41,895 bases of DNA from Candidatus Cloacimonadota bacterium (GCA_021735645.1 JAIPGP010000024.1:1-41895); one strand, 5' to 3'. Counted from the stretch's first letter, positions 1-41,895 are shown. Translations and numbers: made by a program. Notes: generated from the sequence alone by a model not told the origin.

Positions 1-60
1 CTTGATCCTTTTTTGTAGATCTTCATTTGTCAGATAACTATTTACTTTTAATCTTTTCAT
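1..60 (-). CDS. N-terminal fragment of an unidentified protein, cut by the window edge
   Basis: Only the first 20 codons are present, reading MKRLKVNSYLTNEDLQKRIK. The start is an ATG (58-60 on the minus strand) preceded by a good ribosome binding site, GAGGTGA, at 63-69, and by a sigma70-like promoter at 77-104. The peptide is basic and hydrophilic with no signal sequence. That would suit a DNA-binding or transposase-type N-terminus, but 20 residues cannot establish a family. The body of the gene lies to the left of the window. Confidence 0.55.
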   Translation of the reverse strand, partial: MKRLKVNSYLTNEDLQKRIK

Positions 61-76
61 ATTCACCTCAAGGACA

Positions 77-104
77 ACTATATATTTCGGATAGAATATG
101 TCAA
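77..104 (-). promoter_or_regulatory. Sigma70-type promoter for the left-edge gene
   Basis: On the minus strand TTGACA (99-104) and TATAGT (77-82) are separated by 16 bases. They lie just upstream of the ribosome binding site and ATG of the truncated gene. The match to the -35/-10 consensus is seen directly; activity is inferred. Confidence 0.6.
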
Positions 105-146
105 CTATTTTCATAATATTGATAGCGGTTTGGTATAAACAATAAA

Positions 147-178
147 AAACCTGCCATCAAAAAATTAATAGCAGGTTT
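147..178 (-). terminator. Rho-independent terminator after the PDZ gene
   Basis: AAACCTGC (147-154) pairs with GCAGGTTT (171-178). On the minus strand the hairpin is followed by a run of T residues. It sits just beyond the stop codon of the PDZ protein gene and ends the sigma factor operon. Confidence 0.75.
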
Positions 179-206
179 CTTTTTTACTCAGAGGGATAGA
201 ATTGTA

Positions 207-1457
207 TTACATTGAGCCAGAATCACTTTTAAAGTATTCTAATTCAATTTCATGGTTTATCTCGTCATCAAGGTCTTCCAGATTCTCATAGTAGAAATCC
301 AGAGGTTTGTCTTTATCAATGAAAACCTTGAATACGTCATTTTCCAGCATATTAGAGTAGTATTTATCCCAGACTTCGTCGGTGACGGATGTCATGGTGA
401 TCTTAAGAGTCTGCGGTTTATCATCCCGCAGGACATTCATCTCGAAGTTAGCGCCATATTCTACATCTTTGAGGATTTTTCCGATATCTTCGAATTCGGA
501 TACTATTCTGTCATTGATTTTGAGGATAATATCTCCAGCCAGTATTCCTCCTGCATCAGCAGGGGTTTCCGGAATCACTTTATCGACTTTAAGTCCAGCG
601 GGGATGCCAGCTTCTGCCAGCATTTCATCACTAATATCAGAAACGATCACGCCCAGAATTTTACTGGATGAGTCCTGAAAAGCAAAGACATGCAAAGCTT
701 CCGGTAAACCCAGAGAATTCCAGATACCATAGACATCTTCCAGTTTATCCGAAATGTCCAGGTTATTAAAAATATTGTCGATTTTCCGCAGATCTATCAT
801 ATCCAGCGAAAGTTCGCCCAGTGTGAGGATAGTCGAAAGTTTTATGCCATCCTGCCAGTATTCCACTTTTACCTGGTCTTCCGGCTTATAGAGTTTGAGC
901 ATAGCCCGTACCTGATCCTGGGCATACAGTTTTTCGTCCTGCAAAGACAGCATCACGTCATTTTCCTGCAATCCCGCTTTCAGTGCCGGGCTCTCTTTAC
1001 TCACGGAAGTTATCAGTAAACCATATTTCTCAGTAAAACCTTCCAGCTCAAATTTATCCTGAAGAGTTACTCCCATCCAGGCTGGATTATGGCGTTCCCT
1101 AATTTCCCTTTCGCCCAGGGCTATATTATATATTTGCTCTTTGCCTTCTGCTAATACGCCAATTTCCACGGTCTCGCCAATTTCGGAATTTCTGATCATG
1201 CGTACTAACTGCTTACGGGTATAGACCTTTTCACCTTTAAATGTTCTTATGATCATGTCTTTCTGCAAACCGGCTTCTTCTGCCTGAGATTCTGCGACGA
1301 TTTTCTGGATGAGAACGCCAAAGCCATCTGTGATCTCATATTTTGTATAACTGGAATACACAATATCTGCGGTTGTTACTCCCAGAAAGGGGATAATTTC
1401 TGCCTGCAGGCTGAATAGTATTCCCAAGAGCACAAATCCAAATAGTAATATCTTCAT
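207..1457 (-). CDS. Exported triple-PDZ-domain protein
   Basis: A 416-residue protein with a signal peptide (MKILLFGFVLLGILFSLQA) and three PDZ-like domains at roughly residues 23-115, 125-215 and 260-350. The second and third carry the typical 'AGL..nDvml' and 'aGGILAGDIILKIND' segments. There is no serine protease domain, so unlike DegS/HtrA it can only bind peptides or partner proteins. The ATG at 1457 was chosen because GGGAGG precedes it and the signal peptide begins there; an upstream in-frame extension lacks these. It is the last gene of an operon with an ECF sigma factor and a membrane protein, so a role in envelope-stress sensing is plausible but inferred. The acidic C-terminus has no recognisable domain. 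Confidence 0.85.
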   Translation of the reverse strand: MKILLFGFVLLGILFSLQAEIIPFLGVTTADIVYSSYTKYEITDGFGVLIQKIVAESQAEEAGLQKDMIIRTFKGEKVYTRKQLVRMIRNSEIGETVEIGVLAEGKEQIYNIALGEREIRERHNPAWMGVTLQDKFELEGFTEKYGLLITSVSKESPALKAGLQENDVMLSLQDEKLYAQDQVRAMLKLYKPEDQVKVEYWQDGIKLSTILTLGELSLDMIDLRKIDNIFNNLDISDKLEDVYGIWNSLGLPEALHVFAFQDSSSKILGVIVSDISDEMLAEAGIPAGLKVDKVIPETPADAGGILAGDIILKINDRIVSEFEDIGKILKDVEYGANFEMNVLRDDKPQTLKITMTSVTDEVWDKYYSNMLENDVFKVFIDKDKPLDFYYENLEDLDDEINHEIELEYFKSDSGSM

Positions 1458-1470
1458 TTTTCCTCCCAAA

Positions 1471-1938
1471 TTAATAGCTTCTGGCAGAGACCTTGCGGGT
1501 CTGGTTATTCTGCAGATGCTTATTATACTCTGAAACAACCATTACTTTTCCGGCTTTGGGAGAATTATAATGTCTCACCAGATACGTTTTATTGTCATCA
1601 ACCAGACGTTGAGGTGAATTTACCAGCGTTCCTGCTTCCGAAGGCATAAGAATGCCTTTTGATTTCTGCACATTTTCTGCCACAATAGGCTGCTCATCAA
1701 CCTTGTTACCGAGCACAAAGTTATTCACATCTTTTGCCAGATTGGGTACCAGGAAGGTTACTGCCAGGATGATAAAAAGCAGTGCCGCCATAGATGCTGC
1801 CCAGTGGTAACGCGTGATATAAAACCTTTGCCGGCTGAAAAAGTCCTGCAGCAGTTTGCTCCTGAGGGCATTGAACTGGTATTTATCATCAATTTCAGGT
1901 ATTTTTAACATATTAAGCATATCTTTGATCTTGTCCAT
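1471..1938 (-). CDS. Single-pass membrane protein, probable anti-sigma factor
   Basis: A 155-residue protein with a cytoplasmic N-terminal part (about residues 1-45), one transmembrane helix (about 47-66, WAASMAALLFIILAVTFLVP) and a periplasmic remainder. No zinc-binding anti-sigma motif (HxxxCxxC) is present, so the assignment rests on topology and position. The gene overlaps the end of the ECF sigma gene by 26 bases and is followed by an exported PDZ protein. AGGAG precedes the chosen ATG with about 7 bases spacing. The family is not recognised from sequence; the anti-sigma role is inferred from the operon. Confidence 0.7.
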   Translation of the reverse strand: MDKIKDMLNMLKIPEIDDKYQFNALRSKLLQDFFSRQRFYITRYHWAASMAALLFIILAVTFLVPNLAKDVNNFVLGNKVDEQPIVAENVQKSKGILMPSEAGTLVNSPQRLVDDNKTYLVRHYNSPKAGKVMVVSEYNKHLQNNQTRKVSARSY

Positions 1939-2458
1939 GATCTTTCTCCTGTTCCAGAATATTTTTCAGCTTTTTCAAGCTGCGGTGCACGCTTACTTTT
2001 AGGGCATTTTCTTTTTTGCCAAATATCTCTGACAGCTCTTTATACGGCTTCTTCTCAAAATACTTCAAAGCTACCAGATTCTGCTCGTAAGGCGTCAGTT
2101 GCGTCAAACATCTCTTCACATATTCAAACTTATAAGGATAGACGGTGGGGTCTTCCGGCAGATCATTCTTTTTCTTCATCATAAGATTCAGTTCCCGCTT
2201 ACGGTCGCGGTAATACTGATTTATTTCGCTGACTGCGATCCGATACAGCCAGGCAGAAAATGAACAGCGGTGGCTCTCCAGGAATTTAAACCGATACAAA
2301 TTCTTCATGGCTTTATAGAACACGTTGGAGACTATCTCGTTCCGCACGTCTTCATTAAAAGTCCGGTGAAATACGAAGTTATTAATTTTAGGATAATATA
2401 TCCTGTATAGTTCATCAAAAGCCTGGATATCCTGCTTAGCTCTTTTCACTAATTCCAT
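1913..2458 (-). CDS. ECF-type RNA polymerase sigma-70 family factor
   Basis: About 181 residues with the two-domain ECF layout. Region 2 (about residues 8-85) includes DELYRIYYPKINNFVFHRTF and SAWLYRIAVSEINQYYRDRKR. Region 4 (about 115-170) includes LTPYEQNLVALKYFEKKPYK followed by the helix-turn-helix LSEIFGKKENALKVSVHRSL. It would direct RNA polymerase to a dedicated set of promoters. The ATG at 2458 gives the usual short ECF N-terminus; a TTG three codons upstream (2467) is an alternative start. It is first in an operon with a putative membrane anti-sigma factor and a PDZ protein. Confidence 0.9.
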   Translation of the reverse strand: MELVKRAKQDIQAFDELYRIYYPKINNFVFHRTFNEDVRNEIVSNVFYKAMKNLYRFKFLESHRCSFSAWLYRIAVSEINQYYRDRKRELNLMMKKKNDLPEDPTVYPYKFEYVKRCLTQLTPYEQNLVALKYFEKKPYKELSEIFGKKENALKVSVHRSLKKLKNILEQEKDHGQDQRYA

Positions 2459-2467
2459 TTCTTCCAA

Positions 2468-3055
2468 AAGACACCACCTTATCTCTTTTCAGTTCTGCTT
2501 CTTTCAACGCACACAACCATATAGGTTACACAATTTTATTCTTTTTGCAAAGGATTATTTTGTCAATGGCTATATGCAATCATCAACCACGGAACACACT
2601 GAACACGCGAAAAAATGTAATGTAAGACTTAATACAAAGAAATAGAACACAGATTGCACAGATTTAACGGATTTTCACTGATAAAGTTTGAAATACCAGT
2701 ACGTTTTCCCGTCTCATCTTCATATCCTCATACCTTCTAACTTTCGAACCTTCACATCTTCTTTTTTTTTCTGTGCTCAATTTGTCTATATGGTTCACTG
2801 TTGACATTGTAAATAAAAAATGAGAGCTTTGCAGTCCGGAGTCATAATATGGATAATTATGTGATAAACCATCAGACGCTTAATCAAAATAAGAAGCGTA
2901 ATACAGATTCAGTGCAGTTGAGAATGTAGCTGATGAGAAATGGATAAGAAGTGATGCTGAGAGATGGGAGCAGCAATTACGGATTATATAAAACGATTTT
3001 CTTTGACAATAAAATAAGAAAGATAATAAAAGGGAATGTCTAAAACTTAGTAAAA
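2468..3055. other. Intergenic region of about 590 bases with phrase-like low-complexity text
   Basis: This divergent intergenic region shows no convincing gene. On the minus strand TTGACA (2561-2566) is a plausible -35 box for the sigma operon, with only weak -10 candidates. On the plus strand TTGACA at 3003-3008 with TAATAA at 3024-3029 (15-base spacer) may serve the histidine kinase. The middle holds repetitive wording of the type 'acggaacacactgaacac' and 'aacacagattgcacagat', similar in style to segments at 9460-9600 and 39745-39790. No function is visible. Confidence 0.4.
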
Positions 3056-4330
3056 ATGGAGGCTGTATTGGAAAGACATGATCTCAGTATACTTTTTGTA
3101 GAAGATGATGAATTAATGCGTAATACAATCAGTAAAGTACTTGAGAAAAATGCTCAGGAAGTATATCAGGCGTCAAACGGTTCTGAGGGACTTGCCATGT
3201 TTTTGGAAAAGCAGCCTGACATGATAATCACCGATATCATGATGCCGGAGATGAACGGACTGGAGATGATCCAGGAGATACGTCGTCACAGCCGGAGTGT
3301 GAAGATAGTGGTTGTTTCTGCTTATAGTGAGAAGGAGAATTTTTTAAAATCGATAGCCCTGGGTGTAAACAATTTTTTAATCAAGCCGATATCTTATAAG
3401 GATTTACTAAACATCTTAGAAGAGCTGGCAAACATAATCTGTCTTGAGAAGAGTGTGGAAGCTGAGCGTCACCTCAAAATGCTTGCCCAGGAGAATTTGA
3501 AGCAAGCCCATGCGGAACTTGAGTCCCGAGTAAAGGAACGCACGCGGGAGCTGGCAGTAGCTAATACGCAATTAATAGAATTTCAGGAGACTTTGCAGGA
3601 TAAGATAGAAAGAAGTGTAGCGGAGATACGGATGAAAGATCACATAATGATGCTGCAGAGCCGCCAGGCAGTGATGGGGGAGATGATAGGTCATATAGCA
3701 CATCAGTGGCGTCAGCCTTTGAATACTATAGGATTATTAACTCAGTCGCTGCTGTTTTCCTACCGAAAAGAGACATTGACAGAAGAACTTTTGGCAGAGC
3801 GGGTAGATAAGATAATGTCTGTTCTGGAACACATGTCAGTCACGGTTGATGATTTTCGTGATTTCTTTAATCCCAATCGGGAGAAGCTTACTTTCAGTCT
3901 GGAATCGGTAGTGAAGAAGACGCTTTCGTTTGTGGAGAGTTCGTTTCAGAAGCATAAGATAGTTTTGACTTTTGAGAAAGAGGAAGATTGTCAGATATAT
4001 GGTTATGAAAACGAATATTCGCAGGTATTGATGAATTTATTGATCAATGCGAAGGATGCGTTAGTGGAGAACCGGACAGAAGATCGCCAGATTTGTATAA
4101 GAGTAAGTAGAAGAATGGGTAAAAGCTATCTGGAGGTGGAGGATAATGCTGGAGGAATAGCAGAGAGTATCAGGAGTCAGATGTTTGAGCCTTATTTTAC
4201 GACAAAATCAGAGCAAAACGGAACCGGACTGGGATTATATATATGTAAAACGATAGTGGAGCGCAATATGTCTGGTTATATAGATGTAAGTAATAATGGT
4301 ACAGGAGCCGTTTTTACAATCGTGATCTGA
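3056..4330 (+). CDS. Receiver-domain histidine kinase (REC - coiled coil - HisKA - HATPase)
   Basis: A 424-residue cytoplasmic protein. The N-terminal receiver (about 8-125) has the acidic pair EDD near 16-18, phosphoacceptor Asp60 (MIITDIMMPEMNG) and the conserved Lys in FLIKPIS. A coiled coil (about 135-195) leads to a histidine kinase core whose H-box is GHIAHQWRQPLNTI, with likely phosphorylated His216. The ATPase domain has the N-box NLLINAKDAL, DNAGGI and GTGLGLYICK. There is no transmembrane segment, so it probably responds to phosphorylation at its own receiver. It stands two bases before a single-domain receiver gene and heads a c-di-GMP signalling cassette. No strong ribosome binding site precedes the ATG. 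Confidence 0.9.
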   Translation: MEAVLERHDLSILFVEDDELMRNTISKVLEKNAQEVYQASNGSEGLAMFLEKQPDMIITDIMMPEMNGLEMIQEIRRHSRSVKIVVVSAYSEKENFLKSIALGVNNFLIKPISYKDLLNILEELANIICLEKSVEAERHLKMLAQENLKQAHAELESRVKERTRELAVANTQLIEFQETLQDKIERSVAEIRMKDHIMMLQSRQAVMGEMIGHIAHQWRQPLNTIGLLTQSLLFSYRKETLTEELLAERVDKIMSVLEHMSVTVDDFRDFFNPNREKLTFSLESVVKKTLSFVESSFQKHKIVLTFEKEEDCQIYGYENEYSQVLMNLLINAKDALVENRTEDRQICIRVSRRMGKSYLEVEDNAGGIAESIRSQMFEPYFTTKSEQNGTGLGLYICKTIVERNMSGYIDVSNNGTGAVFTIVI

Positions 4331-4332
4331 TA

Positions 4333-4695
4333 ATGATGAAAAAGAAAGTATTGATAGTGGAGGATGAGGTATTAATCCGAGAGATGCTGAAAGAGATATT
4401 TATGTCAGTATTTGAGAGCGTATATACTGCCCGTAATGGTTTGCAGGGCATAGCGAGATACGAGGAATTTATGCCAGATTTGATCATAACAGATATCAAG
4501 ATGCGGAAAATGGATGGGCTGGAAATGATAGAGACGATCCAGCATACTAATCCGCAGCAGAAATTTATCATAATCACGGCATATTCAGATGAGCATCATT
4601 TGAAGACAGCTAAGCTTTTGGGGATCAAAGATGTGCTGATCAAACCAGTTGACAGTAGAGAGCTGATAGAAAGAGCTCAAGAGATGCTGCAATGA
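4333..4695 (+). CDS. Single-domain response regulator (CheY-like receiver)
   Basis: A 120-residue stand-alone receiver. Acidic residues Glu10-Asp11, phosphoacceptor Asp54 (LIITDIKMRKMDG), the Thr of FIIITAYS and the Lys of VLIKPVD are all present. It has no output domain, so it acts through protein contact or phosphotransfer. It begins two bases after the histidine kinase stop and its own stop overlaps the next start (ATGA). This suggests translational coupling and a role as phosphate carrier between the kinase and the GGDEF protein. Confidence 0.9.
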   Translation: MMKKKVLIVEDEVLIREMLKEIFMSVFESVYTARNGLQGIARYEEFMPDLIITDIKMRKMDGLEMIETIQHTNPQQKFIIITAYSDEHHLKTAKLLGIKDVLIKPVDSRELIERAQEMLQ

Positions 4696-6413
4696 AGAAA
4701 GAGTATTGGAATGTACTGGTGATAGATGATGACCGTCTGACCACCGAGTTGATCCGTGAGATACTGGAATCGGACGGCTATAACTGTGAGATTTGCCAGA
4801 GCGTGAAGAGTTTAAAGAAATGTCTCAAACAGGCAGATTTCAGTATCTTCATTATAGATTTAATGCTGAATGGTCTGGAAGGGATCAGTCTGATAAGTGA
4901 ATTACGAAGAAATTATCCGGAATCAATAATACTAGTTATCACGGGACTCAGCGCTTCTGAGCATTTGCAGTCCTCGATCCAGTCAGGAGCGGATTATTTT
5001 TTTAGTAAGCCAGTAAATGCAGCTAATTTGCTTCAGAAGCTGCAAAGACTCGTGCAGCGAATAAGCGAGCCGTTACCGGTGAAATCTGTGAATAATCTTA
5101 TCTGGCGTTCCTTTCAGGGAGCCAGTAATCCAATCTTTATAATCAATAAATCAGGAGATTTATATTTTGCCAATTCGGCGTTTTTGCAATTATCCGGTTT
5201 AAACAGTGAGCGGATAACTCGATTTAATCTTGGGACTTTGCAGATGAAAACTATCGATGATCCGGTCAGTTTGATCAAGTGTTGTGAAATGGGGATGAAA
5301 GAGACTCGGATACTAGAATCTCGATTCAATCAGGGTAAATATGATGAAACGTGGTATAATGTAATCATCATTCCTTTGGAGCAGGCGATTAATGGGGATG
5401 AGCCGTTATTTTTGTTTCAGCTTTTCAATATTACGCGTAAAAAGCAGATGGATAATTTCATACTTAATAATGAGGAGAAATTTCGCTCCTTTATCAGTTT
5501 ATCAAATGATGGGATGGCCTTGATAAATGAGAAGGGTCAGGTGATCGAGTGGAATGGCAGCCTGACTCGAATCACGGGAATCTCTATGGAAAGAGTGTAT
5601 GGCGAATTGATCTGGGATATATTGTCGTGGGGCAGAATCCGAATAGATGATAAGCCGGTAGAGCCGGAAGTTCTGAAGAAATTTATATTTTTATCTTTAA
5701 AAAAAGGTCTTAATATAGATAACGCCAAAGAAAATATGTGTCAAATCACTCATAGCGATGGTCACATTGTTCATTTGCAATACTCATTATTTACGATCCG
5801 GGTTGATAATGGCTACCGTCTGGGTATGGTGATAAGAGATAATACAGCGAGCGTGAATGATCGTATATATATAGCAGAGCAGCATGAAAAGCTCAATCAG
5901 GCATATCAGGAGATGGAGAAGCTGGCCAGGATAGACCCGCTGACTCAGATATCCAATCGCCGGGATGTAGAAATCAGGCTGGATTATGAAATGACTCGTT
6001 ATGAAAGGCATCACAATCCTTTTTCGCTTTCAATAGTGGATATCGATGATTTTAAAAAGTTCAATGATACTTACGGTCATGATATGGGTGACTTTGTACT
6101 GGTAGAAATAGCCAAATTGATGAAGGAGACCATAAGGGCGCAGGACATATTGGGTCGCTGGGGCGGCGAAGAATTTATATTAGTATTTCCGGAAACTAAT
6201 GCCGGAGGAGGTGATATCATCGCGGAGCGGATCCGCTCTCAGATCGAGAAGCATAATTTTAAATTTAAAAATGTAGAAGTATCAGTCAGCATCACAGGCG
6301 GATTGGCAGAATATCATCCTGGTGAAGAGCTGAATAAAACTGTAAAAAGGGCAGATGAAGCACTTTATAAAGGAAAAAACAGTGGAAAGAATTGTATTGT
6401 CATATCAAATTAG
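4692..6413 (+). CDS. Response-regulator diguanylate cyclase (REC-PAS-PAS-GGDEF)
   Basis: A 573-residue protein. The receiver (about 5-125) has phosphoacceptor Asp56, Thr84 and Lys106. Two PAS-like sensor domains follow (about 134-250 and 258-385). A short coiled coil leads into a GGDEF domain (about 410-573). The catalytic motif is intact as GGEEF (491-495), and the inhibitory I-site RxxD is present as RAQD at 482-485. It should therefore make c-di-GMP from two GTP and be product-inhibited. It overlaps the preceding receiver gene by four bases and precedes an HD-GYP protein, placing synthesis and probable breakdown of c-di-GMP in one operon. Confidence 0.92.
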   Translation: MKKEYWNVLVIDDDRLTTELIREILESDGYNCEICQSVKSLKKCLKQADFSIFIIDLMLNGLEGISLISELRRNYPESIILVITGLSASEHLQSSIQSGADYFFSKPVNAANLLQKLQRLVQRISEPLPVKSVNNLIWRSFQGASNPIFIINKSGDLYFANSAFLQLSGLNSERITRFNLGTLQMKTIDDPVSLIKCCEMGMKETRILESRFNQGKYDETWYNVIIIPLEQAINGDEPLFLFQLFNITRKKQMDNFILNNEEKFRSFISLSNDGMALINEKGQVIEWNGSLTRITGISMERVYGELIWDILSWGRIRIDDKPVEPEVLKKFIFLSLKKGLNIDNAKENMCQITHSDGHIVHLQYSLFTIRVDNGYRLGMVIRDNTASVNDRIYIAEQHEKLNQAYQEMEKLARIDPLTQISNRRDVEIRLDYEMTRYERHHNPFSLSIVDIDDFKKFNDTYGHDMGDFVLVEIAKLMKETIRAQDILGRWGGEEFILVFPETNAGGGDIIAERIRSQIEKHNFKFKNVEVSVSITGGLAEYHPGEELNKTVKRADEALYKGKNSGKNCIVISN

Positions 6414-6422
6414 GAGAGCAAC

Positions 6423-8024
6423 TTGTCATACAATATTTTGGAAAAGATAAGGAAGAAGAACTTGGACCTGACAAAGAAACTCATCAAAATCGGGAAGTCG
6501 TTATCTTTAGAAAATGACATCCAGAAAGTGTTTAAGATCATTCTTGATGAGGTGATGGAAGTCACTTCTGCTGATAGAGGTGTGATTTACATCACCTCTA
6601 TTGATCAAAAATATCTGCAGTATGAAAGAGTAAAGAGTCTTTCTGATAAAATTGAAATGGACGCGGTTGCGGCAAAGCAGCAGTGGGAGTCGATAGCCTT
6701 ATTTGACGCTTCTCATGATCCGGTGATGACTTCACTGGCGACGTTTGTTTTTCACACTGGATTTGAAGCTCATTTTGATGATGTTTATACTCAGGACTAC
6801 TTCCAGATAGACCAGATAATCGCCATGGATAGGCGAGATCACTATCGCTCAAAATCAATGGTGGCAGTGCCTCTGGTAGATCATGAGGACAGAGTGCTGG
6901 GAATAATTGAGCTTACTAACAGTATCAGTGAATCAGGAGAGATCATACCTTTTTCGGAAGATCACATAGATATATTGCTCTCAGTATCATCGCAGGCAGC
7001 CATCACGCTGAGTAATAAACTGCTGATCACAAATCTGGAAAAGATGATATTTGATTTCACGCAGGCAATTGCCTATGCTATTGATATGAAGTCAGATAAA
7101 TCATACCAGCATGTTCAGAAGGTGGCTTTACTGACGAATATACTGGCTAATGAAGTAAATAAAACGGAAGCGGGGATATATTCAGGTCACAGTTTTTCTA
7201 AAGACGAGCTTGACGAAATAGCCATTTCAGGTTGGCTGCATGATCTGGGTAAGATAGCCACCTCAAATAGTCTGCTGAATAAGAATACCAAGTTGCTGGC
7301 TAATTGTGACCGGATCAGTTATATTGAGTTAAAATTTGAGCTTTTAGAGCAGGTGATCATTAATAAATTACAACATCCGCTGCCCATAGAGGAAAAATCA
7401 GATTTAGAGAGGATAATCAGCAGTTTGCCTGGTTATCTGGAATTATTGACATCAATCAATCAAGGGTCTGAGTATGTTTCGGAAGAGATAATAAAATCAC
7501 TTCTGGAAATAGCCGAAATAAAAGTGGAAGCCGGCGGAAAAGAATATCGTCTTCTGAATGAAAACGAATTAGAGAATCTGATGATCCGGAAAGGAACGTT
7601 GACCAGCGGCGAATATAATGAGATCAAGAAACACGCTGATCTCACCTATAAGATTCTGGCAAATATCACTTTCCCGCTGAAATTTCAGAACGTGCCCAAG
7701 ATAGCCTCTTCGCATCATGAGCGTCTGAATGGCAGTGGCTATCCACTGGGGCTGCAGGAAGATGAAATCCCGCTGCAATCGAGGATACTGGCAATAGCGG
7801 ATGTATTTGACGCCTTGATGTCCAAAAGGTCATATAAGTCATCTTATAATCTTGAGAAGTCACTGAAAATACTTGCCAGTATGGCAAAGAACAATGAACT
7901 TGATAAGGATTTAATGGATATTCTGCTTGATAATCAGCTTTATGAGACTTTTGCCAGTGAGTATGAAGTTCTAGATTTTTCGAGTATAGATATCAGCGAA
8001 ATCAAGGCTATTTACCGGGGATAA
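6423..8024 (+). CDS. GAF-HD-GYP domain protein, probable c-di-GMP phosphodiesterase
   Basis: A 533-residue protein. A GAF sensor domain (about 20-195) is followed by a helical linker and an HD-GYP domain (about 210-515). Metal-ligand motifs are visible: HDLGKI near 273, a KKH near 400 and HHERLNGSGYP near 430-441. Between the HD motif and the segment RKGTLTSGEYNEIKKH lies an insertion of roughly 100 residues, a variation seen in some HD-GYP proteins. The start is a TTG preceded by GGAG. It follows the GGDEF gene by nine bases and probably hydrolyses c-di-GMP in response to a GAF ligand; the ligand is unknown. Confidence 0.88.
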   Translation: MSYNILEKIRKKNLDLTKKLIKIGKSLSLENDIQKVFKIILDEVMEVTSADRGVIYITSIDQKYLQYERVKSLSDKIEMDAVAAKQQWESIALFDASHDPVMTSLATFVFHTGFEAHFDDVYTQDYFQIDQIIAMDRRDHYRSKSMVAVPLVDHEDRVLGIIELTNSISESGEIIPFSEDHIDILLSVSSQAAITLSNKLLITNLEKMIFDFTQAIAYAIDMKSDKSYQHVQKVALLTNILANEVNKTEAGIYSGHSFSKDELDEIAISGWLHDLGKIATSNSLLNKNTKLLANCDRISYIELKFELLEQVIINKLQHPLPIEEKSDLERIISSLPGYLELLTSINQGSEYVSEEIIKSLLEIAEIKVEAGGKEYRLLNENELENLMIRKGTLTSGEYNEIKKHADLTYKILANITFPLKFQNVPKIASSHHERLNGSGYPLGLQEDEIPLQSRILAIADVFDALMSKRSYKSSYNLEKSLKILASMAKNNELDKDLMDILLDNQLYETFASEYEVLDFSSIDISEIKAIYRG

Positions 8025-8027
8025 TGT

Positions 8028-8681
8028 ATGAGTGTTGGTAAGGTAGTGCGTGATCATGCTTATTTTATGAATCAGATAGCAACTTCTCTTTCCCGAGAGC
8101 TATCAGACTCAGAGCTACAGGCACTGAAGCGAGCTTTGGATTTAGTGGTTCGTATTCCTTCACCCAAGCTTCTTGATCTTAATATATCTTTCTGGCTGAT
8201 AAAGAAATTTTATTTGCAGATATATCTGGGAGAGGATAAACGTACTGATAGCAGGAACGAACGGGATAAATTTGAGAGGACAAAACTGGTAGAGTATAAG
8301 GAAAGAGATGCTGAATACTATTTTGCCGGTATGCCTGAAGACATTCAGCAGGGATTTAAGTTTGAGGAAAAGAGGATAATTCAATCTGTTTTCAATCGGG
8401 CAATCTCGATTCCCACCCGCAAGATTGTTGAGACCAATATTCGCTTTAAATTTAAGCGGAGATATTATTTAGCGCTTTATCTGGGCTTTGACCGCAGAAA
8501 GCGGAGAAGAGGTTCTGCCAGTCGGAGTTTGGATGTAGTCAGTTTTGCTGGATCAATGATGATTTATCTGATCGTGATACTTTTAGTAGCCTATTTTGCG
8601 AAATCAGTGCTAAATTATAATTTTGTAAAGGATGAGCATGCATTTGAATATTTAATTAGAAAACTCGGTTTAAATAAATAA
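8028..8681 (+). CDS. Unrecognised membrane protein with two copies of a YF...IP.K...N...KYY...LG.DKR repeat
   Basis: A 217-residue protein I do not recognise. It holds two copies of a unit of about 65 residues (about 4-70 and 88-155). Each starts with an aromatic pair after an acidic residue (HAYFMNQ, AEYYFAG). Each has a central helix, then IPSPKLLDLN or IPTRKIVETN, and ends in FYLQIYLGEDKR or YYLALYLGFDRRKRRR. A single transmembrane helix (about 176-200) precedes a short tail. There is no signal peptide, so the repeats are probably cytoplasmic. It follows the HD-GYP gene by three bases and its paralogue follows 11 bases later. A c-di-GMP effector role is a guess from context and from the Arg/Lys-rich ends. 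Confidence 0.7.
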   Translation: MSVGKVVRDHAYFMNQIATSLSRELSDSELQALKRALDLVVRIPSPKLLDLNISFWLIKKFYLQIYLGEDKRTDSRNERDKFERTKLVEYKERDAEYYFAGMPEDIQQGFKFEEKRIIQSVFNRAISIPTRKIVETNIRFKFKRRYYLALYLGFDRRKRRRGSASRSLDVVSFAGSMMIYLIVILLVAYFAKSVLNYNFVKDEHAFEYLIRKLGLNK

Positions 8682-8692
8682 AGGAGTACAGG

Positions 8693-9448
8693 ATGCCTTT
8701 TAAAAATAAGCTAAAAGATGTAGATTATTTTATGAACCAGATGGGGCATGGAATAAAAGACAGTTTTAATGAAGAGCAGGAAAAGCATATTCGTTTGATC
8801 CTGGCAAAAGCGATCAGAATACCATCGAAAAAACTTATAGACCTTAATGTGCCATTCTGGTTTATTAAAAAATACTATATGCAACTTTATGTGGGAGAAG
8901 ATAAAAGGCAAGGTTCACGTAAACCAGGTGCTCAAAATCAGACTTCGGAGAATATCATTGAGCGTGATTTCAGTTATTTCTACAGCCTGATCCCGCCGGA
9001 AGTGGTTAAAACCTTGAATTTTGAACAGAAAAGAGCAGTACAGGACATCTTGAAGCGCTGTATAATGGTACCTACAAAGAAGATATATGAGTCTAATAAG
9101 ACCTATAAGATTTTCAGTAAATACTATTATATTTCCTTCTTCTTAGGATTTGACAAGCGTAAGATTCTTCGTCAGGGCGGTGATACTACCATGCGGGGAA
9201 TGAATATGTCTGTTCGGGGTTTTATATATTTCGTAGAACTGGCTTTAGCTGTTGGTATAATATATGCCTTGATCAGGATATTGGGAACACTGATAAACTT
9301 TAATCCATCTGATGCAATTGAAAAAGGAATGCTTGATGATGTGATAGACCAGAAACTGGAAGAGCGGATCAATGATGCCTATTCTCTGCCAAATCCTTTT
9401 CAGTTAATCGATTATTACTGGTGGAATTATCTGAGACCGTTTATTTAA
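8693..9448 (+). CDS. Paralogue of the preceding two-repeat membrane protein
   Basis: A 251-residue protein clearly homologous to its upstream neighbour. Two copies of the same unit are present (about 6-72 and 92-158), with signatures VDYFMNQ...IPSKKLIDLN...YYMQLYVGEDKR and FSYFYSL...VPTKKIYESN...YYYISFFLGFDKRK. A transmembrane helix lies at about 176-200, followed by a longer C-terminal tail of about 50 residues rich in Asp, Glu and Tyr. AAGGAG precedes the ATG. It closes the signalling operon. The family is unknown to me; the tandem arrangement implies gene duplication after an internal repeat had already formed. Confidence 0.7.
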   Translation: MPFKNKLKDVDYFMNQMGHGIKDSFNEEQEKHIRLILAKAIRIPSKKLIDLNVPFWFIKKYYMQLYVGEDKRQGSRKPGAQNQTSENIIERDFSYFYSLIPPEVVKTLNFEQKRAVQDILKRCIMVPTKKIYESNKTYKIFSKYYYISFFLGFDKRKILRQGGDTTMRGMNMSVRGFIYFVELALAVGIIYALIRILGTLINFNPSDAIEKGMLDDVIDQKLEERINDAYSLPNPFQLIDYYWWNYLRPFI

Positions 9449-9640
9449 GGAGAAGCTGAGAACTCTATAGACATAATAGACAATATGGTCAGCATGGACA
9501 CAATGGACTATTGATGCCCGGATAAACCGTCGATAACGTCTATCCTGTCAATGAAGTCCATACTATCCATAATCTGCCAGTGTAAGTTGATAATTTACAT
9601 TAATTGACAAATATTGCGGGGAACAAATTTTTGCTATCTT

Positions 9641-10636
9641 ATGGATAAAAGCAGACGTGGATATTTAATACAGATTTTATTTGTGATCATTCTGATCGTA
9701 ATCGGAATATGGTCACAGAAAAACCGGCTGTATGAGAGCAATCAGACAGCCTTTATAATGGACACTTTTTTTGAGATTGAGGCATCTGGAAGATTACCTG
9801 ATCTGGAGAGTGTGGTTGATAGTGCTTTTGCTCTGGCTACAGAGTATGAAAAAGAGTTTTCCTATTATGACGAGAGCAGTATATTGAATTCTTTGAACGG
9901 ATTGCAGGGGGGAAGTGCTCCGGCAGGCAGGGATGTGCTGTCTATTCTTGAGACCGGCGAATATTTCTACAAGGCAACAGGCGGCAGATATGATCTTAGT
10001 ATTGGCAGGTTGAGTGATTTGTGGGATATAGACCGGGGAGAGGTACCAGATGAAAGAGCAATTGCAGAAGCTTTGGAAAATACCGGCTTTGATAAAATAA
10101 TTGTCACAGGAAATCAGGTAACAGTTCCGGCAGGAGAGAAGCTGAATTTTGGCAGTATTGCCAAGGGATATATTGTGGATCGGGTAGTAGATTATCTTAA
10201 GAACAAAGGTGTGAGTGCCTTGCTGGTGAATGCTGGAGGAGACATTCGGGTTTGGGGAACAGGGGAGACCTGTATCGGGATTCAGCATCCGCTGTTGTCG
10301 CATGGGGAGGTGATAGATAAGATCATAATCGCAGATAAAGCGGTAGTAACATCTGGTGATTATGAGCGGTATTTTGAGAAAGATAGCATAAGATATCATC
10401 ATATAATAGATGCAGTTACGGGTTATCCAGCCAGAGAATGCGTGAGTGTGACGGCAATCGCTGATGATGCAGAAACAGCAGATGCCCTTTCCACAGCAGC
10501 ATTTTTAATGCCAGTGGAAGCTGCTCTGAAACTGGCAGATGACCTAAAGGGGAGCTGGGTGATAATTTATCATCAAGATGAAGCCGGAAATTTGCTCAGA
10601 AGCTTGAGCAGTGGAGCAGAAAAATTCCTGGAGTGA
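9641..10636 (+). CDS. apbE: FAD:protein FMN transferase (ApbE family)
   Basis: About 331 residues with an N-terminal membrane-anchor/signal helix (IQILFVIILIVIGIWS). ApbE hallmarks are LNFGSIAKGYIVD, the GGDIRVWGTG segment, SGDYERYF, the metal-binding His region YHHIIDAVTGYPA and the late ADDAETADALSTAAF block. The enzyme attaches FMN from FAD to Thr/Ser of flavoproteins such as Rnf or Nqr subunits, outside the cytoplasmic membrane. The ATG at 9641 gives a clean signal anchor; an in-frame TTG at 9614 is less likely. The stop overlaps the region just ahead of folE2, so the two are co-transcribed. Confidence 0.92.
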   Translation: MDKSRRGYLIQILFVIILIVIGIWSQKNRLYESNQTAFIMDTFFEIEASGRLPDLESVVDSAFALATEYEKEFSYYDESSILNSLNGLQGGSAPAGRDVLSILETGEYFYKATGGRYDLSIGRLSDLWDIDRGEVPDERAIAEALENTGFDKIIVTGNQVTVPAGEKLNFGSIAKGYIVDRVVDYLKNKGVSALLVNAGGDIRVWGTGETCIGIQHPLLSHGEVIDKIIIADKAVVTSGDYERYFEKDSIRYHHIIDAVTGYPARECVSVTAIADDAETADALSTAAFLMPVEAALKLADDLKGSWVIIYHQDEAGNLLRSLSSGAEKFLE

Positions 10637-10641
10637 GAAAA

Positions 10642-11433
10642 ATGCCGAATAAAGACGTTCAGAGTGAAAGAGATACCAGAAAGATCACCATTGATCGGGT
10701 AGGAGTGAAAAATATCCGTTACCCCATCGTGGTGGAAGACAGACAGAATGTGCAGCAGCAGACAGTTGCCGATATAGCACTTTATGTAGATTTGCCGGAG
10801 GATGAACGAGGCACGCATATGAGCAGGTTTCTGGAAGTGCTTAATGAATATCACAAAGAGGATATAATTGCTAATCTGGAGCAGTTTATGATAGACCTGC
10901 GGCAGCGGCTTGGCTCAGATACAGCATTTGCAGTGATAGATTTTCCTTATTTTATTGAGAAGCAGGCTCCTGTTAGTCTCAGCAGGTCACTATTATCATA
11001 TCAGTGTCATTTTCAGGCATCTCTAAGTGAGGTATTCCGGCTGGTGATCGGGGTGAAGGTGCCAATTACCACTTTATGCCCCTGCTCAAAGGAAATCAGC
11101 GAAAATGGGGCACATAGCCAAAGGTCTTATGTGAATATTCAGGTAACATTGAAAGATTTTGTCTGGCTGGAAGAATTGATCGAGCTGGTGGAAGCTTCTG
11201 CCAGTTGTGAAATATATTCCTTACTAAAGCGTTCTGATGAGAAATTTGTAACGGAGAAGGCTTATGATAATCCTCGTTTTGCTGAGGATATTGTGCGGGA
11301 GATAACTTTGAAATTGAGACAGGATGAACGGATAACCAGTTTCAGAGTGGAAACGGAGAATCTGGAAAGCATTCATGACCATAATGCTTACGCTGGAGTG
11401 TGGAGCGAGAATTTCTGGGAAATTAAAGATTAA
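10642..11433 (+). CDS. folE2: GTP cyclohydrolase IB (FolE2)
   Basis: About 263 residues. The start segment (MPNKDVQSERDTRKI..DRVGVKNIRYPI) is the typical FolE2 N-terminus, and an upstream GTG is therefore rejected. The metal-binding Cys motif TTLCPCSKEIS lies near residues 143-153, and SMSRF-like THMSRFLEVL near 58-67. The enzyme converts GTP to 7,8-dihydroneopterin triphosphate for folate or queuosine-type pathways and can use metals other than zinc. GGAG lies about 8 bases upstream of the ATG. It sits between apbE and a peptidase gene with very short gaps. Confidence 0.93.
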   Translation: MPNKDVQSERDTRKITIDRVGVKNIRYPIVVEDRQNVQQQTVADIALYVDLPEDERGTHMSRFLEVLNEYHKEDIIANLEQFMIDLRQRLGSDTAFAVIDFPYFIEKQAPVSLSRSLLSYQCHFQASLSEVFRLVIGVKVPITTLCPCSKEISENGAHSQRSYVNIQVTLKDFVWLEELIELVEASASCEIYSLLKRSDEKFVTEKAYDNPRFAEDIVREITLKLRQDERITSFRVETENLESIHDHNAYAGVWSENFWEIKD

Positions 11434-11448
11434 GGGCTTAGGAAAATA

Positions 11449-13986
11449 ATGAAAGAAACTGAACATGTAAAAGATATAAAACTGGCAAATGGTTTGAAAG
11501 TTATTTCAGCAGAAGACCATTCAAATCCTCTGGTGAGTGTGCAACTTTATGTACGTATAGGTTCTGCCTGGGAAGGATTAGAAGAGGCGGGGTATTCACA
11601 TTTTACTGAGCATCTGCTCTTTAAATCGACGCAGAATTATCATGATGGAGGAGTTATGGACAGGATAGCTTTTCTGGGTGGGACAATGAATGCTTATACT
11701 GAATATGACAGCACCTGTTATTATGTGGATATTGCCAGGGAATTTATTGATGAATCATTAAAGATACTAGCGGATCTGGTGCGTTATCCTGATTTCTCTG
11801 CGGCGGATTTTGCTTCTGAAAAGAAGGTGATATTTGAAGAATTAAAAGAATCTGAGAATGATAGAGAAGATAATTTAATCGAGGTGATAGCCAGTGATTA
11901 TCTGGAAGGTAATCCTTATCAGAATCCCATAATTGGTAATCGGGAGACGCTGAAACGGGCAGGCTGTGGTGATTTGAGGAAATTCATTAATGATCATTAT
12001 TTTCCGGGAAATTGTGTGCTGGTAGTCGCCGGAGAATTTCAGCAGGATAAGCTGGCAGATTCAATAAACAGATACTTTGGTGATTGGGCAGGAAAAGAAA
12101 GCATTGAGCATACTTCCATTTATGGCGGATTCCCGGAGAAGTTTTCTTATAAAGAACTGCGGTATAAGTCAGATACAGATATTGTGGCGGTAGCAATGCC
12201 AGATCTGGCGGAAAATCATCCCGATGCAATTGCCCTTTCACTAGTGCATAAAGCGTTTATGATTGGCAAAAATTCCTACCTGTATGATGAGCTTTTTAAG
12301 CGCCGCAAGCTGGTGGACAGTATAAAAATAAATGGGATTAGTGGAATCAATGACGGAGTGAGTATAATACTTTTGTTTCCTAATCAGGGAGTGGGAGCTG
12401 CGGAAGTGCTGCAGGGGTTCTGGGAATGCTGGAACGATTTTTGCAGTCGTGGCATCAGTGCGGTGCAGCTGATGCAGCAAAAGGCAGAGATCTTGAATAG
12501 TTTCCGTTTTTCGCGGGAATACATGGAATCTTATGCTTCCAATCTGGGGATGGACGAAATATATTCAGATTATCGGGATTATTTTGCATTTCCGGAGCGG
12601 TTAAAACAAATATCCCGAGGAGATGTGCGGGAAAAGATTGATAAATGGTTTCGCAAAGACTATTTGCGGGTTTATAATCAAAGTGCAAAAACAATAAATC
12701 CCAGTGAAATTGAAACAATATTTGCCGACCGGCAGCGGGTGAAATTTAATCATGCGGATCAGGAATATGCCCAGAAGCAAATGGCAAATGGTATCAAAGT
12801 TCTATACCGTAAGATAATAGGTAAACCCATAGTGGGGATATCTGCCGTATTTAACGTGTCGCAGTTATATGAAACTGATGGTTTTAGAGGAGTAAATTCT
12901 ATAACCGGAGCATTACTTCTGTATGGTAACAGTCAGCATAATTACGATAAGTTTTTAGATTTTTGCAGTTTGCACGGCATCAGCATGCGGGTAAGTCCCC
13001 AGATGGATTATACCACTCTGAGATGCAAGTGTTTTACAGAAGACACAGCTTTGGCACTGGAATCATTCTCGAATGTGATCTTTGAGCCGGAGTTGCCCCG
13101 GGAACATTTTTCCAGCATCAAGCAGGCTATTTTGAGTATGATGCGTCGGGAGAAGGATAATCCTCAAAGGTTAGCAATGAAGAGATGGCGGGAGCTGATT
13201 TATAATAGCAGGAGTAATTTCTATAACCGGGAAGGCAGACGCAGTGATCTGAATAAATTAACTTTGTCCCGGGTAAAGAAATGGCATCGGGAATTCTACA
13301 CACCCGATAACATGACACTGGTGGTAGCTGGTGATATAGACTTTTCAGCAGTAGATGAACTGGTAGAAAAGTATTTTGGAGATAAAGCAGGTAAGTATAT
13401 GAAGCAGGAGCCTGATTACAGTCCCTATCCTGCAGTAAAACGAAAAAAAGTGATTGATGAAAAATCCAGTCAGGGAATAATCGTACTCGGTGGATTTGGT
13501 CCGGGGCTGGAATCACCGGAAGAAGCCTTGGCAATGACAGTTCTCTGCCAGATACTGGGAGGAGATACTAATTCACAGTTGTTTATGGAATTACGGGAAA
13601 AGCATGGATTGGCATATTCCGTAGATATGGATTATATTACCATGTTAAATTCCGGGGCATTCATTGTAGCAGCCTGTGTAGATCGCGAAAACACGGAAAT
13701 CAGTTTGCAAATGATCAAGGAGAACTTGCGCCGGGCAAGAGAAAAGGGTGTAAGTGAATATGAACTTGCCAAGGTGAAAAATCATCTGAGCGGATTAATG
13801 CTTCAGCAGGAAGAAAGTGTATCAGCAATGGCATCGACAATAGGTTTTAGGATAGCATTGGGTCTGGGTTTGGAGCATTATCTGGGTCGCAGGGAAAGAT
13901 TACTGGCCGTAAGTGCTCTGCAGGTGCAGCAGGTAGCACAGAAATATTTGCAGGAAGATAAATATTATATTCTGGTGCAGAAGTAA
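11449..13986 (+). CDS. M16 family zinc metallopeptidase with two M16 halves
   Basis: An 845-residue protein made of two M16-type halves. The N-terminal half has the inverted zinc motif HFTEH (His51, Glu54, His55) and the downstream acidic stretch FEELKESENDRED near 129-140 that supplies the third ligand. The C-terminal half, from about residue 440 (QMANGIKVLYRK...), lacks HxxEH, as expected for the non-catalytic partner half, but retains the FGPGLESPEEALAMTVLCQI and GLAYSVD segments of M16 C-domains. No signal peptide is evident. It lies 15 bases after folE2 and 1 base before the activase gene. The substrate is unknown. Confidence 0.9.
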   Translation: MKETEHVKDIKLANGLKVISAEDHSNPLVSVQLYVRIGSAWEGLEEAGYSHFTEHLLFKSTQNYHDGGVMDRIAFLGGTMNAYTEYDSTCYYVDIAREFIDESLKILADLVRYPDFSAADFASEKKVIFEELKESENDREDNLIEVIASDYLEGNPYQNPIIGNRETLKRAGCGDLRKFINDHYFPGNCVLVVAGEFQQDKLADSINRYFGDWAGKESIEHTSIYGGFPEKFSYKELRYKSDTDIVAVAMPDLAENHPDAIALSLVHKAFMIGKNSYLYDELFKRRKLVDSIKINGISGINDGVSIILLFPNQGVGAAEVLQGFWECWNDFCSRGISAVQLMQQKAEILNSFRFSREYMESYASNLGMDEIYSDYRDYFAFPERLKQISRGDVREKIDKWFRKDYLRVYNQSAKTINPSEIETIFADRQRVKFNHADQEYAQKQMANGIKVLYRKIIGKPIVGISAVFNVSQLYETDGFRGVNSITGALLLYGNSQHNYDKFLDFCSLHGISMRVSPQMDYTTLRCKCFTEDTALALESFSNVIFEPELPREHFSSIKQAILSMMRREKDNPQRLAMKRWRELIYNSRSNFYNREGRRSDLNKLTLSRVKKWHREFYTPDNMTLVVAGDIDFSAVDELVEKYFGDKAGKYMKQEPDYSPYPAVKRKKVIDEKSSQGIIVLGGFGPGLESPEEALAMTVLCQILGGDTNSQLFMELREKHGLAYSVDMDYITMLNSGAFIVAACVDRENTEISLQMIKENLRRAREKGVSEYELAKVKNHLSGLMLQQEESVSAMASTIGFRIALGLGLEHYLGRRERLLAVSALQVQQVAQKYLQEDKYYILVQK

Positions 13987-13987
13987 A

Positions 13988-14785
13988 ATGAAAAGGGAAT
14001 TCCAGACAGATAAATTGAGAGGTTGTGGTATAGATTCCGGATCGCGAACTACCAAACTGGTTGTCATCGAAAATAATCTCATTATTTATTCTGATGTTCA
14101 ATCAACGGGATTATCTCCAGTGAAAACCGCAGAAGATATGCTGCACAAAGCAAAAGAAGCTCTGGCTGTTGATCCCGGAGAAGCTCTGCCAGTAGTTGTT
14201 ACGGGTTATGGCAGAAACCTGATCAGGCAGGATAGGAAAAAAGTTTCTGAAATTAGTTGCCATGCCCGGGGAGTAAATTATTATTTCCCGCAAAGTAAGT
14301 TAATTATTGATATCGGTGGTCAGGATTCTAAAGGAATCCTGGCTGAAGAAAATGGCAGAGTGGCAGATTTTGTAATGAATGACCGCTGTGCTGCTGGTAC
14401 TGGGCGATTTCTGGAGAAAGTAGCTCATATTCTGGAAGTGGAAATCAGTGATTTGGGTGAACTGGCAAATGGGTCTGAGAAAGAACTGGAGATCAATAAT
14501 ACCTGTGTGGTTTTTGCTGAATCTGAAATGATTGGTATGATCGCACAGAGCGAAAAAAGAGCAGACATTGCTCTGGCAGTGCATCGGTCTGTAGCACGCA
14601 GGATAGCAAATATGATAGCCGGTTTTCCCAGGCAGTCGAGGGCTGTATTCACCGGAGGAGTAGCGTTGAATCTGGCTATGATCAAATGTCTGGAGCAGGA
14701 ATTGGGACTGCATTTGGATATAACCGAAAACCCATTTATTACTGGGGCACTGGGAGCAGCATTATTTGCTCAGGAGCAAGATTGA
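13988..14785 (+). CDS. Activator ATPase of 2-hydroxyacyl-CoA dehydratase / benzoyl-CoA reductase type (BadF/BadG/BcrA/BcrD family)
   Basis: A 265-residue ASKHA-fold ATPase. Motifs are GIDSGSRTTKLVV (14-26), DIGGQDSKGI (108-117), NDRCAAGTGRFLEKVA with Cys134, NNTCVVFAESE with Cys173, and FTGGVALN near the C-terminus. The two Cys residues match those that hold a [4Fe-4S] cluster between subunits of the homodimer. These proteins couple ATP hydrolysis to low-potential electron transfer onto a dehydratase or reductase. No dehydratase subunit is present in this window, so the partner must be elsewhere. The stop overlaps the TTG start of the following gene. Confidence 0.88.
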   Translation: MKREFQTDKLRGCGIDSGSRTTKLVVIENNLIIYSDVQSTGLSPVKTAEDMLHKAKEALAVDPGEALPVVVTGYGRNLIRQDRKKVSEISCHARGVNYYFPQSKLIIDIGGQDSKGILAEENGRVADFVMNDRCAAGTGRFLEKVAHILEVEISDLGELANGSEKELEINNTCVVFAESEMIGMIAQSEKRADIALAVHRSVARRIANMIAGFPRQSRAVFTGGVALNLAMIKCLEQELGLHLDITENPFITGALGAALFAQEQD

Positions 14786-15744
14786 AGAATAGCAAAGTGA
14801 TAGTGCTTCTTATACTTGTTCTCTGCGGGTTATACCTGAAGGCTGAGGTAGTAGGGGAAATTTTGGGTAATTATCCTTTGGAATTGATGAAGCATTATAT
14901 TTCCCAGCAGGAATATGATCTGGCATTGCAGGTACTGGATGATTATCAGATAGAGGAAGAGAACGCAGACTCACTGATCTGGCTGGCTGCTAATGTGCAT
15001 AAGATCAGGCAGAATTATAATGCCTCTGCCGAATCCTATGCTCAGGTGATAGCCGTTTCTCAGGATTCATTGCTGGTGGACGATTCTGTGAATAACCTGA
15101 TCAGCCTTATTCCCCATCTTGCTGCCCGGAATGCAATAGATTTGCTGGTGAGAGCCGTGAAAAACGTGACAGCAGAAGACAATTATCTGAATTTGATCAT
15201 GAAGCTGGCAGAATTGTATGAAGCAAATTACCTCTATAGCGAAGCAAATGACATTTACACAAATCTGCTGGATAGTGATCAGAAAATTGATGAACGTAGT
15301 CTTTATATAAAGGTAGCAACCAATAAAGTATTTGAAAAGAAGTATAAAGAAGCAGTGATCTATGCTGACAAAGCAGAAGCTGCTGCTGATAGTGTATTAA
15401 GTGCCGAAGCATTGTTTATTCAGTTTTTGAGCTATCAAGCTCTAAAGCAGAACGAAAAGGCTCTACCTCCTCTCATGAGACTTTATCTGAATTTTCCTTC
15501 CTTTAAAGCTATATTTGAAATCAATCTCAGTCTGGCTGAAATGCTGATAGAAGCGGATGAAAAAATGGCTGCCTGGTATGTTTTGGAAAAATATTACCAT
15601 CTTGCTGATGCTCTGGAGAAAGAACTTATTATAGAGCGGATTAAAGTCCTGAAAGATTCCCTGGAAATCGGTTCAGAGAAGATGCATTATTTTGATAATA
15701 TCGAGTTTGATTTCACTCCTTTAATCGAAGATGAGCACAATTAA
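14782..15744 (+). CDS. Exported TPR-like helical repeat protein
   Basis: About 320 residues when started at the TTG (14782), which is preceded by AGGAG and gives a good signal peptide (MKNSKVIVLLILVLCGLYLKAE). An upstream ATG at 14686 would lie deep inside the activase gene and is rejected. The remainder is all-helical with TPR-like pairs, for example QEYDLALQVLDDYQIEEENA, QNYNASAESYAQVIA, YLYSEANDIYTNLLD and KKYKEAVIYADKAEAAAD. It probably acts in the periplasm as a scaffold; no more specific family is recognised. It is the last gene of the apbE-folE2-M16-activase run. Confidence 0.75.
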   Translation: MKNSKVIVLLILVLCGLYLKAEVVGEILGNYPLELMKHYISQQEYDLALQVLDDYQIEEENADSLIWLAANVHKIRQNYNASAESYAQVIAVSQDSLLVDDSVNNLISLIPHLAARNAIDLLVRAVKNVTAEDNYLNLIMKLAELYEANYLYSEANDIYTNLLDSDQKIDERSLYIKVATNKVFEKKYKEAVIYADKAEAAADSVLSAEALFIQFLSYQALKQNEKALPPLMRLYLNFPSFKAIFEINLSLAEMLIEADEKMAAWYVLEKYYHLADALEKELIIERIKVLKDSLEIGSEKMHYFDNIEFDFTPLIEDEHN

Positions 15745-15877
15745 AACATTTTTAGTTGATTAATATTCTCTATTTTAAGTACACGATATAAGAAATTGTT
15801 ACGTTCCCGTATTTTTGAGGTTGACGGAAAGTGAGAGACTCAAAATGTGGAAACAAATTAAATTTTTAGGAGGTTGC

Positions 15878-18800
15878 ATGAAGAAAGAATTCAAGAAAGC
15901 AACTGTAGATGGTAATACCGCTGCCGCTCACGTGGCGTATGCCTTTAGTGATGTTGCGGCTATTTATCCCATCACTCCCTCGTCACCTATGGGAGAATAT
16001 GCAGATACCTGGGCCGCAAATAACAGAAAGAATATTTTCGGTGAAAGAGTGGATGTAGTGGAGATGCAATCTGAAGCAGGGGCTGCCGGGGCTATTCATG
16101 GTTCATTGACTGCTGGAGCTTTAACAACAACTTTTACAGCTTCTCAAGGTCTTTTATTAATGCTGCCCAATATGCATAAAATTGCCGGTGAAATGCTGCC
16201 TACGGTATTTCACGTATCTGCCAGATCACTGGCTGCTCAAAGTTTATCTATTTTTGGCGACCACTCAGATGTGATGTCTGCCCGGAATACCGGCTTTGCT
16301 TTGATGGCTGCTAACTCATTACAGGAGATTATGGACCTGGCTATCGTAGCACATCTTTCCACTTTAAAATCAAAAGTGCCTTTTTTAAATTTCTTTGATG
16401 GATTCCGTAACTCTCATGAAATCCAGAAAATAGAAATGATTGATTATGACAGCATGAGCGAATTGCTGGATATGAAGTATGTAGAAGAATTTCGCTCACG
16501 TGCCTTGAATCCAGATAACCCTCGTGTGAAAGTGGGTGCTCAAAATCCTGATGTATATTTCCAGGGTCGTGAAACTGTTAATAATTATTATGATGCTACT
16601 CCCGGTATCGTGAAAGAATACATGAAAGCTGTATCTGACCTCACTGGACGCGAATATCACCTGTTTAATTATTATGGAGACCCTCAGGCTGATAAATTGA
16701 TCATTGCCATGGGAAGTGGCTGTGAAACAATTCAGGAAACTATTAATTATCTTAATAAAAAAGGTGAAAAGCTGGGACTGCTTTCTGTTCACCTTTACCG
16801 TCCTTTCTGCATTGAAGATTTTGTGTCTGCTATTCCTGCCAGCGTTAAGAAAATTGTAGTTCTGGACAGAACAAAAGAACCCGGGGCTATTGGTGATCCT
16901 CTTTATCTGGATACTGTGGCTGCCTTGAAAAACCGCCATGATCTCACTATTATTGGTGGCAGATATGGACTTTCTTCCAAAGAATTTACTCCTGCCATGG
17001 TGAAAGCAGTTTATGACCATCTGGAAAATGATGGTTTCCATGGCTTCACAGTAGGAATTAATGATGATGTTTCTCATAAATCAATACCAGTGGGAGATAC
17101 ATTACCTACCTCACCTGAAGGCACGATCAGTTCTAAATTCTGGGGTCTCGGTTCTGATGGTACTGTAGGTGCAAACAAGAATTCTATTAAAATTATTGGC
17201 GAAGGCACAGACATGTATTGCCAGGGTTATTTCCAGTATGATTCCAAGAAATCAGGTGGAGTAACCAGATCACATCTTCGTTTTGGTAAATCACCCATTC
17301 AAAGTGAATATATTGTTGTACATGCAGATTTTATTGCCTGCCACAATCAGGCATTCATTGGCAGATACGATATTCTGGAAGGGATCCGCGAGAATGGTGT
17401 ATTTTTATTGAATTCAATCTGGGACGCAGATGAAGTATTTGATAATCTTACTGCTGATATGCAGAGAGTGATTATTGACAAACACATAAATGTATATAAT
17501 GTCAATGCTTTAAAGATTGCTCAGGAATTGGGACTGGGTACCAGGATCAATACCGTGATGCAGACAGCATATTTCATGATTTCCGGAATTCTGCCGGAAG
17601 ATATAGCTTTAAAAATGATTAAAACCTTTATCCGCAAGACTTTTGCTAAAAAGGGTGAGAAAGTCATTAATATGAATCTGGAAGCTGTAGATAGAGCAAC
17701 CAAAAATATCGTTAAAATTGAAGTCCCGGCGGAATGCGGCTGCAAAGCTATGGATATGCACAAGCTGGTGCCGGACGATGCCGATAAATTCACTCGCAAT
17801 GTTATCGAAAAGATCATGCGGGAACAGGGAGATACTATCCCGGTTTCTGATATGCCATTCGATGGCTATATCCCTTCTGCCACTTCCCGGCTGGAAAAAA
17901 GAGGGGTTGCACCCTTTGTTCCACAATGGATAGCAGAAAATTGTATCCAGTGTAATCAGTGTGCATTTGTCTGCCCGCATGCTGCTATCAGAGCCAAATT
18001 GATTAATCCTGCAGAGTTAAAAGACGCTCCTGAAACCTTTAACACTCTTGATGCCATGTCCAAAGATGCTGGTATGAAATTTAAAATCCAGGTTTATCCG
18101 GAAGATTGCCAGGGCTGCATGGTCTGCGTGAATGAATGCCCCAAGGGTGCTCTGGTCATGAAACCTATTCAGGAAGAGCGTGACAGAGGCGAAACAATTA
18201 ATGCCGAATTTTTCGATGCTTTAACTAATGATGTGCTTTCAAATGTTATGGGTGAATTCACCGTGAAAGGCAGTCAGTTCAAACAGCCTCTATTTGAGTT
18301 CTCAGGAGCTTGTGCCGGCTGTGGAGAAACTCCTTATGTTCGCGTGGTAACTCAGTTGTTTGGTGACCGGATGCTGATTGGTAATGCTACCGGCTGTTCA
18401 TCAATTTATGGCGGAACTTTCCCAACTATTCCTTATTGCCACAATAAAGATGGTCATGGTCCTGCCTGGGCAAATTCACTTTTTGAAGATAATGCTGAAT
18501 ATGCCATGGGTATGCGTTTGGCTGTAGATGCAAACCGCAAGCAGTTAAAGACGAAGATTAATCAATTGCTGGAACTGGGCTGTGAAAGCGAATTAGCAGA
18601 AAAACTTAAATGGACTTTGGAGAACTGGAAAAAGGTTGAGGCAGAAGCTAAAGCAAATACTGCCGCCATCAAGAATCTTCTACCCGCAGCTTTGCAGGCA
18701 GCTAATTCTGAAGCTGCAACAATAATCAAAAAGATCATTGAGCTTGAGAACTTTTTCATTGATAAGTCTGTATGGGCATTTGGTGGTGACGGCTGGGCTT

Positions 18801-19405
18801 ATGATATTGGTTATGGTGGACTTGATCACGTGCTTGCCTCTGGCAGGAACATCAACATCCTGGTTATGGATACGGAAGTGTATTCCAATACTGGAGGTCA
18901 GGCATCAAAGGCTACACCTTTGGGTGCTGTAGCCAAATTTGCAGAATCCGGTAAAACAACTGTGAAGAAAGAACTCGGTAAGATGATGATGGATTACGGC
19001 TATATCTATGTAGCTTCCTGTGCAATGGGAGCTAATAAGACCCAGTTTGTGAAAGCTCTGAAAGAAGCTGAAGAATATGATGGTCCTTCAATTGTGATTG
19101 TTTATTCGCCCTGCATCAATCATGGTATAAATATGAGTATGAGCCAGAAAGAAGAGAAAAAGGCTGTTGATGCCGGCTACTGGCTGCTCTATCGCTTTGA
19201 TCCCCGTCGTGAAAAAATTGGTGAAAATCCCTTTATCTTCGAAACCCCTGAACCAAAGATAGAAGTGGCAGATTTCCTCAGTGGTGAGAAACGCTATTCA
19301 AGTCTCCAAACCACTTTCCCGGAAAATTCTGATAAGTTTGTTGAACATTTTAAAAGCTATGTCATCAAACGCTATAACAAGTTCAAAAAGATGGCTGAAA
19401 AATAA
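15878..19405 (+). CDS. nifJ: Pyruvate:ferredoxin (flavodoxin) oxidoreductase, single-chain NifJ type
   Basis: About 1175 residues, normal length for the fused homodimeric enzyme. The order is the N-terminal pyrimidine-binding domain (YPITPSSPMGEYAD), the gamma-type domain, a two-cluster ferredoxin domain (CIQCNQCAFVCP near 689 and CQGCMVCVNECP near 744), and the C-terminal TPP-binding domain (ACAGCGETPYVR near 811, GNATGCSSIYGG, DTEVYSNTGGQASKATPLG). It oxidises pyruvate and CoA to acetyl-CoA, CO2 and reduced ferredoxin in the cytoplasm. The ATG at 15878 is preceded by AGGAGG; an in-frame ATG 63 bases earlier adds a non-homologous leader and is rejected. A palindromic terminator follows. Confidence 0.96.
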   Translation: MKKEFKKATVDGNTAAAHVAYAFSDVAAIYPITPSSPMGEYADTWAANNRKNIFGERVDVVEMQSEAGAAGAIHGSLTAGALTTTFTASQGLLLMLPNMHKIAGEMLPTVFHVSARSLAAQSLSIFGDHSDVMSARNTGFALMAANSLQEIMDLAIVAHLSTLKSKVPFLNFFDGFRNSHEIQKIEMIDYDSMSELLDMKYVEEFRSRALNPDNPRVKVGAQNPDVYFQGRETVNNYYDATPGIVKEYMKAVSDLTGREYHLFNYYGDPQADKLIIAMGSGCETIQETINYLNKKGEKLGLLSVHLYRPFCIEDFVSAIPASVKKIVVLDRTKEPGAIGDPLYLDTVAALKNRHDLTIIGGRYGLSSKEFTPAMVKAVYDHLENDGFHGFTVGINDDVSHKSIPVGDTLPTSPEGTISSKFWGLGSDGTVGANKNSIKIIGEGTDMYCQGYFQYDSKKSGGVTRSHLRFGKSPIQSEYIVVHADFIACHNQAFIGRYDILEGIRENGVFLLNSIWDADEVFDNLTADMQRVIIDKHINVYNVNALKIAQELGLGTRINTVMQTAYFMISGILPEDIALKMIKTFIRKTFAKKGEKVINMNLEAVDRATKNIVKIEVPAECGCKAMDMHKLVPDDADKFTRNVIEKIMREQGDTIPVSDMPFDGYIPSATSRLEKRGVAPFVPQWIAENCIQCNQCAFVCPHAAIRAKLINPAELKDAPETFNTLDAMSKDAGMKFKIQVYPEDCQGCMVCVNECPKGALVMKPIQEERDRGETINAEFFDALTNDVLSNVMGEFTVKGSQFKQPLFEFSGACAGCGETPYVRVVTQLFGDRMLIGNATGCSSIYGGTFPTIPYCHNKDGHGPAWANSLFEDNAEYAMGMRLAVDANRKQLKTKINQLLELGCESELAEKLKWTLENWKKVEAEAKANTAAIKNLLPAALQAANSEAATIIKKIIELENFFIDKSVWAFGGDGWAYDIGYGGLDHVLASGRNINILVMDTEVYSNTGGQASKATPLGAVAKFAESGKTTVKKELGKMMMDYGYIYVASCAMGANKTQFVKALKEAEEYDGPSIVIVYSPCINHGINMSMSQKEEKKAVDAGYWLLYRFDPRREKIGENPFIFETPEPKIEVADFLSGEKRYSSLQTTFPENSDKFVEHFKSYVIKRYNKFKKMAEK

Positions 19406-19426
19406 ACTTCGGCTATTGTATATAGT

Positions 19427-19454
19427 GATAGCCTCCGCTATAGCGGAGGCTATC
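19427..19454 (+). terminator. Perfect 28-base palindrome after nifJ, probable terminator
   Basis: GATAGCCTCCGCTA is followed directly by its exact reverse complement TAGCGGAGGCTATC, then TCCTTTT. It lies between the nifJ stop and the start of the sigma54 activator. The T-run is short, so termination may be partial; a protein-binding palindrome is the alternative. Confidence 0.6.
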
Positions 19455-19474
19455 TCCTTTTAAGGCAGGCAGGT

Positions 19475-20848
19475 TTGAGTAATAAGAAAATATCTTCCAA
19501 AAATGAAATCAGATATGACTCAATTCTGGAAAGTATCTCAGACGGTGTTTTCACGGTTGATGACCACTGGCGTATCACTTCCTTTAATCGGGCTGCTGAA
19601 GAAATTACCGGAATTTCACGCCGGGAAGCATTAGGCGAAATATGCTCCGATGTCTTTCGCTCCAGTATGTGTGAAAATCACTGTGCTCTCCGTGAAACCC
19701 TGCAAAGTGACACACCGATAATAGATAAATCCTGCTATATAATTAATGCCACAGGTGACAAAATTCCCATCAGCGTTTCCACTGCTGTGCTGCGGGATCA
19801 GAAGGGAAATATTTGCGGTGGTGCTGAGACTTTCCGGGATTTACGCGAAGTTCATACCTTGCGTAAAGAATTACAGGCTCAGTATCGGGTTGGCGATATG
19901 ATCAGCCGCAGTCCGGCAATGCAGGAAATATTTCACCTGCTGCCAGTTGTGGCTGAAAGCTCTTCAAATCTGCTGATCACGGGTGCTACGGGGACCGGGA
20001 AAGAACTGCTGGCACGTGCGGTGCATAATATGAGTGCCAGAGCTGATCAGCCATTTATCGCCGTAAATTGCGCTGCTCTGCCCGATAATCTGCTGGAATC
20101 TGAATTGTTTGGCTATAAAAAAGGTGCTTTCACTGGGGCTGATCATGATAAACCCGGTAGATTTGCTCTCGCTCAAAATGGTACTTTGCTGCTGGATGAA
20201 ATCGGAGAAATCTCTCTGAATATGCAGGTGAAATTGCTGAGGGTGCTCCAGGATCATCTCTATGAACCTCTGGGTGGAACTCACTCAGAAACTGCTACTG
20301 CCCGTATTATTGCTGCCACAAATCAAAATCTGCCAGACCTGGTGCTGGAAGGGAAATTCAGAGAAGATCTGTATTATCGCATTAATGTAATAAAACTGGA
20401 TCTGCCACCTCTGAACGAGAGAAAGGAAGATATACCCCTGCTGGTAGAACACTTTATCAACAAATATAACCATTTGCAAAATAAAAAAATAAAATCTGCC
20501 TCTCCGCTTGTGCTGGCTGTTTTAATGACGCAAAAGTGGCAGGGTAATATCAGAGAACTGGAAAATGTGATTGAACGCGCTTTTGTGCTTTGCCGCTCCG
20601 AAGTGATTGATATTCAGCACCTACCTCCTGAATTTCAGGCAAGTCAACTTGAATATAACCACTTAAATCCCATCAATAAGCTTAAACAGCAAACTGAAAG
20701 ACAACTCATTATTCAAGCTCTCGAAGTTAATAATTATAATCGCAATGCCACTGCCAGACAACTGGGATTGCATAAATCCACCTTATACCGCAAACTGAAA
20801 AAATATTCCATTTCCTTGCCAGCTTCGCAATATAAACCGCCACGGTAG
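19475..20848 (+). CDS. Sigma54-dependent transcriptional activator with PAS sensor (NtrC/Fis family)
   Basis: A 457-residue protein. A PAS domain (about 14-125) contains a Cys cluster (Cys57, Cys66, Cys70 in [16 protein letters not shown]) that recurs in PAS-sigma54 regulators of anaerobes and may bind a redox cofactor. The AAA+ domain has Walker A GATGTGKE near 169, the sigma54-contact loop GAFTGA near 217, and Walker [11 protein letters not shown] Fis-type helix-turn-helix closes the protein ([20 protein letters not shown]). It starts at TTG 19475. A sigma54-type promoter lies about 120 bases downstream of its stop, ahead of the NifX/DUF5320 genes, which are its likely targets. Confidence 0.92.
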
Positions 20849-20969
20849 CAGAAAAGCTACCAAATATCTCGGCACGTTCGCAAATAAGCTACTAAATATT
20901 ACTTCCCCTTTTTCCCTCCTTTCGCCATAATCACTTGAGGATTAATTACTTGTGATTTCTTTTGACTGG

Positions 20970-20985
20970 TGGTACAGCTCCTGCT
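20970..20985 (+). promoter_or_regulatory. Sigma54 (-24/-12) promoter candidate
   Basis: TGGTACAGCTCCTGCT contains the essential GG and GC dinucleotides exactly ten bases apart and resembles TGGCAC-N5-TTGC. It stands about 35 bases before the first gene of the NifX/DUF5320 cluster and directly downstream of the gene for a sigma54 activator. Upstream inverted repeats (GGTAGC...GCTACC at 20845-20862, and TCAC...GTGA around 20931-20955) are possible activator sites. Confidence 0.7.
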
Positions 20986-21019
20986 CTATATAATTACTGT
21001 AAATTAGGAAGGAGAAATT

Positions 21020-21412
21020 ATGCTTATAGCAATACCTGAATGGAATCAGAGGATTTCACCTGTTTTTGATGAAGCTTTGCATTTTAAGTTTTATCGGATT
21101 CAAGAAGGCATTATCTGCGAGGTAGCGGATCAGGAGTTGCCGGGTCTTTTAGCTGGCAAACAGCTGGAATTTTTGTTACTGGCAGGTGTGGACATCTTAA
21201 TTTGCGGTGCTATAAGCCGCTATTTGCAGAGAGAAGCAGAGCTTAATGGCATCAGTGTTATACCTTTTTTAGCAGGAGAAACAGATGTGGTGATCAATGA
21301 ATGGTTATCTGTTGGCTGGCAGCATGGACGCCATTGCATGCCCGGCTGTGGTAGAAGACAGTGCGGTCAGGATGCTGGCTGTCGTTCCGGCAAACGTAAT
21401 CGGGGTAAGTAA
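21020..21412 (+). CDS. NifX/NifB-C-terminal-fold protein with Cys-rich tail
   Basis: A 130-residue protein of the dinitrogenase iron-molybdenum cofactor biosynthesis (PF02579-like) fold: MLIAIPEWNQRISPVFDEALHF, then DQELPGLLAGKQLEFLLLAGVDILICGAISRYL. The last about 35 residues are a basic Cys/His-rich tail (HGRHCMPGCGRRQCGQDAGC) that could bind metal or an Fe-S/Mo cluster. AAGGAGG precedes the ATG. It is first behind the sigma54 promoter. Members of this fold occur in nitrogenase cofactor assembly and in the orange-protein complexes of anaerobes; no nitrogenase genes are present here, so the latter type of role is more likely. Confidence 0.82.
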   Translation: MLIAIPEWNQRISPVFDEALHFKFYRIQEGIICEVADQELPGLLAGKQLEFLLLAGVDILICGAISRYLQREAELNGISVIPFLAGETDVVINEWLSVGWQHGRHCMPGCGRRQCGQDAGCRSGKRNRGK

Positions 21413-21442
21413 AGATAGAAATAAACACTCAAGGAGGTGAAT

Positions 21443-21637
21443 ATGCCAAATGGTGATAAAACAGGTCCAGAAGGACGTGGCAGTAAGACAGGACGTGGTG
21501 CAGGATACTGCGCTGGTAACAATCGGCCCGGAAATCAAAGTGGTTTACCTGGAAGAGGATTAGGTAATCGTATAAGAAATGGAGTCCGTCTATTACTGGG
21601 TGGACGCAATCAGAATGTAAATCGGAAAACAAAATAA
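21443..21637 (+). CDS. Small Gly/Arg-rich DUF5320-type protein
   Basis: A 64-residue protein beginning MPNGDKTGPEGRGSKTGRGAG, the signature of short DUF5320-like proteins that accompany NifX-fold genes in anaerobes. AGGAGG lies at 21432-21437. It is a close paralogue of the next gene over the first about 30 residues but stops early. A single Cys is present (GYCAGN). Function is unknown. Confidence 0.75.
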   Translation: MPNGDKTGPEGRGSKTGRGAGYCAGNNRPGNQSGLPGRGLGNRIRNGVRLLLGGRNQNVNRKTK

Positions 21638-21652
21638 GACAGGAGGTAAAAT

Positions 21653-21973
21653 ATGCCTTATGGAGATGGAACAGGACCGGAAGGACGTGGAAAAATGACC
21701 GGTAGACAGGCAGGATATTGCACCGGAAATGATCGTCCCGGTAGATTTGAACGTGGCTTTTCTGGCTTGAGAAAAGGACGTGGCGGAGGTCTGGGACGCG
21801 GATTCTGTGGTTTCGCTGCCAGGTGCTTTCCTGCCGAACAATTATATGAGCGTGAGCCTGTAGCTGTGCCGGAAAATGATATTCTCAAACAGCAGCAGTC
21901 ATGGCTCAAAAATCAGCTTGACAATATTACCCGTCGAATTTCAGAGCTTAATTCTGAAGAAAGTAAAAAGTAA
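21653..21973 (+). CDS. DUF5320-type Gly-rich protein with C-terminal coiled coil
   Basis: A 106-residue protein: MPYGDGTGPEGRGKMTGRQA, then a Gly/Arg/Phe-rich middle (FSGLRKGRGGGLGRGFCGF) and a helical C-terminus (QQQSWLKNQLDNITRRISEL), the full-length DUF5320 layout. AGGAGG precedes the ATG. It belongs to the sigma54-linked cluster and is followed by a strong terminator. Function is unknown; association with metal-cluster proteins is inferred from neighbours. Confidence 0.78.
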   Translation: MPYGDGTGPEGRGKMTGRQAGYCTGNDRPGRFERGFSGLRKGRGGGLGRGFCGFAARCFPAEQLYEREPVAVPENDILKQQQSWLKNQLDNITRRISELNSEESKK

Positions 21974-21988
21974 TATTATCAAAGCAAT

Positions 21989-22017
21989 ATTCAGGAGCAG
22001 AGAATCTGCTCCTGAAT
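21989..22017 (+). terminator. Rho-independent terminator within the NifX/DUF5320 cluster
   Basis: ATTCAGGAGCAGA (21989-22001) pairs with TCTGCTCCTGAAT (22005-22017) around a three-base loop and is followed by TTTTT. It splits the cluster after the second DUF5320 gene; read-through may feed the downstream NifX-like gene, whose start is only 18 bases away. Confidence 0.75.
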
Positions 22018-22034
22018 TTTTGTAGGGAGTTATA

Positions 22035-22397
22035 TTGAAGATAGCATTAACGACGTATGGAGATAGTTTAGAGGCAAAGCTGGACAGCAGCTTTGGCAGA
22101 GCAAAGCAGTTTATGATCTATGACCTGGAAACGGATACTTTCCAGATGAAAGACAACAATCAGAATCTAAATGCCGTTCAGGGTGCCGGTATCCAGGCTG
22201 CCCAGAACGTAGCGGAAGCAGGTGCAGAAGCAGTAATCACCGGGCATTGCGGACCCAAAGCTTTCCTGGTGCTCACTACAGCTAAAATTGAAGTGTACAA
22301 TACTAAAGCTGTTACGGTAAAAGAAGCTATAGAAAAATTTAAAAAGGGCGAGCTCACCAAAGCCGATGCGGCTGATGTAGATGCTCACTGGGTATAA
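22035..22397 (+). CDS. NifX-fold (dinitrogenase iron-molybdenum cofactor type) protein
   Basis: A 120-residue single-domain protein: MKIALTTYGDSLEAKLDSSFGRAKQFMIYDLE, then GAGIQAAQNVAEAGAEAVITGHCGPKAFLVL, the typical cofactor-binding fold with His and Cys in TGHCGPKA. It starts at TTG with AGGGAG upstream. Related to but distinct from its neighbours at 21020 and 23334. Members bind Fe-Mo or other metal clusters; the ligand here is unknown. Confidence 0.87.
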   Translation: MKIALTTYGDSLEAKLDSSFGRAKQFMIYDLETDTFQMKDNNQNLNAVQGAGIQAAQNVAEAGAEAVITGHCGPKAFLVLTTAKIEVYNTKAVTVKEAIEKFKKGELTKADAADVDAHWV

Positions 22398-22403
22398 AAA
22401 AAA

Positions 22404-23279
22404 ATGAGAACTTTCCTCGATTGCATTCCTTGCCAGATACAGCAGGCATTACAGGCGGTCCGCCAGGTTTCTGATGATGAAAAACTGGCTGAAAGCATCC
22501 TGCGTTCTGCCTTATTCCTGGCATCCAAAATTGATTATTCTAAACCACCGGCTTTAATTGGCAGAGAAATACATGCCCAAATCAGGGCTGAAACTAAAAA
22601 TAACGACCCTTATGCTGCCATTAAAAAGAAAGCAAATGAAACTGCCCTCTCTGTAGCTCCTGCTATCAGAGAAGAAATTATCGCTTCCGATGACCCTTTT
22701 CAGACAGCAGTTCGCTATGCTATTGCGGGTAATATTCTTGATTTTGCCCTTTATAACGGCTGGGATGATGACCGCTTTCAGAAAAATCTGCAAGCTGCCC
22801 GGTCCAAGCCAATTAATCTTGCTCAGGTTAATGAATTAAGAGATAAAATTGCTGCTGTCCAAAATATCTTATTCATTGCTGATAATGCCGGAGAAACGGT
22901 TTTTGACCGCCTGCTGCTGGAGCAGATGCCAGACAAAGACATCACTTATGCCGTGAAAGGCTATCCTATTATCAATGATGCTCTAAGGGAAGATGCCATT
23001 TTTGCCGGTATTGATAAATTTGCCACGATCATTGATAATGGAGCAGATTGCGCCGGAACCGTGCTTAGCCTTTGTTCCCGCTCTTTTATGGATGTGTTTA
23101 ACCACGCAGAACTGGTGATAGTCAAAGGGCAGGCTAATTTTGAAACTCTCTGCAATACCCGCAGACCGATAAATTTCCTCACCCAGATCAAATGCTCGAT
23201 CATTGCCAGAGACCTTAATGGTGAGGTGGGAGACTGGGTCATCACTTCCAGTGAACAGGTTCAATCTGGACAGAAATGA
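22404..23279 (+). CDS. DUF89 (ARMT1-like / AF1104-like) metal-dependent phosphatase family protein
   Basis: A 291-residue protein. It opens with the Cys pair CIPCQIQQAL characteristic of the prokaryotic DUF89 branch. It also contains the hallmark ADNAGETVFDRLL near 155-167 and DNGADCAGT near 213-221, with VIVKGQANFETL near the C-terminus. The family includes metal-dependent damage-control phosphatases. The gene follows the NifX-like gene by six bases and precedes another, so it probably works with these metal-cluster proteins, but its substrate here is unknown. Confidence 0.85.
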   Translation: MRTFLDCIPCQIQQALQAVRQVSDDEKLAESILRSALFLASKIDYSKPPALIGREIHAQIRAETKNNDPYAAIKKKANETALSVAPAIREEIIASDDPFQTAVRYAIAGNILDFALYNGWDDDRFQKNLQAARSKPINLAQVNELRDKIAAVQNILFIADNAGETVFDRLLLEQMPDKDITYAVKGYPIINDALREDAIFAGIDKFATIIDNGADCAGTVLSLCSRSFMDVFNHAELVIVKGQANFETLCNTRRPINFLTQIKCSIIARDLNGEVGDWVITSSEQVQSGQK

Positions 23280-23333
23280 TCTCCGATAGAAAATTGACCT
23301 GAGAAAAAAAGTATGATAAAGGAGAATATTAAT

Positions 23334-23672
23334 ATGCGTATCGCAATACCTGTAGCTAATGGTGCTCTAAGTATGCACTTTGGACACTGTGAAAAATTCG
23401 TTATCATGGATGTGGACATTGAAACCAAAGCAATCAAAGCAGAAGAATCTCTGCAGGCTCCACCTCATGAACCCGGTTTATTACCCCGTTGGCTGGCTGA
23501 AAAGAATGTTAATCTGATCATTGCCGGTGGTATGGGACAGAGAGCTCAATCTCTTTTCCAGGAAAATAATATCCAGGTCTTTGTTGGTGCTCCCAGCAAA
23601 GCCCCGCTGGAATTAGTAACAGATTACATGAATAATGCCCTCGCAACAGGAGAAAACTTCTGCGATCACTAA
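23334..23672 (+). CDS. NifX-fold protein
   Basis: About 112 residues: MRIAIPVANGALSMHFGHCE (FGHC motif), then HEPGLLPRWLAEKNVNLIIA and GGMGQRAQSLFQENNIQVFVG. These are the classic motifs of the orange-protein/NifX family (PF02579-like). The ATG at 23334 is preceded by AAAGGAG; an ATG 21 bases earlier is less likely. It is the last gene of the cluster and is followed by a terminator. Confidence 0.9.
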   Translation: MRIAIPVANGALSMHFGHCEKFVIMDVDIETKAIKAEESLQAPPHEPGLLPRWLAEKNVNLIIAGGMGQRAQSLFQENNIQVFVGAPSKAPLELVTDYMNNALATGENFCDH

Positions 23673-23695
23673 TCGCAGTCACACTAAAATGCCAA

Positions 23696-23725
23696 AAAAT
23701 CCAGACGTAAGTCTGGATTTTTATT
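23696..23725 (+). terminator. Rho-independent terminator after the NifX cluster
   Basis: AATCCAGAC and GTCTGGATT pair around GTAA and are followed by TTTATTTTT. It sits about 30 bases after the last NifX-like stop codon. Confidence 0.8.
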
Positions 23726-23780
23726 TTTCATTGTACCCAGACCATCCCTGATCTGATTACATTACATTAAATTACATTTA

Positions 23781-23840
23781 GTATCCCTCTATCCCTCTAT
23801 CCCTCTATCCCTCTATCCCTCGTCCCTCTATCCCTCGTCT
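23781..23840. repeat. Tandem TATCCCTC repeat
   Basis: Five or more copies of the 8-base unit tatccctc, the later ones degenerate (cgtccctc, cgtctccc). They lie between the NifX-cluster terminator and the 3' end of the minus-strand barrel gene. Unit length and lack of spacers exclude CRISPR. Probably slippage-derived; no function seen. Confidence 0.8.
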
Positions 23841-23853
23841 CCCGTCTCACGCC

Positions 23854-25908
23854 TTAAAACGAGTACTTCACCTTCACATACGCCTGCCGATAATCCACGA
23901 TATATTCTGCTTCAATCTCATCCTGAACGGTTTTATAGCCCAGATAGATAAAGCATTGATCTTTGAATTCATAACTCAGATTCGAGAAGAAGCCCAGATA
24001 GCCAGTTCGCTCAGCAATTTCGTAATCATTATAGCGGCAGCCATTTCTTAAAGAAAAATGGTTTGTGAAATTGATGGTGATATCCATATTTGCTATCCAA
24101 TACTTTTCATCCACCCCGCAGGAATCAGGAAAATCAAAATACCTTTGACGTGATGCTGAAAGAAAGTAGGTCACGTGATTGCTTACGTCTCCACGCAGAC
24201 TTATACTCAGATAATCTTTCTTAGATTCCTGTTCCAGATTATAGACTACGCTTTTGCCCGGGCTGTAACTGATATTTGTGCTCAACCAGTCAATTCCCCA
24301 GTAGTTGAGATTTATCCAGGCATCACCCCAGTTGTAAAAAGTGCCTTTGTATTCTTCTTTGCCCAGATTCACATTCATGCTAAAATTAATCTCTTTGGTA
24401 GAATTAAACCAGAAATTCACGCCTCCATTCTCCTCAAACATCGCATTATTATCATTATTAATTGCTTTATGGTACCAGATTCCAGACCCGTATTTCTTCA
24501 GGATTTCCCCGTCTGGGTCATCGTCATAAGAAATGGTGGCATTCATAGCTGTGAAATCACGGATATAGACCAGCCCCATATCAGCATCAAAATCCTCACT
24601 GCGACGAGTACCATTAAGTGACCAGTCAAAATCACCCTTTTCCCCATTATATCCGCAATTAAGCGTATATCCTTTGCGAACTTCTATTTCTTTGCTATCT
24701 TTGTAAGAAACATCTAATTCACACCATAATGACTGATTATGCCTGAATTCCCAGCTGGGATTTATCACAAGTACTTCATTATGACAATCTTCATTCATCC
24801 GGTTCAGCAGTGTCATTTGAATATGCAAATCCTTCCATTTAGGTTTAAATGCCAGCATATTGTAAATATCATCACTAAAAAGCACTTCTCCATTTTCCTT
24901 CACTTCTTTATCCATTGCAGATAAAAAACCATAGGAAAAATGCTCCGTATTCCCAGTCAGTTTCACGGCATACTGCGGCTGCCTGATATGCCGCGAATAA
25001 AATAGATTATCTTCCACTCCGAAAACATCCAGATCCTCAATAAAAAAATACCTGTTTTCCTCAAAACTGGGCTCATAGCGGCTATTATAATTATTCTCCA
25101 CATTATCCATCGGTATATCAGAAAAATCAGGATTAAAGCTCAGCTTCAATTTTGTTGCTGAGGTGGGATTATAAGAAAAATCCAGCCCGATATTATCAGG
25201 ATCAAATGAATCTTCCTTTTCCACCAGATCATATTTCTTCACAAAATAAGGTGCTATCTTATAGTTCTTGTCCCTGGCTATTTCTTCATTCAATGTAACG
25301 TCATAAGCTGTCCGGTAATAATCCTTGCCCATTTCTATTGTCCCATATGGTAAGGAATAAAAAGTCTCATCCTCTTGAAAATACCGCGTCAAAATTATTT
25401 TCCAGTTATAAGGCGGACTGCCCCAGAACCGTAAATCCTTAAAAGGTATGGTCATCACACTCTTCCATAAGCTGTCTGAATAGCTGCTTTCACTGCGATA
25501 ATCGCTGTTCCAGCCAGTATCCGTATTCATATTCGATTTGCGGATACAGTCATAGTGATTTCCCAAAGGATAGGTGTAGAACATATAGGCATAATAATTC
25601 TTTACATCTGTTATGATCTGGATCCTGAAGAAATCACCTTCTACCCATTCATCAGGAGCTGCCACTCTTCCTTCATCAAAATTATCATTTATTTCACATT
25701 CGGATAGCACATACAGATTCTCACAATCATGCCACAGCCACACATCTGTCTGCAAAGGCATAGCAGCCGAGTCATCCGGTGAAATCCGCACAAAATCTGT
25801 CAGATGATTAGTCTCATCCCTTAACTCTTTTTCCGAATACGGTATCACAAATGCTCCCAATCCGCTATAAACTACAATCATGATAAATATTACAATATGT
25901 CTTCTCAA
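23854..25908 (-). CDS. Exported protein with CBM9-like N-terminal domain and outer-membrane beta-barrel-like C-terminus (DUF5916-like)
   Basis: About 684 residues with a signal peptide (MRRHIVIFIMIVVYSGLGAF). Residues about 35-210 resemble a CBM9-like beta-sandwich (TDVWLWHDCENLYVLSECEI ... FFRIQIITD ... MTIPFKDLRFWG). The rest has alternating short amphipathic strands with GLDFSYNPTSATKLKLSFNPDFSDIP and FFIEDLDVFGVEDNLFYSRHI, typical of DUF5916-type barrels, and ends in a C-terminal Phe (YVKVKYSF) as outer-membrane barrels do. The TTG at 25908 is favoured because GGAGG is five bases upstream; a GTG at 25914 overlaps that site. The transported or bound ligand is unknown. Confidence 0.8.
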   Translation of the reverse strand: MRRHIVIFIMIVVYSGLGAFVIPYSEKELRDETNHLTDFVRISPDDSAAMPLQTDVWLWHDCENLYVLSECEINDNFDEGRVAAPDEWVEGDFFRIQIITDVKNYYAYMFYTYPLGNHYDCIRKSNMNTDTGWNSDYRSESSYSDSLWKSVMTIPFKDLRFWGSPPYNWKIILTRYFQEDETFYSLPYGTIEMGKDYYRTAYDVTLNEEIARDKNYKIAPYFVKKYDLVEKEDSFDPDNIGLDFSYNPTSATKLKLSFNPDFSDIPMDNVENNYNSRYEPSFEENRYFFIEDLDVFGVEDNLFYSRHIRQPQYAVKLTGNTEHFSYGFLSAMDKEVKENGEVLFSDDIYNMLAFKPKWKDLHIQMTLLNRMNEDCHNEVLVINPSWEFRHNQSLWCELDVSYKDSKEIEVRKGYTLNCGYNGEKGDFDWSLNGTRRSEDFDADMGLVYIRDFTAMNATISYDDDPDGEILKKYGSGIWYHKAINNDNNAMFEENGGVNFWFNSTKEINFSMNVNLGKEEYKGTFYNWGDAWINLNYWGIDWLSTNISYSPGKSVVYNLEQESKKDYLSISLRGDVSNHVTYFLSASRQRYFDFPDSCGVDEKYWIANMDITINFTNHFSLRNGCRYNDYEIAERTGYLGFFSNLSYEFKDQCFIYLGYKTVQDEIEAEYIVDYRQAYVKVKYSF

Positions 25909-25914
25909 ACCCAC

Positions 25915-26413
25915 CTCCAGATTATTCGAATATCAGTTTCCAACCTTACGGTCAGACAGTCAAGTACATTCCCAAATTTGCTTCGTCCGCTAAACCCGCC
26001 CTGTCCACTAAGTCAAATCTGTCAAATAATTCATAAACAGCCGTACTAATCCCAACTATTTTAAATTTTCTAACACTTAATGTCACTTAAATCTATTCCA
26101 TATTTCTCTATAAGTCACGTCAAATACGCTCTTAATGATAATTACACTTAATTTTAATTACTCTCCTCTCTCCCTGTGGTTTCCCTGGAATTTACTCCTT
26201 AAAAAATAGTTAACTCAATAAAACAAAACAACTGTTTTGTAACTTTTTCTTCTCTCTGTTGCAAAGTAATCTCTGGTAAGTAAGTCAGGACTTTTGAACG
26301 GTACTCCGGGCAAGAGTTTTGAGCGACATGGACTGACTAACTGATTTGTGTGGAATCAGCGTCCACTCTTCAGAGTCACTTGCTTTTCTGCTCCTATTTA
26401 CTCAGAGAAGTGA
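25915..26413. other. 500-base intergenic region with several small palindromes
   Basis: No credible gene is visible. The right part (26223-26400) is rich in short inverted repeats: ACAAAAC/GTTTTGT (26223-26240), CTGATT/AATCAG (26341-26359), overlapping GTGGA/TCCAC (26350-26366), and ACTCT/AGAGT (26365-26376). The competing pairings could mark a structured RNA or the 3' untranslated region of the Sel1 gene. No T-run terminator accompanies them. Confidence 0.35.
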
Positions 26414-27289
26414 TTACCAGCCCAGTATTTCATGTGCGTCTATGCCAGCCTGCTCAATTTGTGAAGGAGTTAGTTTATCACGAATTAAATCCATATTATA
26501 GACTGCATCTTCAAATAAATCACCTGAGGTAGTATAGCTGACTATTGAATACCATTTAAAAGCTTCCAGATAATCTCTATCCACACCATTTCCGACTGCG
26601 TAGAAACAGGCAAGATTATACCGGGCTGTGTCATTCCCTTGCTCAGCAGATAGTTTATACCATTTAAAGGCTTCCGTATAGTCTTGATCTACACCGGTAG
26701 CATATTCAAAACAAAGACCGTAGTTAAGTTGAGCTGAGGCAATTCCCATATAGGCAGCTAACTTATAATACTTCACTGCTTCTGCAAAATCTATAGCAAC
26801 ACCAATTCCATATTCGTAGCAATATCCCAGGTTTCCCTGAGCTAAGGCATCTCCCTGATCAGCGGCTAATTTATACCATTTAAATGCTTCATCATAGTCT
26901 TGAATTACCCCGGTTCCATATTCATAGCATAGTCCTAACTCGTTTTGAGCGGAGCTATTCCCCTGCTCAGCAGATCGCTTGTACCATTTGACGGCTTCCA
27001 GAAAATTCTCTTCCACTCCCTCGCCAAAATCATAGCAGCTGCCCAGGTTGTACTGAGCATCTGCGTGTCCCTGTTCTGCTGCCAGTTTATACCACCTTAC
27101 GGCTTCATAATTATCCTGCTCGACACCAATTCCATAATAATAGTTTTTTCCCATGCGGAATTGGGCTTCTGCATCTCCCTGTTCTGCAGCGGTGGTGGTG
27201 TTTATCTTTTCATTATCAGGTTCAGGTTGAGCAGTCAATACAGCAATCTGGGCAAAAATAATCACGAGACAAATTAATAATCTTTTCAT
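26414..27289 (-). CDS. Exported Sel1-repeat protein
   Basis: A 291-residue protein with a signal peptide (MKRLLICLVIIFAQIAVLTAQ) and six consecutive 36-residue Sel1-like repeats (about 35-250) of the type AEQGdaeAQynLGxcYeyGxGV..Dy.EAvkWYKlA. These form a TPR-like helical solenoid for protein-protein contact, here probably periplasmic. The ATG is preceded by GAGGTAAC. It is a single gene on the minus strand with no evident operon partner; the binding partner is unknown. Confidence 0.9.
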   Translation of the reverse strand: MKRLLICLVIIFAQIAVLTAQPEPDNEKINTTTAAEQGDAEAQFRMGKNYYYGIGVEQDNYEAVRWYKLAAEQGHADAQYNLGSCYDFGEGVEENFLEAVKWYKRSAEQGNSSAQNELGLCYEYGTGVIQDYDEAFKWYKLAADQGDALAQGNLGYCYEYGIGVAIDFAEAVKYYKLAAYMGIASAQLNYGLCFEYATGVDQDYTEAFKWYKLSAEQGNDTARYNLACFYAVGNGVDRDYLEAFKWYSIVSYTTSGDLFEDAVYNMDLIRDKLTPSQIEQAGIDAHEILGW

Positions 27290-27502
27290 TTTTGTTACCT
27301 CTTTTTTTCTTTTTCAGATATCATCATTACATCGACAATTATCTTAAAAGCTGATTAATTTGACAATAAAATTGTTATGAAGGCAGCAGCAGGATTTTAT
27401 ATGGCTTTAAATCGATTTCAGTAGACACATAGGTCTGTCCCTGGCAGATGATGTATTTCTGGAAAAAACTTGCAGAAATGCCGGCTTAGGGTTTATAAAA
27501 AT

Positions 27503-27531
27503 TTGACAATAAGTGTGAGGTTGTTTATCTT
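27503..27531 (+). promoter_or_regulatory. Sigma70-type promoter for the 27579 gene
   Basis: TTGACA (27503-27508) and TATCTT (27526-27531) are separated by exactly 17 bases, about 48 bases before the start codon. This is one of the best consensus-like promoters in the window. Confidence 0.7.
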
Positions 27532-27578
27532 GGATATTAGAATTAGATTGAAGTATTTAAATTAATATGGAGGTGAAT

Positions 27579-29186
27579 ATGAAACGGTTTTTAGCATTAT
27601 TAATAATTTTTAGTATGGCACTTGTTATCTGGGCAGAGGATGTAACTTTTCTGGTGAATATGAATTATCAGATAGTACTGGATAATTTTGATCCGGAAGT
27701 TGATTTTGTGGATATTGCTGGAAGTTTTAATGAATGGGGCGCAACGCCTATGGTAGGAGAAGACCTTGATGAAGACGGGATTTATGAGATGACAGTAACT
27801 GGTCTTGAAGTTGGTTTTTTGTGTGAATATAAGTTCAGGATCAATGGCAGCTGGAATACTTCTGAATTTCCGGGCGGCGGACCAAACCGGCAATACACAG
27901 TAGTTGCCGGTGAGAATATTGTGGGTCACTGGTATAATGATGAGCAGTTGCCCAGCGTGTTTGCTGATGTGGTTTTCACTATCACTGATGGTACAGAGAG
28001 CTATCTGGATATAAAATTTAAAAGCTCTTTTGATGGATGGGTATTACATCAAATGATGGATGATGGCGTAGCTCCTGATGCCGTTGCGAGTGATCATGTG
28101 TGGACTGTACTGGTGGAAGATATTCCTAATGGGATGCATACCTGGGGTGCCATAGAAGATGACGGCTCGCAATGGGGAATCTGGCTGATAGAAGGTGATG
28201 ACCTGGAATATACGGTTGACGATGATGGTAATGTGAGTGGACAGACTGACTATATTATTGATCCTGGCAGTGCTCAGGATGTGACTGTTACTTATTCAGT
28301 AGATGTATCACTGCTGCCGGTAGTGGGAGAAATCACCATTGCCGGATCATTCAACAGCTGGAATATTACTGATGATATAATGACAGATGATGATAATGAT
28401 ATGGTATATACAATTGATATCCTGATCCCGGCTGGTTCTCCTCTTAATCAGCAGTATAAGTATCTGAATGACGGAGTATATGAAGATATTGAAAACCGCA
28501 GTTACCTGCTGGATGATTCTGTTACTGAGATGATATTGCCCATAGATTTTTTCAATAATGCTAATCCGGCAGATTATCTAACTCAAAGCATGGTTTTAAC
28601 TATCTATGTAGATATGGAAGATACAGTGTTTGATTCAGTGGCAGTGTGTGGCAGTGTAGCTCCGCTGGACTGGGATTTTGCGGCTCATAATTATCCCCTA
28701 ACATTACATGAAGGTACTATCTGGACAACCGATATCAACTTTATGGAAGGGGCATACCGTTATTTGAATTTTAAGTTTGCTATAGATGGACAAGACCTGG
28801 AAGCCGGATTTGATGAGAATCATAGCTGCACACTGGACGAATCTGAGACGGCACAAAGCGTGTGGTGCGTATATGGCGTGATGGGACCTACTAACGGTGA
28901 AGATGAGGATAATATTTCTCTGGTTTATACATTGAGCAATTATCCCAATCCCTTTAATCCGGAAACTACAATTGCCTATCAGCTCCCGGCAAATGCCCGC
29001 GGTGAATTGAGTATTTATAACCTGAAAGGTCAGCTTGTGAAGAGCTGGACAGGGCTTAATGGTAATGGCAGTATGGTGTGGGATGGCAGAAATGCTCTGG
29101 GCAGGCAGACAGCTTCCGGATTATATTTTGCTGTGGTTAAAGCAGGGAACTGGCAGCAGACCAGAAAAATGATGATGATCAAATAG
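27579..29186 (+). CDS. Exported protein with glycogen-binding-like (AMPK-CBM/CBM48-type) repeats and C-terminal sorting tail
   Basis: About 535 residues: signal peptide (MKRFLALLIIFSMALVIWAE), then several beta-sandwich units. Two resemble AMPK-type glycogen-binding domains (VDIAGSFNEWGATPM near 45 and ITIAGSFNSWNITDD near 250) with YKFRINGSW and YKYLNDG strands. The last about 80 residues form a FlgD-Ig/Por-type sorting tail: NYPNPFNPETTIAYQLP, LSIYNLKGQLVKSW, VWDGRNALGRQTASGLYF, KMMMIK. It is probably a secreted or surface carbohydrate-binding protein. GGAGGTGA lies at 27569-27576 and an upstream ATG inside that site is rejected. Confidence 0.82.
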   Translation: MKRFLALLIIFSMALVIWAEDVTFLVNMNYQIVLDNFDPEVDFVDIAGSFNEWGATPMVGEDLDEDGIYEMTVTGLEVGFLCEYKFRINGSWNTSEFPGGGPNRQYTVVAGENIVGHWYNDEQLPSVFADVVFTITDGTESYLDIKFKSSFDGWVLHQMMDDGVAPDAVASDHVWTVLVEDIPNGMHTWGAIEDDGSQWGIWLIEGDDLEYTVDDDGNVSGQTDYIIDPGSAQDVTVTYSVDVSLLPVVGEITIAGSFNSWNITDDIMTDDDNDMVYTIDILIPAGSPLNQQYKYLNDGVYEDIENRSYLLDDSVTEMILPIDFFNNANPADYLTQSMVLTIYVDMEDTVFDSVAVCGSVAPLDWDFAAHNYPLTLHEGTIWTTDINFMEGAYRYLNFKFAIDGQDLEAGFDENHSCTLDESETAQSVWCVYGVMGPTNGEDEDNISLVYTLSNYPNPFNPETTIAYQLPANARGELSIYNLKGQLVKSWTGLNGNGSMVWDGRNALGRQTASGLYFAVVKAGNWQQTRKMMMIK

Positions 29187-29192
29187 AGGGAT

Positions 29193-30728
29193 ATGAAGCT
29201 TTTACGTAATATCTCGATACCAGTTGATAAAACGCTGGATATAGAAAAAGAAATTTGTACTAAATTGCAGCTGGGGCATCAGGAACTTGTATCCTGTGAA
29301 ATCAGGAGAAAGTCTCTCGATGCCCGGCGTCGTAATAATTTAGTCTGGCAATATTCTGCCTTGATAGAAGTAAAGGGTGAATACCCCAGTCATCCTGACC
29401 TGCTGGAATTCAAAGAGAAATTACCATACATTGAAATTGACCAAAAACTTAATGACAAACAACCGGTGATAATCGGAGCAGGACCTGCCGGTTTATTCGC
29501 TGCCCTGGCTCTGGCAGATAAGGGTTTTTGCCCGATTATATTTGATCAGGGAGATACTATCATTGAGCGGGAGGCAAGTATCAGAAATTTCTGGCAGAAA
29601 GGGATTTTGGATACGCAAAGCAATGTTCAGAATGGGGAAGGAGGAGCAGGCACTTTTTCTGATGGCAAACTCACTTCCCGCAATCAGGATTTTTATACCC
29701 ATAAAGTACTGGAATATCTAGTGCAGTTCGGGGCAAGTCCGGACATCTTGATCAATGCTCATCCTCACCTGGGAACAGATAAACTGAAATTGATAGTTAC
29801 GGCTATCAGGGAATATCTGGTAGATAAAGGGTGTGAATTCCACTGGAAACACAAGTTAGAAGATATCACTGTAGAGAATGGCGGGGTGAGAGATATCACG
29901 ATCAATGGAGAAAAATACAGTCCGGAAATAGTAATTCTGGCACCGGGAAATGCTGCCCGGGAGCTCTTCAGAATGCTGGCAAACAAGATACCCCTGCAGA
30001 GTAAACCTTTTGCTGTGGGTTTTCGGATAGAACACGAACAGGAGTTTATTAACTATCTTTTCTATGGCGATAAAACCAATATTGATATTACCGGAGCAGC
30101 AGAATACAGAATTAAAGCTGCGATTGGAAATAAAAGCGTGTTTTCGTTCTGCATGTGCCCGGGAGGCATTGTAGTAAACGCTGCCAGCGAAAAAAATGGC
30201 TTAGTTACTAATGGAATGAGCTGGTCAAAAAGAAAAGGGAAATATGCTAATTCGGCAATTGTTACTCCTATTGATGAAAAAACATTTGGCAGTGAACCTC
30301 TGGCGGGTATGCAGTATCAGGAAATGATCGAAAAAAAATGTTTTAAACTGACCAGCAGCTATCTGGCTCCGGTTCAACGAGCGATAGACTTCATTTATAA
30401 ACCGAAAAACAAAATGCCGGTTCCAACAACATTTCTGCCAGGAACTATTACTACTGATCTGAACAAAATATATGAATCCGGGATAACCCGGACAATTGGA
30501 GAGGCATTAAAGTACTGGAATAAGCGTTATAAGGGCTTTGCAACCAAGGGTGTGTTGATAGCTCCGGAGACGAGAACCTCCTCGCCAGTGAGAATTTTGC
30601 GACAGCCCAATATGCAAAGTGAAGGTGCTGAAAACCTGTATGTAATCGGGGAAGGAGCAGGATATGCCGGCGGGATAATCAGCTCAGCAGCAGAGGGCTT
30701 GAAATTAGTTGCTAGATTTGAATATTAA
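29193..30728 (+). CDS. FAD-dependent dehydrogenase of the uncharacterised COG2509-type family
   Basis: A 511-residue cytoplasmic flavoprotein. An N-terminal alpha/beta domain of about 85 residues precedes the dinucleotide-binding motif VIIGAGPAGLFAALALADKG near 91-110. Other marks are NGEGGAGTFSDGKLTSR, a family-specific block, GFRIEHEQEFIN, CMCPGGIVVNAASE and the C-terminal FAD motif GEGAGYAGGIISSAAEGLK. Such proteins are widespread in anaerobes with no agreed substrate. It starts six bases after the preceding gene. Position among exported redox proteins is suggestive but does not prove a shared pathway. Confidence 0.85.
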   Translation: MKLLRNISIPVDKTLDIEKEICTKLQLGHQELVSCEIRRKSLDARRRNNLVWQYSALIEVKGEYPSHPDLLEFKEKLPYIEIDQKLNDKQPVIIGAGPAGLFAALALADKGFCPIIFDQGDTIIEREASIRNFWQKGILDTQSNVQNGEGGAGTFSDGKLTSRNQDFYTHKVLEYLVQFGASPDILINAHPHLGTDKLKLIVTAIREYLVDKGCEFHWKHKLEDITVENGGVRDITINGEKYSPEIVILAPGNAARELFRMLANKIPLQSKPFAVGFRIEHEQEFINYLFYGDKTNIDITGAAEYRIKAAIGNKSVFSFCMCPGGIVVNAASEKNGLVTNGMSWSKRKGKYANSAIVTPIDEKTFGSEPLAGMQYQEMIEKKCFKLTSSYLAPVQRAIDFIYKPKNKMPVPTTFLPGTITTDLNKIYESGITRTIGEALKYWNKRYKGFATKGVLIAPETRTSSPVRILRQPNMQSEGAENLYVIGEGAGYAGGIISSAAEGLKLVARFEY

Positions 30729-30826
30729 CCGAGGAATAAAAATTGCATAAAGATAAATATTCATTAGCTTATAAAAAAAGCTAAGCAAGAATAGAAAGAG
30801 TAATAATAAGGGAGATACAGGAGATT

Positions 30827-31558
30827 ATGAGAAAAAATTTGTTTATTTTATTTACACTATTGTCAACTCTGTTGCTTTTCGCTGATCTGGAATTTACTCC
30901 AGGCTATAATTATAACCTGGTTGGTCCTGCTTATAATGGATCAACTGTTGAATTTGTTTCCGATACGCTTCATGTAACCAATACAGGCAGCACCGAGGAA
31001 TTTACAATTCACATGGAAACCAGTGAAATACCTGCGGGCTGGCAAATTATGTGGTGTCATGATTATGAAGATGCGTTATGTCATTTCCCCATTTTTCCCT
31101 GGAGTTTTGATTTTGTATCGGGGACAGAGATATTGATTGATATCTCAGTAATTTACAACAGCAGTCCGGGAAGTGCAGACATCACCTTATTCTGGTCTGC
31201 AGCAGGAATTGATAATATTCGACAGGATTTCACCTTCAGGACAGAGGATTTTGTAGATGTTTATGATAATGAGATCATTCCAGCAGCAGTTCTGGGTCAC
31301 AACTATCCCAATCCCTTTAATCCTGAAACCACAATAACCTATAATCTTAGCAGCGGTACTACAGCAGAATTGAGTATTTATAATCTCAAAGGCGAGCTGG
31401 TGAGAAGTTTCGGGAAATCAAGACAGGAAGCGGGAGAGCACTACATCATTTGGGATGGCAAAGATAATCAGAATCATGATTTGAGCAGTGGAATGTATTT
31501 GTACAAATTAAATGTGGCTCAAGATTCATATACGCGTAAAATGATTTTAATAAAATAG
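30827..31558 (+). CDS. Exported beta-sandwich protein with C-terminal sorting tail, first in the selenoprotein operon
   Basis: A 243-residue protein with a signal peptide (MRKNLFILFTLLSTLLLFA), a beta-rich middle (about 20-140) and a C-terminal sorting tail from NYPNPFNPETTITYNL to KMILIK. The middle contains a Cys pair, WCHDYEDALCHF, spaced C-x7-C near residues 87-95, which could form a disulphide. The middle domain family is not recognised. The ribosome binding site of the first selenoprotein gene overlaps this stop codon, so the two are translated from one mRNA. It may be a partner or substrate of the thioredoxin-like domain; that is inference. Confidence 0.75.
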   Translation: MRKNLFILFTLLSTLLLFADLEFTPGYNYNLVGPAYNGSTVEFVSDTLHVTNTGSTEEFTIHMETSEIPAGWQIMWCHDYEDALCHFPIFPWSFDFVSGTEILIDISVIYNSSPGSADITLFWSAAGIDNIRQDFTFRTEDFVDVYDNEIIPAAVLGHNYPNPFNPETTITYNLSSGTTAELSIYNLKGELVRSFGKSRQEAGEHYIIWDGKDNQNHDLSSGMYLYKLNVAQDSYTRKMILIK

Positions 31559-31566
31559 GAGGGTAC

Positions 31567-32829
31567 GTGAGAAAATTATTCATTTCATTATTTTTTATGA
31601 GCATTTTAGTTTTATCAGCAAGTCAGTATTGGGTTGTAGGTGAGGTATTCACTCAAACCTGGTGAGGTTATTGTCCATCAGCCCGGGCTGGGCTGGCAGA
31701 TCTGGAAGAATACCCTGAAGCCCCATATTTTATTCCTCTCATCTGGCAGGGGGACGGTTCTTATCCCAGTCCTCATTATACACAGAGAGGCAATATCTAC
31801 GGAGTAGGTGGAATACCTCATTCACAATGGGGTGGCACTTATGAAATAGTCGGTGGAGGCGGAAGCACGATGTTTTCACAATACCGTTCTCGCTATAATG
31901 CCATGGTGAGCTGGGAAAGTCCTCTGGAAATCGAAGTTATCCTTGATCCCGGTTACGAAACTGCAACAGCAGAAATCACAGTTACCGGGGATATCAGCAC
32001 AACAAATAATAAAGTGATCTTTATTGTAACCAATCATCAGACTAATGATTACTTTTGTTCAGTAGTCACTTATGATGAATATACTTTTGATCTTACAGAA
32101 ATTGGCAGCACCGGAACTTTTGTGCATACATTAAACACCTCCGGATATAATATAGATAATCTCACTGTCAATGTACTGGTGCAGACATTATCGCCCAATT
32201 ACCAGATTTTACAGGCCGGGCGTGTGATAGTATCTGAAGCCGTAGTTCCGCTGCATGTGGAATCTATAGATTTTGATCCTGTTATGGTTGGCGAAACAGC
32301 TTCTCAAACCATTCAGTTATTCAATTATGGCAATACAGAACTAACCGGGATGATCTTTCCACCCGTAGGATTCACTGCCCCGGCAGATTATAATGTAGCA
32401 GCTCACTCCATAGGAGAGGTGGAAATCACTTTTGCACCTCAACAGGCGGGTGAATATTCTGATATTATGATAGTTACCACTTCGCTGGTGGATTACCCTA
32501 CTTTCTTTATAGACGTAACCGGCGAGGGATTACCTTCTAATGCTGTGATATCTGATGAAGTTTCTCCTCTAATAGAGATAACCGGTAATTATCCGAATCC
32601 TTTTAATCCGGTTACTACTCTAAGATTCAACCTGCTGCAGGATGAATCAGTGAGCCTGATAATTTACAATATCCGCGGAGAGGAAGTTGCTGTTCTGCAA
32701 GATGGCTGGTTATCCGCAGGTGAGCATCAGATATTCTGGCAGGCAGAAGGTCTGGCTGGCGGTGTTTATCTGGCAAAACTGAAAGCTGGTGTTCATACTT
32801 CTGAACACAAGATGATATTATTAAAATAG
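31567..32829 (+). CDS. Exported Omp28-like thioredoxin-fold selenoprotein, U-G-Y-C active site (in-frame TGA at 31663-31665)
   Basis: Read through the TGA this is a 420-residue protein. A GTG start after AGGAGGG gives the signal peptide MRKLFISLFFMSILVLSAS. Then comes strand QYWVVGEVFT and TW-U33-GYCPSAR, a CxxC-type redox motif with selenocysteine first. FIPLIWQGD and a cis-Pro-like loop GGIPHSQWGG complete a thioredoxin-like fold. An Omp28-like beta domain (about 115-235) and an ASH/HYDIN-like domain (about 240-330) follow. The sorting tail runs from NYPNPFNP to KMILLK. The frame is open on both sides of the TGA, and TGA is a normal stop elsewhere in the window. A hairpin with a GGGCT loop follows the TGA. 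It should act as a thiol/disulphide oxidoreductase outside the cytoplasm. Without recoding, only the part from 31870 would be read. Confidence 0.85.
31663..31695 (+). promoter_or_regulatory. UGA selenocysteine codon and bacterial SECIS-like hairpin, first gene
   Basis: TGA at 31663-31665 is followed by CAGCCC (31679-31684), loop GGGCT (31685-31689) and GGGCTG (31690-31695). The loop begins 20 bases after the UGA and starts with GG, as bacterial SECIS loops bound by SelB do. Pairing is exact over six base pairs; recognition is inferred. Confidence 0.7.
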
Positions 32830-32845
32830 TCTGAAAGGAGTTAAA

Positions 32846-35017
32846 ATGAAGAAACAATTATTGATTGTGCTTATCCTTGGTTTATTTGCCCTGCTTTCTG
32901 CTACGCAGATCTGGGTAGTGGGTGAAGTTTTCACCCAGACATGGTGAGGTTACTGCCCATCAGCCCGGCAAGGTTTGCTGGATGTGGAAAATGACCCAGA
33001 TGCAGAATTTTATATTCCCTTGATCTGGCAGGGTGACGGCGCCTGGCCCAGTCCTGGGTATAGTACCCGCGGTACATTGTATGGCGTAGGTGGAATTCCT
33101 CATGCCCAATGGGGCGGATTTCAGGAAATTGTGGGTGGAGGCGGATCCACAATGTATAATTCTTACATCAATATGTATAATCAGTTAGTTGATGATGTAA
33201 GTCCGGTAGAAATGCTGGTAGGTCTTGGGTTTGATAATAATGGTGACCTCCTGGTTCAGGCAAATGTAGAATTAACTGGAGATATCACTACTACTAATAA
33301 TAAAATAGTATATATAATTAAATGGCATCAGAATGCAGAATATTTTTGCACTGTGGTTGGTTATGCTAATGAAGATTTTAGTCTTACTTCTACGGGTGAA
33401 ACCGGCACATACAGTTACAGCTTTCCAATGAATGCTGCCTGGGAAATAGAAGACCTCACCGCTGTAGCAATGGTACAGACCTACAGTGGAAATCATGCTA
33501 TTCTGCAGGCTGGTCAAGCTCAGCTTACAGGACTGGTTGCCGCTATCGGCAGCAATGTTCAATCCGGACCTCCTTCACTGGCTGTAGATTTCACCAGCGT
33601 ATCATATCCTCTTACAGGGATTGAGTCCTGGGAATGGGATGTAGATGGTGATGGAGTTTATGATTATACGGAAGAAAATCCAACTCATATGTATGATACT
33701 CCGGGAAGCTACGATGTTACCCTGCGGATCGGCATGGAGGGCGAATATAATGAAGTAACCATTCCTGGTTACATCACTGTCACGGAAGATGCTGTTGCTG
33801 AAGGTGTAGTTTCTGGTGTCTGGCACAGTGACCTTGGTCCTTATCTGGCTACCGGTGATCTACTGGTGAAGCCTGGTAACCTGCTGGTAATCGAACCTGG
33901 CACAGAGATTATCCTGGAAGATGGAGCTGAATTTCTGGTGAAAGGGCAATTGATTGCCGATGCCCGTGATTCGGAGATGATAGTTTTTCGCACTGAAAGC
34001 GAATGGACTGGGATTCATATCAAAGATTCTATGGAAGAAAATATTATTGCCTGGTGTGAAGTCACCGGAGCTACTGCGTCTGCTATATACATAGAGAACT
34101 CGGATTGTACTATTATGGATAATCTGATTCATCACAATTCCGGCTCAGCTTTGGGGGCTGCCATTGAGCTACTGGACGTTATGGACATTGAGATAGCAGG
34201 AAACCTGATTGCTAATAATACCAGCTCGGGTCTTACTGGCGGTATTTCCATGACCAATTGTTTCCCCAGTATTCATAATAATGTGGTAGTCAATAACACT
34301 GCTGGTACTGCAGGAGCTTTTAGTATTAAGCAGAATTCAGCACCCGTTATTGTAAATAACACAATAGCAAACAATGTTGGTGTGAACGGAGCTTTCCTGC
34401 TCTTTAATTCCCAGCCAACACTCGTAAACTGCATTGTTCAGTCTGAAGGTAATGTATTTGCAGCTATTGCCAGTACACCAACAGTGATGTATTCCTGTCT
34501 CTCTGGCGGATATACAGGAGAGGGTAATATCGATGTAGATCCCATGTTCATAGCCCCTTCCGAAGGATATGGCTCAGAATTTGACGGCATGACTGCCAAC
34601 TGGCAGCTTCTTGCCGGTTCAGAATGCATTGATGCCGGTGATCCTAATGTGATTTATAATGACCTGGATGATACCAGAAATGATATGGGTGCTTTCGGCT
34701 GGAATGGCTTCCCCGATTATGGCTTAACTGATACTGACCCGGAAACTATTGTGCCGGCTCCATTAGAAATCATTGCCTATCCTAATCCTTTTAATCCCAG
34801 CACAAACCTGAGTTTTAATTTATCTGAGGCAGCAAATGTCAGTTTGGAAGTTTATAATATCAAGGGTCAAATGATAGAAACTCTGGCAGATAGACACTTT
34901 GATGCCGGTAATCATCAAATCACCTGGAATGCTGATAATTTTGCTTCCGGTGTATATTTCCTGAAACTCAGTAGTGGTTCTGAAAACAGGTTCCAGAAGC
35001 TAATTCTAATGAAATAA
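32846..35017 (+). CDS. Exported multidomain selenoprotein, U-G-Y-C active site (in-frame TGA at 32945-32947), PKD and beta-helix
   Basis: A 723-residue protein when the TGA is read as selenocysteine. It starts at ATG after AAAGGAG: signal peptide MKKQLLIVLILGLFALLSA, then WVVGEVFTQTW-U34-GYCPSAR, FYIPLIWQGDG and GGIPHAQWGG (thioredoxin-like domain, about 20-125). An Omp28-like beta domain (about 125-230) and a PKD domain (about 235-315, WEWDVDGDGVYDYTEENPTH) follow. A right-handed beta-helix region comes next (about 330-580, repeated N-rich turns such as SGNLIANNTSSG-like segments), then the sorting tail (YPNPFNPSTNLSFNLS to KLILMK). It lies 16 bases after the first selenoprotein gene. A TTG just after the hairpin (32975) would be a false start lacking signal peptide and active site. 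It is a close tandem duplicate of the next gene. Confidence 0.87.
32945..32981 (+). promoter_or_regulatory. UGA selenocysteine codon and bacterial SECIS-like hairpin, second gene
   Basis: TGA at 32945-32947 is followed by CCGGCAA (32965-32971), loop GGT (32972-32974) and TTGCTGG (32975-32981), seven pairs including one G-U. The GGU loop lies 25 bases after the UGA, within the distance usual for bacterial SECIS elements. Confidence 0.75.
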
Positions 35018-35066
35018 TATAATAGAAAACATCTGGAGCAATTAATCAGCTTCTGATGTGATAGTT

Positions 35067-35157
35067 ATCCCCAATAGGATTATTCGTAAGTATAATCTTG
35101 ACAGCTTTGTTTTCTATATAAAAGTTGTCAGGTGAATAACCTGTTGGGGATTTTTTT
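35067..35157 (+). terminator. Large compound hairpin ending in a T-run, between second and third selenoprotein genes
   Basis: ATCCCCAA (35067-35074) pairs with TTGGGGAT (35144-35151), extended by TAGG/CCTG and TTATTC/GAATAA. An inner hairpin is formed by TGACA-GCTTT with AAAAG-TTGTCA. Seven T residues follow. It works as a terminator on sequence grounds; the unusual length (about 85 bases with an inner stem) makes a regulated terminator possible. Confidence 0.75.
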
Positions 35158-35219
35158 ATCTGCTAATTACAAATAAGGTTATTGCTTGTATTTCATTATT
35201 ATTTGTTGAGGAGAACGAA

Positions 35220-37397
35220 ATGATGTTAAAAAAACTTTTTGCCTTACTTCTATTACTAAGTTCAATGATCCGGTTGTCTGCTACCCAGATTTCTGTTGTA
35301 GGCGAAGTATTTACTGCCACTTCCTGACCATACTGCCCATCAGCTCGGCAAGGTTTGCTGGATTTAGATGAAAATTCTGAAGCCGAATATTTTATACCCT
35401 TGATCTGGCAGGGTGATAGTCCAGGGATTAGTCCCGGATATAATCCCCGAGGGTCAATGTATGGACTTAATGGCATCCCACATTCGCAGTGGAATGGTTA
35501 TGAACAGATCATTGGAGGAAATACTTCCACCATGTATCCCTATTATCTGGATTTGTATAATCAATTAGTAGAAGAAGATAGTCCTTTGGAACTCACGGTT
35601 GGATTAGGAGTTGATGAGGTCGGGAATCTGGAAATTAATGCAGATGTGCTGCTTACAGAGAATATCACAACCGCAAACAACAAGATTGTTTACATCATTA
35701 AATGGCATCAGGACAATGATTATTTCTGCTCAGTAGTCCAATATGATTACGAGGATTTTTATTTGACGACTATTGGCGAAACTGGCAGTTTTAGTCATTG
35801 TTTTACCTGGAATGAAGTCTGGGAAGTTCAAGATATACAGGCAGTCGTACTCATTCAGACTTATAATAGCGACTATCGGATATTGCAGGCTGCTCAATCT
35901 GAGTTTAATGGTCTGCTATCCATTATAAGCAGTAATGTACAAACCGGACCTCCCTCTCTGGCAGTTAATTTCACCAGCAGTTCATATCCGGCAAACGGAA
36001 TCCAGACCTGGGAGTGGGATGTTGATGGAGATGGAGTTTATGATTATACTGCTGAGAACCCCACTCATGTATATGATACACCAGGGAGTTATAATGTTAC
36101 TCTTCGCGTCGGAATGAATGGAGAATTCAATGAAGTTACAATGCCCGGATATGTAACTGTTACTGAAGATGCAATAGCCGAAGGAAGTGTTTCCGGCTGC
36201 TGGCATAGCGAGTTGAGTCCTTATCTGGCAACGGGTGATCTGCTGGTTGACCAGGGAAGTGTACTTGAAATAGAACCCGGAACAGTAATTATATTGGAAA
36301 ACGGGGCGGAATTACTGATAAAAGGTCAATTAATCGCAGATGCTCGCGATTCTGAGATGATTGTTTTCCGCACAGAAAGTGACTGGGCTGGGGTGCATAT
36401 CATGGATTCCAGCGAGGAAAATATCATTGCCTGGTGCGAGATTACAGGTGCTACTGAATCCGCAATCTATCTTGATAATTCTGTTTGTGATATTATTAAT
36501 AATCTCATCCACCATAATTCCAGTAGTGCTCTGGGTGCTGCAATAGAGCTTCTTGATGTTGCTGATATCCTGATTTCCGGTAATCTTATCGCTAATAATA
36601 CCAGTTCAGGAATGACAGCCGGAATTTGCATGACGAACTCTTATCCATTTGTTAATAATAATATTGTTGTTAATAATACTTCAGCAAATGCAGGTGCCTT
36701 CAGCATTAAACAAAATTCCGCTCCTGTGCTCTCTAATAACACCATAGCCGGTAACAGTGCAGTTAATGGGACATTTTTTCTCTTTAATTCACAACTTTCC
36801 CTGAATAATTGTATAGTTTGCACCAGTGGAGATGTGTTTTATAATATTGCCAGTTCTGCCACTGTCATGTATTCCTGCCTGCCTGGTGGATATACAGGAG
36901 AGGGTAATATTGATGCAGACCCCATGTTCATAAATCCTTCCGAAGGTGATGGCTCAGAATTTGATGGCATGACCGCCAACTGGCAGTTTCTTGCTGGCTC
37001 CCCCTGCATTGATGCTGGAAATCCTGATCTGGACTATAATGACCTGGATGAATCCAGAAATGACATGGGTGCTTTCGGCTGGTATGGCTTCCCCGATTAT
37101 GGCTTAACTGATACCGACCCGGAAAACATTGTACCCGTAAAACTGGATATCAAGGCTTATCCAAATCCCTTCAATCCCAGCACAAACCTGAGCTTTAATT
37201 TATCTGAAGCAGAAAATGGTAGTTTAGAAGTGTATAATATCAAGGGTCAATTGATTGAAACCCTTGCAGATAGACACTTCGATGCCGGTAATCATCAAAT
37301 TATCTGGAATGCTGAAAAATTTGCTTCTGGTGTATATTTCGTTATGTTTAATAATGGCTCTGGAAAATTTTTCCAGAAAATAGTCCTGATGAAATAG
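35220..37397 (+). CDS. Exported multidomain selenoprotein, U-P-Y-C active site (in-frame TGA at 35325-35327), PKD and beta-helix
   Basis: A 725-residue protein read through the TGA. ATG follows GAGGAG; signal peptide MMLKKLFALLLLLSSMIRLS, then ISVVGEVFTATS-U36-PYCPSAR. U-P-Y-C is the glutaredoxin/CPYC pattern with selenocysteine first. FIPLIWQGD and NGIPHSQWNG follow, so the thioredoxin-like fold is kept. Omp28-like beta domain, PKD (WEWDVDGDGVYDYTAENPTH), beta-helix and sorting tail (YPNPFNPSTNLSFNLS to KIVLMK) are arranged exactly as in the preceding gene, its evident duplicate. It is separated from that gene by a strong terminator, so it probably has its own promoter. An apparent TTG start at 35355 is an artefact of stopping at the TGA. 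Confidence 0.87.
35325..35361 (+). promoter_or_regulatory. UGA selenocysteine codon and bacterial SECIS-like hairpin, third gene
   Basis: TGA at 35325-35327 is followed by CGGCAA (35346-35351), loop GGT (35352-35354) and TTGCTG (35355-35360), with a T-G wobble below. The hairpin is identical to that of the second gene although the bases directly after the UGA differ (CCA instead of GGT). Confidence 0.75.
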
Positions 37398-37424
37398 AAA
37401 AAGAATTAAATATGGATACGAAGC

Positions 37425-37449
37425 CGGGGACTGAAAAGTCCCCGTTTTT
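37425..37449 (+). terminator. Rho-independent terminator between third and fourth selenoprotein genes
   Basis: CGGGGACT (37425-37432) pairs with AGTCCCCG (37437-37444) around GAAA, followed by TTTTT. It ends only 14 bases before the next ATG, so it may act as an attenuator for the fourth gene, which has no room for a promoter after it. Confidence 0.8.
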
Positions 37450-37462
37450 ATATGGAGGTTTG

Positions 37463-39685
37463 ATGAAGTATATAAAATTGACACTTATAGCGATGCTGCT
37501 ATTCACCAGCATGCTGCTTACGGCTGCTGTCCGGCAGGTAACTGGAGAAGTATATTCTGAAATCTGCACTGGCTGAGGCGGGGATTACAGTTTGGCGCGT
37601 GACGCCTTAATCCAGCTTGCCTTAGAGCATGATGACCTGATTCCGCTTATCTGGCAGATGAGCGATCCCGCTTCTCCTGGTGCAGATGACCGCTTTCAGT
37701 TCTATGGTGGAGAAACATTTCCCACTGGTATTTTCGGAGGCAATTTGTCCTATATAGGTGAAGATGAAGCTGTTACGCAATATGCTGATTTTTATGATCA
37801 GCTTACTGGCATGGAAACGCCCTGGGACATCGATCTGCATTTTGGTTTTGACACCGATAATAATTACCGTATCACAGCGGATATTTCTCTGGAGGACTCA
37901 GTTGCTACAGATAGCATAAATGTTATATTTGCTCTCACCCAGCATGATCTGAGCAATTATTCTTCTCTGGTACTTAATTCCTTCAATGATACGCTTTCGA
38001 TCTCAGAATCCGGTGATAGCATCAGTTTGCAGAAGCTTTTCCCTGATAGTGGATATTATGAACTCACTTCGCTCAGAGCTGTGGTGATCGTTCAGGATAT
38101 GCGAACCAGAGAAATTCTGCAGTCTGCTCAAACCGGGATAACTCAGCTAATACCGGAAGTGCTGGTGAATATTAATTCCGGTCCTGCCAGTCTGGGAGTA
38201 TATTTCCAGAATGCTTCCTTCCCTGTAGAAAATATCACAATGTGGCAATGGGATTTCCAGAATGACGGTATCATAGATTCCAATGAAGAAAATCCTTACT
38301 GGGTATTTGAGCAGCCGGGTGTATATGATGTGAAGCTGATGATCTCAGATGGTGAGAGCCGGGCAGAGAAGCTCTTTACTGAACTTATTACTGTGTTGGA
38401 TACTGACGCTGTGGAAGGCACTGTATTGGGCGTCTGGAGTCCGCAATTTAATCCTTATCACATCGTGAATGACATTTCTATTCCCTATTATGGCGAATTA
38501 GTTATAGAACCGGGGACAGAAATAGTAGTTGATTACAATAAAAAGATCAATGTCTATGGAAGAATCGATATTGCCGGAAGCGCAGAAGAGCCGGTGATCC
38601 TCACTTCCGATTCTACCTGGAAAGGAATCAAGCTGCTTAATTCACTCCTTGATAATCGAATCGAATATGCTCATATCACAAATACGAATCTGAGTGCCGT
38701 AAATGCCAGTTATGCTTCAATAGAGATTCTCAATTCTGTTTTTTATGGCAATGTGAGCGGCTCTCTGGGTGCTGCAATAAATCTTCTGGGCTGCGAAGAT
38801 GTTCTTATTCATGGCAATATGATCATCAATAATTCCTCCAGCATGACCGGTGGAATAGCTCTAAGGTCTTCCTACCCGATTATCAGTAATAATATCATCG
38901 CCAATAATGATGGCAGTATGGCGGGGGCACTGGTTATCCGCGAAAGCTCAGAACCTCTGATCATGAATAACATTATAGCCTATAATGATGCTCCTATCGC
39001 CGCCATATTTGTAGATGAATCCACGCCCGGATTTTTTAATAATATTCTCCTCGATCAGGAAGATGTTTTCCTGGGTGACCTGAGTGCTATGAGACTTGAT
39101 TATAATCTGAGTTCTCAGACCTTACCGGGTGACAGTAATTTTTATGCTGATCCGCTTTTTATGTCTCCTTCTCCTGTGAGTGGCACAGAATATGATGCTC
39201 TGCTGTCAGACTGGCATCTTCAGCCGGATTCACCAGCCATAGATGCCGGAGATCCTGCGGAGGAGTATAACGACCTGGAAGACAGCCAGAACCCGGGCTA
39301 TGCTCTGTATCCTGCTCTGGGTACTATCCGTAATGATCTGGGCTTTTATGGCGGACCTGGCATTATCCCTGAAGTTGTACCTGCTGATGAGGATGATATC
39401 GTTAGTCCGGCAGATATAACTTTGATTTCCTATCCCAATCCCTTTGTGCCAAGTAGCTCCCGCAATCAGTTAATTTTCTCTATCGAAGGAGCAGATGGGG
39501 GAGAGCTGAAAATATTCAACCTGAAAGGACAGAAGATCGCCAGTCTGGAAATAGCTCAAAGGTCAAACACAACTACCTGGAATGGAAAAAACAGACAGGG
39601 TAGATCAGTAAGCAGCGGCATCTATTTTGCCCGTTGGCAAAATGAAAACCGTACTGCCACCAAAAAACTGATCATCCTGGACTAA
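37463..39685 (+). CDS. Exported multidomain selenoprotein, reversed C-T-G-U active site (in-frame TGA at 37574-37576), PKD and beta-helix
   Basis: A 740-residue protein read through the TGA; the most divergent of the four. The ATG follows GGAGG; signal peptide MKYIKLTLIAMLLFTSMLLTAA, then VRQVTGEVYSEI-C35-TG-U38-GGDYSLARDA. Here selenocysteine is the second member of the redox pair, the opposite of its three neighbours. LIPLIWQMSDP and TFPTGIFGGN match the core strand and cis-Pro loop of the others. Omp28-like domain, PKD-like domain (MWQWDFQNDGIIDSNEENPY), beta-helix with N-rich turns and sorting tail (SYPNPFVPSSSRNQLIFSI to KKLIILD) follow. Reading through the TGA restores the signal peptide; a TTG at 37592 is a false start. 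Confidence 0.83.
37574..37606 (+). promoter_or_regulatory. UGA selenocysteine codon and SECIS-like hairpin, fourth gene
   Basis: TGA at 37574-37576 is followed by GGCG (37594-37597), loop CGTGA (37598-37602) and CGCC (37603-37606). The loop begins 22 bases after the UGA and contains GU. The stem is only four G-C pairs and the loop differs from the GG-starting loops of the other three, so this is the weakest element. Confidence 0.5.
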
Positions 39686-39701
39686 ATAAAAAATCTTATC
39701 T

Positions 39702-39734
39702 AAAGGGCAGACCTATGCGTCTGCCCTTTTTATC
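39702..39734 (+). terminator. Rho-independent terminator after the fourth selenoprotein gene
   Basis: AAAGGGCAGAC (39702-39712) pairs with GTCTGCCCTTT (39719-39729) and is followed by further T residues. It ends the selenoprotein array. Confidence 0.85.
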
Positions 39735-39880
39735 AATCTCTGTAAACGATGTAAATGCAGTGAACATAGTAAACACAGCAAAGAAAACCTGCAATCTATT
39801 CATAATTAAGTGAAAATTCTTGCCCGATATATGCTACCTAATTTTTTGGCAATAGATAAAGAGATAATAAGGAGTTAGCA

Positions 39881-40882
39881 ATGGCTTTTAATTTAAGAAA
39901 CAGGAATTTTTTGAAGCTGCTTGATTTCAGTCCGAAAGAAATCGAGTTTATGATTGAACTGGCACGCGATTTGAAGAAAGCAAAGTATGCCGGTATTGAG
40001 CAGCCACGTCTTGAAGGCAAAAACATAGCCTTGATCTTTGAGAAGGCATCTACCCGGACGCGTTGTGCCTTTGAAGTGGCAGCTTATGATCAGGGTGCGC
40101 ATGTTACTTATCTGGGACCTTCGGGCAGTCAGATAGGCTATAAAGAAACCATGAAAGATACAGCCAGAGTGTTGGGCAGAATGTATGATGGCATCGAATA
40201 CCGCGGTTTTGGTCAGGAGATAGTGGAAGAATTAGGTAAATATGCCGGTGTACCGGTGTGGAATGGTCTCACCACAGAATTTCATCCTACTCAGGTACTG
40301 GCAGATTTCCTTACTGCCAGTGAACATCTTAAGAAACCTTTTAATGAGATGGTGTTTGTGTATGTGGGTGATGGCAGAAATAATATGGGAAACAGTCTGC
40401 TGGTAGGCGGAGCCAAGCTGGGCATGGATATACGGATAGTAGCGCCAGCGGAAGTGCAGCCCGAGGAAAGTCTGGTGGATATCTGTCAGGAGATAGCCCT
40501 GGAGACAGGAGCAAAGATAACTATTACAGCCGATATCCAAAAAGGTGTGAAAGATGCTGATGTGATCTACACTGATGTATGGGTATCTATGGGCGAAGCC
40601 GATGAAGTCTGGGAACAGCGGTTAAAGCTGCTTCTACCTTATCAGGTAAATAGAGCGATGATGAATATGACCGGAAAAGCAGATACAATATTTATGCACT
40701 GCCTACCTTCATTCCATAACACTGCCACCACGATGGGAGCTAAGATCAATGAAAAATTTGGAGTAGCTGAGATGGAAGTGAGTGATGAGATATTTGAGAG
40801 TGAGCAATCAGTGGTATTTGATGAAGCGGAAAACCGGATGCATACGATCAAAGCCGTGATGGTAGCTACTTTAGGTAAATAA
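39881..40882 (+). CDS. argF: Ornithine carbamoyltransferase
   Basis: A 333-residue protein of normal length. The carbamoyl-phosphate motif STRTR is at residues 57-61 ([15 protein letters not shown]). HPTQVLADF, the ornithine-specific DVWVSMGE loop and the HCLP motif (near 273) are all present. The enzyme makes citrulline from ornithine and carbamoyl phosphate in arginine synthesis, or runs in reverse in arginine breakdown. The ATG is preceded by AAGGAG. It stands alone between the terminator of the selenoprotein array and its own terminator, with no other arginine gene nearby, so the direction in the cell cannot be read from context. Confidence 0.95.
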
Positions 40883-40891
40883 TAAAATAAG

Positions 40892-40922
40892 AAAGCCGCT
40901 GTGAGATCACAGCGGCTTTTTA
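40892..40922. terminator. Bidirectional terminator between argF and the convergent solute-binding protein gene
   Basis: AAAGCCGCTGTGA (40892-40904) pairs with TCACAGCGGCTTT (40907-40919); T residues follow on the plus strand and an A-rich stretch precedes, so it can end transcription from both sides. Confidence 0.88.
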
Positions 40923-40936
40923 AAAATTTCTCTCTC

Positions 40937-41680
40937 CTAATTTCCCAGATATTTAGTAACTAACGTAGTCCAGTAATTAGAATTAATAATTTGAGTCAGA
41001 GCTTCATTAATGTCATTTTTAAGTGAGTAGTCCTTTCTCATGGCAATACCATACTGTTCATCAGTTTTAATCAGATGGACAATTTTGAGGGGTTTAATCT
41101 TAGCAAAGGCTTTAGCGGCTGAGTCATCCATAATGAGAAGATCAATCTGATTATTGATTAGAGCACTGATCGCCTGATTATTATTATCAAAGGCTGTGAG
41201 GTTTTCCCAGGGCAGTATGCCGGTTTCCACCATATTGTATTGCAGGAAGTATTCTCCGGTAGTGCCACTCTGAAAGCCGATAGTATAATCAGAAATATCC
41301 TCAAGAGCCTCAATTTTCATATTTTTGTCTTCCGAAGCGATTAGTGACTGGTCAGCGGAGAAATAGGGAATAGAAAAATCAATGATCTGCAGACGTTGAT
41401 GGTTGATAGTGATGGCTGAAACTGCCAAATCAATTTTTTCATTAAGCAGAGCTGGTATCAGTTCATCGAACTCCATTTTGACAAATTCGATTTCATAGCC
41501 GAGAAATTCTGCCAGTTTAGAAGACATTTCCACATCGAGACCGGTTAAGACCTGATCCTGGATGTATTCAAAAGGTGGATAGTCAGCATTTAAGCCGATT
41601 CGCAACTTAGGATGCGATTTCCCGCAGGAAAAAATCAGCATGCTTAAAATTAAAATAACTAATATTTTCAATTTTCCCAT
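40937..41680 (-). CDS. Amino-acid-type ABC transporter substrate-binding lipoprotein (SBP family 3)
   Basis: A 247-residue protein with a lipoprotein signal peptide (KILVILILSMLIFSC; lipobox LIFSC, Cys19). The mature part has the family 3 signature LRIGLNADYPPFEYI, GLDVEMSSKLAEFLGYEIEF, then DLAVSAITINHQRLQIIDFSIPY and IGFQSGTTGEYFL. It should capture a polar amino acid or similar solute at the membrane. No permease or ATPase gene is adjacent, so it is an orphan here or part of a sensor. AGGGG precedes the ATG and a promoter lies just upstream. Confidence 0.9.
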   Translation of the reverse strand: MGKLKILVILILSMLIFSCGKSHPKLRIGLNADYPPFEYIQDQVLTGLDVEMSSKLAEFLGYEIEFVKMEFDELIPALLNEKIDLAVSAITINHQRLQIIDFSIPYFSADQSLIASEDKNMKIEALEDISDYTIGFQSGTTGEYFLQYNMVETGILPWENLTAFDNNNQAISALINNQIDLLIMDDSAAKAFAKIKPLKIVHLIKTDEQYGIAMRKDYSLKNDINEALTQIINSNYWTTLVTKYLGN

Positions 41681-41697
41681 AGCAACCCCTTAGGCTT

Positions 41698-41726
41698 TTT
41701 ATCTCAAGCTTTCTGTATGCTGTCAA
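41698..41726 (-). promoter_or_regulatory. Sigma70-type promoter for the solute-binding lipoprotein
   Basis: On the minus strand TTGACA (41721-41726) and GATAAA (41698-41703) are separated by 17 bases, about 18 bases ahead of the start codon region. Consensus match seen directly; activity inferred. Confidence 0.6.
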
Positions 41727-41895
41727 TAAAAAAAAGAAAAATCTTTAAGAGAATATAAAGAGACTGTTCAACATCACGCTACCCCCTGTAACAACTTATG
41801 CTTTATAATATCAATAATACTGCACACTTTCAGATTTTCTTGACATATGTGTGGCAGATTAATGTCATCTATGAAGCATTTCTCAAAATGTATCG

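Follow-up and report, generated by a model that had tools for sequence, protein, structure and literature searches.

What does a TGA codon signify when it interrupts an otherwise open reading frame, a stop or an amino acid? The question is raised by four adjacent genes on the plus strand (positions 31567-39685) of a stretch of 41 895 nucleotides, the whole of which is referred to here as the window. The host genome (3.77 Mb in 151 contigs) belongs to the Cloacimonadota and is close to 'Candidatus Stygibacter frigidus'. The original prediction, made from the window alone, described four adjacent genes with one in-frame TGA each. The data outlined below point, with a probability of around 95%, to four selenoprotein genes (W1-W4) in which UGA would specify selenocysteine (Sec, U) within a thioredoxin-like domain.

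Four reading frames with a single in-frame TGA

When TGA is translated as a residue, four continuous reading frames do span this region, and each contains exactly one in-frame stop codon, always TGA and always near the N-terminus. The first gene, W1 (31567-32829), has a GTG start and encodes 420 amino acids, comprising a signal peptide, a thioredoxin-like domain with a UxxC motif (TWUGYC), an Omp28-like beta domain, an Ig-like domain, and a C-terminal sorting domain of the type IX secretion system (T9SS; type A, approximately 32590-32817). Its putative Sec codon is codon 33 (31663-31665), in the context GEVFTQTW-U-GYCP. W2 (32846-35017; 723 amino acids) shares this context and motif at codon 34 (32945-32947) and has a signal peptide, an Omp28-like beta domain, a PKD domain (approximately 33584-33742), a beta-helix-like region, and a type IX sorting domain (approximately 34778-35005). 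W3, which starts at 35220 or 35223 and ends at 37397 (approximately 725 amino acids), is a diverged tandem paralogue of W2 with the UxxC motif TSUPYC; its TGA is codon 35 (35325-35327; GEVFTATS-U-PYCP), and it carries PKD (approximately 35952-36125), NosD/beta-helix (approximately 36402-36755), and type IX sorting (approximately 37158-37385) domains. The fourth gene, W4 (37463-39685; 740 amino acids), encodes a signal peptide followed by a thioredoxin-like domain of a different type, CxxU, in which the TGA at codon 38 (37574-37576; GEVYSEICTG-U-GGDYS) takes the second position of C-T-G-U; PKD (approximately 38228-38368), beta-helix (approximately 38657-39049), and type IX sorting (approximately 39431-39676) domains lie downstream. 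The expectation that every TGA falls within a redox motif was thus borne out, with a variant arrangement in W4. The N-terminal regions of the four proteins align throughout, and the downstream cis-Pro position that had also been predicted (GIPH or FPTG) is invariant, along with many other columns. Directly upstream of the array, a short protein (30827-31558, plus strand) has a type IX sorting domain and no redox motif. A fifth gene of the family is found elsewhere in the same genome (L022:1501-3768, contig G000:C100), is of the CxxU type (TCDSUGSDYSEAR), and also has a type IX sorting domain.

The arrangement of these genes is maintained in other genomes. The order of an FAD-dependent protein, the small T9SS protein, W1, W2, W4, and ornithine carbamoyltransferase is the same in two relatives (G001 and G015), where all the TGA codons are likewise present; relative to these, W3 is an extra copy in the window genome. 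Across nine comparisons, dN/dS downstream of the TGA ranged from 0.04 to 0.24 (0.11 for W3 against W2), and upstream of it from 0.13 to 0.38 where this could be computed. Purifying selection acts on both sides of the codon.

TGA retains its ordinary meaning elsewhere in the window, as had been noted from the sequence: 31 genes end in TAA (19), TAG (7), or TGA (5), the last including those that finish at 4330, 4695, 10636, and 14785. The gene for SelD in this genome (L017:1486-2622) appears to encode a selenoprotein itself, with a TGA at its catalytic position (MKKISLTQYVKAAGU), and its own reading frame is closed by a TGA stop. Since a single gene carries the codon in both positions, two meanings of UGA coexist in this genome. 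A reassigned genetic code was ruled out on these grounds, by the five window genes and selD that terminate with TGA.

Selenocysteine, cysteine, and the decoding machinery across the order

Homologues of the four N-terminal regions were searched for in 79 genomes of the order, and 120 sequences were taken and aligned with the four window genes. Among the resulting 124 sequences, the motif position is occupied by TGA in 62, by Cys in 60, and by Asp and Ser in one each, and neither TAA nor TAG was found there in any of the 124. Cysteine is therefore the residue in 60 of the 62 copies without TGA, which agrees with the replacement that would be expected at a Sec position. The TGA falls in the same column as in W1-W3 in 57 sequences and three residues later, as in W4, in the other five. 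Three placements of Sec are apparent in the family as a whole, namely UxxC, CxxU, and a CU pair, and the tree implies no fewer than 12 switches between Sec and Cys. One homologue of the W4 type, in G042, has the motif CSGC. The C-U pair (GCUG.D), which replaces UxxC, characterizes a short subfamily of mostly ~340 amino acids in ten genomes (L129-L136, L138, and L141). A homologue from the Neomarinimicrobiota (L065:4001-6406) has a UxxC motif (SWUPYC) with a dockerin-like C-terminus and no type IX sorting domain, so that the N-terminal module is shared while the rest of the protein is of another kind.

This conservation bears on the possibility that the TGA codons are true stops, and that the genes are pseudogenes or are translated by downstream reinitiation into proteins that have no signal peptide. 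In-frame starts are available for reinitiation, such as the TTG codons at 32975, 35355, and 37592. However, TGA is the one type of stop codon observed at the motif and is kept there across 31 genomes, and selection is evident on both sides of it. A reinitiated product would also be without the first redox residue as well as the signal peptide, and yet would keep a conserved sorting domain for export. We regard true termination as very unlikely. Pseudogenes and frameshifts, and with them the independent nonsense mutations that the original prediction had called implausible, were ruled out by the conservation of TGA in 62 copies together with the low dN/dS.

The host genome encodes the components that selenocysteine insertion would require. 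A search for the four sel genes, suggested as a check when the array was first described, identified full-length SelB (319 bits against a cut-off of 242), SelA (545 bits), SelD (358 bits), and a tRNA-Sec (58 bits against an Rfam cut-off of 47) that ARAGORN classifies as SeC with the anticodon TCA. On contig G000:C89 (L023:1057-2139 and from 2142 onward; L001:1503-1597), a Cys-type Omp28-like lipoprotein adjoins a TlpA-like thioredoxin, and the tRNA-Sec gene and a NapH-like ferredoxin protein are both within a few kb of this pair. Across the order, none of the 31 genomes with TGA copies lacks all three of tRNA-Sec, SelB, and SelA, and the UCA type of anticodon is present in all 27 of the TGA-bearing genomes that have a tRNA-Sec. 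In two fragmented metagenome-assembled genomes (MAGs) with TGA copies (G008 and G011), SelA was found and tRNA-Sec and SelB were not. A sister family of 22 genomes (f10) has Cys copies only, and tRNA-Sec, SelB, and SelA are all absent from it. The association of tRNA-Sec or SelB with TGA copies gives a Fisher p value of 9e-6, for genomes that are phylogenetically non-independent.

An alternative to selenium is that UGA is read as Cys, or as another residue, by an unusual tRNA with a UCA anticodon. A tRNA-Cys of this kind, the selC* type, is known in other bacteria (PMC7609411), and Cys is indeed the residue that alternates with TGA at this position. None of the 31 tRNA-family matches in the window genome, however, has a UCA anticodon, and the sole tRNA that does is tRNA-Sec itself; it has a G before CCA, like the tRNA-Sec of relatives, and an ordinary tRNA-Cys with a GCA anticodon is present. 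SelA, SelB, and SelD are all encoded as well, and TGA elsewhere is an ordinary stop. Decoding by such a tRNA is consequently considered highly improbable, and decoding as selenocysteine is favored. The computational checks put forward with the original prediction all gave results in line with selenocysteine.

Downstream hairpins and an apparent change of Sec codon

It is expected that a bacterial SECIS element lies in the stretch just after the Sec codon. Most of the TGA codons in the family have a hairpin 3' of the codon, and candidates can be drawn on the plus strand for all four window genes. In W1, the SECIS-like hairpin is at 31679-31695 (CAGCCC-GGGCU-GGGCUG), with a p value of 0.03 against synonymous-codon shuffles and no significance against dinucleotide shuffles. 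Hairpins with an identical stem (CGGCAAG...UUGCUGG) are found in W2 (32965-32981) and W3 (35345-35361), and a candidate apical hairpin in W4 (GGCG-CGUGA-CGCC) is at 37594-37606; taken singly, none of these three is significant. For the TGA set as a whole, folding z scores from synonymous-codon shuffling show a dip that is confined to +6 to +48 nt, where an element would be expected, with a minimum of -1.65 at +12 to +42. When both groups draw on a single codon pool, z is -1.55 for the TGA set and -0.86 for the Cys-only family (p = 0.02), which is a modest excess. The presence of SECIS-like elements is supported, from these folding statistics, at the level of the family rather than for each window gene. 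The Rfam model SECIS_1 (RF00031) gave no match, and it gave none in control genomes either, so this result is uninformative. In the proposed mechanism, UGA in the N-terminal thioredoxin-like domain would be decoded by SelB and the UCA tRNA-Sec at the downstream hairpin, and we infer that selenium is inserted in this way.

In an initial test, the Cys homologues of Sec-decoding genomes seemed to keep the hairpin as well as the TGA genes did, which at first sight spoke against a SECIS. Splitting the sequences by the anticodon of tRNA-Sec traces the signal to particular genomes. In eight relatives (G044, G045, G052, G053, G047, G042, G019, and G057, with tRNA-Sec loci L225-L232 in that order) the anticodon of tRNA-Sec is GCA instead of UCA. 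The genomes whose Cys homologues keep a strong hairpin are exactly the seven of these with aligned homologues, which is all but G057. The mean hairpin z is -2.86 for the 16 Cys-type copies in these genomes and -0.23 for the eight other Cys copies outside f10, although the anticodon groups for the hairpin and codon comparisons were defined after seeing the data, the relatives are MAGs, and the homologues are non-independent. The codon usage follows the same division. All 16 of the Cys-type homologues in the GCA genomes have TGC at the motif, and never TGT, while the other Cys codons of the same genes comprise nine TGC and 16 TGT (Fisher p = 3e-5, again for non-independent homologues).

These observations suggest that the Sec codon has probably switched within one family, such that in the GCA relatives UGC specifies Cys generally and Sec when it precedes a SECIS-like hairpin. 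Each side of the switch involves a single base, U34 to G34 in the anticodon (UCA to GCA) and TGA to TGC in the gene. Cys in the homologues is thus not simply a state without selenium, since eight relatives appear to read TGC as selenocysteine. The GCA tRNAs have G before CCA wherever the 3' end is fully aligned, as in the UCA tRNAs, and in these molecules the U73 discriminator of selC* tRNA-Cys (PMC7609411) was not found. One further relative (G046) has tRNA-Sec genes with both anticodons (L234 and L235) and two SelB genes (contigs C92 and C82), and may be an intermediate or may operate two parallel Sec codes. A scan for TGC followed by a hairpin around the sel genes of the GCA genomes gave implausible matches only.

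Use of a sense codon for selenocysteine has precedent in Aeromonas salmonicida, where UGU has this role (Mukai et al. 2016, cited in PMC10778597 and PMC5330540). The GCA relatives likewise pair a tRNA-Sec that has a Cys anticodon with a Cys codon, here TGC with a hairpin at the Sec position, whereas the window genome itself uses UCA and UGA. A 'Cloacimonetes type' of tRNA-Sec, reported by Mukai et al. 2016, is also mentioned in the literature (PMC5330540). The apparent codon switch in the relatives was not found described, and Mukai et al. 2016 may cover these lineages.

The anticodon data also bear on whether UGA is suppressed by a near-cognate tRNA, such as tRNA-Trp, to give a low level of extended protein that does not contain selenium. 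Individual genes give a weak hairpin signal, and nothing specific was identified in favor of suppression. The homologous residue is Cys and not Trp, and the codon tracks the presence of tRNA-Sec and, in the relatives, its anticodon. Suppression of this kind therefore appears extremely unlikely as compared with the dedicated insertion of selenocysteine.

Export, known relatives, and biological significance

The domain composition of these proteins provides the context in which the redox motifs would act. The C-terminal sorting domain (TIGR04183/PF18962) is above cut-off in all four window proteins, and Pfam and NCBIfam models identify PKD domains in W2-W4 and beta-helix/NosD domains in W3 and W4. 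SprA, of the type IX translocon, is encoded in the genome (449 bits summed over one frame of 2095 amino acids). The signal peptide and the type IX sorting domain lead to the prediction that the proteins are exported by the Sec pathway and then by the T9SS, and they would then either stay attached to the cell surface or be set free from it. An AlphaFold model of W2 residues 1-251 has a mean pLDDT of 90.7 and shows, after the signal peptide, a beta-alpha-beta-alpha-beta-beta-alpha fold followed by a beta-sandwich; the UxxC motif lies at the N-terminal end of the first helix. The best match among solved structures is HBP35 of Porphyromonas gingivalis (PDB 5Y1A; E = 7.7e-12, TM 0.64/0.52), and Omp28 (2R2C) was also matched, although the Pfam Omp28 model (PF11551) gives W2 an E-value of 0.05, which is under its cut-off.

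Both HBP35 and the window proteins have a signal peptide, a thioredoxin-like domain, and a type IX C-terminal domain. HBP35 is surface-exposed, has a CxxC motif, and reduces insulin in a reaction that needs both active-site Cys residues (PMC2907840). It differs in having Cys without selenocysteine, in binding hemin, and in sequence, with only 17% identity. A redox function is proposed because the best solved match is a surface thioredoxin that has a type IX C-terminal domain: the UxxC pair of W1-W3 or the CxxU pair of W4 would reduce or exchange disulfides, or similar substrates, at the surface in a manner like that of HBP35. For both export and the redox reaction, these are the most likely interpretations. 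The Omp28 lipoprotein (PF11551, PDB 2R2C) resembles the beta domain that lies 3' of the thioredoxin-like domain, but the window proteins bear a type IX sorting domain and are not plain lipoproteins.

The original prediction knew of no described family of this type, and this needs to be qualified. An 'Omp28-related selenoprotein' (NF045500), equivalent to 'hypothetical protein GOS_C' and with a UxxC motif, is listed in a 2026 inventory of prokaryotic selenoproteins (PMC13188914). GOS_C itself was predicted in 2008, with a thioredoxin-like fold, from 74 marine Sec sequences and 312 Cys sequences (Zhang and Gladyshev; PMC2398784). NF045500 scores 67.7, 69.5, 70.7, and 20.7 bits against W1-W4, respectively, and so does not reach its curated cut-off of 200; the E-values are 1e-18 to 1e-19 for W1-W3, over most of the N-terminal region, and 2e-4 for W4, and all 40 of the relatives tested have E-values of 1e-3 or lower. 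As judged from these profile scores, the window proteins are homologous to NF045500 and outside the curated equivalog. The two groups have in common the thioredoxin-like fold and the Omp28-type domain, together with UxxC in W1-W3. The window proteins add PKD or beta-helix domains, T9SS sorting domains, organization in a tandem array, and CxxU (in W4), and their relatives add C-U. No pertinent publication emerged from a literature search on selenoproteins in combination with type IX secretion, and the type-IX-sorted array with PKD and beta-helix domains was not found described. What is new is the multidomain, type-IX-sorted array and the three placements of selenocysteine, within a protein family that was already predicted to hold selenoproteins.

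Gene calling with the standard code ends the first reading frame at the TGA and restarts the remainder downstream, which leads to loss of the export signal and of the catalytic residue. A conserved, putative surface redox system of the Cloacimonadota thus stays hidden under this type of annotation. If the interpretation is true, selenocysteine would function outside the cell on multidomain proteins sorted by the type IX system, in the arrangements UxxC, CxxU, and CU. The family offers a natural comparison of UGA-encoded Sec, apparent UGC-encoded Sec, and plain Cys in related bacteria, which allows the switching of Sec codons to be tested.
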